Source: Clostridia bacterium
Lineage (GTDB): Bacteria; Bacillota; Clostridia; Oscillospirales; Feifaniaceae
Length of the DNA: 64,000 bases
Direction: 5' to 3'
Assembly: GCA_017517965.1 (NCBI GenBank)
Contig: JAFWXR010000050.1
Location: 1-64,000 of the forward strand
Each line of letters starts with the position of its first letter. The stretch's first letter is position 1. The notes under the pieces are model-generated. The model ran no database searches. It was not told where the DNA came from and was given only the letters and a program-made list of their open reading frames with translations. The position numbers and the translations under genes were made by a program. Below, one piece after another: positions 1-64,000 of the stretch.

Positions 1-320
1 ATACCTGAACGTTCTTCAGTAGGCGCCGTCGTATAACAAGGTTCCATAGCCTTCTTTACATCGGGTATGCCTATACCTTTGTCTCTTATCGAAACAGTTA
101 CCTCATTTCCGTCTGTTTTAAGCGTCATCATTATCTTTCCGACGGTATCAGGGTATGCATGTACTATGCAATTTGTAACCGCCTCCGATACTGCGGTTTT
201 GATATCTGCAAGCTCGTCCACCGTAGGATCGAGCATTGCCGTAAACGACGACGCCACCTGTCTTGCAAACGACTCATTCACCGAAAGTGACATAAACGTG
301 ATTTTAACTTCATTTTTCAT
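1..320 (-). CDS. spoIIAB: Anti-sigma F factor SpoIIAB, C-terminus cut by the window edge
   Basis: Reading the minus strand from an ATG at 320 gives about 106 residues of a GHKL-fold serine kinase/anti-sigma factor before the window ends. The ATP-binding N box is visible as EAVTNCIVHAY and the G1 region as DKGIGIPDV. In sporulators SpoIIAB binds and holds sigma-F in the forespore and phosphorylates SpoIIAA. The start overlaps the end of spoIIAA by 11 bp, the usual translational coupling of this operon; sigF is expected just outside the left edge. This frame was identified by direct translation. The family call is firm; the C-terminus is not visible. Confidence 0.93.
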   Translation of the reverse strand, partial: MKNEVKITFMSLSVNESFARQVASSFTAMLDPTVDELADIKTAVSEAVTNCIVHAYPDTVGKIMMTLKTDGNEVTVSIRDKGIGIPDVKKAMEPCYTTAPTEERSG

Positions 321-636
321 ATTTTACCTCTCTTTCTATCTGTACAAACGCCTGTGCACCCGACATTTTAAGCATTTTCTCAATACGTGCACTGCAACCG
401 CAGACCGAAACTTTACCGTCATATTTTTTCATAAGTTTATATCTGCCCATCACAAATCCAAACCCCGAAGAATCCATAAAATCAAGCCCCGAAAAATCAA
501 TTTTCAGTTTTTGCGGTTTATATTCCCGTATAGCCGCATCTGTTTCTTCCCTCAAAAATATGCAGTTGTGATGGTCTATTTCCCCGCTTATGTGAACGGT
601 TAGCTCTTTTCCGATATTTTCTATTGAATATCTCAT
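310..636 (-). CDS. spoIIAA: Anti-anti-sigma F factor SpoIIAA
   Basis: A 108-residue STAS-domain protein, the normal length for SpoIIAA. The phosphorylated-serine motif DSSG lies at residues 55-58, within DFSGLDFMDSSGFG, and the family-typical GRYKLM follows. Unphosphorylated SpoIIAA releases sigma-F from SpoIIAB in the forespore; SpoIIAB inactivates it by phosphorylating the motif serine. It is immediately upstream of and overlaps spoIIAB, the classic spoIIAA-spoIIAB-sigF order. The promoter must lie in 637-720, and the gene is separated from the RCC1 lipoprotein gene by an intrinsic terminator. Confidence 0.96.
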   Translation of the reverse strand: MRYSIENIGKELTVHISGEIDHHNCIFLREETDAAIREYKPQKLKIDFSGLDFMDSSGFGFVMGRYKLMKKYDGKVSVCGCSARIEKMLKMSGAQAFVQIEREVKYEK

Positions 637-660
637 TTTTTACCTCTCTTCTCTAAAATC

Positions 661-694
661 AAAAAAACCTATCAATTCAATGATAGGTTTTTTT
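661..694 (-). terminator. Intrinsic terminator, 14-bp stem
   Basis: A perfect stem of AAAAAAACCTATCA and its complement around a 6-nt loop; T-rich on both strands. It follows the RCC1 lipoprotein gene (stop at 722) and separates that operon from spoIIA. Confidence 0.85.
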
Positions 695-721
695 ACGTTA
701 TTTTTTTGTCAAAAAATGTAT

Positions 722-1936
722 TTATCTTATTTTTAAAGGTTCTTTTACGTCTTCGTCAACGGTCTTATCATATTCGTACTCAGTATACTCACCGTCATCA
801 AAGAGTAGTTTTCTCTCTAAAACGGTACATTTTCCGTTTCCGAGTCTGCCAAAAGTATTGAGACCCCATGTATATACGTATCCGTCTTCATCAACGGCTA
901 TGCTGTGCGAACCGCTTCCTGCAGCGTTTTTCATTCCGCCCAGAAATTCGATAGGCGTAGGTCCGTACGTAGCAATCGGGTCTTCGCCGACCTGACCGCC
1001 CGTTTCCTCACCGTTTTCGTCACGGAATTTTATCGTATCCGAAAGTTCGTCCCACGCATACAGCATACCGTCATTTGACAGATACATTGCGGCATTGCCG
1101 TAAACTTCTTTAACGTCACGAGCAACTTCACGGTAATCGTATATCCACCACTCTCCGCTACCGTCACCGACAGAGCCTGAGAAACCGTTTGCCCCCGTTC
1201 CCCAAAGAACGTCCGACTCGTCTATATAAAACGTGGTCTGACTTCCGCAGGAGACGTATTTTGCATTTTCAGATATAAGCATCGGTTCCGTTACAAACAC
1301 GTTTACAGTATCATAACCCGGTCCGAGATTTGCCAGATAGCCAAGTCCCCAGAGTTTCCCGTCACTATCAAAGTATGCAAGGTGTGAACCGCCGACCGAA
1401 ACCGACACCACATTTTTCGCAACTACCGTAGGTGTGTCAACCGTTTCAACTTCACCGTCATATCCCGCAATACTCTTACCCCACACATACAAATCACCGT
1501 TTGAGGTAACTGCCGCGCTTGTATGAGTGCAGGTTGATACCTGTATCACATCTGTAAGAATACACTCATCCGCATCATCTTTTCTGCCAAGTTGAGACAT
1601 ATCGTTTCTGCCGTAAGACAGAAGCCTTCCGTCATCAAAAAGCACAAGTGTGAACCCGTTTCCGAGTGCCGCATCCTTAACGTTTTCAAACGTCAGCACA
1701 GGTGAATATGCATCGTTATTTTCTACTACCGTAACGTCGTCTTTAATCGTAGTTTTCTTACCGTTTGCAAGCTGACCGAAAAAATTATCGCCCCACAGCC
1801 ACAGATTGCCGTCTTCATCGAGTGCACCGCTGTGCGCCGCACCGCAATACACTTTTTGTACGTCATCCATTTGATTGCAACCGCAAAGTGACAGCATTAT
1901 AACAACGGCTAAAACTGTAAGTAACACCTTTTTCAT
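722..1936 (-). CDS. RCC1-repeat (beta-propeller) lipoprotein
   Basis: A 404-residue protein that begins with a lipoprotein signal peptide: basic start, hydrophobic stretch, then lipobox LSLCGC with the lipidated Cys near residue 18. The rest consists of about seven RCC1-type repeats, seen as recurring units such as DEDGNLWLWGDNFFGQLANG, SNGDLYVWGKS and EDGYVYTWGLNTFGRLGNG, which suggests a seven-bladed propeller anchored outside the membrane. It is the last gene of the valS-folC operon and its start overlaps the folC stop (ATGA). RCC1 repeats are protein-interaction folds; no enzymatic motif is seen and the partner is unknown. Confidence 0.85.
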   Translation of the reverse strand: MKKVLLTVLAVVIMLSLCGCNQMDDVQKVYCGAAHSGALDEDGNLWLWGDNFFGQLANGKKTTIKDDVTVVENNDAYSPVLTFENVKDAALGNGFTLVLFDDGRLLSYGRNDMSQLGRKDDADECILTDVIQVSTCTHTSAAVTSNGDLYVWGKSIAGYDGEVETVDTPTVVAKNVVSVSVGGSHLAYFDSDGKLWGLGYLANLGPGYDTVNVFVTEPMLISENAKYVSCGSQTTFYIDESDVLWGTGANGFSGSVGDGSGEWWIYDYREVARDVKEVYGNAAMYLSNDGMLYAWDELSDTIKFRDENGEETGGQVGEDPIATYGPTPIEFLGGMKNAAGSGSHSIAVDEDGYVYTWGLNTFGRLGNGKCTVLERKLLFDDGEYTEYEYDKTVDEDVKEPLKIR

Positions 1937-3222
1937 AAAAGATACCTCTCTACGACAATTTTTGCCTCACCCAAAAGGTAAAGCGACCCGCAAATTATCA
2001 ACGTATCATTGTCAGAAAGCTTATCCATAACGTCTTTAATTGCTTTTTCAACGTCTGCATAGCCTTTCGAGTTACCGCAATATTTTTTTGCTTCTTCAAG
2101 ATTGTCCTGCCATAAAAGCTTTCTCGGTGAAGAAACTTCTACGGCTATATATTCGTCTGCAAGTGATGCTATTTTCTTTATACAATAGGGATATTCCTTA
2201 TCCTTAACCATTCCCATCACTACGATGAGATTGCCGTCAACAAAACTGTCGATATAATCACACAAAGCGTCTATCCCGTCAGGATTATGTGCACCGTCAA
2301 AAATAATGTTATCCGTCAGTTTATAAAGTCTTCCAAAGAACTGACATTTCGAAAAACCGTCTTTAATATGTTCATCTTCAATTTTCATACCGTTTTGACG
2401 CAATACACTAAGTGCTTCGTATGCCGTTACGGCGTTGTAAACCTGATGTACTCCTGCAAGAGAAACGGCCAAATCCACGTCTTTGTAATTAAAAGATGCA
2501 CCGTCGGATGCTATCTTTTGATTTTTTATCAGAGATACGTTTGGCAGGATAAAAGGTGCATTCATTTCATCACATTTATTCTCCACAACTTCCAAAACGT
2601 CATTCTGACAAACCGGATATAGTACCACCGGACAGTTTTTCTTGATTATCCCACACTTTTCCTCTGCAATTTTTGCATAGGTATCACCTAAAATTGCAGT
2701 ATGGTCAAGAGAAATTGAGGTTATAACCGACACAAGCGGTTCTTTGATTATATTCGTAGCATCAAACCTACCGCCGAGTCCGACTTCAAGAACAACTACG
2801 TCACACTTTTCCTTTGCATAGTAACAAAACGCAACGGCGGTTACCGCTTCAAATTCCGTAACGGGCGGATAAGTGCCCTTACCGTCCAGCACGTCAATTG
2901 CATTTTTTACTTTTTCCGTCAAGTCCGCAAGGTCATTATCAGGTATATTTTTGCCGTTTATCTGCATTCTTTCACCGAATTCTTCAACAAAAGGTGAAAT
3001 ATACATACCCGTTTTATAGCCTGCCACACGAAGTGCCGAGGCAATGAGGTTGACCGTACTGCCCTTACCGTTTGTTCCTGCAACGTGGATAAATTTCATA
3101 TCATCCTGCGGATTTCCGAGAGAAGCCATAAGTTCTCTCATACGGTCAAGCCCCTTATATTCACCAAAACGATCTCTGCCGTGTATAAATTCAAGTGCCT
3201 CTGTGTAATTCATAGTCCTCAC
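1933..3222 (-). CDS. folC: Folylpolyglutamate synthase / dihydrofolate synthase
   Basis: A 429-residue Mur-ligase-family enzyme. The P-loop [16 protein letters not shown] lies near residues 46-61, and the family motifs [15 protein letters not shown] and [10 protein letters not shown] are present. It adds glutamate to folates using ATP, in the cytoplasm, which retains and activates the cofactor. The start overlaps the valS stop by 4 bp and the stop overlaps the RCC1 lipoprotein start by 4 bp, so the three genes are probably cotranscribed. valS-folC adjacency is common in Firmicutes. Whether it also has dihydrofolate synthase activity cannot be read from the sequence. Confidence 0.95.
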
Positions 3223-5846
3223 ATATTTTTAAGTTCTTCAATGCTCTTTTCAAGAGCTTCAAGCATTGCTACAAACTTTTCTTTCTTAGCCTTTTCAGCC
3301 TCAATTTTAGCCGCAGGCGCTTTAGAAACGAAGCCTTCGTTGGAAAGCATTCCGTCTACTCGTTTAATTTCAGAAAGCAGTTTTTCTTTTTCCTTTGCCA
3401 TTCTGTCAAGTTCGGCAGAAACGTCAACGAGTTCCGCAAGCGGAATATACGTCTTTGCACCGTCAGTAACTATCGTTACAGCATTCTGAATATCAAAACC
3501 GTTTCCTACCGTAACACCCGATGCAGAGGCAAGTCTTTCATAATAACCCTTACCCTTTTCAAAGAGTTCAGCATTCTCCGTTTCAATGTAGAGATGTGCC
3601 TTCTTTGAGGGTGCAATATTCATCTCGCTTCTTCTGTTTCTTACCGCCTTGATAAGTTCCATAACCTTGTTCATTTCCGCTTCTTCAGCATCAAAAACAA
3701 GTTCATTTCTGAATATCGGATAGTCGTCAATCATTATCGATTCTTTATTATGCGGTATATTCTGATAGATTTCTTCTGTTATGAACGGCATAAACGGATG
3801 AAGTGCCTTGAGAATATCCGTAAGCACGTAGAGAAGTACCTGCTGTGCAGACTTCTTCGTCGCCTCATTGGTGTTGGTTTCAAAGAGTCTGGGCTTTACA
3901 AGTTCAATATACCAGTCACAGAAATCATCCCACGCAAAATCGTAAAGTTTAGTTGCCGCAATACCGATTTCAAATCTTTCAAGATTTTCATTGACTTCTT
4001 TTACCGTCTTGTTAAGACGTGAAAGAATCCATTTATCCTCAAGAATCAAATCTTCGGGAAGTGATACTTCATCTATATCAAGATTCATAAGAACAAATCT
4101 TGATGCATTCCATATCTTGTTTGCAAAGTTTCTTGCCGCAACGACCTTTTCATCGATAAATCTCATATCGTTTCCGGGTGAGTTACCCGTTGCAAGCATA
4201 AATCTGAGTGCATCCGCACCGTACTGTTCGATAATGAGAAGCGGGTCAATACCGTTTCCGAGTGACTTACTCATCTTTCTGCCCTGCGCATCACGTACAA
4301 GACCGTGAATGAGCACCGTATCAAACGGAACCTGACCTGTCTGTTCAATACCCGAGAACATCATTCTCATTACCCAGAACGGAATGATATCGTATCCCGT
4401 TACAAGTGTGTTCGTGGGATAGAAGTACTTTAAGTCCTCCGTTTCTTCGGGCCAACCGAGTGTTGAGAAGGGCCAGAGTGCAGATGAGAACCACGTATCA
4501 AGCGTATCGGGATCTCTTCTCATAGGCTTTGAACACTTGGGACAGGTTTTCACTTCATCTTTAGATACAACAACCTCACCGCAGGTATCACAGTAATAAG
4601 CAGGTATCTGATGTCCCCACCAGAGCTGTCTTGAAATACACCAGTCTCTGATATTTTCAAGCCAGTGGAAGTATATCTTATCAAATCTTTCGGGAACGAA
4701 TTTCGTTTCACCGTTTTTAACCTTTTCTATGGCAGGCTTTGCAAGAGGCTTCATTGAAACAAACCACTGCTTCGAAACACGGGGTTCAACGGTTGTGCCG
4801 CAACGGTAGCAGGTGCCGACGTTGTGTGCATAATCCTCAACCTTGACGAGTGCACCCTCTTTTTCAAGATCTTCAACAATAGCCTTACGAGCCTCAAATC
4901 TGTCCATACCCGCATATTTGGGATAATCCTCTGTTATCTTGGCATCATCCGTCATAACGTTTATAACGGGCAGATTATGACGTAGACCAACCTCAAAGTC
5001 ATTGGGGTCGTGTGCGGGTGTGATTTTAACGACACCCGTTCCGAAATCCATTTCAACGTATTCATCTGCAACTATCGGAATCTCTCTGTGAACGATAGGC
5101 AGAATTACCGTCTTACCGATAATATCCTTATATCTCTCATCATTGGGATTTACCGCTACTGCAGTATCACCGAGAAGCGTCTCGGGACGAGTTGTAGCAA
5201 GATTGATATAACCGCTGCCATCAGAAAGCTGATAGCGGAGATGCCAGAAATGACCTGCCTGCTCCTCATACTCAACCTCTGCATCCGAGATGGACGTAAG
5301 ACAGTGTGGACACCAGTTGATTATTCTCTCACCACGATAGATAAGTCCCTTATTGTAAAGGCGTACAAAAACTTCATTTACGGCATCATTACAGCCCTTA
5401 TCCATTGTAAAACGAAGTCTGTCCCAGTCACATGACGAGCCCATTTTCTTAAGCTGTTCACAAATTCTGCCGCCGTACTGTTCTTTCCATGCCCACGCAC
5501 GTTCAAGGAACTTTTCACGGCCTATGCCCTCTTTAGTGAGCCCCTCTTTTTTCATCTGTTCAACAATCTTTGCCTCTGTCGCAATAGAAGCGTGATCCGT
5601 ACCGGGCAGCCACAAAGCACAGTAACCCGACATTCTCTTAAAACGAATAAGGATGTCCTGTAACGTGTTGTCGAGAGCGTGTCCCATATGAAGCTGTCCC
5701 GTAATATTCGGTGGCGGCATCACTATCGTATAGGGTTTCTTTCCCGTAGATGAATCGGCGTGAAAATAGCCTTTTTCCATCCAAGTCTGATATAACCTGT
5801 CGTCAACCTCGGCAGGATTATAATTTTTTTCTAACTGTTTTGCCAT
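3219..5846 (-). CDS. valS: Valyl-tRNA synthetase
   Basis: An 875-residue class I aminoacyl-tRNA synthetase of normal length. The HIGH-type signature is [17 protein letters not shown] near residues 45-61 and the KMSKS loop is [11 protein letters not shown] near residue 524. The CP1 editing domain lies between ([19 protein letters not shown]), and a charged C-terminal coiled coil typical of ValRS closes the protein. A zinc-ribbon-like pair YCDTCGE/CPKCSKP is present in the catalytic core insertion. No T-box leader is seen: the gene follows glpK after only 18 bp, so it is expressed from an upstream promoter, probably the one before the Ogt fusion. Confidence 0.97.
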
Positions 5847-5864
5847 TTCTATCTCCTCACAAAA

Positions 5865-7358
5865 TTATTCTTCAATCCAATTTGATGCACGCTCTACTGC
5901 CCGAAGCCACGTTTTGTACTCTTTATTACTGAGTTCTTTTCTGTCGGACGGTTCAAACTTCCGTGCAAGTTTCCAGTTCTTTTTTATTTCATCGGTACTC
6001 TTCCATATACCTGCACCAATACCTGCCATATAAATGGCACCGAGTCCCGTCGATTCCGTAACCTCGGGTCTCATAACGGGTATATCAAGCAGGTCTGCCT
6101 GAAGTGCAAGCAGAAAATCGCATACCGACACACCACCGTCTGCTTTAAGTTCCGTTATCGGCATTCCCGCATCTTCTGCCATTGCATCGAAAATACATTT
6201 ACTCTGGAATGCAAGACTTTCAACCGCAGCACGTATAAAATGCTCTCTCGTCGTACCTCTCGTCATTCCGACGACAGTTCCTCTCGCATAACTGTCCCAG
6301 AACGGTGCCCCGAGGCCCGTAAACGCAGGTACCAAGTACACGCCTCCGTTATCTTCAACCTCATAGACAATCGTATCCGTTTCTGCGGCACTTTTTATCA
6401 TTTTAAGTTCATCACGTAGCCATTTGATAACAGAGCCTGCATTGTAAACGCTTCCTTCAAGAGCGTATGTGACCTTGCCGTCCATCCCCCACGCAATCGT
6501 CGTCAGCAGACCGTTTTGTGAACGAACAGGCTTATCACCCGTATTCATAAGAATAAAGCATCCTGTTCCGTAGGTGTTTTTTGCATTTCCCACATCAAAA
6601 CAATTCTGTCCGAACAATGCACACTGTTGATCTCCGCCGATACCCGATATTGCTATCTTAGCACCGACCGCTTCTTCGTCGGTGTAACCGACAACGCCGA
6701 CTGACGGTACAACCTTCGGCAGTATTTTCTCGTCTATTCCGAGCAAGTCAAGAATTTCTCTGTCCCACTCAAGAGTATTTATATTGAACAGCATCGTTCT
6801 TGAAGCATTTGAATAATCGGTAACAAAAACTTTTCCGCCCGTAAGCTTGTATATAAGCCACGTATCAATCGTGCCTACCATAAGTTTACCCTGCTCACAG
6901 CATGCCTTTACTTCGGGCACGTTATCAAGAAGCCACTTTATTTTGGTAGCGGTAAAATACGGGTCTATAAGAAGTCCTGTTTTTTTCTTAACCATATCCG
7001 AAAGACCGTCTTTTTCAAGGCTTTCACACATTTTTGCAGTTCTGCGACACTGCCACACTATAGCATTATAAAGAGGCTTTCCCGTATCGCAGTCCCACGC
7101 AACCACCGTTTCTCTCTGATTGGTGATGCCGATTGCAGCAACATTCTCTATGCCAATATCCTTCGTTGCCTCCTTAATCGTTGAAAGCTGAGCCTCCCAT
7201 ATTTCAGAGGCATCGTGTTCAACCCAACCCGGCTGAGGATAAATCTACTCAAACGGAATGTTCGCCGAGGCTTTAAGTTTATGCTCCGACACGTCGTAAA
7301 CAAGCGTTCTTAAACTTGTCGTTCCTTCATCAAGTGCAAGTATATACTTCTTATCCAT
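5865..7358 (-). pseudogene. glpK: Glycerol kinase gene interrupted by an amber codon at position 38
   Basis: From the ATG at 7358 the minus strand encodes a full-length GlpK (497 codons), starting MDKKYILALDEGTTSLRT, but codon 38 (7245-7247) is TAG. It stands where GlpK proteins have Gln in the block (Q)IYPQPGWVEHD, so a single CAG-to-TAG change explains it. Downstream the reading frame is intact through the kinase motifs GGDQQCALFGQ and ADGGVSVCDFLL. Glycerol kinase phosphorylates glycerol to glycerol-3-phosphate. The start overlaps the upstream fusion gene by 8 bp and valS follows after 18 bp. TAG is an ordinary stop in neighbouring genes (17544, 18912), so readthrough is not expected. A sequence error is the alternative to real inactivation. 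Confidence 0.85.
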
Positions 7359-8511
7359 TCACCTTGCTCCTTTTCACCGTCATCAACAATCCATCCCCCA
7401 AAGTTATCAGCGATGCCTGCATTTCATCATCGTTCATCGCCATTTCATTAAAAGTTATCAGATTGTTTGCTATCGTTCTGTTTTTATGCTTGACTACACC
7501 GAGTCCCGCCGAAATGCCTTTATACAAAACGTTGTCGTACAATGCAACACCGCCTTCCGTAAGCAGTTTCTTCACACTGTCGTACAAGTTTACGTATTGA
7601 CCTTTTGCACAGTCAACGTATATAAAATTAAATTTTTGTGTGCATTCTCTCGCAAATTCCACACCGTCAGCAAGAATATGCTCTATCCCGCTGCCTTTTG
7701 TAAACTCCACAGCGGTTTTATACGTATCCTCGTCTTTTTCAACGGTCGTTATCTTCGCATCACACACACTTTTCATATAAAGCGTTCCATACCCGACCGC
7801 CGTTCCGATTTCAAGAATCTTTTTCGGTTGCATAACCGAAAGTAAAGAACCGATAAAAGCAAGCGTTTCGGGTTTACTTACGGGAACGTTATTCTTGTTG
7901 GCATATTCAAGTATATCTTTTCTGAAAACTTCACCTGACAGACTTCGCACGTAAGCGGTAAGACCGGGATTTATAATTTCATCTGCACTGACAATCTCAC
8001 TCTGCGATATAAGTTTAACCCTGTTTTCTATTTCAAGTATAGTGCGTTTTGCCTTCGTTCCGCCTGCATATCCCGACAGCATACCGCCCCTTGCATTAAC
8101 CCTGTGACAAGGAATGATTATCGGAAGCGGATTATGATTAAGTGCATTTCCCACCGCCCTGAAGGCGTTAGTTGCTTTCATTGAATCTACAATATTGGAA
8201 TACGTGACCGTTTCGCCGTAAGGAATCTTCAAAACACACTCTGTCACTTTTTGCGCAAAATCCGAAAGAAAAAGTTTATATTCAAGTTCAAAATCACGTC
8301 GGTTACCCGAAAGAAATTCCGTAATCTGTGAAAAAGCCCTTTCCGTCATCACGTTCGGCCCTGCAAACTGAGCGTCCTTTATATGTTTTGAAAGATACTT
8401 CCTTTTGTTATCATCATCAGCCTCAAAGGAGACGGCATATAAAACGTTTTCATCCGCATAGATATTTATTCTTCCTATCGCAGTCTCATACTGCCCGCAG
8501 GATATTTTCAT
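7351..8511 (-). CDS. Fusion of methylated-DNA-cysteine methyltransferase (Ogt/MGMT) with an O-methyltransferase (TrmR-like)
   Basis: A 386-residue two-domain protein. Residues about 1-165 are an Ogt-type DNA repair domain with the active-site motif IIIPCHRVNARGG (acceptor Cys near 135) and the helix-turn-helix region before it. Residues about 185-386 are a class I SAM methyltransferase of the caffeoyl-CoA OMT/YrrM type: motif I is KILEIGTAVGYGTLYM, and the DCAKGQY and ALYDNVL segments follow. The second half most resembles TrmR, which methylates 5-hydroxyuridine in tRNA, but the substrate is inferred. ATG at 8511 has AAAGGAG 7 nt upstream. It is the first gene of the glpK-valS-folC operon. 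Confidence 0.85.
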   Translation of the reverse strand: MKISCGQYETAIGRINIYADENVLYAVSFEADDDNKRKYLSKHIKDAQFAGPNVMTERAFSQITEFLSGNRRDFELEYKLFLSDFAQKVTECVLKIPYGETVTYSNIVDSMKATNAFRAVGNALNHNPLPIIIPCHRVNARGGMLSGYAGGTKAKRTILEIENRVKLISQSEIVSADEIINPGLTAYVRSLSGEVFRKDILEYANKNNVPVSKPETLAFIGSLLSVMQPKKILEIGTAVGYGTLYMKSVCDAKITTVEKDEDTYKTAVEFTKGSGIEHILADGVEFARECTQKFNFIYVDCAKGQYVNLYDSVKKLLTEGGVALYDNVLYKGISAGLGVVKHKNRTIANNLITFNEMAMNDDEMQASLITLGDGLLMTVKRSKVNG

Positions 8512-8538
8512 CACGCCACTCCTTTCAAGACATATATT

Positions 8539-8563
8539 ATTATATTATCACTCAGTAATATAA
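8539..8563 (-). promoter_or_regulatory. Palindrome and -10 box upstream of the Ogt fusion
   Basis: Positions 8540-8547 (TTATATTA) and 8556-8563 (TAATATAA) are perfect 8-nt inverted arms around an 8-nt centre. A TATAAT hexamer on the minus strand lies at 8539-8544, inside one arm, about 25 nt before the ATG. The arrangement looks like a repressor site over the promoter; a -35 box is only weakly matched (TTTACT at 8565-8570). No regulator is identified. Confidence 0.45.
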
Positions 8564-8573
8564 AAGTAAATAT

Positions 8574-8605
8574 AAAAATAAGACATCGGCAAAACCGATG
8601 TCTTA
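8574..8605 (-). terminator. Intrinsic terminator of rpmE
   Basis: An 11-bp stem (TAAGACATCGG and its complement) with a 5-nt loop, followed on the minus strand by a T-rich run, 12 bp past the rpmE stop. Confidence 0.88.
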
Positions 8606-8617
8606 CGTATACGCTTT

Positions 8618-8818
8618 TTATTTGAGGCCGTATTTCTTGTTGAATCTATCAACCCTACCGCCAGAATCAACCAGCTTCTGCTTGCCGGTATAGAAGGGGT
8701 GACACTTTGAACATACCTCGACTTTGATATTCTGCTTTGTAGATGCAGTTTCAATTACAGCGCCGCACGCACATGTAACTGTTGTGGGCTGATAATCGGG
8801 ATGAATTCCTTCCTTCAT
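8618..8818 (-). CDS. rpmE: 50S ribosomal protein L31, zinc-binding type
   Basis: A 66-residue L31 beginning MKEGIHPDY. The zinc-binding cysteines C16, C18, C36 and C39 (TCACGAV and VCSKCHP) make it the C+ type that stores zinc in the large subunit. The start chosen is the ATG at 8818, preceded by GAGGTG; an in-frame GTG at 8827 lies inside that ribosome binding site and is not a plausible start. It is flanked by its own promoter and terminator, so it is monocistronic. Confidence 0.97.
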
Positions 8819-8860
8819 GCAGTTCACCTCATTTCAAAAGATAATTTTTCAACAGGTGTT

Positions 8861-8889
8861 ATGTTATCACATAAAATCAAAAAATGCAA
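8861..8889 (-). promoter_or_regulatory. Sigma-A promoter of rpmE
   Basis: On the minus strand TTGCAT (8884-8889) and TAACAT (8861-8866) are separated by 17 nt, directly upstream of rpmE and just beyond the addA stop. Confidence 0.6.
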
Positions 8890-8897
8890 GTGCTTTT

Positions 8898-11800
8898 TCA
8901 GACATTTATCTCTTTTTTTAAATAAAATGAGTAAATTACACAATTTACGTGTTCACAACCCGTGATTTCTTTCACCGCATACTTGTATAATTCCATCTGT
9001 GAGGAATATCTGTCACGCAGTTCATTTTCCGTAATATTGCGGTCGGTTTTATAGTCAATTATGGTATAATCACCGCCGTTTTCGTAAAGCAAGTCGATAA
9101 CACCCTGCATTATCACAAGACTGCTTGGATCGCTGTTGAGTTTTTCATCGGTAAGCTTTGACAAAAATCCAAGTTCAACCTTTATATTAAAGCGTCTTTC
9201 ACGTTCAATACTTCCTGACAACAATGCTTTTTTCAACACGGAGCTGTTGCCGAAATCAAGTATTGACTTAACGTCAAGAGTATCAGCCTGCTCACGTGTG
9301 ATAAATTCATTTTCAACAAGGCGTTTTATTTCTTCCCTGACGTCATTTTGATCGGAAAGTTTTGAAAGTTCGGCATACTGTAAGAAAGTGTGAAGCGCCG
9401 TTCCCTTTTCAGTAGCTGTAAGTTTTTCTATGCCCGTTATAAATGCAGGACGCTCAAATTGCATTTTATATTCGGGTAAATTCTGTGTTGTTACCGGCTC
9501 ATCTTTTTTCATTTCAATTAGTTTTTTTATTGCCGTAACACTCGTTTTCGAAGGAAATCCTTTTTGTACCGAATAAGGATATGCAAATTCAAGATTTTTT
9601 ACAACTTCTTTTTTATCAGGAAAACGCACTGTTTCTTCTTTTGCATTATCGTTTTCCCTCCTGAGTCTTGCCGTCGGATCAATATGCAAAATATTCCACG
9701 GTATAACGCTGAACACTTTGCTTACTTCCCCTTCGGCAACCTGTGATTCCTCGGAATCAAAAGCATCCAGAATATTTATAACAAAATCAAGCGGTGATGA
9801 GGAATATCTCAAGCTCCACACGTCAAGCATTTCACCGCATTTTTTCATTTTTCTGAACTCATTAGATGCTTTCGAAGTAGTAAGAATCAATTTTTCACGT
9901 GCTCTTGTCAGAGCGACATACCATATACGAAGTTCCTCGGAAATCATGGCAAACCGCTTGTTTTCACGTGCACACACGAGTGACAAGGTGTTATACTTTA
10001 CAGATTTTTTGTGATCTCTGAGACGCATTCCTATACCCGTTTCCCTGTCGATAATAAAATCACCCGACAATTCTCTGGTATAATACTTCTTATCAAGTTG
10101 TGCGGCTATTACAACAGGAAACTCAAGCCCCTTGGAACTGTGAATAGACATTATTCTTACCACATCACTGTCGTCATAATAGGCTTTTGCACCCGGTATT
10201 TCGGTCGTGTTTTCCTGCATTTTCTGCAAATACAGATTAAAATTGAATATACCCTTAAAACCCGTTTTTTCATATTGAGAAGCATATTCAAGAAGGAGTC
10301 TTAAGTTCATTTTTCTTATTTTACCATTATACATAGCACCTGCCACAGTAAGAAAATTGAACTCATCATAAACCCTTGTCAATATGCCTGCAACGGACGT
10401 GCTGAGAGCAAGTATTCTCAACCCTTCAAGTTTTTCTACAAATTCAGCAGCTTTATCATCCGTCTGTGAATATGCTTTTAGAGCATCGTACAAACTGCAA
10501 TGCTTCTTTGCAAGCCTTATTTTAGCAAGTTCATCATTGGAAAAACCGCCAATTGCTGAAGAAAGCACGGAAGCAAGCATTATATCCTGTGTAGGATTGT
10601 CTATAATTGCAAGCATTGACGTTGCAAGAACGATTTCCTCATTGCTGAAAAACACGGGACGGGTATTTGAATATGCCGGTATGGCGTTTGAAATGAGCAC
10701 CTTTTCCAGTTGTGAACTCGAATATCTGGGCGATCTCATCAAAATGGCAATATCACGCAGTTGTATCCTTCTTTTTCCCGCTTTTTTATCGTGTATGTAA
10801 TGCTCTTCCGTAATAAGTTTTTTTATGACGTCTGCTATATGCTCAAATTCATCCTGCTCTTTGCCGTATACTATATGAAGCTCGCAATCCGCATCTTCAT
10901 CTTCGTAGTATTGAGCGCCAAATTTAAGCTTTTGAGAATCATCGTACTCGACACCGCCCGTTTCCTCAGTCATTACGCGTGAAAAGAGGCAATTTGTTGC
11001 ATCAACTATTTTTTCTCTGCTTCTGAAATTGGCATTAAGCACGAGCGAATTCATTTTATCCGATGCTATCTTTTTTGCAAACAATTCAGGACAGGCACTT
11101 CTGAAACTGTATATGCTCTGTTTTATGTCACCGACGAGAAACAAATTATTGTTTTCTGACGACATTGCCGAGAATAACGTATCCTGAAGCTCATTGGTAT
11201 CCTGATACTCATCTATAAAAATATATTTATAAATTTCCGCATACTCTTTTGCGCTTTCACTTGCCTGCAGGCCGTTTTCAGTCTTATCTACAAACAGATT
11301 AAGTGCAAGTTTTTCAATGTCTGAAAAACTTACTGCACCCATCTCCGTTTTTCTTGCCCACAGCATCTGCTCATATCTTTCTTCTATTTCAAAAAGACGT
11401 TTTACAAGCGTTTTCTGTGCTTCGCAGTCCTCTCTGTACTCATTTTCGGAATACGCAGAAAATTCTTCAATGACTTCGAAAACGTTAACCATTTGCTCTT
11501 TAATGGTTTTTACCTGTTTTTTAATTTCGTCGTCCCATTTAGAACCTACACGCAAAGTTTCAGGCGATGACAAACTGTATTTTCTCGTATACTCAAAGAA
11601 ATCCTTTTCGAGAGTTTTTTTCAGATCCTCTGTCTCTACAACGTTAATATCAATTATCTTTTTGCATTTTTCATACGTCTCAAGTTGTGAGCAGACAGAG
11701 TCCATTTCGCCCCACAGTGATAATACTATGTCAAAAAGCCCTTGCAGTACCTCCGTTGCATATTTGATAAAATAACCGTCTTCAAAATGCGCTATACACA

Positions 11801-12374
11801 TTTTTTTGTAGCACTCTTCATCAGCAGTAGTTTCGAGCACCTTATTTATTTCAGTTATTGCTTTTTTCAGCCCCGCATCGCTTCTGCGCTCCGACAGTTG
11901 TGACACAAGTTGTTTGAATATTTCGTCATTATGCTCTTCATATTCGCGGTCAATACACTCTTCGAGAATTTCTTCTTTGATAAGTTGTGCCTCATTCTCG
12001 TCAAGTACCCTGAAATTGCACGAAACATTGAGTTTTTCAAAATGTCTCCTGACTGCTTTTCCGCAGAATGCATCTATCGTGTAGATAGATGCGTTTTCAA
12101 CTTTTCCAACCTGTCTTTGCAAATGACGGTCACCGGGAGCCAAAGCAATTTCTCTGTAAAGTGCCTCTGTAATTTTTTCTTTAACGTCATAAGTTGCCGC
12201 AGTTGTGAAAGTAACAATAAGAATATCGTCTATATCAACGTTTTTCTGAGTAATAAGCCTGATTATTTTTTCAACAAGCACAGCCGTTTTTCCGCTTCCC
12301 GCACCGGCAGATACAACTACGTCGCCTTCACTTCCGATTGCTTTAAGTTGATCATCTGTCCAATCGATTGCCAT
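8898..12374 (-). CDS. addA: AddAB helicase-nuclease, subunit AddA
   Basis: A 1158-residue UvrD-family helicase with a C-terminal RecB-type nuclease. Walker A GAGSGKTAVL is near residue 25, Walker B with IFIDEYQDTNE near 388, helicase motif RIMSIHSSKGLEFPVV in the second half, and the nuclease motif IIDYKTDR near 1108. AddAB processes double-strand DNA ends for RecA-dependent repair, replacing RecBCD in Firmicutes. The start codon overlaps the addB stop by one base (TAATG) and has GGAGG 7 nt upstream, so translation is coupled to addB. Length is close to the family norm (about 1200). Confidence 0.96.
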   Translation of the reverse strand: MAIDWTDDQLKAIGSEGDVVVSAGAGSGKTAVLVEKIIRLITQKNVDIDDILIVTFTTAATYDVKEKITEALYREIALAPGDRHLQRQVGKVENASIYTIDAFCGKAVRRHFEKLNVSCNFRVLDENEAQLIKEEILEECIDREYEEHNDEIFKQLVSQLSERRSDAGLKKAITEINKVLETTADEECYKKMCIAHFEDGYFIKYATEVLQGLFDIVLSLWGEMDSVCSQLETYEKCKKIIDINVVETEDLKKTLEKDFFEYTRKYSLSSPETLRVGSKWDDEIKKQVKTIKEQMVNVFEVIEEFSAYSENEYREDCEAQKTLVKRLFEIEERYEQMLWARKTEMGAVSFSDIEKLALNLFVDKTENGLQASESAKEYAEIYKYIFIDEYQDTNELQDTLFSAMSSENNNLFLVGDIKQSIYSFRSACPELFAKKIASDKMNSLVLNANFRSREKIVDATNCLFSRVMTEETGGVEYDDSQKLKFGAQYYEDEDADCELHIVYGKEQDEFEHIADVIKKLITEEHYIHDKKAGKRRIQLRDIAILMRSPRYSSSQLEKVLISNAIPAYSNTRPVFFSNEEIVLATSMLAIIDNPTQDIMLASVLSSAIGGFSNDELAKIRLAKKHCSLYDALKAYSQTDDKAAEFVEKLEGLRILALSTSVAGILTRVYDEFNFLTVAGAMYNGKIRKMNLRLLLEYASQYEKTGFKGIFNFNLYLQKMQENTTEIPGAKAYYDDSDVVRIMSIHSSKGLEFPVVIAAQLDKKYYTRELSGDFIIDRETGIGMRLRDHKKSVKYNTLSLVCARENKRFAMISEELRIWYVALTRAREKLILTTSKASNEFRKMKKCGEMLDVWSLRYSSSPLDFVINILDAFDSEESQVAEGEVSKVFSVIPWNILHIDPTARLRRENDNAKEETVRFPDKKEVVKNLEFAYPYSVQKGFPSKTSVTAIKKLIEMKKDEPVTTQNLPEYKMQFERPAFITGIEKLTATEKGTALHTFLQYAELSKLSDQNDVREEIKRLVENEFITREQADTLDVKSILDFGNSSVLKKALLSGSIERERRFNIKVELGFLSKLTDEKLNSDPSSLVIMQGVIDLLYENGGDYTIIDYKTDRNITENELRDRYSSQMELYKYAVKEITGCEHVNCVIYSFYLKKEINV

Positions 12375-15300
12375 TACTCATCCTCCTTTATCAGTTGCGA
12401 CCAGAATTCATCAGCCTTGATATGCTCCATCTCCCTGTCGCAACTTCCGTTTCTTTCATATCTGCAAACGTTCTGCATATCACAGTATTTGCAACTTACG
12501 TACTTATCCATTGAAGAACTGTCATAATACGGCATAACGCCTATTTCGCCCTTATGGATGTTTTTAATTATTTCCTCCGTCTTGCCTATTATAAACTTTT
12601 CAAGATGTTCAAACTGATTTTCATCTGCAAGATTTGCCTCGGTATTTTTGGAAACACTTCCGTCTTTATTGAACGAAACAGGCAGCCTGTTGAATTCACC
12701 GCTGCCGTCCATAGCACGCAGAATTTCAACATCTCTGAGTAAAAGACCGTTCGTCTTATTTGACTTGGCATGAGCAAGTTTTGCCGTTTCTTCATCAACG
12801 TTTCTGTCAAGCTGCAGAAAACCGTAATGTACCGGTGTATACAGCACTCCCGCAAGTTTTATTTCGTCCCCGAAATAATCTTTTCCGTGCTGCTTTATCG
12901 CAAAGAGATAAATAAACATCTGCATTGAAATACCGTTTTTCAGTTCAGAAAAACTAAGTGTTTTACTGCCGGTTTTATAATCGACAATGCGTACGTACAG
13001 TTTTCCATCTTTTTTATACGTATCCACACGGTCAATTTTCCCCTCAATTACAGAACCGTCGGACATTTTAATCGGTGCTACGCCACCCTTTCCGATTTCA
13101 AGTTCAAAAGCAACGGGCATAAAACTGCTGTTTTTGAAATCTTCTGCAAGATTTTCTATAAAACTACAGAGCTCGCCTGTCATTCTTCCGAATACGCTTT
13201 TTACCCTTTCGGGATACTCATCAAAATCAGGAATACTTTCCTTTATGTAGTCATCTACAAGCTCTTTCACCTTTTTTTCAATGTCTACAGATGAAAAATC
13301 ACTTGTTTCTTTCACAAAACGTTCTATTACGGCATGCATAAACGTGCCTATTTCAAGATTGTCTATACTGTATTTTTTTCTCTGCCCGAGTTTAAGACCG
13401 TAAGTACAAAAATACCTGAAGGGACATAATGCATAGGTTTCAAATTTGGTCGCTGAAAATCTGTTACTACGATAAAGACTTTCCACGTCTTTTTGGTTTG
13501 CAAGTTTATATTTCTTCTTGTCGGCATTTATGGAATCTTTTACCATTTTTGCGAATGCTTTTTCATCATTTCCGCAAAGTATATCCGCAAGATATCCCGG
13601 TGCCTTTTTTCCGTATGAAAGCATATGCTCCATTGCTTCCACCCTGTTGTAAATTTCCAGATTTCTTATCTCATCGTCAAGAAATCTCTCCGAAAGTTTC
13701 GGCATCATTTCACAAAGCATGGTTATGACATAAGATTTTTTCTTTGAAGCACCTGCCCCGTCGCTTTTAGGATACGTAATAACAAGTTTTTCACGTGCCG
13801 AAGTCAGCGCGTTATACACAAAAAAGCGCTCGTCAAAGGCACGCTTTTCACCGTCGGGTGCAAGCGTTATGTCCATAGTTTCAAGTTTCTTTTTTTCACT
13901 GTCAGTTATAAGACCCTCTGCAAAGCTTCCCTGCGGAAATTCACCCGCATTGAATCCTATCAGATACGAGCATTTTATATCTCCCGCACGTACTCTTTCA
14001 GCACTGCCCGCAAGCACTTCATCAACCGCTGTGGGAATAATTCCGATCTGCACACCCGAAAGCATCTGTTTTAACAGTTTTGCATATTTTTCAGGTTTTA
14101 TCGGCTCAGTACATATCATAACAGTCTGGTCAAGTGCCTCTATCATCTTGTCCCACAACTGTTCGTACTGTGCCGCCTCATATTTTCTGTCGTCATCCGA
14201 CAGTTTTTCAACGGTTGTTTCTATACATCCCGGAACGTCGAGTGCAACGAGCATATCATATATTGCTTTTGCTATTTCGGCGGCAGAATCAGTCTTCAAA
14301 GCCTTTTCAAACACCATCAGTTGTTCTACCGTTCTTTTTCTGAGTGAATTCAGATTATCAAGAATCTTCTGTTCTTCTTCGGTTACAACTTTGCCGAAAC
14401 CGCCCGGTCTTCTCTTCCACTCTCTTTTCCATGCATTTCCGTTTATATTCCACTGAAACGCATAGTTGTCCACCATATCCACTTCGTCAAGCGACATACC
14501 TGTAATACCTGATTTGAGGTATGATACTACGTCCCTGTATCTGTACCCGTAAAGAACGCAGTCAAACGCAGAGAATATAAGTGTAGCAAGCGGTTTCGTA
14601 AGAACGTCTGTGGTCCTGTCAAGAAATACGGGTATACCGTATCGTGAAAACACACTGTCAATGACATTCACGTATTTGTCGAGATTTCTCGTTATCAGTG
14701 CAAAATCACTGTATTTATAACCGTCATTTATTATTTTTTTCTGTATATCGGATGCTATGTATTCAAGCTCATCAAACTCTGTTGCGGCACATATTACCTC
14801 AACATTTTTCACTTCACCCTCATACTTTTCGGGTCGGGTAAGATATATATTTTTTTCTATATGTGCTATTTCAGGAGAAAAATAACCGTCTTTATTGCCT
14901 ATATACTCAATTATCGGTTCTTCTCTTCCGATTCTTTCGCAAATTTTTCTTATTTCATGTGCGGATTCCGCAGAAGCATGAAAGAGTGACATATCATCTC
15001 TGTTAGCCAGATTGTCACTCGTAAAGAAGAAAAAGGCATTTTCCGCCTGTCTTATAATTTCTTCCAGAAGATGTCTCTGTTGCGGAGAAAAACTCTTAAA
15101 TTCAGAGAAAAAGAAGGTGTACCCTTCAAAAACGTTATTTTCTCTGAGTTTTTCTGCAGCAACATCAATGTCATCACCCTTATCAGCAAAATCTTTTTCA
15201 AGCAGCGCACGATACGTTGCAAAAATAAGAGCAAGATCTTTCATCTTTCCTGCAAGTATACTTTCATCCTCTTCAAACGCATCATCTATTGCATCAGTTG

Positions 15301-15697
15301 ATACCCCGTATGTACGAAACTCATCCGACAGATTCAGAAGTTTATTGATAAAATCAGTGTAATTACCGATACGCTTATAGGACGTTATCTTTTCAGAAGT
15401 TGCTTCATACGCCTTGTGCATAAGCAGGAATCTTCCGCTGTCACTGATATACTTACGTGCTATACCGCCCGTTTTTGACAGTATAAAATTACACAGTCTT
15501 TTAAAACTGAGCACTTCTATTCCGTCTGCAAGACGGTTTCCCAAAGCGTCAAGAATTTCCCTCTCCTGAACAACGGTAAACTGTTCGGGAACAGTTACTA
15601 TTACCTTTTTGTTTCCGTTTTCTATTTGATTTTTAATTGCAGAAAGCAGATATTCTCCGTTTCCGCTTCCTGCACGTCCCCCGATAATTTTAATCAC
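12374..15697 (-). CDS. addB: AddAB helicase-nuclease, subunit AddB
   Basis: A 1107-residue partner of AddA. The C-terminal nuclease motif RIVDYKTGSK lies near residue 906. The four iron-sulfur cysteines are split as in the family: one in ALCPFRYFCTYG near 757 and three in CKYCDMQNVC near 1070. The N-terminal P-loop is degenerate: GRAGSGNGEY, with Asn where Lys is expected. AddB acts in DNA-end processing and Chi recognition. GTG at 15697 is the likely start, because GAGG lies 8 nt before it; a GTG at 15706 overlaps that site. The gene begins right after the spoIIR stop. Confidence 0.94.
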   Translation of the reverse strand: MIKIIGGRAGSGNGEYLLSAIKNQIENGNKKVIVTVPEQFTVVQEREILDALGNRLADGIEVLSFKRLCNFILSKTGGIARKYISDSGRFLLMHKAYEATSEKITSYKRIGNYTDFINKLLNLSDEFRTYGVSTDAIDDAFEEDESILAGKMKDLALIFATYRALLEKDFADKGDDIDVAAEKLRENNVFEGYTFFFSEFKSFSPQQRHLLEEIIRQAENAFFFFTSDNLANRDDMSLFHASAESAHEIRKICERIGREEPIIEYIGNKDGYFSPEIAHIEKNIYLTRPEKYEGEVKNVEVICAATEFDELEYIASDIQKKIINDGYKYSDFALITRNLDKYVNVIDSVFSRYGIPVFLDRTTDVLTKPLATLIFSAFDCVLYGYRYRDVVSYLKSGITGMSLDEVDMVDNYAFQWNINGNAWKREWKRRPGGFGKVVTEEEQKILDNLNSLRKRTVEQLMVFEKALKTDSAAEIAKAIYDMLVALDVPGCIETTVEKLSDDDRKYEAAQYEQLWDKMIEALDQTVMICTEPIKPEKYAKLLKQMLSGVQIGIIPTAVDEVLAGSAERVRAGDIKCSYLIGFNAGEFPQGSFAEGLITDSEKKKLETMDITLAPDGEKRAFDERFFVYNALTSAREKLVITYPKSDGAGASKKKSYVITMLCEMMPKLSERFLDDEIRNLEIYNRVEAMEHMLSYGKKAPGYLADILCGNDEKAFAKMVKDSINADKKKYKLANQKDVESLYRSNRFSATKFETYALCPFRYFCTYGLKLGQRKKYSIDNLEIGTFMHAVIERFVKETSDFSSVDIEKKVKELVDDYIKESIPDFDEYPERVKSVFGRMTGELCSFIENLAEDFKNSSFMPVAFELEIGKGGVAPIKMSDGSVIEGKIDRVDTYKKDGKLYVRIVDYKTGSKTLSFSELKNGISMQMFIYLFAIKQHGKDYFGDEIKLAGVLYTPVHYGFLQLDRNVDEETAKLAHAKSNKTNGLLLRDVEILRAMDGSGEFNRLPVSFNKDGSVSKNTEANLADENQFEHLEKFIIGKTEEIIKNIHKGEIGVMPYYDSSSMDKYVSCKYCDMQNVCRYERNGSCDREMEHIKADEFWSQLIKEDE

Positions 15698-15707
15698 TTT
15701 TCTCACC

Positions 15708-16283
15708 TCAAAAAACAGTGCCTATTATCTCCAGTATCTTAAACTTATAACAGTCTTTATCTGATAAAACTTTCGCCGTTTTACCTCCGAGTGCATCTCT
15801 TATGTCCCCATCATCCGCCTTGCCTGCACAAAGTCTCGGATAGAGCATACACCACCAATTCTCACCTTTTGCATCACCAAGTTCTATTACAAGTGCCTCA
15901 TATTCTCCTGCCGGCAACGAAATATCCTCATACGTTCTTGTTGGGAAATTTTCTTTTGCAATATAAGCTTTTGCGTCGTACTCACAGTTGTTTTTATCAA
16001 GTACGTCATTTGCAGAGTTTTCTATTTTTTCAATATTTTCGGATATTGCTTTCTTCGCATCTTTTGCATCTTTGCAGTTTTTAGTTATTTCTGACGTACA
16101 TCCAAGCACAGCATCCCGTACATCGATTTTTATTTTCTGTGCGTAAGCGCTGTTGTCTGCCGCTCTGACGTGCAATCTGAAGACATTTTGGGTTATATTC
16201 CTCGCCTCTGCAACAAGCGAAAAGATTGATAATGCTACAACCAATGCAAACGAAATAAAAAAAGATACTTTCAGTTCCTTCAC
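15708..16283 (-). CDS. spoIIR: Stage II sporulation protein R
   Basis: A 191-residue secreted protein with an N-terminal signal/anchor segment (VSFFISFALVVALSIFSLV). Family hallmarks are NVFRLHVRAADNS, IKIDVRDAVL and the tryptophan-cysteine block ENWWCMLYPRLC. SpoIIR is made in the forespore under sigma-F and activates SpoIIGA in the intermembrane space, which then processes pro-sigma-E in the mother cell. The GTG at 16283 is preferred because AGAGG lies 8 nt upstream; the ATG at 16289 would sit almost on the ribosome binding site. The addB start follows within about 10 bp, so the two may be cotranscribed. Confidence 0.94.
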   Translation of the reverse strand: MKELKVSFFISFALVVALSIFSLVAEARNITQNVFRLHVRAADNSAYAQKIKIDVRDAVLGCTSEITKNCKDAKDAKKAISENIEKIENSANDVLDKNNCEYDAKAYIAKENFPTRTYEDISLPAGEYEALVIELGDAKGENWWCMLYPRLCAGKADDGDIRDALGGKTAKVLSDKDCYKFKILEIIGTVF

Positions 16284-16315
16284 TGTCATCACCTCTGTTC
16301 AAAGGATTGACAGAA

Positions 16316-17188
16316 TTACTCGTTTTTAATCCTCGTTATGAAAACGTCAGCATCGGGATAGAGTGCTTTTACTGCCCCGTACGCCTTTTCACATGTGCGA
16401 ATATTATCGAAAATTCCGTAAACGCTTGAACCGCTTCCGCTCATTTCAGCACCGAGTGCACCGTTATTCTTCATTGTCTTTTTCAGATTTATTATGCTCG
16501 GCTGTATTTTTTCGGTAACAGGTGTCAACATATTACCAAGACACTCGGCAACACCTGTTGATGATTTCAATGCAGCAAGCATTTTTTCGGTTGTGAACGG
16601 ATTTTTTTCTTCCGTCGCATCAAACTGTGCATAAATATTTTTGCTGTTTGCACCCTTTCCGTTTTTTGCAATAAGAAGAAGCGCAGAGTAGTCTGTATTT
16701 ATCTTCGTTATCTTTTCGCCGATTCCCTCCGCAAGCGCTATACCGCCCTCGATAAAGAACGGAACATCTGCACCTATCTTTACGGATATTTCTCTTAGTT
16801 TATCGGCATCAAAATTACACTCAAGCATACTGTTTAACGCTTTAATAACGGTAGCACCGTTTGTACTGCTGCCGCCAAGACCGCCCGCAACGGGCAGACG
16901 CTTGTCCACATCAATAACAACTTTGACATTATGCTTTCCCGAAAGTTCAAGCATAATCTGAGCCGCTTTATATGCACTGTTTTTTTCGTTACACGGAATA
17001 TAGGGTACGTTACACGTAAGAACAATTTCATTTTCAAATTTATCCGATTTTTCAAGTGAAACCGTAATGATATCACAAAGTTCGGTTTCAGCCATTACAG
17101 ACGAAATCAGATGATAACCGTCATCCCTTATTCCCACTATATCGAGCGACAGATTTATTTTTCCATGTGATTTAAATATATCAGCCAT
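16316..17188 (-). CDS. ispE: 4-diphosphocytidyl-2-C-methyl-D-erythritol kinase
   Basis: A 290-residue GHMP-family kinase of the non-mevalonate isoprenoid pathway. The family ATP loop is LPVAGGLGGSSTNGATVIKAL near residues 90-110, the N-terminal substrate motif is SHGKINLSLDIVG, and the C-terminal GHMP motif is GAEMSGSGSSVYGIF. It phosphorylates CDP-methylerythritol at the 2-hydroxyl. A GGAGAAATT ribosome binding site precedes the ATG. It is divergent from the ACT-domain gene and has its own promoter. Confidence 0.95.
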   Translation of the reverse strand: MADIFKSHGKINLSLDIVGIRDDGYHLISSVMAETELCDIITVSLEKSDKFENEIVLTCNVPYIPCNEKNSAYKAAQIMLELSGKHNVKVVIDVDKRLPVAGGLGGSSTNGATVIKALNSMLECNFDADKLREISVKIGADVPFFIEGGIALAEGIGEKITKINTDYSALLLIAKNGKGANSKNIYAQFDATEEKNPFTTEKMLAALKSSTGVAECLGNMLTPVTEKIQPSIINLKKTMKNNGALGAEMSGSGSSVYGIFDNIRTCEKAYGAVKALYPDADVFITRIKNE

Positions 17189-17219
17189 AATTTCTCCGCA
17201 AACACTTTATTTTAATATT

Positions 17220-17248
17220 ATTTTATGATATCATACCATCAATTACAA
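17220..17248 (-). promoter_or_regulatory. Promoter of ispE overlapping a 12-bp palindrome
   Basis: TTGTAA (17243-17248) and TAAAAT (17220-17225) on the minus strand are 17 nt apart. The perfect palindrome TATGATATCATA (17224-17235) lies in the spacer, in the divergent gap between ispE and the ACT gene. Confidence 0.55.
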
Positions 17249-17274
17249 GTTTTAAATTATGGAGAGTGATAAAA

Positions 17275-17544
17275 ATGCGTGCAGTAATTACAGTAGTCGG
17301 TAAAGATACCGTAGGTATAATTGCCAAGGTGAGTGATATCTGTGCAAAAAACGACGTAAATATTCTTGATATTTCTCAGAGTATTGTCAATGACTTTTTC
17401 TGTATGATTATGGTGGTAAGTATTCCCAAAACAGCTATCAAATTTACAGAGCTCGTGGATATTCTCACAAAATTAGGTGAAGATGAAGGTCTTGCCATCC
17501 ATGCGATGCATGAAGATATTTTCAATTCGATGCACAGAATATAG
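17275..17544 (+). CDS. ACT-domain regulatory protein, UPF0237 family
   Basis: An 89-residue protein consisting of ACT-fold sequence (MRAVITVVGKDTVGIIAKVSDICAKNDVNILDISQ). The ATG at 17275 has GGAGAGTG about 6 nt upstream and gives the usual 89-residue length; an in-frame GTG at 17266 lies in the ribosome binding site. UPF0237 proteins are almost always next to a UPF0210/PFL-family gene, as here, 9 bp downstream. The ligand is probably an amino acid, from the fold only. It ends in TAG. Confidence 0.93.
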   Translation: MRAVITVVGKDTVGIIAKVSDICAKNDVNILDISQSIVNDFFCMIMVVSIPKTAIKFTELVDILTKLGEDEGLAIHAMHEDIFNSMHRI

Positions 17545-17553
17545 GAGCAGAAA

Positions 17554-18912
17554 ATGATAAATACCAGAGATATTCTTGAAACGATAGAAATGATACAGGA
17601 TGAAAATCTCGATATCCGTACGGTTACTATGGGCATTTCCCTGCTTGACTGTGCCGATAAAGATATAAACGTTGCCTGTGAAAAAATTTATAATAAGATT
17701 ACAACTCTTGCCAAAAACCTCGTTCCCGTCTGTCAGGAAATTGAAAAGGAATACGGCATTCCGATAGTAAACAAAAGAATTTCCGTAACACCTATTTCAA
17801 TAGTAGGTAACTCCTGCGAGGCTGAGGATTTTACACCCTTTGCAGAAACTCTTGACAAGGCTGCAAAAACCGTCGGTGTAAACTTTATAGGCGGTTTTTC
17901 CGCACTCGTACATAAAGGTTATACAAGCGGTGACAGAAGGCTTATAAACTCAATTCCCGAAGCACTTGCAAAAACAGATTTTGTATGTTCATCCGTCAAC
18001 GTTGCAACAACAAAAACGGGTATAAATCTTGATGCCGTTGCAGAGATGGGTAAAATTGTAAAGAAATCTGCTGAACTTACGGCAGATAATAACTGTATAG
18101 GTGCCGCAAAACTCGTTGTTTTCGCAAATGCCGTTGAAGATAATCCCTTTATGGCAGGCGCTTTTCTCGGTGTCGGCGAACCCGAATGTGTTATAAACGT
18201 CGGCGTATCGGGTCCCGGTGTTGTACGTGCGGCACTCAAAAAGGCTCCAAATGCAAATATTACCGAAGTATGTGACATAATCAAAAAAACCGCTTTCAAA
18301 ATCACAAGAATGGGACAACTCGTTGCAAACGAGGCTTCAAAGCGCCTTGGTGTGCCCTTTGGCATCGTTGACCTTTCGCTTGCACCCACACCAGCAGTCG
18401 GTGATTCGGTTGCAGACATTTTAGAAGAAATCGGTCTTGAAAAATGCGGTTGTCCCGGTACGACTGCGGCACTTGCAATGCTCAATGACGCAGTAAAAAA
18501 AGGCGGTCTTTTCGCTTCTTCACATGTCGGCGGTCTTTCAGGTGCATTCATCCCCGTATCAGAGGATGCCGGTATGATAGCAGCGGCTAAAGACGGTTCG
18601 CTCACCCTCGAAAAGCTCGAAGCAATGACTGCGGTATGCTCCGTAGGTCTTGATATGATAATCATTCCGGGTGACACCACACCCGAAACAATTTCGGCAA
18701 TAATTGCCGACGAAGCGTCAATAGGCGTTATAAACAACAAGACAACGGCTGTAAGAGTCATTCCCGCAATCGGAAAAGACGTAGGCGAAGAGCTTGAATT
18801 TGGCGGTCTGCTCGGCAGCGGTCCCGTTATGAACGTAAATAAATATTCACCTGCAAAGCTCATTAACAGAGGTGGCAAAATACCTGCTCCGCTTCAGAGT
18901 TTGAGAAATTAG
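17554..18912 (+). CDS. UPF0210 (PFL) family protein
   Basis: A 452-residue protein of the UPF0210/DUF711 family, recognisable by the start [33 protein letters not shown] and the glycine-rich [16 protein letters not shown] block. The family is related in fold to glycyl-radical enzymes but has no glycyl radical motif, and the function is not established. It is cotranscribed with the ACT-domain gene, which may act as its sensor. AGGAG precedes the ATG. An intrinsic terminator follows 30 bp after the stop. Confidence 0.92.
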
Positions 18913-18941
18913 GTTTATTACAGACCAAAACTGTAAATAAT

Positions 18942-18970
18942 AAGAGGGAATTTGTATATTCCCTCTTTTG
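18942..18970 (+). terminator. Intrinsic terminator after the UPF0210 gene
   Basis: A 10-bp stem (AAGAGGGAAT and complement) with a 6-nt loop and a trailing TTTTG run. Confidence 0.85.
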
Positions 18971-19026
18971 TTTTCCGACAAATTCAAAAGAGGTATATCA
19001 GTTTTGTCGGAGAAAGGTTGTCTTTT

Positions 19027-19218
19027 ATGGATACAATCGCATTGATCCTTACGATCATAGGTGCGCTCAACTGGGGTAGTATCGGTATATTCGGTTTTGA
19101 CATAGTCGGCTGGATATTCGGCGGACAGGCAGCTGTAATGAGCAGAATCATCTTCACATTGGTAGGCCTTGCCGGTCTGTGGTGCATTACACTTCTCTTC
19201 AGAAAGCATAACGATTAA
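19027..19218 (+). CDS. DUF378 small membrane protein
   Basis: A 63-residue protein with two predicted membrane helices and the family signature IIGALNWGSIGIFGFDIV followed by SRIIFTLVGLAGLW. The function of DUF378 proteins is unknown. The ATG at 19027 with GGAGAAAGG upstream gives the family-standard length; a longer in-frame reading from 18952 would run back through the preceding terminator and is rejected. It stands alone between two terminators, so it is probably monocistronic. Confidence 0.9.
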   Translation: MDTIALILTIIGALNWGSIGIFGFDIVGWIFGGQAAVMSRIIFTLVGLAGLWCITLLFRKHND

Positions 19219-19221
19219 AGA

Positions 19222-19252
19222 AAAGAGCAGTTCATTACGAACTGCTCTTTTT
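19222..19252. terminator. Bidirectional intrinsic terminator
   Basis: AAAGAGCAGTTC (19222-19233) and its complement (19239-19250) with a 5-nt loop and T-runs on both strands, between the convergent DUF378 and FIVAR genes. The stem core recurs at 24573-24605. Confidence 0.9.
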
Positions 19253-19254
19253 AT

Positions 19255-21972
19255 TTAGAAATTAACCGTAACATGTCTTGTTACTTTTTCTGCATCGTAT
19301 GCCGTTGCATCAAAATATAAATCAAATTCAACGGGCTCGTCACACGCCATTATTCTCCAGCTTCTCGCACCCATCTTTTTGATAATATCGTTGTTTACGC
19401 TTGCACTGAGGCTTTCGGAATAATATCTTCCAAAGTTTAAGTATACGTTTGATACACTTGCATTAGCAGTTACCGTGATATTGTCACCGTCTACCTCATA
19501 CGTGCATCTCAGTGACGTATCAAGAACTGCTGTGTATTCCGTTGCATCTGCAAATATTACAGTAACGCCGTAGGTTTCAACAGTTTCACCGTTTGCATTT
19601 TTTACGTTTACCGTAACAGTACCTTCGTCATATACGGGATTATAAAATCTTACAGCGCTTCCCGATATCACGTATCTGCCAAGAAGGTTTCTTGATACGT
19701 TTTCTACCTCAACGTAACCGCCGTCTATTTCCGTAGTGTCAAACAGAACGTATGCAGTTGCCGCACCTGAAGTTACCGTGATATTATTGCCTGTCTGTGC
19801 CAGTCTTGCATAAGTTGCATACCTTATCGCATTGCCAAAATCTGCAACAAGCACGAATTCCGTTACTGCACCGTCTGCCGCTGTTATCGTCATAGGTACG
19901 TTTACGTTCTTCATACCGGGGTTTGTTACCGTTATTATACCACTTGCCATACTTGCGTTGGCATTCGTTCCAACCATAGCAACCGTTGCACCCTCAGGCA
20001 GATTGCCGAGGCGAACTTTCATTGAAGAAGTACCTGCCGTAGTTGCCGTAAGCACCAAATTGCCGTCAACAACTTTTGTCGTACATCTCAGTCTGTAATT
20101 TACAAGACTGTCGGAAACTTTTATCACACCGGGAATTTCAAGACTTGCAACCGCATCTTCAATTGCCTTTGCATAAGCATCAACCGTTGCCTGCTTATCT
20201 ATCGTAAGGTCGTATACAACTGCATTCACCGCATCCGTTACCGCCTGTGCCGTTTCAGCCGTATAAATTGTAAGGTCTGCAGGCACCTTCGCAAGTGCTT
20301 CTTCTACTGCTGTATAGTCAGCCGGTTTGTACTGAAGATTAGAAACGGCATCTTCAATCGCTGTTGCAAAACCATCAACTTTAGTCTGCTGATCTGCCTT
20401 AAGGTCATATATAACCTCATCGACTGCATTTAAGACGTGCAGTGCACTTTCGTCCGTATACTTTGAAAGGTCGGAAGGCACTTTTGCAAGTGCTTCTTCG
20501 ACTGCTGTGTAATCCGCCGGAACGTCATGCGGACGAAGCATCAACCGAGGAAATATTAACACTTCTTTTAACGTACCTTCATTGTCGGGATTTTTCGCTT
20601 CACCGACAGCAAACGTTGTATAAGCAAAGATATAATAAATATCGTTATCAAAATCTGATAATTCGATTGAACCGCCTGCGGTAATCTCACTTGCACTCAC
20701 CGGCTGGAAAAGGCCCGAATAACCGTCAACATCCTCCAGTTTGCTTGAAATTGTTATAAACTTCGTTTCATCACATTTGCGTTGTGTTGACGTAGATCCA
20801 ATTTGAATTGCTCCGTCACTTGCAGAATCGTTGTAAACGGGTCTACCCTCTTTATCTATCGTCCAACCTGCAGGAACGGGGTTACTAAAAGATATTACGT
20901 TGCGCACCGTTGCATAGTCTCCACGCAAATTTGTCGCAATTCCATATAAAAGATCATCATACGTAAGATAGTCAATGGTGATATACTCGTTACACACTTC
21001 AACTTTGCCGTTTCCTTCAATTTGCAGATATGCAAACTGATCAATTGTGAGACCTGTTAAGTCTAGCTCATCAAACTCTATCACAGGCAATTTTTCAGGA
21101 AGAAAGTCTTCTGTGTAATATGTTTGCGATTGTCCGTCAACGAGCATTTTAATTTCTACTCTATACGTAGGCTTACCGTTTTTTTCTTTTTCACCCGCAA
21201 CTGTTGCATAACTTGTTATGACACCAAAAACTTTCTGTCCGGGAAATTCAGGCATCTCAAGTACAATCATCGCCACAATTACATCATCTCTGTAAACAAG
21301 CAACATTTTTCCGCGGTTTGCAAATTCAGGGATATCAGATGAATTATAGTAAGCAGTTTCAAGTTCACCGTCTGCATTTACTTCATAGTACATACCTACA
21401 AAGTCATCTGCAACGTCGGTTAATAATCCCACTACTCTGTATCCATCATATGATATATAGAATCCGTTTTCTTTGCTGTAACAGAGGTTGTTTTCATAAA
21501 TTTCTGTCTGCCAATCACTTGTACTGTTGTGAGGAGAGTACGTTCCGATTTCTTCAAGAGCAACAACCCTGATTACCTGACCCGAGGTTTCATCAACTTC
21601 ATAATAGATGTAATTACCGACTATTGTGTAATCGGAAACGATATCATATGTATAATCAAAATAAATCTCGCCCGAATCAGAATTATCAATAAATTTTGCA
21701 GCCGAGCCTTCCCATACACAGGCAACCTCGTCTCCGACCAATGAATTAACTGTTGTATCGATTGTAAGTTCTTCCAACGTACCGTCAAGTTTAGCAACCG
21801 TTATTGTAGCCTCGACATTATTCCCAAATCTGTCACAATTGTCATAAGCCTCAATAACTTTACCTATACTTAGCGGATATCCTGTGTCCGACGTATATGC
21901 TGTTGCCAACATCGGAACCGTTGAAAACATCATAATAACTGCGAGTAGTAATGAAATGATCCTTTTTTTCAT
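19255..21972 (-). CDS. Secreted multi-domain protein with two FIVAR repeats
   Basis: A 905-residue exported protein. The true start is the ATG at 21972, with GGAGG 7 nt upstream and a clear signal peptide (MKKRIISLLLAVIMMFSTVP, cut near ATAYT). Residues about 27-480 form a unique region of beta-rich sequence. Two consecutive ~65-residue FIVAR-type helical repeats follow at about 484-613 (both open with ADYTAVEEALAKVP). The C-terminal ~290 residues look like two or three beta-sandwich domains and end without a sortase signal or S-layer homology domain. It is probably a surface or released protein; ligand unknown. Its expression is likely controlled by the leader RNA upstream. Confidence 0.8.
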   Translation of the reverse strand: MKKRIISLLLAVIMMFSTVPMLATAYTSDTGYPLSIGKVIEAYDNCDRFGNNVEATITVAKLDGTLEELTIDTTVNSLVGDEVACVWEGSAAKFIDNSDSGEIYFDYTYDIVSDYTIVGNYIYYEVDETSGQVIRVVALEEIGTYSPHNSTSDWQTEIYENNLCYSKENGFYISYDGYRVVGLLTDVADDFVGMYYEVNADGELETAYYNSSDIPEFANRGKMLLVYRDDVIVAMIVLEMPEFPGQKVFGVITSYATVAGEKEKNGKPTYRVEIKMLVDGQSQTYYTEDFLPEKLPVIEFDELDLTGLTIDQFAYLQIEGNGKVEVCNEYITIDYLTYDDLLYGIATNLRGDYATVRNVISFSNPVPAGWTIDKEGRPVYNDSASDGAIQIGSTSTQRKCDETKFITISSKLEDVDGYSGLFQPVSASEITAGGSIELSDFDNDIYYIFAYTTFAVGEAKNPDNEGTLKEVLIFPRLMLRPHDVPADYTAVEEALAKVPSDLSKYTDESALHVLNAVDEVIYDLKADQQTKVDGFATAIEDAVSNLQYKPADYTAVEEALAKVPADLTIYTAETAQAVTDAVNAVVYDLTIDKQATVDAYAKAIEDAVASLEIPGVIKVSDSLVNYRLRCTTKVVDGNLVLTATTAGTSSMKVRLGNLPEGATVAMVGTNANASMASGIITVTNPGMKNVNVPMTITAADGAVTEFVLVADFGNAIRYATYARLAQTGNNITVTSGAATAYVLFDTTEIDGGYVEVENVSRNLLGRYVISGSAVRFYNPVYDEGTVTVNVKNANGETVETYGVTVIFADATEYTAVLDTSLRCTYEVDGDNITVTANASVSNVYLNFGRYYSESLSASVNNDIIKKMGARSWRIMACDEPVEFDLYFDATAYDAEKVTRHVTVNF

Positions 21973-21989
21973 AATTTTGTCCTCCCACG

Positions 21990-22022
21990 GAATAAAAAAT
22001 GCGTCAGCCGAAGCCGACGCAT
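21990..22022 (-). terminator. Intrinsic terminator inside the 5' leader, directly before the ribosome binding site
   Basis: On the minus strand a 10-bp stem (arms 22013-22022 and 21999-22008, one G-U pair) closes on a TTCG tetraloop and is followed by six T residues. The Shine-Dalgarno GGGAGG begins only a few bases later, so this can stop transcription before the FIVAR gene. Confidence 0.85.
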
Positions 22023-22031
22023 CCAAAACGC

Positions 22032-22139
22032 AAGCTTCGTCCATGTTGCTACACATCTCACACCAAACCAAGTATGCAGACAAAGCTTACATTTTTGGAA
22101 ATGTAAACTCAGTTTGGTAAATATTAAGATATGTAGCAA
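22032..22139 (-). ncRNA. Structured, pseudoknotted leader RNA (candidate riboswitch) of the FIVAR gene
   Basis: Read on the minus strand. P1: 22127-22139 with 22046-22058, 13 bp. P2: 22108-22118 with 22062-22072, 11 bp including two G-U pairs. P3: 22099-22106 with 22087-22094, 8 bp closed by CCAA. The strand after P3 (22079-22086, GCTTTGTC) can pair with 22034-22041 (GACGAAGC) just outside P1, giving an 8-bp pseudoknot. A terminator follows immediately, and the promoter places the transcript start at about 22142, at the base of P1. It does not match the riboswitch classes I can recall (c-di-GMP I/II, T-box, SAM, THF, lysine, glycine, preQ1). Fold by inspection; ligand unknown. Confidence 0.65.
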
Positions 22140-22148
22140 TTCCATTAA

Positions 22149-22178
22149 ATCATAAACAGGGAAAAAAGTCCAGTACAA
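22149..22178 (-). promoter_or_regulatory. Promoter of the leader RNA / FIVAR gene
   Basis: TTGTAC (22173-22178) and TATGAT (22149-22154) on the minus strand, 18 nt apart. The predicted start, about 22142, falls 3 nt before the P1 helix of the leader. Confidence 0.6.
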
Positions 22179-22180
22179 TT

Positions 22181-22214
22181 AAGAAAGCAGGCACTACACA
22201 GCACCTGCTTTCTT
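22181..22214 (-). terminator. Intrinsic terminator of ackA
   Basis: An 11-bp stem (AAGAAAGCAGG and complement) with a 12-nt loop, 5 bp beyond the ackA stop; the minus strand continues TTAATTGT. Confidence 0.75.
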
Positions 22215-22219
22215 ACATC

Positions 22220-23416
22220 TTATAAATTTTCTACTATTTCTGCAGTGTCTTTTGCTATCATAAGTTCTTCGTTTGTAGGAACAACGAGAATTTTAATCTT
22301 ACTGTCTGCAGTTGAAACAACCTTGTCAACGCATTTGCCTGCATTAAGCTCTGCATCCATCTTGATGCCGAGACCTTCAAGACCTTCTACGATAGAAGCC
22401 CTCATCCTGCCGTCGTTTTCACCGATACCTGCAGTAAATACTATTGCATCAACGTCACCGCCGAGTGCTGCATAGTATGAACCAATGTATTTCTTGCACT
22501 GATAAGCAAACATTTCAAGAGCAACGCCTGCACGGTGATTACCCTCTCTCCAAGCCTTTGTAACGTCACGGAAGTCACTGCCGACACCGCTGACACCGAG
22601 TAAGCCTGATTTTTTATTCATCAGTGTATCCATTTCGGCATATGAAAGACCCTCTTTTTCACCAATAAAGCAAACTATTGCAGGGTCGATAGCACCGCAT
22701 CTTGTACCCATAAGCATACCCTCAAGAGGTGTAAGACCCATAGTTGTATCAATACATTTACCGTTTTTTACAGCCGTTATTGATGAGCCGTTTCCAAGAT
22801 GGCAAGTGATAAGATTAACTTCATCCACACTCTTACCGAGAAGCTTTGCTGTACGCTGTGTAACAAATCTGTGAGACGTTCCGTGGAAACCGTATCTTCT
22901 CACACCGTACTTTTCATAATATTCATACGGAAGGCCGTAAAGATAAGCCTTTTCGGGCATCGTGTGATGGAAAGCGGTATCAAATACTGCAACCTGCGGT
23001 ATTCCGGGCATAGCCTTTTCGCACGCCTCAATACCCGTAAGGTTAGCGGGATTGTGAAGCGGTCCGAGCGGAATACATTCTCTGACGATTTCTTTAACCT
23101 CATCCGTTATAAGAACGGTTTCGTATATCTTTTCACCTGCAGTAAGAACTCTGTGTCCTACAGCCGCAATTTCATCAAGAGAAGCAACGCAACCGTATTC
23201 CTTATCAGTAAGTGCTTCAATTACGTTTTCAACTGCATCAGCATGGTTTTTAAGTTCTACGTCCTTTGAAACCTCACCGTTGACAGATTTATGTGAAAAC
23301 TTACCGTCGACACCGATTCTCTCACAAAGACCTTTTGCAAGAACCTGTTCCGTCTCCATATCAATAAGCTGATACTTAAGTGATGAACTGCCTGCATTGA
23401 TAACAAGAATTTTCAT
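22220..23416 (-). CDS. ackA: Acetate kinase
   Basis: A 398-residue ASKHA-fold kinase of normal length, beginning MKILVINAGSSSLKYQLIDM. Family signatures are RRYGFHGTSHRFVT and the nucleotide-binding CHLGNGSSITAVKNG. It converts acetyl phosphate and ADP to acetate and ATP, the substrate-level phosphorylation step of fermentation. AGGGG precedes the ATG. No pta is adjacent. The promoter lies back-to-back with that of tmcAL, whose product uses acetate. Confidence 0.97.
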   Translation of the reverse strand: MKILVINAGSSSLKYQLIDMETEQVLAKGLCERIGVDGKFSHKSVNGEVSKDVELKNHADAVENVIEALTDKEYGCVASLDEIAAVGHRVLTAGEKIYETVLITDEVKEIVRECIPLGPLHNPANLTGIEACEKAMPGIPQVAVFDTAFHHTMPEKAYLYGLPYEYYEKYGVRRYGFHGTSHRFVTQRTAKLLGKSVDEVNLITCHLGNGSSITAVKNGKCIDTTMGLTPLEGMLMGTRCGAIDPAIVCFIGEKEGLSYAEMDTLMNKKSGLLGVSGVGSDFRDVTKAWREGNHRAGVALEMFAYQCKKYIGSYYAALGGDVDAIVFTAGIGENDGRMRASIVEGLEGLGIKMDAELNAGKCVDKVVSTADSKIKILVVPTNEELMIAKDTAEIVENL

Positions 23417-23444
23417 TTTATATCCCCTTCTATGTAAAAAAATA

Positions 23445-23474
23445 TTAACACATCTCTATAAATTATAGTATAAT
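23445..23474 (+). promoter_or_regulatory. Sigma-A promoter of tmcAL
   Basis: TTAACA (23445-23450) and a perfect TATAAT (23469-23474), spaced 18 nt, about 35 nt before the tmcAL start. It overlaps the oppositely directed ackA promoter. Confidence 0.7.
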
Positions 23475-23491
23475 ATGGTTATCATAATCAA
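23462..23491 (-). promoter_or_regulatory. Sigma-A promoter of ackA
   Basis: On the minus strand TTGATT (23486-23491) and TATAAT (23462-23467) with an 18-nt spacer. The two -10 boxes of the divergent pair are one base apart. Confidence 0.7.
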
Positions 23492-23508
23492 GTCTTTTTT
23501 GAGGTAGT

Positions 23509-24591
23509 ATGAATATTTGTGCAATCATTTGTGAATATAATCCGTTTCACGAGGGTCACCGCTTCCAGATTGAAACGGCACGCCGTGAAACAGACGCATC
23601 TCACATCGTCTGTATAATGAGCGGAAACTACGTGCAGAGAGGTGACGTTGCCGTATACGATAAGTGGTACCGTGCCGAGTGTGCAATCAAAGGCGGTGCC
23701 GACCTCGTTATAGAGTTACCTACCCCCTATGTTCTGACATCTGCCGAGTTTTTTGCAAAAAGCGGTGTTTTTCTCGCAAAGCAGATGGGTGCGAAAACGC
23801 TTTCTTTCGGTAGCGAATGCGGTGATATCGAGGCTTTAACAAAGGTTGCTTCATCCCTCGCCCTGCCTGATACACAGGAGAAAATACGTAACTTTTTAAA
23901 CGAAGGTCTTTCTTATCCGTCAGCCGTTTCAAAGGCGACTGAAAGTTCTCTTTTAGATGAGCCAAATAATCTGCTTGGGATAGAATACATCAAAGCAGAC
24001 CCGACACTTAATTTTCACACTGTTAAAAGAACGTTTGCCCACGATGAAGGCATCGGCTGTGCATCGGACATACGAAAAAAAATATACTCAGGCGAAATAA
24101 AATCTGACAGCACACCGCATTTTACCGAATATGCCGAGAAGGCTATACTTGCAACACTCAGGAAAATGACGGTTGACGAATTAGCAGAAATCAGCGGTTG
24201 TTCTGAAGGTCTTGAAAACAGGCTTAAAAACGCTTTGACCGATTCGTGTAATATAGAAACACTCTGTGAAACGACCAAATCGAAGCGTTATCCCTTAAGT
24301 CGTATCAGACGCTATATTATGTGTGCATTTTTGGGCATAAAAAAAGGCTTTCCCGAAAACCCGCCCTATGCAAGAATACTTGCTTTTAACGACAAAGGCA
24401 GAGAGATTATTTCGTACGCAAAGGACGTAGCAGATATACCCATAATAACAAAAGTATCCGACGGTATTTCAGACGTTTTCAATGCAGAATGTACAGCAAC
24501 CGACTTATATACCCTCTTTTCAAAAGAGGTATCACCCTGCGGTCTTGAATTTAAAAAATCACCAATATATATAAAAAAAGAGCAGTTATAA
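23509..24591 (+). CDS. tmcAL: tRNA(Met) cytidine acetate ligase TmcAL (YlbM)
   Basis: A 360-residue protein with a nucleotidyltransferase-like N-terminus: CAIICEYNPFHEGHRFQIETA (HxGH-type motif) and MSGNYVQRGDVAVYDKWYRA. TmcAL activates acetate with ATP and transfers it to the wobble cytidine (ac4C34) of elongator tRNA-Met. It is about 50 residues shorter than B. subtilis YlbM, the difference being at the C-terminus. The last codons lie in the stem of the shared terminator. GAGGT precedes the ATG. Being divergent to ackA, which makes acetate, is metabolically suggestive. Confidence 0.9.
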   Translation: MNICAIICEYNPFHEGHRFQIETARRETDASHIVCIMSGNYVQRGDVAVYDKWYRAECAIKGGADLVIELPTPYVLTSAEFFAKSGVFLAKQMGAKTLSFGSECGDIEALTKVASSLALPDTQEKIRNFLNEGLSYPSAVSKATESSLLDEPNNLLGIEYIKADPTLNFHTVKRTFAHDEGIGCASDIRKKIYSGEIKSDSTPHFTEYAEKAILATLRKMTVDELAEISGCSEGLENRLKNALTDSCNIETLCETTKSKRYPLSRIRRYIMCAFLGIKKGFPENPPYARILAFNDKGREIISYAKDVADIPIITKVSDGISDVFNAECTATDLYTLFSKEVSPCGLEFKKSPIYIKKEQL

Positions 24592-24605
24592 ACTGCTCTT
24601 TTTTT
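24573..24605. terminator. Bidirectional terminator overlapping the 3' end of tmcAL
   Basis: AAAAAGAGCAGTT (24575-24587) and its complement (24591-24603) with a 3-nt loop and long A/T tails; it serves both tmcAL and the convergent upp. The tmcAL stop (24589-24591) lies in the loop. Confidence 0.9.
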
Positions 24606-25233
24606 ATTTTGTACCGAAAATTCTGTCACCGGCATCGCCGAGACCGGGCACGATATATGCATGATCATTCAACTTTTCGTCAAGTGCCGCACAGAATATA
24701 TCAACGTCGGGATGATCTGTAAGAATTCTGTCAACACCCTCCTGCGCTGCAATGATATTCATCATTTTGATGCTTCTGGGCTTGTACTCTTTAATCATTT
24801 CAATAGCAGATGATGCACTAACACCCGTTGCAAGCATCGGGTCAAGCACAAATACGTCCCTGTCCTGAATATCGGGCGGCATCTTGCAGTAATACTTAAC
24901 TGCTTCAAGCGTCACAGGGTCTCTGTAAAGTCCTATATGTCCTACTTTTGCCGACGGAACGAGACTGAGCACACCGTCAACCATACCGAGACCTGCACGT
25001 AAAATGGGAACTATGGCAAATTTCTTTCCTTTGAGCACCTTGCACTTTGCCGTGCATATAGGCGTTTCAACTTCAACTTCCGTAAGCGGCAGTTCTTTCG
25101 TCGCCTCATAACATACGAGCATTGCAATCTCGCTTATACACTCACGAAAATCCTTCGTACCCGTGTCCTTATTTCTGATAATTGAAAGTTTGTGCTGGAT
25201 AAGAGGATGATCTACAACTGTAAAATGTCCCAT
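24604..25233 (-). CDS. upp: Uracil phosphoribosyltransferase
   Basis: A 209-residue PRTase of standard length. The PRPP-binding loop is [19 protein letters not shown] and the uracil-binding C-terminus is [15 protein letters not shown]. It salvages uracil to UMP. AAGGAG precedes the ATG at 25233. It is the last gene of the fhs-tsaE-tsaB-rpiB-upp cluster, 18 bp after rpiB, and ends at a bidirectional terminator. Confidence 0.97.
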
Positions 25234-25251
25234 TTCTTTACTCCTTTATAT

Positions 25252-25689
25252 TTATTTTTCAAATTCCATAAACATATCTACTCTGCGCTGATGCTTACCG
25301 CCCTCAAATTCAGCTTCAAGGAAGGCATCAACGACCTTGTATGCAACTTCTTCACCGATAACTCTTGCGCCCATACAAAGCACGTTTGTATTGTTGTGGC
25401 GACGCGTAATTTCTGCCGTGAATATTTCATTACAGCACGCTGCACGTATTCCGCGAATCTTGTTTGCCGCAATAGACATACCTATTCCCGTTCCGCATAC
25501 AAGAATACCCAAATCCGCAGATTTATCGTTTACGCTGTCGCATACCGCTTTTGCATATACGGGATAATCGCACGATTCGCTGGTATAAGTACCCTTATCA
25601 TCCACCCCGTAACCTTTTTCTTCAAGGTGCTTAATTATCTTATTCTTGAGTTCAACTGCTGCATGGTCACAACCGATTGCTATTTTCAT
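25252..25689 (-). CDS. rpiB: Ribose-5-phosphate isomerase B
   Basis: A 145-residue RpiB/LacAB-family sugar isomerase. It starts MKIAIGCDHAAVELK and contains the active-site segment LVCGTGIGMSIAANKIRGIRAA and the Cys in RAACCNE. It interconverts ribose-5-phosphate and ribulose-5-phosphate. The start overlaps the tsaB stop (ATGA) with AGGGGGT upstream. rpiB-upp adjacency is common in Clostridia and links ribose phosphate with nucleotide salvage. Confidence 0.95.
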   Translation of the reverse strand: MKIAIGCDHAAVELKNKIIKHLEEKGYGVDDKGTYTSESCDYPVYAKAVCDSVNDKSADLGILVCGTGIGMSIAANKIRGIRAACCNEIFTAEITRRHNNTNVLCMGARVIGEEVAYKVVDAFLEAEFEGGKHQRRVDMFMEFEK

Positions 25690-26369
25690 TTTTTACCCCC
25701 TGATAATCTTTCCCTCTCCGCCTGAGGAAGCCTTAAATATTTTGCTTCAAGCGCCTGAGGTGAAATTCTTTCTGATTTTGATGCAATTTCAGCAACTGAC
25801 GAAGCGTGCTGATACATCAGATGTTCGGGTGCAAGAACCACCCTTTTCATCCGAAATTCATTATAGCACAACACGGCACCGTCGCCAACTAAAATTATAT
25901 TCTTTTTTATCTTTTTGAGTTCATTTTTTAAATCGGCAATAGAAATTGCACGGTCTTCAGTAAGCCTTGTCACATTACTTCCGTCACTTTCAAAAAGTGC
26001 ATTGTAAACCTGGGCACATCTTGCATCCATAACGGCACAGATTATGCCTCTGAAATTCTTTACGTTATTTGCAAGTGCTTCAAGCGTAGACACGCCTGCA
26101 CAGAGCTTATCCGCAGCAAGCGCAAGACCTTTTACGGCGGCTACACCTATTCTTATACCCGTAAACGAGCCCGGACCTGCCGAAACCGCAAAAAGATCTA
26201 TATCGGAAGCCGTTACCCCACAAGTATTGAATATATACTCGCACATCGGAAGCAAGGTCTGACTATGCGTAAGCCCGAGATTTGAATAAACCTCGCAAAG
26301 TACCTTACCGTCGTCAGTAAGTACCGCACCTGCCGACTTTGCCGATGATTCAAGTGCCAAAATTTTCAT
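25686..26369 (-). CDS. tsaB: tRNA threonylcarbamoyladenosine (t6A) protein TsaB
   Basis: A 227-residue ASKHA-fold protein beginning MKILALESSAKSAGAVLTDD, with SAGPGSFTGIRIGVAAVKGLA. TsaB is the non-catalytic partner of TsaD in making t6A37 on ANN-decoding tRNAs. It overlaps tsaE upstream and rpiB downstream by 4 bp each. tsaD is not in the window. Confidence 0.95.
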   Translation of the reverse strand: MKILALESSAKSAGAVLTDDGKVLCEVYSNLGLTHSQTLLPMCEYIFNTCGVTASDIDLFAVSAGPGSFTGIRIGVAAVKGLALAADKLCAGVSTLEALANNVKNFRGIICAVMDARCAQVYNALFESDGSNVTRLTEDRAISIADLKNELKKIKKNIILVGDGAVLCYNEFRMKRVVLAPEHLMYQHASSVAEIASKSERISPQALEAKYLRLPQAERERLSGGKK

Positions 26370-26785
26370 TTTATTTCCTCTGCTGTTATCTCTCTCACTT
26401 CATCTTCGAGAGCATTTATTGTCAATTTTATATATCTGTCGGGAAGACCGAAGGGTATATTTTCACTCCACTCAATTATGCATATGGCGTCTGAATCTAT
26501 ACAGTCGAAATAACCTATATTATAAAGATCATCAAAGGTGCTTATCCTGTACATATCGAAATGGCACACCCTGTACTTTCCCGTATATTCAAGCATAATT
26601 GTAAAAGTCGGACTTGTCACAAGTACGTCGGGACAAAGATGCTTTGCCATTCCCCTGACAAACGCCGTTTTTCCTGCACCGAGACCGCCGTACATTGCCA
26701 CAACGTCACCGGGTTTGAGAGTTTTTGCAAACTCCTGCCCGATATTTTCGGTTTCTTCAACAGAATGAGATAAGTATTTTTTCAT
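26366..26785 (-). CDS. tsaE: t6A modification ATPase TsaE
   Basis: A 139-residue P-loop ATPase: Walker A GGLGAGKTAFVRGMAKHL, then TSPTFTIMLEY and HFDMYRI. It regulates the TsaB-TsaD complex by ATP hydrolysis. Its ATG directly abuts the fhs stop with no gap, and its end overlaps tsaB by 4 bp, so expression depends on fhs transcription. Confidence 0.95.
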   Translation of the reverse strand: MKKYLSHSVEETENIGQEFAKTLKPGDVVAMYGGLGAGKTAFVRGMAKHLCPDVLVTSPTFTIMLEYTGKYRVCHFDMYRISTFDDLYNIGYFDCIDSDAICIIEWSENIPFGLPDRYIKLTINALEDEVREITAEEIK

Positions 26786-28456
26786 TTAGAATATTCCCAC
26801 TATATCGCCGTTTGGCATAATATCTATTTTTTCTGCAGAAGGTACTTTAGGAAGTCCCGGCATTATCATGATATCGCCCGTGTACACAACGATAAAGCCT
26901 GCACCTGCACAAAGCTTTACGTCACGAACGGTAATCTTGAATCCTTCGGGTCTGCCTAAAAGCATCGGATCATCCGAAAGTGAATACTGTGTTTTTGCAA
27001 CACATATCGGCTTCTTATCCTGTCCGAGAGATTCGATAAGATCTATTGCAAGTTTTGCTTTCTTCTCGATTATTATACCGTCTCCACCGTAAATTTCTTT
27101 TACGAGTGTTTCTATCTTTTCAGGTATTGAAAGATTTTCATCATACAGAACGTGGAACTGTGAAGGCTTTTCTTCGATAGTCTTGATAACTTTCTTGGCA
27201 AGTTCTATACCGCCCTCGCCGCCTTTTGCGAACACTTCTGCAGGTGCGAATTCAACACCGAGATTTTTGCAGTAATCTTCTATAAACTTAACTTCTGCAT
27301 CCGTGTCACTTTCAAATCTGTTGATTGTAACAACTGCAGGAAGACCGAATTTAGCAATATTTTCAATATGCTTACCGAGATTTACGATACCCTTTTCAAG
27401 TGCTGCAATATTCTCTTCTTTAAGATCTTCCTTCTTTACGCCGCCGTTGTACTTGAGGGCACGAACTGTTGCCACGATAACGACCGCATCGGGCTTAAGA
27501 CCGCCGAAACGGCATTTGATATCAAGGAATTTTTCTGCACCGAGGTCTGCACCGAATCCCGCTTCCGTAACAACGTAATCGCCGAGTTTAAGTGCCGTCT
27601 GCGTAGCTTTGAGCGAGTTACAGCCGTGTGCAATATTTGCAAAAGGACCGCCGTGAATTATACACGGTGTATGTTCAAGCGTCTGCACAAGATTAGGCTT
27701 TAACGCATCCTTAAGAACTGCCGCCATAGCACCTGCACATTTAAGATCAGCACAATATACGGGCTGTCTGTCATAAGTATATCCGATAAGTATTTTGGAA
27801 AGTCTTTCCTTAAGTTCTTCAATATTTGCCGAAAGACAGAGAATTGCCATAATCTCACTTGCAACGGTAATCTGGAAACCGTCTTCACGCGGAATGCCGT
27901 TAACCCTGCCGCCGAGACCTATAACAACATTTCTGAGTGCACGGTCATTCATATCAAGACATCTCTTGAAAATTATCTGTCTGGGATCTATACCAAGTGT
28001 GTTTCCCTGCTGGATATGGTTGTCTATCATCGCACACAAAAGATTGTTTGCGGTTGTAATTGCATGGAAGTCACCCGTAAAATGCAGATTTATCTCTTCC
28101 ATAGGCACTACCTGCGAATAACCGCCACCTGCAGCACCGCCCTTTATACCAAACACGGGACCCAGCGAGGGTTCACGAAGAGCGATAACCGTCTTTTTAC
28201 CGAGCTTATCAAGCGCCTGACCGAGACCGACCGAAACAGTCGTCTTTCCCTCCCCTGCAGGTGTGGGATTTATAGCGGTAACAAGAATAAGTTTACCGTC
28301 TTTTTTATCTTTCAAACGATCGATAGCTTCATCCGATATCTTAGCCTTATACTTACCGTAAAGTTCTATATAATCAAATTCGAGGCCGAGTTTATTCGCT
28401 ACCTCCGTGATATTTTTCATATTACACTGTCTTGCAATTTCTACGTCTGATAACAT
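26786..28456 (-). CDS. fhs: Formate-tetrahydrofolate ligase
   Basis: A 556-residue enzyme of standard length. The P-loop is [18 protein letters not shown] near residues 65-82, followed by [19 protein letters not shown] and [12 protein letters not shown]. It makes 10-formyl-THF from formate, THF and ATP, feeding purine synthesis and one-carbon (possibly acetogenic) metabolism. It is the first gene of the fhs-tsaE-tsaB-rpiB-upp cluster and is divergent from rodA. GGGAG precedes the ATG. Confidence 0.97.
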
Positions 28457-28516
28457 AATACTTCTCCCTCATTCGTTTTTTATCATCTTAACATATAGTA
28501 TTACAAATTTAAAGTA

Positions 28517-28544
28517 TTTACAAGTGTTTTAATTATGTTATACT
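28517..28544 (+). promoter_or_regulatory. Promoter of rodA
   Basis: TTTACA (28517-28522) and TATACT (28539-28544), 16 nt apart, about 30 nt before the rodA start. Confidence 0.55.
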
Positions 28545-28574
28545 AAAAACAACTACGTTTTGGAGGTTATAAAT

Positions 28575-29711
28575 TTGTCTGAACTTCTCAGAAAAATCAA
28601 ATACAACATACGAAGTTACTTTGAAACTGCTGATATGATACTTATTGCGCTGACGGTTGCCTGCTCCGTTTATGGACTTATTCTTGTAGCGAGTGCCACA
28701 TCGTCAATGTCAAACCGTCTTATTGCCGTACAGCTTTTTTCAGCAGTAGTAGGTTTTATTCTTATGATAGTCATTTCAAAAATTGACTACCAGATATTCT
28801 CGGAATTATGGTTTGTAATGCTCGTATTAAGTCTGCTGTGTTTAGGCGTAACGCTTATTTTCGGTACAGGTCCCACGGGAAGTACAAACAGAAACTGGCT
28901 CAATTTCGGTCCCGTATCAATTCAGCCGAGTGAATTTGTAAAACTCGCCTACATTATTGTAATTGCATCGGTAATCAGCCGTTTCGGTGACAATATCAGT
29001 TCACTCAGGGGCGTTGCGACCACACTCGGTATTGCGGCAACGATACTCGTACCGCTTATGCTCACAGGTGACCTCGGTATGCTTATCGTTTACGTCTTTA
29101 TAACTGCACTTATGCTGTTTATCGCAGGGCTTAGTATATGGTACTTTGTCGGCGTTCTCGCCGTCGGTGCAATATCCGTTCCTTTTCTGTGGACGAATTT
29201 TCTTCACGAATATCAGAAAAACCGTATCATTTTCGGTTTTAATCCCGAGCTCGACCCTTCCGACGTAGGCTATCAGGCTGTTCAGGGCAAAATTGCCATA
29301 GGCTCGGGCGGTTTTGCAGGAAAGGGTCTTTTTCAGGGTTCACAGGTGCAAAACGGCTACGTCCCCGCACACCACACCGACTTTATCTTCTCGGTTTCGG
29401 GTGAAGAACTCGGCTTTATAGGAACTATTCTTCTGCTTGCACTTCTCGTTGCGATAATGCTCAGAATATTCTACCGTTCAAAGCAGGCTGAGGATTCTTT
29501 CGGTGCCCTTCTCTGTATCGGCGTGTTTGCGACGTTCGTTTTCCAGGTGTTTATCAACATTCTGATGTGTGTCGGAATGTTCCCCGTTATAGGAATCACT
29601 CTTCCGTTTTTCAGTTACGGCGGTTCTTCAATGCTTTCAAGTTTTATGGCAATAGGTATTGTACTGTCGGTATCCTGCAACAACCGAACACTGTCATTTA
29701 ACAGATTATAA
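28575..29711 (+). CDS. rodA: SEDS-family peptidoglycan glycosyltransferase (RodA/FtsW)
   Basis: A 378-residue polytopic membrane protein with about ten hydrophobic helices. SEDS landmarks are NRNWLNFGPVSIQPSEFVKLA, GDLGMLIVYVF with the catalytic-region Asp, and PFFSYGGSSMLSSF. It polymerises lipid II, usually with a class B PBP. Start is TTG at 28575, 8 nt after GGAGG; an upstream in-frame TTG at 28560 lies inside the ribosome binding site. RodA rather than FtsW is suggested by the absence of a long cytoplasmic N-terminus and of division genes nearby, so the paralogue choice is moderate. Confidence 0.88.
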   Translation: MSELLRKIKYNIRSYFETADMILIALTVACSVYGLILVASATSSMSNRLIAVQLFSAVVGFILMIVISKIDYQIFSELWFVMLVLSLLCLGVTLIFGTGPTGSTNRNWLNFGPVSIQPSEFVKLAYIIVIASVISRFGDNISSLRGVATTLGIAATILVPLMLTGDLGMLIVYVFITALMLFIAGLSIWYFVGVLAVGAISVPFLWTNFLHEYQKNRIIFGFNPELDPSDVGYQAVQGKIAIGSGGFAGKGLFQGSQVQNGYVPAHHTDFIFSVSGEELGFIGTILLLALLVAIMLRIFYRSKQAEDSFGALLCIGVFATFVFQVFINILMCVGMFPVIGITLPFFSYGGSSMLSSFMAIGIVLSVSCNNRTLSFNRL

Positions 29712-29745
29712 AAAATACCCGTACAAAAATTGTACGGGTATTTTT
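29710..29745. terminator. Bidirectional terminator between rodA and nrdR
   Basis: A 16-bp stem (AAAAATACCCGTACAA and complement) with a 3-nt loop, between the convergent genes. Confidence 0.92.
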
Positions 29746-30204
29746 CTATTTTTCATTTTTAAGAAGCTTTGTAAGTTCGTCCATAAATGTATTTATGTCC
29801 CTGAACTGTCTGTAAACGGATGCAAAACGAACGTATGCCACCTGGTCTATATCCTTGAGTTTATCCATAACAAGTTCGCCTATTTTTACCGACGTTATCT
29901 CCCTGTCAAGAGAGTTATGCATCTCAGCTTCTATTTCATCGACAAGATTTTCTATAACCGCCATCGGAACAGGACGTTTCTCACATGCACGGACTATACC
30001 CGTAACAAGTTTATTTCGGTCATACGCCTGCCTCGACTTATCTTTTTTTACAATAACAAGAGGCAACGTTTCTATAATCTCATATGTAGTGAAACGCTTA
30101 CCGCATTTGAGACATTCTCTTCTTCTTCTTATGCTGCTTCCCTCTTCCGCAGGTCTTGAATCCACAACCTTGCTTTCACCGTATCCGCAGTAACAACACT
30201 TCAT
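29746..30204 (-). CDS. nrdR: Transcriptional repressor NrdR
   Basis: A 152-residue protein starting [17 protein letters not shown]. An N-terminal zinc ribbon (CxxC near residues 3-6 and [12 protein letters not shown] near 31) is followed by an ATP-cone domain ([20 protein letters not shown]). NrdR senses ATP/dATP and represses ribonucleotide reductase genes. The ATG at 30204 fits the family start; an in-frame extension to 30225 is not conserved. It lies between two terminators and is convergent with rodA. Confidence 0.95.
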
Positions 30205-30268
30205 AATGCCGCCCCCATAAATCAAATATAATATGATTATATCATCTTAGTCACGTTTTTGCAAACAA

Positions 30269-30299
30269 AAAGAAAACGGCATAGTTACCTATGCCGTTT
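30269..30299 (-). terminator. Intrinsic terminator of the class A PBP gene
   Basis: AAACGGCATAG (30274-30284) and its complement (30289-30299) with a 4-nt loop, then TTTTCTTTTTG on the minus strand; it abuts the gene's stop. Confidence 0.88.
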
Positions 30300-30301
30300 A
30301 T

Positions 30302-32656
30302 TTACTGTTCAACTACGGGAATTGTTTCCGTGTTTTCCGTATTCTCCGTATTCTCCGTATTCTCCGTATTTCCTTCGTCTGTCGGTGGTGTATCCGCAGG
30401 CGGTGTTTCCGGTACAACCGGAACATCCGTACCCTCAGGCGGTGTCACCGTTTCTCCGCCCTCTCCCGTATCAGGAAGAGTCTCGGGCGGTGTTTCGGGA
30501 GGTACTTCAGGCAATACTTCGGGTATTATAGGATTACCCGTAGCATCGTATTCGTATCCGGCATCGTAGACACCCGTTGCCGTATGTCCCTGACATATTT
30601 CCCCAGGTGTTGTGCCTTTTACGTAGTATGCAAAGTCGGACGTGCACTGTTCGGTAGGAACGTCACCCGTGTACTTACAATAGGTCGCCGACGTAACACC
30701 GTCAGCCTTAGAAAAGCCTCTGTACGACAGTCCGCTGTGAAGCGGATGCATTGCCGCCTTCCACAGTCTGAGTGCAGGGTTTATGCCGCTGACAACTATT
30801 TTCTGCGGTATTTCATAACCAACCCATACAACTGCCGTGTAATAGGGCGTATAGCCTGCAAACCATCTGTCGTTATCGTCATCCGTGGTACCCGTTTTTG
30901 ATGCAACGGGCATATTTGCCATTTTTGCCGCCGTGCCCGTACCGCTGTTCGTTACGTACTGAAGCAGATCATTCATTATGAACGCCGTCTGCTCACTCAT
31001 GGCAACGGATTTTATAGCCTTATTTTCAAGTATGAGGTTACCCTTGCTGTCATAAACCTCCGTATAGCAATACGGCTCGGTATATATACCCTCATTTGCA
31101 AAGGTTTCGTATGCAGCCGCCATTTCGAGCGTCGTCACACCGTCGGTAAGTCCACCGAGGGCAAGCGGTGCAAGCGCTATATCGGAAAACTGTTTTCCGC
31201 CGACCGTCTTACTCTCAACTATTGAATCAACACCGAGTTTATTCTTAATAAAATCGTATGAACGCTCCACACCGAGATCGGCAAGAACCTTGACCGCAAC
31301 GGTATTTTTAGATAGACCGACCGCCGTTTTTATGGTCATAGGACCCGTATATCCGCCACTCTGGTTTTTAGGCCACTTACCCTCGTAAGGTGTGTCCATA
31401 TAGACGTCACCTTCCGTGATAACGCCGTATTCTATCGCAGGGGCGTATACGCTGAGCGGTTTTATGGTAGAACCGGGCTGTCTGTACGAATCGGTAGCCT
31501 TATTTAAAAGCAGACTCTTGGTCTTTTCTCCTCGACCACCGTATACTGCCGCAATTGCGCCCGTGGAGTTATCAATTACAGTTATCGCACCCTCGAGCTG
31601 TTCATCTGTACGAACCTTTGCCCAGTTTTCTTCGTTGGTGAAAGCCTCATCAACACAATCCTGCGCTCTTTTATCCATCGTCGTGATTATTTCAAGACCG
31701 CCCGACATTACCATTGAACGTGCAAGTTCTCTTTCATAACCGTACTCTTCAACAAGGTCGTCTATTACCTGGTAATAAACCATATCCACAAAATAGGAAT
31801 ATATCTGACCTGTCGAGCCCGTTGCCGAACGTTCTTTAAACTTCAGTTCCTGTGCAACGGCTTCCTCATACTCCTCTTTAGTGAGATACTCCTGCTCATA
31901 CATTTTATAAAGAACAGTTTCCTGCCTTGCCTTATTCTCTTCGGGATTGTTGTAGGGGTTATATTTTGAAGGATATTTAGTGATACCGATTATGGCTGCT
32001 GCTTCGGCAGGTGTAAGTTCTGATGCCGGTTTGCCGAAATATACCTGTGATGCTGCACCTATACCGTAACAACGTTCAGAGAAAAACGCCGCATTCAGAT
32101 AGTATTCAAGCACCTCTTCTTTGGTGTTGTTTTTCTGAAGATTAAGTGCACGCAGAATCTCTTCAATCTTTCGGGTCATACTCACGTCATCATCGCCCGT
32201 GAGGTTTTTTACAAGCTGCTGAGTTATCGTGGATGCACCGAAAGTCGAGTCACCGCCCGTAAACAGATTGAGCACGGCATGCGTCGTTCTTTTCCAGTCA
32301 ACGCCGTTATGTTCCCAGAAACGTTCATCCTCAATGGCAATAGCGGCATCCTGCACGCATTTAGGCATATCGGTAATGGAAACCCATTCTCTTATACCCT
32401 CTTCCGTCAGAGTGGCCATTTCCTGCTTCTTTCCGTTCTCATCAATATAATAAACATAGGTCGATTGATTATATTTGAAGTCATCAAGATCGATATCAAG
32501 ATTCGGACTCATATAGTTTTTGATATAGTAGGCAAAAGCAAGAATACATATAAGACCTGCAATAAGCATAATAAGACAGAGCGTTCCTATCACCCTGCCC
32601 ACTTTTCGCAATGCGGTATTCTTACGTTTTTTGTCCTTCTTCATTCTTTCAGTCAC
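30302..32656 (-). CDS. Class A penicillin-binding protein (PBP1A type)
   Basis: A 784-residue bifunctional peptidoglycan synthase. One membrane anchor lies near residues 20-47. The GT51 glycosyltransferase domain follows (EDERFWEHNGVDWKR with the catalytic Glu, then FGASTITQQLVKN), then the transpeptidase domain with PGSTIKP near residue 397, SKNT, and KTGTTDDDNDRWFAGY near 587. The C-terminus is a Pro/Glu/Thr-rich tail of about 80 residues ending in tandem ENT triplets. GTG at 32656 is preferred (AGGAG 7 nt upstream); the ATG at 32662 is too close to the ribosome binding site. Confidence 0.93.
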   Translation of the reverse strand: MTERMKKDKKRKNTALRKVGRVIGTLCLIMLIAGLICILAFAYYIKNYMSPNLDIDLDDFKYNQSTYVYYIDENGKKQEMATLTEEGIREWVSITDMPKCVQDAAIAIEDERFWEHNGVDWKRTTHAVLNLFTGGDSTFGASTITQQLVKNLTGDDDVSMTRKIEEILRALNLQKNNTKEEVLEYYLNAAFFSERCYGIGAASQVYFGKPASELTPAEAAAIIGITKYPSKYNPYNNPEENKARQETVLYKMYEQEYLTKEEYEEAVAQELKFKERSATGSTGQIYSYFVDMVYYQVIDDLVEEYGYERELARSMVMSGGLEIITTMDKRAQDCVDEAFTNEENWAKVRTDEQLEGAITVIDNSTGAIAAVYGGRGEKTKSLLLNKATDSYRQPGSTIKPLSVYAPAIEYGVITEGDVYMDTPYEGKWPKNQSGGYTGPMTIKTAVGLSKNTVAVKVLADLGVERSYDFIKNKLGVDSIVESKTVGGKQFSDIALAPLALGGLTDGVTTLEMAAAYETFANEGIYTEPYCYTEVYDSKGNLILENKAIKSVAMSEQTAFIMNDLLQYVTNSGTGTAAKMANMPVASKTGTTDDDNDRWFAGYTPYYTAVVWVGYEIPQKIVVSGINPALRLWKAAMHPLHSGLSYRGFSKADGVTSATYCKYTGDVPTEQCTSDFAYYVKGTTPGEICQGHTATGVYDAGYEYDATGNPIIPEVLPEVPPETPPETLPDTGEGGETVTPPEGTDVPVVPETPPADTPPTDEGNTENTENTENTENTETIPVVEQ
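30332..30376 (-). repeat. 9-bp tandem repeat in the PBP tail
   Basis: About four to five copies of a 9-bp unit (ATTCTCCGT on the plus strand; three exact copies from 30341 to 30367 plus diverged flanking copies) encoding repeated Glu-Asn-Thr at the C-terminus of the PBP. In-frame slippage would change tail length without disrupting the gene. Confidence 0.85.
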
Positions 32657-32726
32657 AACCATTCTCCTTCAATGCGAAGCTTCTGCTCTTATTCTATCAT
32701 ACAAACGTACAAAAAGAAACATTATT

Positions 32727-33779
32727 TTAAAGAATCATAAGTTCTTTGGGCGTCTTCATTAAATTCACTTTTTCCTCGGCAATCCATATAACGTCCTCGA
32801 TTCTTACACCGAATTTACCGGGTATGTAGACACCGGGTTCAACCGTTATTACATTTCCCTTTTCAAGAATATCATCCGATTTCGGAGAAAGCGAATATCC
32901 CTCGTGAATCGCAAGTCCCACACCGTGTCCGAGTGAATGAGTGAAATATTTACCCCACTTACCAAGTGCTGTCATAGCACGCTCATAAGGCACTTTACAC
33001 GGAACACCTGCGTCAACTGCCTCAATGCCTTCAAGTTGTGCATTCAGTACGGCATCGTACACTTCCCTCATCTCATCAGTAGCATAGCCGAGTGCAAACG
33101 TTCTTGTCATATCCGAATGATAACCGTTGTATACGGCACCAAAGTCAACCGTTATAAAATCACCGTTTTCAAGCGCTTTGTCCGAAGGAACACCGTGTGG
33201 CATAGACGTATTGCTGCCCGAAATAAAAATGGTATCAAAGGAAACACCCTCCGACCCAAGCAGATTCATTTCATAATCAAGCCTTGCCGCAAGCTGTTTT
33301 TCGGTAACACCCGCTTTAACGTAATTTTTTACGTTTTCAAACGCCGTTTCAGCAATTCTTTGTGCTTTTATCATACAGTCCACTTCAAGACTGTCTTTCA
33401 CATTTCTAATCTTATTCACCGACGTGCCGAGTTTTATCCAGTTTGCATCAATTTTTTGCTCCATAGCAGAAAAAGATGCCACAGTGACCGACAAATCCTC
33501 ATAAGCAACGTTTTTTATGCCTTTATTGCAAAAAAAGTCAGCTATATGTTTGTGCATTCCTTCTGTAACGGCTACCACCTTTACACCTTGTGCATTCTTT
33601 TCAGCTGCCTCGGTATATCTCATATCCGTAAACAGATAACACTCACCATTTGCAGTAACAACCGTCATTCCCTCAAACGGGCCGAAAGATGTGGCATATC
33701 TGCAATTTTCCTCACTTGAAAGAAGTATGGCGTCTGCAGATATGTTTCTGCAGAGTTCTGCAATTTTTTCGTACCTCAT
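32727..33779 (-). CDS. M24-family aminopeptidase P (Xaa-Pro aminopeptidase)
   Basis: A 350-residue pita-bread metallopeptidase. The C-terminal catalytic domain carries the metal ligands in FITVDFGAVYNGYHSDMTRTFALG, HSLGHGVGLAIHEGYSLS and VITVEPGVYIPGKFGVRIEDV. The N-terminal ~125 residues form the creatinase-like domain. It is likely to remove an N-terminal residue before proline. ATG at 33779 is preceded by GGAG; an upstream TTG at 33791 overlaps that site. It is divergent from sigK. Confidence 0.93.
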   Translation of the reverse strand: MRYEKIAELCRNISADAILLSSEENCRYATSFGPFEGMTVVTANGECYLFTDMRYTEAAEKNAQGVKVVAVTEGMHKHIADFFCNKGIKNVAYEDLSVTVASFSAMEQKIDANWIKLGTSVNKIRNVKDSLEVDCMIKAQRIAETAFENVKNYVKAGVTEKQLAARLDYEMNLLGSEGVSFDTIFISGSNTSMPHGVPSDKALENGDFITVDFGAVYNGYHSDMTRTFALGYATDEMREVYDAVLNAQLEGIEAVDAGVPCKVPYERAMTALGKWGKYFTHSLGHGVGLAIHEGYSLSPKSDDILEKGNVITVEPGVYIPGKFGVRIEDVIWIAEEKVNLMKTPKELMIL

Positions 33780-33874
33780 ACTCTTCTCCAAAAAACGTTT
33801 TTATAAATTATACTCCACTGTATTCATTATGTAAATAGAAGCGGAATATATTTCATTGAAAAGGAGTGATACAT

Positions 33875-34573
33875 TTGTTATTTACCGCCATGCTTTCCGT
33901 ACTGTCTGCAAACGTGATGTTTCTGCTTTTGCATATAACCCAGAACGGTTCTTTCCCAAAACCGCTTTCAAAGGATGAAGAAAAGCACTATCTTGAACTG
34001 TCCGCCACGGGAGATATTGAAGCTCGAAATATTTTAATTGAGCGAAATCTGCGTCTTGTCGTGCACATCATAAAGAAATATTATTCATCCTCTGCAGACC
34101 ATGACGACTTGATTTCTATCGGCACAATAGGTCTTATCAAAGCCATATCAACCTTTGACTGTTCAAAGAATACCCGTCTTGCAACGTATGCATCAAGATG
34201 TATCGAAAACGAAATACTGATGTATTTTCGTTCACAGAAAAAAAGTGCCTCGGACGTCTCGTTAAACGAAAGTCTTGATAACGAATCCGAATCGTCTTCA
34301 CTTTCACTTATGGACGTCGTAAGTTGTGAAGACGATATGCTTGAAAACGTTGACCTCGCCGCTAACATCAGGCTTCTGCACAAATATATGAACAGCGAAC
34401 TCACGGGACGGGAAAAACGTATTATCTGTATGCGTTACGGCATAGGCGGAGTAAAGGCACTGACTCAGCACGAAATAGCAAAAAAACTTGATATATCACG
34501 TTCATACGTTTCGAGGATTGAAAAAAAGGCGTTAACTAAGTTGCAGAGTGCATTTAACAACCGTCAGTTTTAA
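33875..34573 (+). CDS. sigK: Sporulation sigma factor sigma-K
   Basis: A 232-residue sigma-70-family factor with a hydrophobic N-terminal pro-region (LFTAMLSVLSANVMFLLLHI) and the sigma-K signature NGSFPKPLSKDEE right after it. Region 2 (NILIERNLRLVVHIIKKY) and region 4 helix-turn-helix (TQHEIAKKLDISRSYVSRIEKKAL) are intact. Sigma-K directs late mother-cell genes after removal of the pro-peptide. Start is TTG at 33875, 8 nt after AAGGAG; a GTG at 33866 lies in the ribosome binding site. The gene is uninterrupted by a skin element. Its 3' end overlaps the convergent apbE gene by 20 bp. Confidence 0.93.
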   Translation: MLFTAMLSVLSANVMFLLLHITQNGSFPKPLSKDEEKHYLELSATGDIEARNILIERNLRLVVHIIKKYYSSSADHDDLISIGTIGLIKAISTFDCSKNTRLATYASRCIENEILMYFRSQKKSASDVSLNESLDNESESSSLSLMDVVSCEDDMLENVDLAANIRLLHKYMNSELTGREKRIICMRYGIGGVKALTQHEIAKKLDISRSYVSRIEKKALTKLQSAFNNRQF

Positions 34574-35783
34574 TTATATCGCCCTCATTCGTTATCCAGA
34601 TCGCTTCTAAATTATTCTTCTTAGCCAGCACTTTTCCTTCTTCAATATCCATACAGAAAAGAGCCGTTGAAAAAGCGTCAGCCACTCCGCTGTCATCTGC
34701 AATAACCGTTACCGAAGCATATCGGCTTGACGGATAGAGCGTTTTCACATCGATTATGTGATTGTAACCCTCTCTGTATCTCCTGTATGAGCCGCTGGTA
34801 ACAACGGCTTCATTTTTTACCCTGACGGCCATAATACTTCCCTCACCGAAAGGATTCTGTATTCCTATCTCCCATCCGTCCATATCTTTTTTATTTCCCC
34901 TGACGACGACGTTTCCGCCTGCATTTATGCAAAAATCCTCCATCCCCATGGACACAAGTTCATCTGCGACCAATTCTGCACAAAAACCCTTTGCCGTTGC
35001 ACCTACATCAAGAAGTGTTTCTTTGTCGGTTAAATAAATACCGTTATTTTCAACCTTAATTTTATCAATACCGCAATGCTCATAAGCCTGAGCAAGAATT
35101 TCATCATCCGGTTTTAAAGCTTCACCGTTTATGAAGTCACGCCACAGTTTTGTAACGGCACCAAACGAGGGGTCTGTGTACCCCTCTGTCTTTTTTTGCA
35201 TATCAAGAGCAAATAAAACACCCTTCACAAGCACTTCATCAACGGTTACGCTCTCATTCCCCGCCTCTTTATTAACAGTGTAAAGGTTATATTCTTTACA
35301 CTCGCCAAATCCATCAAAAAGGTCGGACAACTTTGTCATTCTGCTTTGAAAGTGTTTAAAATAAGATGCAAATTCCGCTTTGCTTGTCGCATATCCGTAG
35401 AGAGTGACCACCGTATCAAAAGTGTCAATAAAGGTATCGCTGTAAAGCATCTGTTCACCTTGTTTTCCGGTTATACTTACGGTAACCTCATTCGGCAGAC
35501 AGACCGCAACGTCACCAATCTCATCAAGTTTTCCTGCATTTATGCAAATCTTATCTCTGCACGTTGAGTCGGTAACGTATGCCGTATTATTCTCAATTTT
35601 GATTTTTACACCGTTTTTTTCTGTTTTCATATTTTTTTCAAGAGAATAATACGAGCTTTTTCCGCTTACCGTTATCTTGACGTATTTTGCAGTATCGCTG
35701 TTTTTAACTGCTATAGCCACAACAGAAGTCAAAAGCGAAAGTACTATTAGCAGTGATACAAAGACTGTTTTTTTATTTTTCAC
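34554..35783 (-). CDS. apbE: NusG domain II fused to ApbE FAD:protein FMN transferase
   Basis: A 409-residue membrane-anchored or exported protein. A signal-anchor lies at residues 6-26. Residues about 30-112 are a NusG_II domain (CRDKICINAGKLDEIGDVAVCLPN). Residues about 115-409 are ApbE (DTFDTVVTLYGY, DVGATAKGFCAELV, INAGGNVVVRG, SGVADAFSTALF). ApbE attaches FMN to Thr in RnfG and RnfD outside the membrane, which fits the last place in the rnf operon. The start is GTG at 35783, overlapping rnfB by 11 bp. The fusion joins two proteins that are often separate neighbours. Confidence 0.9.
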   Translation of the reverse strand: MKNKKTVFVSLLIVLSLLTSVVAIAVKNSDTAKYVKITVSGKSSYYSLEKNMKTEKNGVKIKIENNTAYVTDSTCRDKICINAGKLDEIGDVAVCLPNEVTVSITGKQGEQMLYSDTFIDTFDTVVTLYGYATSKAEFASYFKHFQSRMTKLSDLFDGFGECKEYNLYTVNKEAGNESVTVDEVLVKGVLFALDMQKKTEGYTDPSFGAVTKLWRDFINGEALKPDDEILAQAYEHCGIDKIKVENNGIYLTDKETLLDVGATAKGFCAELVADELVSMGMEDFCINAGGNVVVRGNKKDMDGWEIGIQNPFGEGSIMAVRVKNEAVVTSGSYRRYREGYNHIIDVKTLYPSSRYASVTVIADDSGVADAFSTALFCMDIEEGKVLAKKNNLEAIWITNEGDIIKTDGC

Positions 35784-36045
35784 CTAAAGCTTCCTTTATG
35801 TTGTTTATAGTTTTTTCCCTGCCGGGTCGGCATAAATCTATAGGTGCACCGTTAATGAGTGCCACGGCATATCCGTCACATCCGGGATAACCGCATGCTC
35901 CGCAATTATACCCCGGCAGAGCAGCCCTCACCTTCTTCAATTCTTCGTCGTTTTTATTTATAAATGCCGACGCCAATGACAAAATTATTCCGAAAACAAG
36001 GCCGAGAATGCCAAGTATTATGACAGCATAAACCATTCGCTTCAC
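35773..36045 (-). CDS. rnfB: RnfB, short form with only the N-terminal anchor and one iron-sulfur domain
   Basis: A 90-residue protein: a membrane helix (VYAVIILGILGLVFGIILSLA) followed by the RnfB 4Fe-4S domain, with cysteines in YNCGACGYPGCDGYA and a fourth in DLCRPG. Usual RnfB proteins are about 180-330 residues and continue into ferredoxin domains that pass electrons from ferredoxin; these are absent. The stop is clean and apbE begins within the last codons, with no remnant of a ferredoxin domain in any frame. It lies 1 bp after rnfA in the normal order. Confidence 0.85.
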   Translation of the reverse strand: MKRMVYAVIILGILGLVFGIILSLASAFINKNDEELKKVRAALPGYNCGACGYPGCDGYAVALINGAPIDLCRPGREKTINNIKEALGEK

Positions 36046-36046
36046 C

Positions 36047-36625
36047 TCACACTATACCTGCAAATCCCATAAAAGACATAGATACGATTGATGCCGCCAC
36101 AAAGGTTATGGGCATACCACGAAATCTTTTTGGAACTTTGCTTTCTTCTATCCTTGAACGAACACCTGCAAAAAGCGTCATAGCAAGTAAAAAGCCCATA
36201 CCTGCCGCAAACGCATTTACAAGAGAATAAAGATAGTTATATTCTTTTGTGAAATTGAGAAGTGTCACACCGAGTACGGCACAATTCGTTGTAATCAAAG
36301 GCAGATATACACCAAGTGATTTATACAGAGGCGGAAAATACCGTTTTATAATAGCTTCAGTAAGCTGAACGAGTGAGGCAATGACAAGAATAAACACTAT
36401 CGTTTGCAAATATTCAAGTTCGAGTGCCTTAAGAATATACGTTTGTATCGGCCACGTGAATGCGGTTGCTATGAGCATAACTACCGTTACTGCAATGCCC
36501 ATACCCGATGCGGAGCGCAAATCCTTTGACACGCCTATAAACGGGCAGATACCAAGAAATCTTGCAAGAATATAATTTTCGACAAGAATACCCGTTATCA
36601 GTATGCCGATTATTTCTTTTGCCAT
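36047..36625 (-). CDS. rnfA: Rnf complex subunit RnfA
   Basis: A 192-residue integral membrane protein with six hydrophobic helices. It carries the family motif NYILARFLGICPFIGVS with the Cys that helps bind the intramembrane iron-sulfur cluster, and NCAVLGVTLLN in the middle. Rnf couples ferredoxin oxidation and NAD+ reduction to Na+ or H+ export. The ATG at 36625 has AAGGGG 7 nt upstream; the longer in-frame reading to 36664 runs back into rnfE. Confidence 0.96.
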   Translation of the reverse strand: MAKEIIGILITGILVENYILARFLGICPFIGVSKDLRSASGMGIAVTVVMLIATAFTWPIQTYILKALELEYLQTIVFILVIASLVQLTEAIIKRYFPPLYKSLGVYLPLITTNCAVLGVTLLNFTKEYNYLYSLVNAFAAGMGFLLAMTLFAGVRSRIEESKVPKRFRGMPITFVAASIVSMSFMGFAGIV

Positions 36626-36627
36626 AC

Positions 36628-37236
36628 TTATTCCCCTTTCGTGCAACGTCTGCAACCGTAACAACGGTTGAGCATCCCCGTAAGCGCCGCAATTATGCCA
36701 TAGACGAGAAATCCGCCCGGTACTTCGGCAAATATTTTTATAGCAGGAGTTCCGATATCATATCCGAGAATACTTCCGTTGCCGAGAATTTCTCTTACCG
36801 CCCCCATAAGAGCAAGCGCAATTATAAAACCGAGTCCCGAAAATACACCGTCGGTAAACGAATCAAAAACACTGTTTTTGAGTGCAAACATTTCTGCTTT
36901 TCCGAGAATTATACAGTTTACAACTATAAGCGGAATATATATTCCCAAAGCCTCGTACAAAGCAGGAACATATGCCTGCATAATCATTTCAACCGCCGTT
37001 ACGAAGCCTGCAATTATCACTATGCAAAACGGTATCCTTATACTGTCAGGAATTAGTTTCTTCAGGATAGAAATAACCGTGTTTGAGCATATGAGAACGA
37101 ACGCCGCCGCTATCCCCATGCCGAGTGCATTTGACAGCGACGTAGTTACGGCAAGTGTAGGACAGGTGCCGAGTGCAAGAACAAACACGGGGTTTTCTTT
37201 AAGCACGCCGTTTAATGCTATTTCACCTTTTTTCAT
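36628..37236 (-). CDS. rnfE: Rnf complex subunit RnfE
   Basis: A 202-residue membrane protein paralogous to RnfA in inverted topology. The motif NPVFVLALGTCPTLAVTTS carries the cluster-binding Cys, with VVNCIILGKAEMFA later. The tail GCRRCTKGE has an extra CxxC. It overlaps the rnfG stop by 4 bp and leads into rnfA after 2 bp. Confidence 0.96.
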   Translation of the reverse strand: MKKGEIALNGVLKENPVFVLALGTCPTLAVTTSLSNALGMGIAAAFVLICSNTVISILKKLIPDSIRIPFCIVIIAGFVTAVEMIMQAYVPALYEALGIYIPLIVVNCIILGKAEMFALKNSVFDSFTDGVFSGLGFIIALALMGAVREILGNGSILGYDIGTPAIKIFAEVPGGFLVYGIIAALTGMLNRCYGCRRCTKGE

Positions 37237-37745
37237 TCTACCCTCCCATATGCATCAAATGCAGTTTTTACTGCCTTTTCAAACGCCCTTGAGGTATAAG
37301 TCGAGCCTGATATTATCTTTACACCCTCAAGCTCTTTTCCAACACCTTTATATTGTGACGTGTAATCATAATTGTCATCTGCAGCCCTGCTTCCGTAACC
37401 CGACGTTTCATTGTGCTCAGTCATACGAACACCCACTATCTTTCCGTCCGAAATGGCCGTCAGTACTACAATGTCACCTGCAAAGCCTTTTGCCTTTACA
37501 GTAAACACGTAGCCTGCTCCGTTCTCCGCTTTATAGGCTGAAAGAAGGTTTTCTATACCCTCAACCTCGATTTCTTCAAAACGGTCTGCTTCCGGCAACA
37601 ATTCGCTTCTTGCCATATCCTCTTCGCTCGACTGACCTGCCTCTATGACCGGTTTTGTAAAGTTATTTACTGCCGAAAGCATAAAAGCGATAATCACACA
37701 TACCGCCGTAAGTGCAATAGGAGGATAAAAGTACTTTTTAAACAT
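37233..37745 (-). CDS. rnfG: Rnf complex subunit RnfG (FMN-binding)
   Basis: A 170-residue protein with an N-terminal membrane anchor and one FMN_bind domain. The flavinylation motif is SGSTYTSRA near residues 147-155, where the Thr receives covalent FMN from ApbE. It carries electrons outside the membrane core. ATG at 37745 with GGAGGTG upstream is preferred to the TTG at 37760. It overlaps rnfD by 8 bp. Confidence 0.95.
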   Translation of the reverse strand: MFKKYFYPPIALTAVCVIIAFMLSAVNNFTKPVIEAGQSSEEDMARSELLPEADRFEEIEVEGIENLLSAYKAENGAGYVFTVKAKGFAGDIVVLTAISDGKIVGVRMTEHNETSGYGSRAADDNYDYTSQYKGVGKELEGVKIISGSTYTSRAFEKAVKTAFDAYGRVE

Positions 37746-38628
37746 TTTTAACACCTCCAAACGGCATTCTGAAGGTCATCTTATCTATAAGCGGTGAGAG
37801 TATATTCATCAAAAGTATCGCAAAAGATACACCTTCGGGATAGGTGCCGAATTCTCTAATGAGTACTGATATCGCACCTACACCAAGTCCGAAAATCACT
37901 TTTCCTTTTTTGCTTACCGGGGACGTAGAATAATCCGTCACCATAAAAAACGCCGCAAGCATAAGGCTTCCCGTTAAGAGATCAAACACAGGATTCCTGC
38001 CGCAAATTAAAGATACCGCCGCAGCACCTGCAAGTGTGCTTATCGGTGTTGTAAAGGTGATTACCTTTCTGGCAACAAGATATATACCGCCTATGAGTAT
38101 TGCAATTATACACGTCTCGCCTATACAGCCCGCCCTGAAGCCGAGAAGAAGTTTAAATATATCGCTTTCCCCCTCAGCAAGAGGTGTCGCCGAGGAATTG
38201 ATTAAACGGCTTGTGTTTGCCCAATTCGTAATCTCTTTACCAAATGACAGAAACAAAAATATTCGTCCCGTAACAGCAGGATTTGCAACGTTTTCTCCTA
38301 TCCCACCGAACAGCATTTTTACCACCACAACAGAAAAAACGGAGCCGACAGCTGCCATCCAGAGAGGAAAGCCTACGGGCAGGCTGAAAGCAAGAAGAAC
38401 ACCCGTTACCACCGCACTCAAATCGGTAATACTCTGCCCAAGTCGCAAGGCAAGACAGTACAGCGATTCCGACACCACACAGGACACTACGCAAACAAGT
38501 GTGAGCAGTACGCTTCTGTACCCGAAAATCACCACGGATGCAACAAAAGCAGGGACAAGCGCTATAAGCACGTCTCCCATTATTTTCGTTGTAGTTGAAG
38601 TTGACAGAATATACGGCGATTTACGCAT
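37738..38628 (-). CDS. rnfD: Rnf complex subunit RnfD
   Basis: A 296-residue polytopic membrane protein, beginning MRKSPYILSTSTTTKIMGDV. The expected FMN attachment site S(G/S)ATPL is present as NSSATPLAEGES near residue 146, with the Thr as acceptor. It is homologous to NqrB and part of the ion-translocating core. It overlaps rnfC by 8 bp and rnfG by 8 bp. Confidence 0.95.
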   Translation of the reverse strand: MRKSPYILSTSTTTKIMGDVLIALVPAFVASVVIFGYRSVLLTLVCVVSCVVSESLYCLALRLGQSITDLSAVVTGVLLAFSLPVGFPLWMAAVGSVFSVVVVKMLFGGIGENVANPAVTGRIFLFLSFGKEITNWANTSRLINSSATPLAEGESDIFKLLLGFRAGCIGETCIIAILIGGIYLVARKVITFTTPISTLAGAAAVSLICGRNPVFDLLTGSLMLAAFFMVTDYSTSPVSKKGKVIFGLGVGAISVLIREFGTYPEGVSFAILLMNILSPLIDKMTFRMPFGGVKNV

Positions 38629-39832
38629 TTTCCGCCTCCTTTAGCATTATTTTTCCTCTTCTGTTAAACTCTGTAAGTCGTCTTTTTGCAGGACATACAT
38701 ATTCACAGCAACCACATTCCATACAGATATTTACCTTCAGATTCTTAAGAAGTTTTACGTCTCTTTTGTGATAAGCACGGTCTATTGCCGCAGGCGACAG
38801 CATAACAGGGCAAACTCCGTAGCATCTTCCGCACCGTATGCACGAAGTTTCTTTCGGGTAGGTAAGCTCATCAAATGCAAGAATCGCCCCTGTGGTTTTA
38901 GTTACAACGGCATCTTCCCCAACCTCTTTACCCATCATGACACCTCCGTCGAGGATATGCTGTGCTTTGACTTTAAGCTTATCCAATACGTAGGAAACGG
39001 GTGTGCCTATGGGAAGATTAAAACATACACTATCCGAAATAAGCGGTCCTGCAAACGTAACGTATCTCGATACAAGCGGTATACCCGTTTTTACATATTC
39101 GGCAAGTTTGGCAACGGTGGCAGCATTAAGCACTATAACACCGCAGTCAGAGGGCAGTTTTTTCTCTTCAACCACCCTGCCCGTACATTCGTAGATTATG
39201 ACTTTTTCTGCACCTTTTGGGTATTTGTCACCGAGAATTTTTACCTCAAGACCGTACTGTGACAACTTTTCGCCACAAACGGTACTGTTTTTTTCAATAC
39301 CGATTATCTTTCTCGTTATTCCGAGAACACCTGCAATTATATCTGCACCCTCTGCTATTTCCCTTGCCTTTTGTGTCATAACACATCTGTCGCTGATTAT
39401 ATACGGTTCACATTCGGCACCGTTAATAATAAGTGTGTCTACCGTCGCTTTAGGTTGAAGTTTTATATGTGTCGGAAAACCTGCCCCGCCAAGCCCCACA
39501 AGGCCACACTCATATGCCGCCTTGGCAAGACTTTCTCTGTTTGTTATTTCAATTCTGTCGGTTAAAACTCTTTCTTTTTTTCCGTCAGAGGCTATTTCAA
39601 CGTAATCATCTATGCCTTTTACCGTTCCCGATACACTTGCATGGACAGGCGGTGTGAATTTCTTTTCACATTCGCCAATAACCTGCCCTATTTTAACTTT
39701 ATCTCCTATACTGACCGTAGGTGAACACTTCCCGAGAGGTATACGAACAAAGGTAGGAAACTCAATTTCAGTTTCATACACAAGAGTGTTCTTTTTATTA
39801 CTGTTTATATGAATTCCTGCAAGTTGTGACAT
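38621..39832 (-). CDS. rnfC: Rnf complex subunit RnfC
   Basis: A 403-residue peripheral subunit with the NADH/FMN domain (CGLVGLGGAGFPTHIKL, INGAECEPYIISDRC) and two 4Fe-4S motifs, CIRCGRCYGVCP near 334 and CMECGCCEYVCP near 372. It is shorter than many proteobacterial RnfC proteins, which have a long C-terminal repeat. It reduces NAD+. The start at 39832 (GGAG upstream) lies inside the end of the Gx transporter gene, a 35-bp overlap. Confidence 0.96.
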   Translation of the reverse strand: MSQLAGIHINSNKKNTLVYETEIEFPTFVRIPLGKCSPTVSIGDKVKIGQVIGECEKKFTPPVHASVSGTVKGIDDYVEIASDGKKERVLTDRIEITNRESLAKAAYECGLVGLGGAGFPTHIKLQPKATVDTLIINGAECEPYIISDRCVMTQKAREIAEGADIIAGVLGITRKIIGIEKNSTVCGEKLSQYGLEVKILGDKYPKGAEKVIIYECTGRVVEEKKLPSDCGVIVLNAATVAKLAEYVKTGIPLVSRYVTFAGPLISDSVCFNLPIGTPVSYVLDKLKVKAQHILDGGVMMGKEVGEDAVVTKTTGAILAFDELTYPKETSCIRCGRCYGVCPVMLSPAAIDRAYHKRDVKLLKNLKVNICMECGCCEYVCPAKRRLTEFNRRGKIMLKEAENA

Positions 39833-40319
39833 TACTACTCCAAACTCCTTTAACGTGTGGCATAACGCTTTTCAGCGTTATAGCGGTTACAGTTCCCATA
39901 ACAAAGCCCGATAGTACGAGATACGGCAAATACCAGAAAACATCACTTGTTCCCATAAGCAGACTCGCCGCACATATCTGACCTAAATTATGGGATATTC
40001 CTCCCGAAATTCCCAAAAGCATATAACTTTTACATTTTGACACGATATACATCACAAAGAGTGACAATAACCCGCCTGCAAGGCTTATCACACCACCTGA
40101 AAAGCCTCTTGTTATCATGGCAAACATACCTTTGGATACAACTATGCCGAATGCATACGGAAATCCCATAATTTCAAGAGCAAACATTGTAACTATATTT
40201 GAAAGACCGAGTTTAACCCCCGGTATCCCCGATGACGGAACAAGACTTTCAACATACGAAAACGTTATTGCAAGTCCGAACAGTATTCCGCAAACGGAAG
40301 TTTTGTAAGTTTTGTTCAT
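39798..40319 (-). CDS. Gx transporter family protein (heptaprenyl diphosphate synthase component I-like)
   Basis: A 173-residue membrane protein with five or six hydrophobic helices. It matches the Hpre_diP_synt_I/Gx transporter family: GIPGVKLGLSNIVTMFALE and GFSGGVISLAGGLLSLFVMY with repeated Gly-x motifs. The family resembles the S-component-like small transporters; the older annotation as a prenyl synthase subunit is doubtful. It often travels with NusG_II and ApbE genes, as here. It overlaps the gerA-like gene by 4 bp and rnfC by 35 bp. Confidence 0.83.
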   Translation of the reverse strand: MNKTYKTSVCGILFGLAITFSYVESLVPSSGIPGVKLGLSNIVTMFALEIMGFPYAFGIVVSKGMFAMITRGFSGGVISLAGGLLSLFVMYIVSKCKSYMLLGISGGISHNLGQICAASLLMGTSDVFWYLPYLVLSGFVMGTVTAITLKSVMPHVKGVWSSNVTTCRNSYKQ

Positions 40320-41707
40320 TTACTATTCCCCGTATATGACGTTCTTACGGGCTTTATATCCCTGAAAATGCCTTTTGAATACCGCACTCCGTAAGTTTTT
40401 TTGCTGTAAATGAGAATACAATATATAAGAAATACCGCACCTATACCGTAAAGACCGAAAAATCCCCCTGCAAGCACGAATAAAAGCCGAAGCGGTACTG
40501 TGCTGTCTATCAGCGTCGGCACCATATACGATGCAACTGACGTCAGTGCCGCAACAAGCACTACTGCAGGCGAAAGTAATCCACCTCTTACTGCAGCATC
40601 ACCTATGATAAGGGAGCCTACAATACTTATGGTATGACCGACAGGTCTTGGCAACCTGAGTCCCGCTTCACGCATAGTTTCGTATATGAGCAGTATTATC
40701 AACATTTCGGACGTTATGCCCAGAGGCGTACCCTCGAGCCCTTCTTTAATCGAATCGAGCCAGACACCCTCTATAAGATGCGGATGAAACTTTACTATTG
40801 CAACGAAAATGCCCGAGCCAAGCAGCGCCATCGCATAAGCGAGGTATCTTAAAAAGCGGATTATATTGGCATACGTCACTTTATAAGAATAATCGTCAAG
40901 ACTGCTGAAATGGTCCTTGAACAAATACGGCACTATAACAGCATACGGCGTTCCGTCTATCATAATGCCAATTCTTCCGTCCGCAATCTTCTGGCAGAGA
41001 GCATCGGGACGTTCTTCAGGGACTGCCTGTGAAAAAAGAATGCTCGGATGCTCATCGGCAACTATTCTAACCGCACCGCTTTCAAGCACGATATCCACCG
41101 TTTTTTCCTTTAAGCGTTTTCGCAGCTTGTCAACCGTTTTCATATCGACACGGTCACTCATATAGACAAGAGAGCAGTTTGTCTTTGACACCTTTCCTAT
41201 AGGAAATTCCTCAATACGAAGTTTATCACTCTTGATACGACGTCTTACCATAGTCTGATTTATCTTTATAGCCTCGGTAAAGCCCTCTTTAGAGCCCATT
41301 ATCTGTGCATTTTCGGTAGGTTCACCTATTGATTTAACCATAAATCCCTGCACGCCGAGAATTATAACTTTTTCCATACCGTCTATTGCTACGGCTGCAA
41401 ATCCCGAACAAAGAGCGGTATATACGTCCTCCGTATTATCCACTTCTTTCTTTTCACTTGTGATAAAAGCACCACTGAAAAATTCTTTATAAAGGTCTTT
41501 TCCGCACAGAAACTTCTTGTTTTCAGTGTACAAAATGAAATTGATTATTCCCTGTGTGAGCAGTTCCCTGTTTGTCATATTTTCAAATGCAATTATCCGA
41601 AAAGATATACCGCTTATCTCATTTTCGGTTATGTTAAGATTGGGCGAATTGCCCGAAAGTTCTTTAATATAATCTGCCGTATCTTTGCTGTTGACAAAAA
41701 TTTTCAT
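40316..41707 (-). CDS. GerA/SpoVAF-family spore germination protein
   Basis: A 463-residue protein. The N-terminal ~230 residues are cytosolic and include the family segment VYMSDRVDMKTVDKLRKRLK and IMIDGTPYAVIVPYLF. The C-terminal half has four or five membrane helices with the conserved ITSEMLIILLIYETMREAGLRLPRPVG. GerA-family A subunits form the germinant-gated channel in the spore inner membrane. No B or C subunit is nearby, so it may be an orphan or SpoVAF-like. Start ATG at 41707 (weak GGTGAT site). It heads the Gx-rnf-apbE operon. Confidence 0.88.
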   Translation of the reverse strand: MKIFVNSKDTADYIKELSGNSPNLNITENEISGISFRIIAFENMTNRELLTQGIINFILYTENKKFLCGKDLYKEFFSGAFITSEKKEVDNTEDVYTALCSGFAAVAIDGMEKVIILGVQGFMVKSIGEPTENAQIMGSKEGFTEAIKINQTMVRRRIKSDKLRIEEFPIGKVSKTNCSLVYMSDRVDMKTVDKLRKRLKEKTVDIVLESGAVRIVADEHPSILFSQAVPEERPDALCQKIADGRIGIMIDGTPYAVIVPYLFKDHFSSLDDYSYKVTYANIIRFLRYLAYAMALLGSGIFVAIVKFHPHLIEGVWLDSIKEGLEGTPLGITSEMLIILLIYETMREAGLRLPRPVGHTISIVGSLIIGDAAVRGGLLSPAVVLVAALTSVASYMVPTLIDSTVPLRLLFVLAGGFFGLYGIGAVFLIYCILIYSKKTYGVRYSKGIFRDIKPVRTSYTGNSK

Positions 41708-41772
41708 TACATCACCCAAAGGTTATTTTTGACAGCCTGATAATATTTATTCCTTCACTATAATTTAAATGC

Positions 41773-41805
41773 AAAAAAGGAGAACGATAACTCGTTCTCC
41801 TTTTT
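41773..41805. terminator. Intrinsic terminator of the malic enzyme gene
   Basis: A 14-bp stem (AAAAAGGAGAACGA and complement), 4-nt loop, T-runs on both strands, 16 bp beyond the malic enzyme stop. Confidence 0.9.
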
Positions 41806-41820
41806 AATATTACTAAAAAG

Positions 41821-42993
41821 TTATATTCTTGCTACGCCGCTTTTTCTTGCCGCTTCTGCCACTGCTGCCGCTACTGCAGGAGCAACCTTGGGATCTGTCG
41901 GTTCAATAATGATACGATCGGGACGAAGATCCTTTTCGTCAATAAGATCTGCGATTGCATATGCCGCTGCAACCTTCATTTCATCATTGATATCGCTTGC
42001 ACGAACATCAAGAGCACCCCTGAACACACCGGGGAATGCAAGAAGGTTATTTATCTGATTCGGGAAGTCGGAACGACCTGTTCCCACTACTGCCGCACCT
42101 GCTGCAATAGCCTCATCAGGATAAATTTCCGGTACGGGATTCGACATAACAAATACCATAGGATCTTTACTCATTGAACGAATCATATCCTGTGTGATGA
42201 TGCCGGGACCTGAAAGACCGAATACAACGTCAGCACCAACCATAACGTCAGCAAGGCTGCCTGCAACCTTATTCTTGTTGGTGATTTTAGCCATTGCTTC
42301 TTTTTCAGGGTTAAGACCGTCACGACCTTCATAGATAGCACCCTTACGGTCACAGAGAATAACGTCTTTCAGACCGAGTGTCATAAGCAGACGTGTAACG
42401 GCAATAGCTGCCGCACCTGCACCTGAAACGACTGCCTTAAGGTCACCAATATTTCTCTTTGTAAGACGGCATGCACCAATCATAGCTGCCGCAGAAACGA
42501 TAGCCGTACCGTGCTGGTCATCATGGAAAATCGGAATATCACATACCTCTTTGAGTTTACGTTCAATTTCAAAGCAACGGGGTGCTGCAATATCTTCAAG
42601 GTTGATACCGCCGAAAGAACCCGCAAGAAGTGAAACCGTCTTTACAATTTCATCAACGTCCTTCGAACGAACGCAAAGCGGAAATGCATCAACGTCACCA
42701 AACGCCTTAAAGAGAACGCATTTTCCTTCCATAACAGGCATACCTGCTTCAGGACCTATATCACCGAGACCGAGAACTGCCGTACCGTCTGTAACAACAG
42801 CAACAAGGTTTCCACGGCGTGTGTACTTATAACTGAGATCAACGTCTTCACTTATTTTAAGACACGGCTCAGCAACACCCGGCGTGTAGGCAACAGCGAG
42901 ATCATCCTTAGTGTTTACGGGACAACGGTAGTTAACCTCTATTTTGCCCTGCCACTCTTCATGTGAGATAAGTGCTTGCTTTTTGTAATCCAT
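41821..42993 (-). CDS. Malic enzyme (malate dehydrogenase, decarboxylating)
   Basis: A 390-residue bacterial short-form malic enzyme. The N-terminal malic domain has VAYTPGVAEPCLKI with Tyr, and RRGNLVAVVTDGTAVLGLGDIG. The NAD(P)-binding domain has VVSGAGAAAIAVTRLL. The metal-binding FHDDQHGTAIV is intact. It converts malate to pyruvate, CO2 and NAD(P)H. Cofactor choice cannot be decided. Divergent from the serine dehydratase fusion, which also produces pyruvate. Confidence 0.93.
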   Translation of the reverse strand: MDYKKQALISHEEWQGKIEVNYRCPVNTKDDLAVAYTPGVAEPCLKISEDVDLSYKYTRRGNLVAVVTDGTAVLGLGDIGPEAGMPVMEGKCVLFKAFGDVDAFPLCVRSKDVDEIVKTVSLLAGSFGGINLEDIAAPRCFEIERKLKEVCDIPIFHDDQHGTAIVSAAAMIGACRLTKRNIGDLKAVVSGAGAAAIAVTRLLMTLGLKDVILCDRKGAIYEGRDGLNPEKEAMAKITNKNKVAGSLADVMVGADVVFGLSGPGIITQDMIRSMSKDPMVFVMSNPVPEIYPDEAIAAGAAVVGTGRSDFPNQINNLLAFPGVFRGALDVRASDINDEMKVAAAYAIADLIDEKDLRPDRIIIEPTDPKVAPAVAAAVAEAARKSGVARI

Positions 42994-43027
42994 AACAAAA
43001 CTTCCTTCTATATAATTTATCGTTTAT

Positions 43028-43056
43028 ATATTATCACTTATTTTGATATTTTGCAA
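43028..43056 (-). promoter_or_regulatory. Promoter of the malic enzyme gene
   Basis: TTGCAA (43051-43056) and TAATAT (43028-43033) on the minus strand, 17 nt apart, 35 nt from the start codon. Confidence 0.6.
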
Positions 43057-43081
43057 TGAGTAATGAAAAAGATATAAAAAT

Positions 43082-43137
43082 TCAACTTGTAGTTGATTAT
43101 TTTTGTTGAAAATAGTCACTTTTTACTTTATAGTTGA
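43082..43137. promoter_or_regulatory. Candidate operator: inverted TCAACT-AGTTGA sites
   Basis: 43082-43087 TCAACT and 43091-43096 AGTTGA form a perfect inverted repeat with a 3-nt centre. A further AGTTGA lies at 43132-43137. The sites sit between the malic enzyme promoter and the start region of the HTH-serine dehydratase gene, as expected for an operator of an XRE-type domain. Confidence 0.45.
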
Positions 43138-43146
43138 GATATACCG

Positions 43147-43155
43147 TGATAAAAT
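43147..43155 (+). promoter_or_regulatory. Extended -10 of the HTH-serine dehydratase gene
   Basis: TG at 43147-43148 and TAAAAT at 43150-43155 make an extended -10 element 22 nt before the ATG; no good -35 box is visible. Confidence 0.45.
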
Positions 43156-43176
43156 GGTAATCAAAGAGGTGTATTT

Positions 43177-44610
43177 ATGGAAAAATTCTGCCCGCAGACA
43201 ATAACAAATCTGAGACGCAAAAATAAAATGTCACAGAAGACACTCAGCGAGTATTTGGGAATTAGTAACAGAGCCGTTTCAAAATGGGAAAACGGTTTAT
43301 CCCAGCCCTCCGCAAAACATATTTATGCTTTGTCTAAAACCTTCAACGTTCCGATGGATTATTTTTACGAAAAGACCAATGGTAAAGTCGTCAAAGCAAC
43401 CCCCGTTGGAATGACTTCCGTTACAGAGATTTATAAAATCGGAAGAGGCCCTTCGAGTTCACATACCATAGGTCCTGAAAGAATATGTAAAATATTCAAA
43501 GCTAAGAATCCTGACGCCGATTTTTTCAAAGTTATACTTTACGGTTCTCTTGCTAAAACCGGTAAAGGTCACGGAACGGATACCGTAATAAAGAAAACTC
43601 TCTCCCCCATTCAATGTGAAATAGAGTTTAATTACGTTGAAGAAAATCTCCCTCATCCGAACACTATGACTATTACAGCCTGCAAGAATAACTCCGAAAC
43701 ATGCAAAGAAACGTTTTACAGTATAGGCGGAGGATATATTCTTTCCGAGAATTCTTCACCTGAAGAAGAAAAAATAGTATATTCCCACAGAAAATTTACC
43801 GAAATAGCTGAATATTGCAAAGACAAAAAAATAAGACTTTGGGAATACGTGCTCGAAAACGAAACCGATAAAATAGAATCATATCTTAAATCTGTCTGGG
43901 AAACCATGAAGTCCTCTATTGAAGCCGGTCTTGAAATGGACGGTATTCTTCCGGGAGGTCTGGAGCTTCAAAGAAAAGCAAAAACCCTGTACAACAGTCA
44001 GTATATGAGTGAATCCCCCGAAACAAGAGAAAACAGAATCGTATGTTCATACGCTTTTGCAGTCAGTGAACAGAACGCTTCAGGTGAAACGATAGTTACG
44101 GCACCTACCTGCGGTTCGGCAGGCGTACTTCCCTCTGTATTATACTATCAGCAGAAAAAACACGATTTCAGCGACACACAGATTATCCGCGCTCTTATGA
44201 CAGCAGGATTAATCGGAAATCTTATTAAAACAAACGCTTCAATATCAGGTGCAGAATGCGGTTGTCAGGCTGAAATAGGAAGTGCGTGTGCAATGGCTGC
44301 CGCAGCTCTTGCTGAATTGTTCGACCTCAGTATTGATAAAATCGAATACGCCGCAGAAATTGCAATTGAGCATCATCTCGGTCTGACGTGTGACCCGATT
44401 TGCGGTTTGGTTCAGATCCCCTGCATTGAGAGAAATGCCGTTGCGGCAATGAGGGCAATTAACGCCGTAAACCTTGCCGATTTCCTGTGGAGCACAAGAA
44501 GAATTTCATTAGACAACGTTATTAAAGCAATGAAAGAAACCGGTCACGACCTGTTGACGCCTTATAAAGAAACCTCCGAGGCCGGACTTGCAAAAATCAA
44601 ACTTAAATAA
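43177..44610 (+). CDS. XRE-type HTH domain fused to single-chain L-serine dehydratase
   Basis: A 477-residue protein with no counterpart I recognise as characterised. Residues about 5-62 are a Cro/CI-type helix-turn-helix (SQKTLSEYLGISNRAVSKWE). Residues about 76-190 match the L-serine dehydratase beta domain (YKIGRGPSSSHTIGPERI). Residues about 200-470 match the alpha domain, with the oxygen-sensitive 4Fe-4S ligand cysteines in APTCGSAG near 311, SGAECGCQAEIGSACA near 360 and CDPICGLVQIPC near 406-415. The enzyme would deaminate serine to pyruvate and ammonia. All catalytic parts look complete. It is preceded by a palindromic operator candidate, suggesting autoregulation by a DNA-binding enzyme. 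Confidence 0.9.
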   Translation: MEKFCPQTITNLRRKNKMSQKTLSEYLGISNRAVSKWENGLSQPSAKHIYALSKTFNVPMDYFYEKTNGKVVKATPVGMTSVTEIYKIGRGPSSSHTIGPERICKIFKAKNPDADFFKVILYGSLAKTGKGHGTDTVIKKTLSPIQCEIEFNYVEENLPHPNTMTITACKNNSETCKETFYSIGGGYILSENSSPEEEKIVYSHRKFTEIAEYCKDKKIRLWEYVLENETDKIESYLKSVWETMKSSIEAGLEMDGILPGGLELQRKAKTLYNSQYMSESPETRENRIVCSYAFAVSEQNASGETIVTAPTCGSAGVLPSVLYYQQKKHDFSDTQIIRALMTAGLIGNLIKTNASISGAECGCQAEIGSACAMAAAALAELFDLSIDKIEYAAEIAIEHHLGLTCDPICGLVQIPCIERNAVAAMRAINAVNLADFLWSTRRISLDNVIKAMKETGHDLLTPYKETSEAGLAKIKLK

Positions 44611-45669
44611 TCACTTCTGCTCATACCACTTAAGTAGCAGTTGCACTACCAAGTTATAACTCTCTGTCCCCTCCTGACCTGACAGTTTCAAATGAACGTC
44701 ATTTACAAATTCACCGATTTTCGAACTTGTTCCTTCGTATGAATCAATGTGTTCGTTATTGATACGCAGGTCCTCCAGAACGCCTTCACTCATCGTCTGT
44801 ACGACGTGTGCACACTTTTCGGGCGAAGCCTTATACAGCGCATTTATGCAGTATATCATTGCCTCGAAATTTGCAGAATATTCTATCTGTGCGTCGTCTG
44901 TTTCCATACATATCAGATATGCAAAGAAGTTTGCCTCATCTTCCCTCGCAACGAACGTACTGTGTGCCATTTCATGCGCCATTGTAAAAGGAATCACAAA
45001 ATCGGGATTATCCGTACTGATATGTGCTTCTGCCGTAAACGGCATATAAATTCCGGTTATCGAAAGATTCGATAACGGTATGGAGAATATGCTTTTTTTC
45101 GGTCTTGAAGGCTTACCTTTCAGATAATCATACTTATCGGTCGCTGTTTTGAAAGCCGTCGTGATTTTACGTGCAGTGTCTTCAAAATCGAATTCACCTG
45201 CAAGTTTGCGGTTTTCATTTGCCTCCTGCACGATGTGCAAGGTCATCTCGTACAGCATATCCGTATCGCTTGTTTTCACTCCGTCATACATTACGTCTAT
45301 GACAGGTGTACGCATACACGGTAATCCGTATAAAGCGAGATACAGGCTAAGCAGTATACTCGCCGTAAGAGCTATCATACTTCCCTGTGACAACCAGAAT
45401 TCCCTATCCGTATATTCTTTCGTTTTCTTTACCGACACTGTAACGTAAAGGGCAAAAAGCGGGATAAGAAGAATAAGAAATATCTCAAAAAAAGAAATCG
45501 GCAATATCGAATTCAGTGCTTTCATAGGTGCACTTATTATTCTTGCTGACGGAACAAATACATAATCCGCCGCAAGAGAAGTTATTTTGCAGGACACGTA
45601 AGAAATGATACACAATACAAATATCAGTCCTGCTATTACAAAGCGTTTTTTTGCTTTTTTCACAATCAT
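44611..45669 (-). CDS. DUF3810 family membrane protein with HExxH motif
   Basis: A 352-residue protein with three N-terminal membrane helices (to about residue 110) and an extracytoplasmic domain holding FTMAHEMAHSTFVAREDEANFFAYLIC. That is the HExxH plus downstream E of a gluzincin-like metallopeptidase. DUF3810 has no firm function. Its stop directly abuts the convergent serine dehydratase stop, with no terminator between. AGGTGAG precedes the ATG. Confidence 0.8.
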   Translation of the reverse strand: MIVKKAKKRFVIAGLIFVLCIISYVSCKITSLAADYVFVPSARIISAPMKALNSILPISFFEIFLILLIPLFALYVTVSVKKTKEYTDREFWLSQGSMIALTASILLSLYLALYGLPCMRTPVIDVMYDGVKTSDTDMLYEMTLHIVQEANENRKLAGEFDFEDTARKITTAFKTATDKYDYLKGKPSRPKKSIFSIPLSNLSITGIYMPFTAEAHISTDNPDFVIPFTMAHEMAHSTFVAREDEANFFAYLICMETDDAQIEYSANFEAMIYCINALYKASPEKCAHVVQTMSEGVLEDLRINNEHIDSYEGTSSKIGEFVNDVHLKLSGQEGTESYNLVVQLLLKWYEQK

Positions 45670-45818
45670 ACAAACTCACCTGTTTATCATTCTTTTTATA
45701 ATATTACCACATCGGTGTATTATGAGAAACACTTTATTATTTTCACAACAGTAAGGCCATTTTCCTAAACTTTATATTCTTTCTCTTAAATTATTAAAGT
45801 TCATTTATGCCAAAACTA

Positions 45819-45847
45819 TTGATTATTAGTCAGGCATATATTATAAT
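45819..45847 (+). promoter_or_regulatory. Sigma-A promoter of the Lrp-family gene
   Basis: TTGATT (45819-45824), 17-nt spacer, TATAAT (45842-45847), 30 nt before the ATG. Confidence 0.7.
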
Positions 45848-45877
45848 AAAAATATTATTAAGAAATGGAGAACATTA

Positions 45878-46333
45878 ATGGACAACATAGACAGACAGAT
45901 AATCAGTATTCTTCAGAAAGATGCACGAACACCTTTGAAGGATATTGCAAAAGAAGTGTTTTTGTCCTCACCATCAGTTTCGGCAAGAATCGAAAAACTT
46001 CAAAATGAAGGTATTATTCACGGCTACAGTGCAATTGTCGACCAGGTCAAGCTTGGTTACCACATAAAAGCATTCATACATCTTGCGATGGATCCGATAC
46101 AAAAACCCGAGTTCTATACCTACATAGAAAAATGTCCTTGCATACTTGAATGTAACTGTATAACAGGGTTATATTCAATGCTCCTTAAGGTAGTATTTTC
46201 AAGCACAAATGAACTTGATTCATTCGTAAATGAACTTCAGCGTTTCGGCAAAACAGATACTCAGATTGTTTTCTCTACCCCCATTGAACCGAGAAACGTT
46301 CAGGTATTCCACGAAACAGAAATCGAAGAATAA
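45878..46333 (+). CDS. Lrp/AsnC family transcriptional regulator
   Basis: A 151-residue protein with an N-terminal helix-turn-helix (LKDIAKEVFLSSPSVSARIEKLQ) and a C-terminal RAM/AsnC ligand domain (residues about 65-145, ECNCITGLYSMLLKVVF). It probably senses an amino acid as an octamer. TGGAGAA precedes the ATG. It is monocistronic and convergent with the SDR gene; the targets are unknown. Confidence 0.92.
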   Translation: MDNIDRQIISILQKDARTPLKDIAKEVFLSSPSVSARIEKLQNEGIIHGYSAIVDQVKLGYHIKAFIHLAMDPIQKPEFYTYIEKCPCILECNCITGLYSMLLKVVFSSTNELDSFVNELQRFGKTDTQIVFSTPIEPRNVQVFHETEIEE

Positions 46334-46374
46334 AAAAAGACCTCCATATTCCTGACGGATATGGAGGTTATTTT
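46333..46374. terminator. Bidirectional terminator between lrp and SDR genes
   Basis: A 9-bp stem (CCTCCATAT and complement) with a 9-nt loop, A-run on one side and TTATTTTATTT on the other. Confidence 0.82.
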
Positions 46375-46379
46375 ATTTC

Positions 46380-47180
46380 TTACGGACGGAGACCCATTCC
46401 GCCTTCAAGTGTTATTGTTTCACCATTCATAAACTTGAAATCGGGAGAAGCAAGTTGTACACAAACTCTGCCTATTTCAAGTTCAGGATCGCCGAAATGG
46501 CCTGCGGGAGGCATATGAACGTTTGCCTTGAATGCTTCGGGATATGCCTTTTCAAAGTTTTCAAGCTGAGCAGTCCATGCAAGAGGACACACGACGTTGG
46601 TATTTATTCCGTCACCTGCCCACTCAGTAGCCGCAACTCTCGAAAGACCTCTTATACCCTCTTTTGCAGCAGCGTACGAGCACTGACCGTAATTACCGAA
46701 AAGACCTGCGCCTGATGCAAAGTTAATAATGCTGCCCTTCGTTTCTTTAAGATAGGGATAGCACGCCTTCATATAATAGAAGGTTGCATAAAGACCTGAA
46801 TACATAGCCAGATTGAACTGCTCTGTCGTATGGTCCTGTATCGTAACGCCTGATGCCGATGCCTGTGCATTGTTAATAAGAACGTCTATTCTGCCAAACT
46901 CATCCATTGCCTTCTGCGCAACACCTTTTGCGATTTCTTCATTGTCCGCACCGTCGGAAATGTCCGCCTGCAGAGCAAGAACCTTTATATTGTAAAGACG
47001 CTCAAGTTCTTCCTTTGCCTTTTCAAGTTTTGCAACGTTTCTGCCCGTAATTACGAGATTTGCCCCTTCTTTAGCATAAGCAGTCGCAATGCCGTAACCG
47101 ATAGAACCGCATCTGCCGTCCGAAAGAACCGCATAACCTGCACCTGTAATAATGGCTGTTTTACCTTTCAAGAAACTCAT
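46380..47180 (-). CDS. Short-chain dehydrogenase/reductase
   Basis: A 266-residue classical SDR. The N-terminal cofactor motif is enlarged by an insertion: TGAGYAVLSDGRCGSIGYGIA. LINNAQAS, the catalytic SG..YAAAKEG and the C-terminal NGETITLEGG follow. The motif TGR after the second strand (LVITGRN) hints at NADP. The substrate is unknown. ATG at 47180 with AAGGAG upstream is preferred; the longer in-frame reading to 47273 would run through a terminator. It lies downstream of the GpsA-like gene but behind a terminator. Confidence 0.88.
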   Translation of the reverse strand: MSFLKGKTAIITGAGYAVLSDGRCGSIGYGIATAYAKEGANLVITGRNVAKLEKAKEELERLYNIKVLALQADISDGADNEEIAKGVAQKAMDEFGRIDVLINNAQASASGVTIQDHTTEQFNLAMYSGLYATFYYMKACYPYLKETKGSIINFASGAGLFGNYGQCSYAAAKEGIRGLSRVAATEWAGDGINTNVVCPLAWTAQLENFEKAYPEAFKANVHMPPAGHFGDPELEIGRVCVQLASPDFKFMNGETITLEGGMGLRP

Positions 47181-47247
47181 ATATGTATTCTCCTTTACCG
47201 TTTTTTTATATTCTACCACGATGAGCGTTTCTTGTAAATGCATAAAT

Positions 47248-47284
47248 AAAAAACCACTTTGAAAAACTCTCAAAGTGGTTTTTA
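47248..47284 (-). terminator. Intrinsic terminator of the GpsA-like gene
   Basis: A 14-bp stem (AAAAACCACTTTGA and complement) with a 7-nt loop; T-run on the minus strand, 9 bp past the stop. Confidence 0.9.
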
Positions 47285-47293
47285 TTAGTTAGT

Positions 47294-48337
47294 TTATTTT
47301 ACGAATGTAAAAGCATCCCACGGGATATCAACAGGTGCCTTCTTGCAGATGATATCATCAATGTGAAGGAGTACCGGGAAGTCTTCTGCCTTAAGTGTAC
47401 CCTTTTCGATATTGATTCTGATTGCTCTTGCAACTCTTTCTGCAACAACGAGTGATTCAAGTGTAACACCCTGAAGTTCAGCCTTTGCTTCATCAATGTT
47501 GAGGCCCTTACCGAGAAGAATACCAACAAGACGTGTTCTTCCGCCGTATACTGTAACGTAAAGGTCACCAATACCAACACCGAGGTTATCAAGTGTTGCA
47601 GCGCCCTGGAATTCGAGCAGTCTGTACATTTCCTTTAAAGCCTGGCCGAAGAGACCTGCCTGTGAGTTGAAGTGAAGTGTATCGTCACCAAAGTTCTTCT
47701 GGTTAACACCGATTGTAAGAGCAACACCAAGAGCATAACCGTTCTTGAGAGCAACTGCACTTTCGATACCAACAACGTCAGTTGTGATGCTTACGTGGTA
47801 ATAATCTGTTTCCATAAGCTTCTTGAGATACTTAAGTGTCTCAAGGTCATCACCGCAGAATGCAACCTGTGTCTGGTCATGTGCAACGAGCTCGTAGCTT
47901 GTGCAAGGACCACCTACAGCGTTGAGTGAAAGCTTCTTGCCCATTGAATCGAGCTTCTTCTTCCAGAGATCGGGGTATGTAAGAAGCTTACCGTCTTCTG
48001 TATCCATAAGACCCTTAGTTACTGTAAGAACAGTAACGTTTTCGGGAATAACAGGAAGTACGTTATCGCCAAACCAATCTACACCGAAGCTGCTAACGCC
48101 GCCGATTACCATATCTACGCCGTCTAAACCTTTTTCAAGATCTTCTATCTGATAGAATGAAATTCCTTCCGGGAAATCTCTGTCAAACTTGGGATGTCTG
48201 TTGTTTGCAAGACAACCTTCGATAATTTCTCTATCGAGGTGTGTACCTACAATTCTTACTTCGTTGCCGTTTTCTCTTGCAGGGAATGCAAGTGCTGAGC
48301 CCATCATACCTGCACCAACAATTGTTATAACTGCCAT
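47294..48337 (-). CDS. NAD(P)-dependent glycerol-3-phosphate dehydrogenase family protein
   Basis: A 347-residue protein with an N-terminal Rossmann motif (VITIVGAGMMGSALAFPAREN) and GpsA-like C-terminal segments (VALKNGYALGVALTIGV with the catalytic-type Lys, GVGIGDLYVTVYGGRTRLVG). It differs from housekeeping GpsA in the central region (VIGGVSSFGVDWFGD), so another 3-phospho-polyol substrate is possible. The ATG at 48337 has AAAGGAG 7 nt upstream. Lysine codons are mostly AAG and codon choice resembles the ribosomal genes, which suggests high expression. Confidence 0.78.
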   Translation of the reverse strand: MAVITIVGAGMMGSALAFPARENGNEVRIVGTHLDREIIEGCLANNRHPKFDRDFPEGISFYQIEDLEKGLDGVDMVIGGVSSFGVDWFGDNVLPVIPENVTVLTVTKGLMDTEDGKLLTYPDLWKKKLDSMGKKLSLNAVGGPCTSYELVAHDQTQVAFCGDDLETLKYLKKLMETDYYHVSITTDVVGIESAVALKNGYALGVALTIGVNQKNFGDDTLHFNSQAGLFGQALKEMYRLLEFQGAATLDNLGVGIGDLYVTVYGGRTRLVGILLGKGLNIDEAKAELQGVTLESLVVAERVARAIRINIEKGTLKAEDFPVLLHIDDIICKKAPVDIPWDAFTFVK

Positions 48338-48447
48338 TTTCATACTCCTTTGAAAAATGAATTTTGGGAGCCCTCCACGAAGGCTCATATGTACATATAC
48401 ATTATATATTCATTGTCTTACATAGTCAAGTTGCCGTGACATTTTTT

Positions 48448-49131
48448 TCACAATTTAACCCTTCTGTTTTTCAAATAATCCTCAAAAAACCAGATTTTAT
48501 CAAAAATTTTCGTAAATACACTGATTAAAACGCCGTTTAGCAGAGCACACACCAGCGTTCCCGCCTTTATCCCCTCAAAGTGCCACATACCGAAAAATGC
48601 AAACGAAAGCACTATGCTGATTATACAACTTGTGTAATCATATACCGATTTAAATTTATGTATGTTAAGTTTAAACTTTGCCGACACCTCTTTGACGAAC
48701 AACTCATACGCCGCCGGCGGAATATACGTGCGAAACAGCAAAGCCACACCAAGCGAAGAAAGTGGCATACCGACAACGTAGAGAATGCCCCTCACAGCGA
48801 AGGTATCGGCAGGAATAAATGATAACAGTGCAATGGAAGCATCGAGTATAACTCCGTAAATTACGGTCGTTACAAACGAGAATAAATACGTCAGCTTCAC
48901 TTTACGAAGCAAAATCATCATAACTATAAGCAAAACTGCCTGAAAAACGTATTCCGCCATACCGAAAGTAAAAAACGGCAGATACTGTGACACTTTAAGA
49001 TGTAAAAGATAAGCAGGTGCGACCACCATTGACAAACCGAAATCCGCTATCGTCATAAAAGCAGTTCCTATCGCAAGTATAATCACACCGAAAACGTATG
49101 CAAGTTCGGTATAAAAGACTCTTTTTTTCAT
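48448..49131 (-). CDS. YitT/YczE-like integral membrane protein
   Basis: A 227-residue protein with five or six hydrophobic helices. The opening (AYVFGVIILAIGTAFMTIADFGLSMVVAPAYLLH) and PLSSLGVALLFRTYIPPAAYELFVKEV resemble the YczE/YitT group (DUF6198). Function is not established. It is the only gene between the GpsA-like promoter region and the next terminator. Confidence 0.7.
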   Translation of the reverse strand: MKKRVFYTELAYVFGVIILAIGTAFMTIADFGLSMVVAPAYLLHLKVSQYLPFFTFGMAEYVFQAVLLIVMMILLRKVKLTYLFSFVTTVIYGVILDASIALLSFIPADTFAVRGILYVVGMPLSSLGVALLFRTYIPPAAYELFVKEVSAKFKLNIHKFKSVYDYTSCIISIVLSFAFFGMWHFEGIKAGTLVCALLNGVLISVFTKIFDKIWFFEDYLKNRRVKL

Positions 49132-49143
49132 AAATCCCTCTCA

Positions 49144-49189
49144 AAAAAACAACTTTTCGTGTTTGATATAGAAACACGAAAAGCTGTTT
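49144..49189 (-). terminator. Intrinsic terminator of the stalk-domain gene
   Basis: Arms 49151-49164 and 49172-49185 pair over about 14 bp with a 7-nt loop, then seven T residues on the minus strand. Confidence 0.85.
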
Positions 49190-49194
49190 GTTAT

Positions 49195-50106
49195 TTATTC
49201 AGTGTACGGAATGGACGTATCAAGTCTGATTCTGTTTAAGTCTGCATCAAATATACAACCTATATCGAAATACTTGCATACGTCACGAAGCTTGAAATAA
49301 TTGTTTCCGTCAATATTATAAGCCTTGAAATCAACGGGTACGCCATCTACGAGAATTTCGTTAGTTGATGCAACGTACGGTCTGTTAGAACCGTCACCAA
49401 CTATAAGTTCACCGCCGACAGCGGTATACGGCTGTCCCGATATGAGATTTACCTTGCCGTCCCACACGACTTCAAACTGTTTTTCCGTTCCCGAGAATAC
49501 GTAAGCAAGGTCACGCAGTTTGAAATAGTTATTGCCGCCTATATTATATGCCTTGAAAGAAACTTTCTTATTGTTGACGTATACCGACGAATTTGTAAAA
49601 ATTGCCTTGGGAGCCTCGTTTTTGCCCTTCACCTGAAGCATAAACGATGTGGTTTCATAAAAACCTTTTTCTCTACCGAGTGACATATTAACACACAAAA
49701 ATTCTTTAGGTGTGTGGAATTTGAGCGTTGCACCGGGTTTTACCGAGAAACCGTCAACCGTACAGTTTATGGTGCAATCCTTATTTTTCGGATTATTAAA
49801 GGCACTTGCGACCTCATAACCGTCGTCATATTCTTTTTTCGTCTTGTCCTGCACCACGAGAAAACCGAGTTCACAGTCAATTGTAACCGTAGAATTCTCA
49901 TTGATTATGTAGGCTGTCTGTGCACCCCACGTAGTCGTGCCGAGTACGCCCGTTATCGTTGCCGTACCGTACTGACGGTAATCATCAATACTTTCGTCAT
50001 AATAGCCATTAAGCGGTACCTTTACCGTCTGCGCTGCATTTACAGGCAACTGCACCATACAGCACACGGTAGCAAGAATCAGAATAAATGCGATTAACCT
50101 TTTCAT
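49195..50106 (-). CDS. Secreted protein with copper-amine-oxidase-N-type stalk repeats
   Basis: A 303-residue exported protein. The signal peptide is MKRLIAFILILATVCCMVQL with cleavage near VNAAQ. Residues about 25-170 are unassigned beta-rich sequence. Two stalk (Cu_amine_oxidN1-like) units follow at about 172-225 and 245-300; each holds the repeated core FKAYNIGGNNYFKLRD / FKAYNIDGNNYFKLRD. Such stalks place domains on the surface of Firmicutes; they do not bind copper in most cases. Binding partner unknown. Confidence 0.85.
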   Translation of the reverse strand: MKRLIAFILILATVCCMVQLPVNAAQTVKVPLNGYYDESIDDYRQYGTATITGVLGTTTWGAQTAYIINENSTVTIDCELGFLVVQDKTKKEYDDGYEVASAFNNPKNKDCTINCTVDGFSVKPGATLKFHTPKEFLCVNMSLGREKGFYETTSFMLQVKGKNEAPKAIFTNSSVYVNNKKVSFKAYNIGGNNYFKLRDLAYVFSGTEKQFEVVWDGKVNLISGQPYTAVGGELIVGDGSNRPYVASTNEILVDGVPVDFKAYNIDGNNYFKLRDVCKYFDIGCIFDADLNRIRLDTSIPYTE

Positions 50107-50171
50107 AACCCACCTCTTTTATAAAAAATCGTTAATTTAATTTTATACAACATCCCGTATAAAATCAACAT

Positions 50172-51191
50172 TTATTTTAAAACAAAAAAGGCTGCCCTTT
50201 CATCATCATTTACCTCGCCAAAGTTAATGGAGAACGAAACTTTTCTTCCCGACTCCATCTCTATTGTCGTGATTGGCTGAGTATAATACGTGGTACCGTC
50301 AACAATATCTCTGCTGTCAAAGCTAAACTGTTTTACAGTACCTCCTACTATCCCTGGAAAATGCTCCGACACGTCAACTCCGCCGTCAAGCGATACTTTA
50401 GAGTCAACCCAGAAGTCAGCATACTCAGTTGTTATCAGTACACCGTCTTCATATACAAAATACAGTTTACTGTTAAAACAGTTATTCTTTTTAAAGTAAG
50501 GTAAATCCATATCATAAAAAATGGGTTTATCATCATCGCTGACGGCAATTACCTTAAGAATCTTTTTGCCGACAGCCTTCTCGTAATAATCAATTCCGTC
50601 GTACGGACGGCCTTCTTCAATCGCAAGATACATCTGATACACAGCTTCATAAATATTCCCTGACGAGTGTTCTTTCGCACAAGTATCCTGAAAACTTCCT
50701 TCGCAACCAATAAAATCCCACGGTGTCTCATCCGAATTATATGAAATCGTACGGTTTCTTGCGCCTGCATCAAAAAGAAGCTTGCTTGCTTCAATTATAT
50801 ATTCATCGTGCGTTGCAAGTGTCAGTGCATAAAGGCACTGTGCACCATAGCAACCGTCCTTTTTATTTACGTCAAACCCGTGTGAAAGAAAAAAACGTAT
50901 GATTTCACACATAGACTGTCCGAGATTGGGATTCTTGTTTATTTTCAAATTACAGCCTTCACAATCTTCTTTTTCACAATCATCACATTCGTCCGAATCA
51001 AAGTCATCGTATTGCGACCACCAATATCCCTCCAGTATTTGTGAAAGAACGTTTTCGTCATCAGCTTTGCCGACTGCATTAACGTCAGCCCCCTGTCTTA
51101 TTAACCTTTCGGCAGCAGGAAAATCAGGTGCTCCCGACTTTAGTAAATCAATTAATTCATCTTCAAGCCTTCCGTAACCGTATTCGTACAT
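50172..51191 (-). CDS. Ankyrin-repeat protein with a cysteine-rich insertion
   Basis: A 339-residue cytosolic protein. Two or three ankyrin-type units are visible: PAAERLIRQGADVNAVGK, IIRFFLSHGFDVNKKDG and ASKLLFDAGARN. Between the first two lies the acidic segment ECDDCEKEDCEGC, with a C-x2-C-x4-C-x2-C spacing suited to zinc binding. The C-terminal ~140 residues are unassigned. AGGAG precedes the ATG. No partner gene is evident; it stands alone. Confidence 0.75.
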   Translation of the reverse strand: MYEYGYGRLEDELIDLLKSGAPDFPAAERLIRQGADVNAVGKADDENVLSQILEGYWWSQYDDFDSDECDDCEKEDCEGCNLKINKNPNLGQSMCEIIRFFLSHGFDVNKKDGCYGAQCLYALTLATHDEYIIEASKLLFDAGARNRTISYNSDETPWDFIGCEGSFQDTCAKEHSSGNIYEAVYQMYLAIEEGRPYDGIDYYEKAVGKKILKVIAVSDDDKPIFYDMDLPYFKKNNCFNSKLYFVYEDGVLITTEYADFWVDSKVSLDGGVDVSEHFPGIVGGTVKQFSFDSRDIVDGTTYYTQPITTIEMESGRKVSFSINFGEVNDDERAAFFVLK

Positions 51192-51227
51192 AATATCACT
51201 CCTTTAAACATAGAATATCACATTAGG

Positions 51228-51245
51228 TGTCCATTATAAAGGACA
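51228..51245 (-). promoter_or_regulatory. Small palindrome over a -10-like box of the ankyrin gene
   Basis: TGTCC (51228-51232) and GGACA (51241-51245) flank ATTATAAA, which reads as TTTATAAT on the minus strand, a -10-like sequence about 40 nt before the start codon. No -35 at a standard distance is seen. The rest of 51246-51337 shows nothing I can assign. Confidence 0.35.
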
Positions 51246-51337
51246 ATTTATGTGTTATTATCAAAACAACAACAGATTTACCTCTTTCCCTGTTGTTCAC
51301 TCTCACGAGTGTCTCGTTTTTGTGTTTTGTTAAAAGG

Positions 51338-51369
51338 AAAAAGCGCTTGCTGATCGCAAGTGCTTTTTT
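51338..51369 (-). terminator. Intrinsic terminator of the his operon
   Basis: A 13-bp stem (AAAAAGCGCTTGC with its partner, one G-U pair) and 5-nt loop, 2 bp past the hisK stop. The arm GCAAGTGCTTTTTT recurs in the terminator at 61691-61723. Confidence 0.9.
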
Positions 51370-51371
51370 CT

Positions 51372-52151
51372 TTAAAATCTTAAATCTTTAAAGCCCATAT
51401 CCTTTGCGATACGTTCATATTCCTCAAATTTGTAGCAAAGTGTGTTTGCACAATGGCTGTCACTTGAAAGGATAACTTTTCCGCCTTTCTCGGCAATATA
51501 TTCAAGAAACTGCATTTCGGGATATGCCTCTGTGCGATATCCTCGCGAAATTGCACCTGTGTTTATTTCAAAAGGTTTTTCGCATAAAATCAGCTTGTCT
51601 ATTGCCGACTTTGCTGCCGTAACATATCGGGGATTTCGGGTGTCGAAAAGTTTGTTTTCCTCATTAAACTTAGTACACAAGTCAAAATGACCGACAATAT
51701 CCGCTTCCGTTTTGCCTATTACGTCGCCCACTAAAGCAAAATACTGCTCTGCATAAGCATAGTAATCACCGCCGAAGAAGTTTGCAACGTTGCTTTTAAA
51801 ATCTTCCTCATCACAGTCCACTTCAAGATATTTTCCGTCTTTTTTTACATAGTGTACGGACCCGATAAGATAGTCGGTCTTTATATTCGGTTTGTCGGAA
51901 AAATAGTCCATTTCAAGTCCGCAAAGTATCGTAATTTTATCCGCGTACTTTTCCTTTAGCTCGGCAATATCCTGTGCATACTTTTTGGTATCTTCAAGAG
52001 ACATACAATAGTCGTCAGAAAACGCTGTATATGCATGACCCGAAAAACCAATCCGAGTCATTTTCAAATCAATTGCGCTTCGCACCATCTCTTCAAGAGT
52101 GTTTTTGCCGTCGCAATAGGTTGAATGGACGTGAAAATCCTCAAGAATCAT
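51372..52151 (-). CDS. hisK: Histidinol-phosphatase, PHP family
   Basis: A 259-residue PHP-domain phosphoesterase: [37 protein letters not shown] and the C-terminal [10 protein letters not shown] supply the metal ligands. It removes phosphate from histidinol phosphate. As last gene of the operon it completes the pathway, since HisB here is the single-function dehydratase. The start overlaps hisIE by 4 bp. Confidence 0.92.
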
Positions 52152-52798
52152 TTTGTCATCTTCTCCTGCTTAACCTTGTGGTCTATTACGTGACGTGATG
52201 CAAGTTCCCTGTGGATATCCTCAAGAGAAATGCCCATCTCAATCATAAGCACCATCACGTGATAGCAAAGGTCGGCAATTTCATAAATCGTTTCCTTTTT
52301 GTCATTGGCTTTTGCCGCAATAATAACCTCGGTATTCTCCTCACCCACCTTTTTGAGAATTTTGTCAATTCCCTTTTCAAAAAGGTACGTGGTGTATGAG
52401 CCTTCCTTCTTTTCAACTTTTCTGCCCTTAATCAAATCCATAAGTGCCTCAAGTGAAAATTCGTGCAATTCTTCATTCTGCCAAAGTTCCTTTGTAAAGC
52501 AGGAATCTGTGCCCGTATGGCAGGCAGGTCCGTCCTTTTCAACCATAACGACGAGTGCATCATTGTCGCAGTCTGCGGTAATCGAAACGATGTGCTGATA
52601 GTTACCGCTTGTTTCACCCTTAAGCCACAATTCCTGTCTTGAACGGCTCCAGAAGCAGGTTAAACCCTTTTCCATTGAAATCTCAAGACTTTCACGATTC
52701 ATATATGCAAGGGTCAGCACCTTTTTTGTTACCGAATCCACAACAATGGCAGGTATCAGCCCTTTTTCATCAAATTTAAGTTCGTCTATATTAAGCAT
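52148..52798 (-). CDS. hisIE: Bifunctional phosphoribosyl-AMP cyclohydrolase / phosphoribosyl-ATP diphosphatase
   Basis: A 216-residue fusion. HisI occupies about 1-110 ([20 protein letters not shown] and the zinc/metal residues in DCDNDALVV and GPACHTG). HisE occupies about 115-205 ([10 protein letters not shown]-type motif [15 protein letters not shown]). It performs steps 2 and 3 of histidine synthesis. 12 bp after hisF. Confidence 0.96.
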
Positions 52799-52810
52799 AA
52801 CATTTTCCCC

Positions 52811-53569
52811 CTATATTCTCATATCTATTCCATTGGCACGGAGTTCTGTTTTTAAATCCTTAATTGCAACCTCGCCAAAATGGAAGATTGAAGCTGCAAG
52901 TCCCGCATCTACTTTAGGTACTTTTTTGAAAAGTTCCACAAAATCAGAAACTCCACCTGCACCGCCCGATGCAATTACGGGAACAGACACAGCGTTGCAA
53001 ACAGCATCAAGCATTTCAAGATCAAAACCTTTTTTCACGCCGTCGGTATCAATGGAATTAAGCACAACCTCACCTGCACCGTTACCCACACAACGTTTTA
53101 TCCACTCAACAGCCTCCATTCCCGTGTTTTCTCTGCCACCCTTGGCAAAAACACGGAAAACTCCGTCAACCCTCTTTACGTCGGCAGAAATTACAACACA
53201 CTGGTCACCGTAACGCTTCGCCGCATCATAAATGAGCTGAGGATTTTTTATTGCCCCCGAATTTACACTTACCTTGTCAGCACCGCATTTGAGAACACGG
53301 TCAAAATCATCGAGTGTGTTTATACCGCCACCTACGGTAAGAGGTATAAAAATGGTTTTAGCAACCTCTTTAAGTATATCTGTAAACAGTGCCCTGCCTT
53401 CAAACGATGCCGTTATATCATAAAACACCAATTCATCAGCACCGTTATCGCTATAATGCTTCGCAAGCTGTACGGGGTCCGAAACATCCGACACCCCTTC
53501 AAAATTTACCCCTTTAACCACTCTTCCATTGCGGACGTCAAGGCACGGAATTATTCTTTTTGTTATCAT
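52811..53569 (-). CDS. hisF: Imidazole glycerol phosphate synthase, cyclase subunit
   Basis: A 252-residue beta/alpha barrel. It starts with RIIPCLDVRNGRVVKGVNFEG (catalytic Asp11-equivalent in CLDV) and has the second catalytic Asp in LNSIDTDGVKKGFD. With HisH it makes IGP and AICAR. The start overlaps the hisA stop by 4 bp. Confidence 0.97.
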   Translation of the reverse strand: MITKRIIPCLDVRNGRVVKGVNFEGVSDVSDPVQLAKHYSDNGADELVFYDITASFEGRALFTDILKEVAKTIFIPLTVGGGINTLDDFDRVLKCGADKVSVNSGAIKNPQLIYDAAKRYGDQCVVISADVKRVDGVFRVFAKGGRENTGMEAVEWIKRCVGNGAGEVVLNSIDTDGVKKGFDLEMLDAVCNAVSVPVIASGGAGGVSDFVELFKKVPKVDAGLAASIFHFGEVAIKDLKTELRANGIDMRI

Positions 53570-54279
53570 TCTGCCACCTCTATTGCCTCTTTCAATGAAA
53601 TAGCGTTTGTATAGTATGCTTTACCGATAATTGCACCGTAAAGATTCATTTTTGCCAATGCTTTTACGTCATCAATGGTCGAAACACCGCCGGATGCCAC
53701 TATCTGCATATTAAATTTTTCTGAAAGTTCCTTATACAATTCACGGTTTGTGCCCTGCATTGCACCGTCCTTAGAAACATCTGTACATATAAGCGTTTTA
53801 ACGCCTAAATTCTGCATCTTCTCACAGAATTCAAAGCAGGTATACTGTGACTTTTCTGTCCATCCTTTAATTGCAACGTAACCGTCCTTTATATCTGCAC
53901 CGACAGCAATCTTTTCACCGTATTTATCAACAGCCGCTTTTACAAATTCCGTATTCTGAACCGCCGCCGTACCAAGAATAACTCTGTCAATTCCCGCACC
54001 GATATACGCATCAATAACATCCATACTGCGTATGCCACCGCCGATTTCCACAAAAAGTCCCGTCTTTTCAGCAACCTGACGCACAATGTCAATATTAGGC
54101 GTTCCGCCGTTTTTCGCACCCTCAAGGTCAACCATATGTATATGACTTGCACCCGATGCTTCAAATTCGTATGCAATTTCAATGGGATTTTCACTGTATA
54201 CCGTCATTTTATCATATTCGCCACGGAGAAGGCGTACAGCCTTTCCCTCATATAAATCTATCGCAGGAAAAATATACAT
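53566..54279 (-). CDS. hisA: ProFAR isomerase
   Basis: A 237-residue barrel, paralogue of HisF: FPAIDLYEGKAVRLLRGEYD with the catalytic Asp, ICTDVSKDGAMQGTN with the second, and the phosphate-binding VASGGVSTIDDV. It converts ProFAR to PRFAR. It lies 3 bp after hisH and overlaps hisF by 4 bp. Confidence 0.97.
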   Translation of the reverse strand: MYIFPAIDLYEGKAVRLLRGEYDKMTVYSENPIEIAYEFEASGASHIHMVDLEGAKNGGTPNIDIVRQVAEKTGLFVEIGGGIRSMDVIDAYIGAGIDRVILGTAAVQNTEFVKAAVDKYGEKIAVGADIKDGYVAIKGWTEKSQYTCFEFCEKMQNLGVKTLICTDVSKDGAMQGTNRELYKELSEKFNMQIVASGGVSTIDDVKALAKMNLYGAIIGKAYYTNAISLKEAIEVAE

Positions 54280-54282
54280 ATC

Positions 54283-54903
54283 CTATTCCCCCTTCATCTC
54301 ACAAAATGCTTTAAGAATTTTGAGTCCGACGTCACCGCTTTTTTCGGGATGGAACTGACATCCGCAAACGTTACCCCTCGCAACAGCCGCCGTAACGTCA
54401 ATACCGTATTCAGCGGTTGCGATAACAGCTTCTTCACATTTTGCACCGTAGTATGAATGGACAAAATAGACAAAATCTCCGTCGTTTATATACTTGAAAA
54501 TCTCATGCTTATCTTTGTTAAATTTTAACGAGTTCCAGCCGATATGGGGAACCTTCAAGGTCTTCGGAATAACCTCGTCAATGGGACGAACCTCTCCCCT
54601 GATAAGCCCCAGGCCCTGATGCTCACCATATTCAAAACTTTTATCGAGCAGCATCTGCATACCAAGGCAAATACCCATAATATGCTTTCCGTTTGCCGCC
54701 TCTTCCTTAATTACTTTATCAAGGCCTGTTTCCTGAAGTTTTTTTATGGCATCTTCAAAAGCACCAACACCGGGAAGAATAATCTTTTCGGCTGAGCGAA
54801 GAACTTCTGCATTCCCTGTAACTACGACTTTGGCACCGATTGCCTCCATTGAACTTTTAAGGGAAAACAGATTTCCTACTCCGTAATCAACAATTGCAAC
54901 CAT
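54283..54903 (-). CDS. hisH: Imidazole glycerol phosphate synthase, glutaminase subunit
   Basis: A 206-residue class I glutamine amidotransferase: GVGNLFSLKSSMEAIG at the start, nucleophile Cys in IMGICLGMQMLL, His and Glu in GCQFHPEKSGDVG. It supplies ammonia to HisF. 2 bp after hisB. Confidence 0.97.
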   Translation of the reverse strand: MVAIVDYGVGNLFSLKSSMEAIGAKVVVTGNAEVLRSAEKIILPGVGAFEDAIKKLQETGLDKVIKEEAANGKHIMGICLGMQMLLDKSFEYGEHQGLGLIRGEVRPIDEVIPKTLKVPHIGWNSLKFNKDKHEIFKYINDGDFVYFVHSYYGAKCEEAVIATAEYGIDVTAAVARGNVCGCQFHPEKSGDVGLKILKAFCEMKGE

Positions 54904-54905
54904 AT

Positions 54906-55492
54906 TTAAAGTACCCCTTTTGTTGAAGGGATTTCGTTTTCAAATCCAACCTCAATAGCCACTGCCTGACGGAATACTCTTCCTGCAGCTTTGAAAGCAC
55001 CCTCAATAATGTGATGAGAATTTGTTCCCGAAATCTGAACAAAATGCAGAGTGCAGGCAGCCTCTCTTACAAATGCAAGCCAGAATTCTTCCACAAGTTC
55101 TGTATCAAACGTGCCGACTTTTTCAGTCGGAATTTCAAGCTTGTATGAAAGAAGTGAACGGCCAGAAAGGTCAACTGCTGATATAATCAGTGCCTCATCC
55201 ATAGGCAGAATCATATTGCCGTAGCGGGTAACGCCCTTCTTATCACCCACTGCCTCGGCAAATGCCTTACCAAGACATATACCTACGTCCTCAACAGTAT
55301 GGTGGTCATCAACCTGAGTGTCGCCGTTGCACTTTATTTTCAAGTCAAATCTGCCGTGCTTTGCAAATAGCGTCAGCATATGGTCAAGTATCCACAGCCT
55401 GTGTCAATTTCACTTTTGCCCGTTCCGTCAAGGTTTAAGCTAAGTACAATCTGTGTTTCGTACGTATCTCTTTTTATTTCACTTACTCTCAT
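54906..55492 (-). pseudogene. hisB: Imidazoleglycerol-phosphate dehydratase gene with a -1 frameshift
   Basis: From the ATG at 55492 (overlapping the hisC stop) the minus strand reads [36 protein letters not shown], which is the normal HisB N-terminus through residue 36. It then hits a stop. The rest of HisB ([29 protein letters not shown], and the second metal motif GTNSHHIIEGAFKAAGR) continues in the next frame from 55385. One base is missing at 55385-55387, where YLDHM should be read. Restoring it gives 195 residues, the standard length. HisB dehydrates IGP. The lesion may be real, slipped or an assembly error. Confidence 0.88.
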
Positions 55493-56553
55493 TTTCTATC
55501 CTCCAGAATCTTCTCTAAAACAGCAAGAAATTTATCCATCTGTTCTCTTGTTCCGACAGTTATACGGTTATATTCACAAATTCTCTCTCCCGTGAAATGA
55601 CGAACAACGATTCCGTTTTCACGCAATTTTGTATATATATCCAGACCCGACACCAACGGATGCTTTGCAAAAATAAAGTTGGCAGTTGTTGGTGTCATAT
55701 CAAAGCCCATTTTTTTGAGCCTTGTCATTGTATATTCACGGTTTTCACAAATAATACGGCAATTTTCTTTCGTGTATTCTTCGTCCTCAAGAGCGCCTAT
55801 TCCTGCCGCCATGGTCATGCTGTTAATGTTGTAGGGATTTGTTGAATACTTTATCGTATTTAAATCACGGATAATTTCCTTTGATGCAACGCCAAAGCCG
55901 AGTCTTGCCCCTGCCATCGAACGTGATTTAGAAAACGTTCCCGTTACCAGCAGGTTGTCGTATTTATCTACAAGGCGAACAGCACTTTCATTGCCAAAAT
56001 CCACATAAGCCTCGTCAATTACCACGACGTTGTCGGGATTGCTTTTTACAATATCTTCAATCTCGTCAAGACTTAAGGCGATACCCGTCGGTGCATTGGG
56101 ATTTGCAATTACAATTGTTTTGTTTATCCCAATATAGTCAGAAACTCTTATCCTGAAATCTTTATCAAGAGGAATTTCCTCATAGGGAATGTTTGATAGC
56201 TGTGCAAACACGGGATAAAATCCGTACGTTATATCGGGAAACACTATCGGATTATCCTTGTCCCCGTATGCCATAAATGCAAAGTTCAGAATTTCATCCG
56301 AACCGTTTGTCATAAGTACCTGTTCGGGCTTAACACCAAGCATTTCTGCCATTTTCGCGGTCAGTTCGCTGCAAGTAGGGTCAGAATACAGTTCCAGTCG
56401 TTTTGCCGCCTCTGCCGCCCTTTTAACAGCTTTGGGGGACGGAGGAAACGGTGATTCATTGGTATTAAGCTTCACAAGATTTGAGATTTTAGGCTGTTCA
56501 CCCGGAGTATACGGTGTCAATGTATCAAATTTGTTGCTAAAAAATCTGCTCAT
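55489..56553 (-). CDS. hisC: Histidinol-phosphate aminotransferase
   Basis: A 354-residue PLP aminotransferase of fold type I. The substrate segment is [25 protein letters not shown] and [10 protein letters not shown] are in place, and the PLP lysine lies in [16 protein letters not shown]. It transaminates imidazole-acetol phosphate. ATG at 56553 follows the hisD stop by 4 bp with AGGA upstream; the TTG at 56568 lies inside hisD. It overlaps hisB by 4 bp. Confidence 0.96.
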
Positions 56554-56557
56554 ATCT

Positions 56558-57832
56558 TTAATCCTCAATTCTTATTGTGGCGCTTTTGGCATGAGCTGTC
56601 AAACCTTCCTTTTGTGCAAAGAAGGAAACGTCGCTTGCAACTCGCTTTAATGCATCGTAGGTGTAGTACGTATACTGTGTTTTCTTTACAAAATCGTCAA
56701 CTGACAACGGACTTGAGAACTTTGCAGTTCCGCTTGTCGGAAGCGTATGGTTTGCCCCTGCAAGATAGTCACCCAAAGCCTCAGGGCAATTTCTGCCCAT
56801 AAAAATTGAGCCTGCATGGCGAATTCCGTCAAGATAATCAAACGGATTATCCACACATAATTCAAGATGCTCGGGGGCAATTTCATTGGATATCTCAATA
56901 GCCGCATCAAGAGTGTCGGCAACAATAATCTTACCGTTGGCGTCAATCGACTTTCTTGCAATTTCACTACGTTCAAGAAGAGGTATCTGAACTTCGAGTT
57001 CTTTTTGAACAGCCAGCGCCAAATCCATTGAATCGGTAACAAGCACGGCACTTGCCAGAACGTCGTGCTCAGCCTGCGAGAGCAAATCTGCCGCAACGTA
57101 ACGAGGATTGCTCTTCCCGTCAGCAACAATTAAAATTTCACTCGGACCTGCAATCATATCAATCGAAACTATGCCGTATACCTGACGTTTTGCTTCGGCA
57201 ACGAAAGCATTACCGGGGCCTACAATCTTGTCTACCTTAGGAATGGACTGCGTACCGTATGCCAAGGCCGCAATAGCCTGCGCCCCGCCAACCTTGAAAA
57301 TTCGGTCTACTCCTGCAACTGATGCCGCCGCAAGTATTACAGGATTAATTTTACCCTCGGCATTTGGCGGTGTAACAATCACAACCTCACCAACTCCTGC
57401 AATTTTTGCAGGGATTGAATCCATCAGAACCGTTGACGGATAAGCCGCCGTTCCGCCAGGGACATACAGACCCGCACGGTCAACAGGGATAACCTTCTGT
57501 CCTGTAACAATGCCGTTTTCATCATTTATTATAAAGCCGTTACGAACTTGTTTCTCGTGAAATTTCCGTATATTTCTTGCGGCAGTTTTAAGTATTTCCA
57601 AAAACTTTGGTTCGACCTGTGCCACCGCCTCATCAATTTCTTCTTTGGTAACCTCAAGAGAAGAGAGTTTCGCCTTATCAAACTTTTCACAGTATTCAAA
57701 AAGGCTTTTATCACCATTAGTTTTTACATTTTCTATTATTTCGGTAACAATTGCTTCAACGTCCATTTCCGGTACAACACGCGCAAAAATATCGTTGTTT
57801 GCAACCTCACCGTATTTCAAAATCTTTATCAT
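56558..57832 (-). CDS. hisD: Histidinol dehydrogenase
   Basis: A 424-residue zinc enzyme of standard length. Hallmarks are RAGLYVPGGTAAYPSTVLM, KVDKIVGPGNAFVAEAKRQV, LLSQAEHDVLASA (Zn ligands) and EHLELCVDNP. It oxidises histidinol to histidine in two NAD steps. It overlaps the hisG stop by 4 bp. Confidence 0.97.
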   Translation of the reverse strand: MIKILKYGEVANNDIFARVVPEMDVEAIVTEIIENVKTNGDKSLFEYCEKFDKAKLSSLEVTKEEIDEAVAQVEPKFLEILKTAARNIRKFHEKQVRNGFIINDENGIVTGQKVIPVDRAGLYVPGGTAAYPSTVLMDSIPAKIAGVGEVVIVTPPNAEGKINPVILAAASVAGVDRIFKVGGAQAIAALAYGTQSIPKVDKIVGPGNAFVAEAKRQVYGIVSIDMIAGPSEILIVADGKSNPRYVAADLLSQAEHDVLASAVLVTDSMDLALAVQKELEVQIPLLERSEIARKSIDANGKIIVADTLDAAIEISNEIAPEHLELCVDNPFDYLDGIRHAGSIFMGRNCPEALGDYLAGANHTLPTSGTAKFSSPLSVDDFVKKTQYTYYTYDALKRVASDVSFFAQKEGLTAHAKSATIRIED

Positions 57833-58458
57833 TTTTTGTCCTCCATCTGGCAGGTCATACTTTGAAGTATCTTTTCAATTTGCTCATTCTTGAATTTAAA
57901 GCTTGCTTTATTGGCAATAAGCCTTGCGCTTATCGGAACGATTTCCTCGAGAACTTCAAGATTGTTTTCCTTAAGGGTTGTGCCCGTTTCAACAATATCC
58001 ACAATTACGTCCGAAAGTCCTAAAATCGGGGCAATTTCAATCGAGCCATTGAGGTGAATGATGTCAATTTCACGGCCGATTGATGCGTAATAATTCTTTG
58101 CAATATTACTGAATTTGGTTGCAACTCTCAAAGTCTTCTGAGTATTGTCACGGAAATCTTTTTTGCCCGCAACAGCCATACGGCATTTGCCTATATCGAG
58201 GTCAAGAAGTTCGTAAATATCGGGTTCGTATTCAAGCAAAATATCCTTGCCTGCAACACCGATATCAGCCGCACCGTGTTCAACGTAAATCGCAACGTCC
58301 GAAGGTTTTACCCAAAAATAACGTATACCCTTTTCCTTATTCTCAAAAATCAATTTGCGGTTGGTTTCCTTGATTGAAGGACATTCAAAACCCGCCTTTT
58401 CAAACATTGCATAAACCTTTTCACCAAGTCTTCCCTTTGGAAGTGCAACATTAAGCAT
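57829..58458 (-). CDS. hisG: ATP phosphoribosyltransferase, short form
   Basis: A 209-residue HisG of the short type, lacking the C-terminal regulatory domain; such enzymes need HisZ, which is encoded just upstream. It starts LNVALPKGRLGEKVYAMFE and has the PRPP loop DVIVDIVETGTTLKENNL. It makes phosphoribosyl-ATP. The ATG at 58458 suits the conserved start; GTT/TTG codons further upstream (58467, 58476) are possible because the GAGG site is 12 nt away. It overlaps hisZ by 8 bp. Confidence 0.95.
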   Translation of the reverse strand: MLNVALPKGRLGEKVYAMFEKAGFECPSIKETNRKLIFENKEKGIRYFWVKPSDVAIYVEHGAADIGVAGKDILLEYEPDIYELLDLDIGKCRMAVAGKKDFRDNTQKTLRVATKFSNIAKNYYASIGREIDIIHLNGSIEIAPILGLSDVIVDIVETGTTLKENNLEVLEEIVPISARLIANKASFKFKNEQIEKILQSMTCQMEDKK

Positions 58459-59578
58459 TGTTTTCAATTTCCTCAACCTCCGTTTTGCACAATCTTACTA
58501 ATTTTTTATACGTCAGTTTTTCAGGCTTTGTCTTTTGAGCAATCACCGTCTCACCTTTATCTATAAGCTTCTTTACTGCATTATTTACGTCGCAAAGCTT
58601 TGCATCCTCATCGTATAACAACACGGTAGAAACGTCATAATCGTGACTGTCTTCATAAATTCTTTCAAGTAAGTCTAGATACACTGCAAAGCCGATCGCA
58701 CCGCTTTTACGTGACATTTTTCTCATAAGATTATCATACTGACCTCCCGAAAGAACGCCTTCGGGAACGCCGTTTACAAAGCCTTTAAATACAACACCGT
58801 TGTAATATCCCATATCATTGACAACCGAAAAGTCTATTCTTACTTTATCGGCACATCCGACAAGTGTAAGCATTTCCGTTATGTTTTCGAGCTGTTTGAT
58901 TGCATCAGAAAACTTTTCTGCCTGTGGCAATGATTTAAGTTTTTCAATAACCTTATCGGGCGCACCGTAAACTGTAACCAGCTTCTTAAGAAGGTCAGTT
59001 GACTTTTCGTCTATACCTTCTGCAGCACATACTGCACTGATACCGCCTACGTTCTTCTCACCCAGTGCTTTGAGCAAAGCCGTCTTGCCGTTTAACGAAA
59101 TTTCTATACCTTCCATTGCCTGAGACACGATTCCCATATGAGATATGTCCAATATATAATCCTTTGATATACATTCAAGGCTTTTTGCCGCAAGCATTAC
59201 TACCTCGCAGATGCAATAATCATCTATATCGCCGATTGCCTCAAGTCCCGTCTGCATAATCTCTTTAAAAGCTCTTGTTTCCGATGAGGCACGGTAAACG
59301 TTTTCATTATAATACATCTTCTGCACGGAAGCTGTGTCTTCACGGCTGTTTTTAATAATAGAAAGGGTTACGTCCGGCTTAAGTGCCATAAGTTTGCCGT
59401 CAACGTCAGTAAACGTAATAATATTCTCAGAAACAAGAAAATCCTTGTTACGTACGTAAAGGTCATATTCCTCAAACTTGCTCATACGGTATTTCATATA
59501 TCCGTACTTCGAATAAAGCTCGCGCAGCCTGAATATTATCTTTTCATCATTTTCCAAAACCGAATTTATATTATTCAT
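58451..59578 (-). CDS. hisZ: ATP phosphoribosyltransferase regulatory subunit HisZ
   Basis: A 375-residue class II HisRS-like paralogue without tRNA-binding function. Motif 1 region FRLRELYSKYGYMKYRMSKFEEYDLY, motif 2 MKPDVTLSIIKNSR-like segment and GVLSGGQYDNLMRKM are visible. It forms the HisG-HisZ complex and gives feedback inhibition by histidine. The ATG at 59578 begins 1 bp after the yerC stop; the longer reading lies inside yerC. Confidence 0.93.
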   Translation of the reverse strand: MNNINSVLENDEKIIFRLRELYSKYGYMKYRMSKFEEYDLYVRNKDFLVSENIITFTDVDGKLMALKPDVTLSIIKNSREDTASVQKMYYNENVYRASSETRAFKEIMQTGLEAIGDIDDYCICEVVMLAAKSLECISKDYILDISHMGIVSQAMEGIEISLNGKTALLKALGEKNVGGISAVCAAEGIDEKSTDLLKKLVTVYGAPDKVIEKLKSLPQAEKFSDAIKQLENITEMLTLVGCADKVRIDFSVVNDMGYYNGVVFKGFVNGVPEGVLSGGQYDNLMRKMSRKSGAIGFAVYLDLLERIYEDSHDYDVSTVLLYDEDAKLCDVNNAVKKLIDKGETVIAQKTKPEKLTYKKLVRLCKTEVEEIENNA

Positions 59579-59579
59579 T

Positions 59580-59876
59580 TTACTCTGCCTCGCTTTCATA
59601 AAGTTTTATAAGTGCTTTCTTATATCCGTCGCTGCCGTAATTAAGGCATTTATTTACACGGCTGATTGTTGCTGTGCTCGCACCGGTACCCTTTGATATC
59701 TCAATATAACTTTTATTCTGATGCAACATCTCTGCAACCTGAAATCTTTGTGACATATCCTGAATTTCCTTTATCGTGCAGATATCCTCAAAAAAACTCA
59801 AAGCCTCTTCCTTCGTTTCAAGTTTTATAACTACTTCCATCAATCTTTCAAACTCGGGAGTCTGTATATTTGCCAT
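59580..59876 (-). CDS. yerC: TrpR-family regulator YerC/HisR
   Basis: A 98-residue protein of the YerC/YecD group of the TrpR superfamily, starting MANIQTPEFERLMEVV. The helix-turn-helix is in SYIEISKGTGASTATISRVNKCL. TrpR-family regulators at the head of histidine operons (HisR) have been proposed by comparative genomics to repress histidine synthesis. It is the first gene of the his operon; a palindrome overlaps the operon promoter. AAGGATG precedes the ATG and lies near the predicted transcript start, leaving almost no leader. Confidence 0.92.
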   Translation of the reverse strand: MANIQTPEFERLMEVVIKLETKEEALSFFEDICTIKEIQDMSQRFQVAEMLHQNKSYIEISKGTGASTATISRVNKCLNYGSDGYKKALIKLYESEAE

Positions 59877-59895
59877 AATTTTCACATCCTTACGA

Positions 59896-59924
59896 ATTAT
59901 ACTTTAGAATTTTACCATAGTAAA
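59896..59924 (-). promoter_or_regulatory. His operon promoter with overlapping palindromic operator
   Basis: On the minus strand TTTACT (59919-59924), 17 nt, TATAAT (59896-59901). The perfect inverted repeat TTTAC-N4-GTAAA (59911-59924) covers the -35 box. The predicted start (about 59889) leaves a leader of roughly a dozen nucleotides, too short for a T-box or attenuator. Confidence 0.7.
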
Positions 59925-59955
59925 GTAATAAATTCAATAGTTAAAACAAATATTT

Positions 59956-59991
59956 ATAAAAAAATTACGGGATTGCAACAAGCAACCCCGT
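59956..59991 (-). terminator. Intrinsic terminator after the SHOCT protein gene
   Basis: ACGGGATTGC (59967-59976) pairs with 59982-59991 (one G-U pair), 5-nt loop, then a run of seven T residues on the minus strand. Confidence 0.85.
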
Positions 59992-60091
59992 GCTTTATGA
60001 AATTTTGAACTAAATCCGTTTTATCTGACCGAAAGTCAATTTAACTACGAAGTAATTTAGCTCACATTGGTGAATTTTAGCAGAAAATGGT

Positions 60092-60616
60092 TTAGATATC
60101 AAGAAGCTGTTTTTTCTTTATTTCAAATTCTTCTTGAGTAATAATTCCTTCATCTAAAAGTTCTTTATATTTTTTTATCTCATCAGCATTGGATACTGAC
60201 TGTATTCTAGTTTTTTGCAGATTTTCGTTTTTAACTATTATGTTTTCAATATAATCTTTTATATTCTTTGCTTGCTGGTTTGTTGAGCGATTTGAAAATG
60301 TTACTGTGTTCTCATCTTGATGCGCTGCTTGAACCCCACCTCTATTCTCAATTCCACCACTTATGCCAAATTGAATGTATCCCACAGTTAATCCTGCTGG
60401 TTTTACTTGTATACTTCTAATTTCCGAAATAGGTATAGTTTTTGTTCCTTTCAATCCTTGAAATATCAAAGCAAAAAAACCTTTCCTTGTTATTTCAATT
60501 TTATCATCATATACATATAATTGACCATTTTGTCCCTTTAATGTGTATCTAACTTTTTCTTTTTTAATATTATTTGCCATTTTCATACGAGTACACTTCT
60601 CCTTAAACAAAGCCAT
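60092..60616 (-). CDS. DUF4429-like / SHOCT-domain protein
   Basis: A protein of up to 174 residues. Residues about 20-125 resemble the DUF4429/PH-like group (VYDDKIEITRKGFFALIFQGLKGTKTIPISEI). The C-terminus is a SHOCT motif (KKYKELLDEGIITQEEFEIKKKQLL), an oligomerisation or docking element common in accessory proteins. Start is uncertain: ATG 60616 has a weak ribosome binding site, ATGs at 60586 and 60580 are alternatives. The gene is more AT-rich than the neighbours, suggesting acquisition. Function unknown. Confidence 0.75.
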   Translation of the reverse strand: MALFKEKCTRMKMANNIKKEKVRYTLKGQNGQLYVYDDKIEITRKGFFALIFQGLKGTKTIPISEIRSIQVKPAGLTVGYIQFGISGGIENRGGVQAAHQDENTVTFSNRSTNQQAKNIKDYIENIIVKNENLQKTRIQSVSNADEIKKYKELLDEGIITQEEFEIKKKQLLDI

Positions 60617-60967
60617 ATTTATTGCTCTTCTGTAATTATTTTAGCACAAAAACACAAGAAAAGTAAAGCATATGAGTCTTTTAAATATTGTTTACACTTA
60701 AATTATAAAACAGAACACTCTACACATATGATCTAAAGCATTCTGTTCCTATAACTTTCACATTCATAAAAGATATAGTTTATTCTAATGAATCGGCAAC
60801 TTTGTTTCATAAATTAGTTGCAGAATTAGTTAAGATTATAATACAGCGGTAGGTACAACTCATGAGTCGCAGTTTTAATTCATATAATCATAATTCAAGC
60901 AATTTTCTAAAAGATCTTTTTATCGGTAAAACAAATAGATTTAGAGCCACACAAGACACTTAGTGCA
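60617..60967. other. AT-rich intergenic stretch
   Basis: About 350 bp with no supported gene. It holds the promoter of the SHOCT gene at one end and, near 60710-60750, arms ACAGAA and TTCTGT about 30 nt apart, too weak to call a hairpin. Nothing else is recognised. Confidence 0.6.
60638..60667 (-). promoter_or_regulatory. Promoter of the SHOCT protein gene
   Basis: TTTACT (60662-60667), 18 nt, TAAAAT (60638-60643) on the minus strand. Confidence 0.45.
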
Positions 60968-61600
60968 TCAACACTCCACTTTTTTCAGCATATCAATAAC
61001 TTTATTTTTTTCAATACTTAATCTATTTTTCATTTCTCTTGCTTCAGAAGTATCAATCCAATTCATAAATGACAATAATTCAAATCCATCGCTAGATGGA
61101 ACAGTTTTGCATATATATGCATATATTTCCGTACATCCACGCAAAGTGTTTTCTGAAAAATCTTCCATTAAATACAACTTGCAAATCTTATTTAGCAAAC
61201 GTAAATCTTCTTCATTCAAATATTGCCATCTATATAGTTCAATATTTCTGTATCGTTTTTTTTCTTTAAAATCCAACAAATCAAAAAACACATATCTTAA
61301 TTCATCAAAAATGTTTTGTTGACAATCATTATATTGATTAATGAGTTGAATAATCTCAACACTATACATTTTAACTAAATGTGTATTTACATTAATATAT
61401 TCTCCACATCTAATGGTATTTATAGTATCATTAATCTGCTGCTTACATATTTGTTTTTTAGTTCTTTTATCAATTATGCATTGTAGTGTCCATCCAGAAA
61501 TAAAACCAATCGGAATACTAATCAGGGAATTTATAAGCATTTCAATCAAAGGGGAACTATTTAGAATATCATTAATAGCATTATACATTTCAAAAATCAC
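60968..61600 (-). CDS. Hypothetical protein with one membrane helix
   Basis: A 210-residue protein I do not recognise. A single hydrophobic segment (LIEMLINSLISIPIGFISGW, about residues 20-40) is followed by a charged, helical cytosolic domain rich in Cys, Lys and Asn. GTG at 61600, with AAGG about 6 nt upstream, is the likely start; the longer reading to 61627 has no site. AT-rich codon use sets it apart from the flanking core genes. With the SHOCT gene it forms an accessory patch next to tRNA-Lys. Confidence 0.6.
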   Translation of the reverse strand: MIFEMYNAINDILNSSPLIEMLINSLISIPIGFISGWTLQCIIDKRTKKQICKQQINDTINTIRCGEYINVNTHLVKMYSVEIIQLINQYNDCQQNIFDELRYVFFDLLDFKEKKRYRNIELYRWQYLNEEDLRLLNKICKLYLMEDFSENTLRGCTEIYAYICKTVPSSDGFELLSFMNWIDTSEAREMKNRLSIEKNKVIDMLKKVEC

Positions 61601-61690
61601 CGTACACCTTCTTATGCAATTTACCATTTTATTATAGCACTGTTTTTATAAATGTAAATATCACTTGTTCCGTAAAAACAAATATAACTG

Positions 61691-61723
61691 AAAAAAGCAC
61701 TTGCAAATTGCAAGTGCTTTTTT
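61691..61723. terminator. Long perfect hairpin, bidirectional terminator
   Basis: AAAAAAGCACTTGCAA (61691-61706) and its exact complement (61708-61723) with one base between them; A/T tails on both strands. It faces no adjacent gene on the plus strand. Confidence 0.8.
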
Positions 61724-61725
61724 AT

Positions 61726-61741
61726 GTGACTCATCCGAGAT
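61726..61741 (-). repeat. Exact 16-nt copy of the 3' end of tRNA-Lys
   Basis: 61726-61741 is identical to 61940-61955, the acceptor strand and part of the T-arm of tRNA-Lys, in the same orientation, 214 bp away. After the match the sequence diverges from tRNA. tRNA 3' ends are common integrase attachment sites. Confidence 0.8.
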
Positions 61742-61901
61742 ACGGTGCGCTCACTCATTTTTCGACCACCCCGGGCGGTACCCGAAATCTTTCGTGTGCT
61801 CCCGACTTCACAGTTCGCAAAACTTATCGCAGTTTTGCGCCTGCTTCGACGAACGCTTTTGCTTTGCAAAAAGGTTCTCAGACCCGTACGGGTTACCAAA
61901 T
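61742..61901. other. GC-richer spacer between the tRNA copy and tRNA terminator
   Basis: About 160 bp, richer in G+C than the surroundings, with several short inverted runs (CCGGGCGGTACCCG, GACCCGTACGGGTT). Open frames cross it on both strands but begin or end in the tRNA copy or terminators and show no family. No gene is supported; it may be a remnant or dispersed intergenic repeat. Confidence 0.5.
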
Positions 61902-61938
61902 AAAAAAAGAGAAGACACCGATGTGTCTTCTCTTTTTT
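61902..61938 (-). terminator. Intrinsic terminator of tRNA-Lys
   Basis: A 16-bp perfect stem (61903-61918 with 61923-61938), loop CGAT, T-rich on the minus strand. It begins right at the encoded CCA end. Confidence 0.9.
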
Positions 61939-62013
61939 GGTGACTCATCCGAGATTCGAACTCGGGACACCCTGCTTAAAAGGCAGGTGCTCTGCCGACT
62001 GAGCTAATGAATC
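61938..62013 (-). tRNA. tRNA-Lys (anticodon TTT)
   Basis: 76 nt including an encoded CCA. The acceptor GATTCAT pairs with ATGAGTC (one G-U pair). The D-arm has GCTCAGTCGGCAGAGC. The anticodon stem CCTGC/GCAGG closes the loop CTTTTAA, giving anticodon TTT. The T-arm has GTTCGAATC. It decodes AAA/AAG. Confidence 0.97.
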
Positions 62014-62022
62014 GTATTTTCT

Positions 62023-62067
62023 AATGCTTGACTATTATACCACTCCAAGCGCCTCGTGTCAAGCATT
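62023..62067 (-). promoter_or_regulatory. Full-consensus promoter of tRNA-Lys bracketed by an inverted repeat
   Basis: On the minus strand TTGACA (62057-62062), 17 nt, TATAAT (62034-62039): both boxes perfect. AATGCTTGAC (62023-62032) and its exact complement (62058-62067) surround it, the second arm overlapping the -35 box. Confidence 0.85.
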
Positions 62068-62085
62068 TTTCAAGGCTTATTGTAA

Positions 62086-62116
62086 TAAAAAACGGGGACA
62101 CAGATTCTGTGTCCCC
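62086..62116 (-). terminator. Intrinsic terminator of the rplJ-rplL operon
   Basis: GGGGACACAG (62094-62103) and its complement (62107-62116), 3-nt loop, then six T residues on the minus strand, 24 bp past the rplL stop. Confidence 0.93.
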
Positions 62117-62139
62117 ACTTTTCTGTCATTTAACTAAAA

Positions 62140-62514
62140 TTACTTAAGTTCAACCTTAGCGCCAGCTTCTTCGAGCTTAGCCTTCATAGCTTCAGCTTCT
62201 TCCTTAGCTACGTTTTCCTTAACTGTTGAGGGAGCACCGTCAACGAGGTCCTTAGCTTCCTTAAGACCGAGACCTGTGATTTCACGTACTGCCTTGATAA
62301 CAGCGATCTTGTTAGCGCCTGCTTCAGCAAGTGCTACTGTGAATTCAGTCTTTTCTTCAGCAGCTGCTGCACCGCCTGCTGCGGGTGCTGCTGCTACAAC
62401 TGCTGCTGCAGCTGATACGCCAAATTCTTCTTCAAGTGCCTTAACGAGTTCTGAAAGTTCAAGAACTGAAAGAGTTTTTACTTCTTCAACAAATTTTTCG
62501 ATTTTTTCGCTCAT
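62140..62514 (-). CDS. rplL: 50S ribosomal protein L7/L12
   Basis: A 124-residue stalk protein. The N-terminal dimerisation domain ([20 protein letters not shown]) is followed by an Ala-rich hinge and the C-terminal factor-binding domain ([28 protein letters not shown]). It recruits translation GTPases. Codon use is typical of a highly expressed gene. It follows rplJ by 42 bp and ends before a strong terminator. Confidence 0.98.
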
Positions 62515-62556
62515 TGTAATAATCCTCCGTAATTATAATTATAGTTGTCTGGAGCT

Positions 62557-63054
62557 TTACGCTTCCTGTTTTTCTGCAATCTGATTGAGAACGACTGCAA
62601 GGTTCTTGATGGGCGCATTCAAAGTAAATACGAGCTGTGTAAGCAGTGTTTCCTTTGAAGGTGTCTTTGCGAGCGCCTGTACTTCGTCGAGAGAAACTAC
62701 TTTTCCTTCAACAAAGCCTGCTTTTACTTTAAAGTTATCGTGCTTTTCTGCGAACGTGCAAAGAATCTTTGCAGGAGCAATAACGTCTTCCGTAGAAGTT
62801 GCGATAGCTGTTGTGCCTTCGAGAACGTTTTCAACTTCTTCAAGACCTGTTTCTCTTACAGCGAATCTGAGAAGTGTGTTCTTTACAACTGTGTACTCAA
62901 CGCCTGCTTCACGCATTTCACGACGAAGTGCTGTATCGTCTTCAACCGTTGTACCCTTGTAATCTACGATTACGCCGGCAGCTGAATTCTTAAGTCTCTC
63001 AATAAGAGCTGCTACAGCTTCCTTCTTGGCATTTAAGATTTTCTCACTTGCCAT
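62557..63054 (-). CDS. rplJ: 50S ribosomal protein L10
   Basis: A 165-residue L10: AGVIVDYKGTTVEDDTALR, VKNTLLRFAVRET, and the C-terminal helix that binds L12 dimers (LNQIAEKQEA). GGAGGTG precedes the ATG. L10, bound to L12, normally controls its own operon through the leader RNA upstream. Confidence 0.97.
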   Translation of the reverse strand: MASEKILNAKKEAVAALIERLKNSAAGVIVDYKGTTVEDDTALRREMREAGVEYTVVKNTLLRFAVRETGLEEVENVLEGTTAIATSTEDVIAPAKILCTFAEKHDNFKVKAGFVEGKVVSLDEVQALAKTPSKETLLTQLVFTLNAPIKNLAVVLNQIAEKQEA

Positions 63055-63087
63055 GTTTTTGGTTTCACCTCCGTATTTTAGTTAAAA

Positions 63088-63222
63088 CCGAAGACATAAG
63101 AAAATGCACCTTCTTAAACAGGAAGGTGCATTAAAATCACATAGTAATTCTCACATCTTCCTCGGCAGGATATTTAAACCAAACGGTACCTGCTGTCTTC
63201 GGAGACGGACTTAATCCGTCAG
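63088..63222 (-). ncRNA. L10 leader RNA
   Basis: The transcribed leader of rplJ, starting near 63227. On the minus strand: hairpin 63204-63220 (6 bp), a 9-bp long-range helix between 63194-63202 (CCGAAGACA) and 63088-63096, the segment AGCAGGTACC with TCCTGCCGAGGA typical of the L10-binding region, and a hairpin 63103-63132 (11 bp) followed by TTTTC. L10 or L10-L12 binding to this element represses rplJ-rplL. Family identity rests on position and sequence character. Confidence 0.8.
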
Positions 63223-63233
63223 ATGACTTATTA

Positions 63234-63262
63234 ATAATATCAATTATTCCTTCAAAAGTCAA
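63234..63262 (-). promoter_or_regulatory. Promoter between rplA and rplJ
   Basis: TTGACT (63257-63262), 17 nt, TATTAT (63234-63239) on the minus strand, just past the rplA stop; it gives rplJ-rplL a promoter separate from rplK-rplA. Confidence 0.75.
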
Positions 63263-63270
63263 GCACAAAT

Positions 63271-63966
63271 TTATGCGCCGAACTTAGAAGAATTAACTTT
63301 GATGCCGGGACCCATAGTAGTTGCGATAACGCAGCTTCTGATGTACTGACCCTTAGCAGCCGCAGGTCTAGCCTTAACGATTGCTGTCATAAGTGTATCA
63401 AGGTTTTCACCGAGCTTTTCGGGACCGAATGATACCTTACCAACGGGACAGTGAATGATATTCGTCTTATCAAGTCTGTACTCGATCTTACCGGCTTTGA
63501 TTTCAGCGATAGCCTTAGCAACGTCCATCGTTACCGTACCAGCCTTAGGTGTAGGCATAAGGCCCTTAGGACCAAGCACCTTACCAAGACGACCAACAAC
63601 GCCCATCATATCGGGTGTTGCAACAACGATGTCGAAGTCGAACCAGTTTTCGCCTGTAATCTTAGCTACGAGTTCATCGGAGCCAACGTAGTCAGCACCT
63701 GCCTCTTCAGCTTCCTTAATCTTGTCGCCCTTCGCAAATACAAGTACTCTTACCTTCTTACCTGTACCGTGCGGAAGTACAACTGCACCTCTGACCTGCT
63801 GGTCAGCGTGTCTTGAGTCAACACCCATCTTAAGGTGTACTTCAAGTGTTTCATCAAACTTTGCCTTTGCTGTCTTGCAAACAAGTTCAAGTGCTTCGGC
63901 AGAGTCATATAACTTTGTCTTATCGATCAGCTTTGCGCTGTCGATATATTTCTTTCCTCTTTTCAC
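63271..63966 (-). CDS. rplA: 50S ribosomal protein L1
   Basis: A 231-residue L1 of standard length, with [20 protein letters not shown] and [18 protein letters not shown]. It forms the mobile L1 stalk near the E site and in many bacteria represses the L11-L1 mRNA. The start is GTG at 63966 with GGAGGA upstream. rplK is expected just outside the right edge. Confidence 0.98.
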
Positions 63967-64000
63967 AGATTATCCTCCTATCGTGGTTATTGCGGAATTT

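Follow-up and report, generated by a model that had tools for sequence, protein, structure and literature searches.

The leader RNA ahead of a large surface-protein gene in the window (the whole stretch of Clostridia bacterium DNA analysed here, 64,000 nucleotides) belongs, as a divergent short form, to a conserved family of leader RNAs. It is highly probable, in our judgement, that this is an unclassified Clostridia family of cis-acting transcription-attenuation RNAs and that the window leader works as the pseudoknot switch proposed below; there are no expression or probing data. As a prediction from sequence, there is good support for reading the element as a regulatory leader that has switch logic, a statement that does not cover a riboswitch in the strict sense of direct ligand binding. 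Transcription-attenuating leaders as such are a known kind of device; what appears to be new is this family, with its architecture. An RNA regulator found in about a sixth of the sampled Clostridia genomes, often in several copies, thus appears to be uncatalogued in Rfam.

Parts and fold of the window leader

Table 1. Features of the leader in the window, in order of transcription (all on the minus strand)
Feature	Positions	Sequence	Details	Basis
-10 box	22149..22154 (-)	TATGAT	predicted transcription start ~22142, ~7 nt further	sequence
P1, 5' strand	22127..22139 (-)		13 pairs, with 22046..22058
P1, 3' strand	22046..22058 (-)			fold and covariation in short forms
P2, 5' strand	22108..22118 (-)	ACCAAACUGAG	11 pairs	sequence and fold
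P2, 3' strand	22062..22072 (-)			sequence and fold
Local hairpin (P3 of the preliminary description)	22086..22107 (-)		22107-22099 with 22094-22086
Pseudoknot, 5' strand	22079..22098 (-)	CCAAAAAUGUAAGCUUUGUC	A-rich, apical loop
Pseudoknot, 3' strand	22023..22041 (-)	GACGAAGCUUGCGUUUUGG	directly behind P1
Antiterminator, 5' strand	22029..22043 (-)	UGGACGAAGCUUGCG	overlaps pseudoknot 3' strand; -14.3 kcal/mol
Antiterminator, 3' strand	22005..22020 (-)		terminator 5' arm, loop and start of 3' arm
Intrinsic terminator	21994..22023 (-)		cUUCGg hairpin 22023-21998, U-tract to 21994
Shine-Dalgarno	21981..21986 (-)	GGGAGG	ATG at 21972	sequence
Downstream gene	19255..21972 (-)		905-aa protein, signal peptide

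The window leader folds to a minimum free energy of -66.7 kcal/mol; 200 shuffles gave -40.4 +/- 4.0 kcal/mol (z -6.6), and not one of them folded as well. This bears out the preliminary description, in which so many long helices were not expected by chance, and P1 (13 bp), P2 (11 bp) and P3 all lie where it had placed them. The 13 pairs of P1 amount to -20.6 kcal/mol, and all swaps of its strands with those of relatives are weaker. The pseudoknot had been described as 8 bp between 22086-22079 and 22041-22034, extendable to 10; these strands do pair, but the helix is far longer, joining 22098-22079 to 22041-22023 by 17 contiguous pairs, one mismatch and two more pairs (-23.2 kcal/mol as a duplex). 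With the 3' strands of relatives in place of its own partner, the window 5' strand reaches -18.3 kcal/mol at best. The cUUCGg terminator leading into the Shine-Dalgarno had been recognised correctly, and the antiterminator helix (22043-22029 with 22020-22005) had been missed. As to the suggestion that the leader has its own promoter, the -10 box is plausible; the promoter is absent from the list produced by a generic promoter scan, but relatives carry TATAAT-like boxes at equal spacing from P1. No Pfam family above cut-off was found in the 905-aa protein, so the label 'FIVAR' that had been attached to it is unsupported.

A leader family of the Clostridia

Homologues of the surface protein, as a route to related leaders, yielded no useful leader outside the window's own genome. 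BLAST of the leader against 59 related genomes gave two weak matches (E 0.005), covering its last 49 nt, which are the terminator module; they lie in genomes of two other families and both represent one conserved element just upstream of start codons. These first two relatives resembled inverted repeats flanking a promoter-like box, which might suggest a mobile or invertible DNA element whose recombination arms surround a promoter. That explanation is scarcely tenable: the repeats are P1, which covaries pair by pair, the true promoter is located beyond them, the middle shows the conservation of an RNA, and BLAST of the window's own genome found no second copy of the window element.

More of the leader-RNA family was found with a covariance model of the 3' module (R1), which matched 102 of 394 genomes of the order; as its training set was partly window sequence, it was used for discovery only. 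An exact pattern scan of GTDB genomes gave at least 80 named loci. Among the matches listed, the sources are Oscillospiraceae and other Clostridia that are uncultured and live for the most part in ruminant guts, together with Pumilibacter intestinalis. The long form is laid out as a promoter, GCCAAAC opening P1, about 170 nt, then UUUGGCGACWAUCGGRGUUUGCGUUUUU, a terminator and, usually, a Shine-Dalgarno. A second covariance model (R2), trained on 68 long forms that all come from genomes other than the window's, also brought out a short form of about 130 nt. The inner stems (P2 region) are present in relatives, with a less certain alignment.

Membership of the window leader is supported by two further profiles. 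An nhmmer profile of 18 short forms, none from the window's own genome, matched 22097-21991 at 44.3 bits (E 5.1e-13), its next-best match in the 64 kb window scoring 3.7 bits, and a separately built 3'-module profile, drawn from 78 long forms, reached 29.6 bits (E 3.3e-8) in the window, where 30 shuffled windows gave no more than 10.7 bits. R2 sees this divergent short-form query only weakly (14.3 bits, E 0.01) and in the wrong register, because the member is short and the sequence of its P1 has been fully replaced; replaced as it is, this P1 is fully paired. The window leader has the enclosing P1, the long pseudoknot, the antiterminator and the homology to outside members that mark the family.

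This homology to RNAs with a conserved pseudoknot, terminator and antiterminator makes it very unlikely that the leader is merely a 5' stem-loop stabilising the surface-protein mRNA, with a terminator-like hairpin behind it by chance. What speaks for such a stem-loop is a paralogue, C56:73016, which keeps just the promoter and the hairpin, so that the stem is dispensable there. The leader of this paralogous surface gene (L052:9016-9082; G000 C56:73016-73082, minus strand) retains the promoter region and the terminator module, lacks P1, P2 and the pseudoknot 5' strand, and has a weakened terminator stem; its most natural reading is that of a leader whose control has been lost. The preliminary description had named homologous leaders without the pairings as a finding that would refute it, and this same-genome paralogue, which looks truncated, is the sole case seen.

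At E 0.001, R2 matches 64 of the 391 sampled genomes of the class Clostridia, about a sixth. Outside the class there was no R2 match at E 0.0001 in a phylum sample of 398, where the window's own genome alone matched. Ten member-rich genomes that were rescanned hold 3-9 copies each, and the window's genome has two canonical copies, at C44:20106-20287 and C43:108795-108924. Tandem leader copies less than 1 kb apart occur in two genomes (G642 C59:10513 and 11051; G498 C29:52248 and 53131). As for mobile carriage, there was no exact match among viral contigs and none in plasmids; one member lies on an unverified, phage-labelled faecal scaffold (MT835503).

Covariation and the proposed switch

Compensatory changes, which the preliminary description had said would support its structure, are seen across relatives in P1, the pseudoknot and the terminator, and also in the antiterminator. 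P1 is paired in 96.3% of cells in 23 short forms (window included), with two-sided change in 12 of 13 pairs, and in 90.5% of cells in 68 long forms, with two-sided change in 8 of 16; controls in which the whole structure was slid along the short forms reached at most 53%. Swapping strands among members gave z -9.1 (short forms) and -16.5 (long forms) for P1, z -5.2 and -3.5 for the pseudoknot, and z -3.7 and -4.5 for the local hairpin, whose competition with the pseudoknot for the 5' strand is conserved. In permutations of the pseudoknot, the native arrangement beat all 2000 in the short forms, and 1 of 2000 was as good in the long forms. The 68 long forms were chosen by an exact 3' motif, so the pseudoknot could show almost only one-sided change there.

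The 3' strand of the pseudoknot also fits the 5' arm and loop of the terminator (strand swapping, z -3.3 in short and -6.4 in long forms). Here CWAUCGGAG pairs with CUUCGGUWG, which covers the loop of the terminator and the beginning of the 3' arm. In 49 members this antiterminator reaches 94.7% pairing and has 25 two-sided cells, where shuffled sets have 4.7; slid controls pair at 48% or less. One member (L269) has an additional base in both strands and retains 11 pairs. The W position varies together with its partner, and since the two W/X sequence types may each be one lineage we do not take the p-value for this position at face value. The terminator is paired in 98.1% of cells in relatives and covaries; its loop occurs as CUUCGG, CUCCGG, CUACGG or CUGCGG. 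That the loop is conserved just as a UNCG tetraloop is partly true, but the antiterminator count and the permutations show extra pairing. Pairing of the A-rich strand with the 3' arm of the terminator was also considered and is unsupported (z -0.1 and -0.9).

We propose that transcription starts just ahead of P1 and that P1 and the inner stems would fold first. The A-rich strand, 22098-22079, would then either stay in the local hairpin or pair with 22041-22023 to form the pseudoknot of about 17 pairs. With the pseudoknot formed, its 3' strand would be occupied, the terminator could fold and transcription would stop before the Shine-Dalgarno (OFF); with the pseudoknot open, the same 3' strand could pair with the terminator loop and arms as the antiterminator, and the surface-protein gene would be transcribed (ON). 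This assignment of OFF and ON follows from the strand shared by pseudoknot and antiterminator and from the loop and arms shared by antiterminator and terminator. Judged by sequence and covariation, the structures are mutually exclusive by position; their interconversion in cells is inferred. On the same basis the leader shows one mark of riboswitches in the strict sense, a terminator and an antiterminator that exclude each other and are coupled to a folded domain upstream of them. What tips the balance is inferred to be a signal, most probably a small ligand that the folded domain binds; the identity of this ligand and the direction in which it acts are unknown. In most members antiterminator and terminator have similar predicted energies. 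For the window leader the prediction makes the terminator (-18) more stable than the antiterminator (-14), so that ON would need help or kinetics. Covariation alone is enough to read out the switch logic, and mutational tests are therefore well defined.

The preliminary description could assign the leader to no known class and had named a strong Rfam match as a finding that would refute it. Rfam 15 gives none: there is no match in the window leader by gathering threshold or E-value, and no family at the gathering cut-off over the element in 37 relatives. Nor was a description of the family found in the literature searched. Riboswitches of the fluoride and preQ1-I type terminate transcription and share a pseudoknot strand with the expression platform. 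The leader family is like them in that pseudoknot and terminator/antiterminator are mutually exclusive and in that the RNA lies between promoter and Shine-Dalgarno; unlike theirs, its pseudoknot is 13-17 pairs long, bridges all of P1 and, once formed, leaves the terminator unoccupied. Riboswitches for c-di-GMP (GEMM-I, GEMM-II) occur in several copies per genome ahead of diverse genes for surface or secreted proteins. Their likeness to the leader family is in gene context only, whereas the architecture and conserved letters differ and the leader family has no Rfam match. The raiA motif, or ModT RNA, is in Rfam and was thus covered by the Rfam scan, in which the leader family did not match it. 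It is likewise a complex structured RNA common in Bacillota (PMC11706538). Fremin and Bhatt reported 3161 uncurated candidate RNAs of human microbiomes (PMC8040213), a similar source, and the leader family could be one of these, still unnamed.

Downstream genes and the controlling signal

Of 73 long-form members, 55 have an ORF with its Shine-Dalgarno no more than 80 nt behind the terminator, mostly 15-34 nt away. The remaining quarter or so, without such a close ORF and Shine-Dalgarno, could include copies that act differently. Together with the leader's own promoter and strong terminator, these copies are what can be said for a free-standing, trans-acting small RNA whose downstream gene is there by coincidence or is reached by read-through. 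We consider this improbable in view of the 55 members with a close gene, of the conserved antiterminator, which a plain small RNA would not need, and of the several copies that precede unrelated genes within one genome.

The genes behind the leaders are diverse. A hydrophobic N-terminal stretch was scored, by a crude rule, in 38 of 71 first ORFs. Pfam assigned downstream proteins to BspA-type leucine-rich repeats, dockerin, VWA, AMP-binding enzymes, glycosyltransferase and acyltransferase, and also to an SPFH protein, an AbrB/MazE-like regulator and an EcoRI-type methylase. Such diversity suggests a general signal. The family may be a new and widespread riboswitch class of gut Clostridia that responds to a general signal, which could be a second messenger or a stress metabolite. 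Its regulon would comprise surface proteins, lipoproteins, DNA modification and regulators, controlled by a pseudoknot that either captures the strand needed for the antiterminator or sets it free. To us this is an evenly balanced proposition.

The same switch may instead be governed by a protein or a trans-acting RNA that binds the leader, forming a multi-gene attenuator regulon as with antiterminator proteins, an alternative that we regard as possible, if rather doubtful. The downstream genes have no pathway in common, which makes a gene-specific metabolite unlikely, and the conserved unpaired letters could be protein contacts. An elaborate pseudoknotted domain with switch logic is, on the other hand, typical of aptamers, and second-messenger riboswitches likewise control diverse genes; no candidate gene for a controlling protein was found, in the absence of a systematic search. 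The diversity of the genes points to a common signal in bacteria that are mostly uncultured, and their signalling would become accessible once the ligand is identified. The models built here could annotate hundreds of genes.

Two members, L093 (G000 C44:20106-20287) and L274:338-496 (on MT835503), precede genes resembling an EcoRI-type adenine methylase, judged by similarity to the L168 protein assigned by Pfam. On the MT835503 scaffold a further ORF behind it encodes 369 aa with an end that looks HNH-like by eye. A link of these two contexts to restriction-modification is possible.

Four other large predicted proteins of the window's genome (G000) share, at 59-82% identity, the C-terminal 290-400 residues of the surface protein encoded in the window (C57:530-1396, C57:6195-7307, C56:69780-70985 and C43:234453-235562); this module has no Pfam family. 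Short palindromic, REP-like repeats lie at 19216-19252 and 24574-24612 of the window and in intergenic regions of G000 C21, C34 and C43, and they match, in both orientations, a stretch upstream of the paralogue leader. Among other RNAs, Gut-1 RNA (RF01706) is found close to two members (L090:1860-1936 and L070:616-684, the latter below the gathering score), and the window has an ordinary L10 ribosomal leader (RF00557) at 63091-63220.
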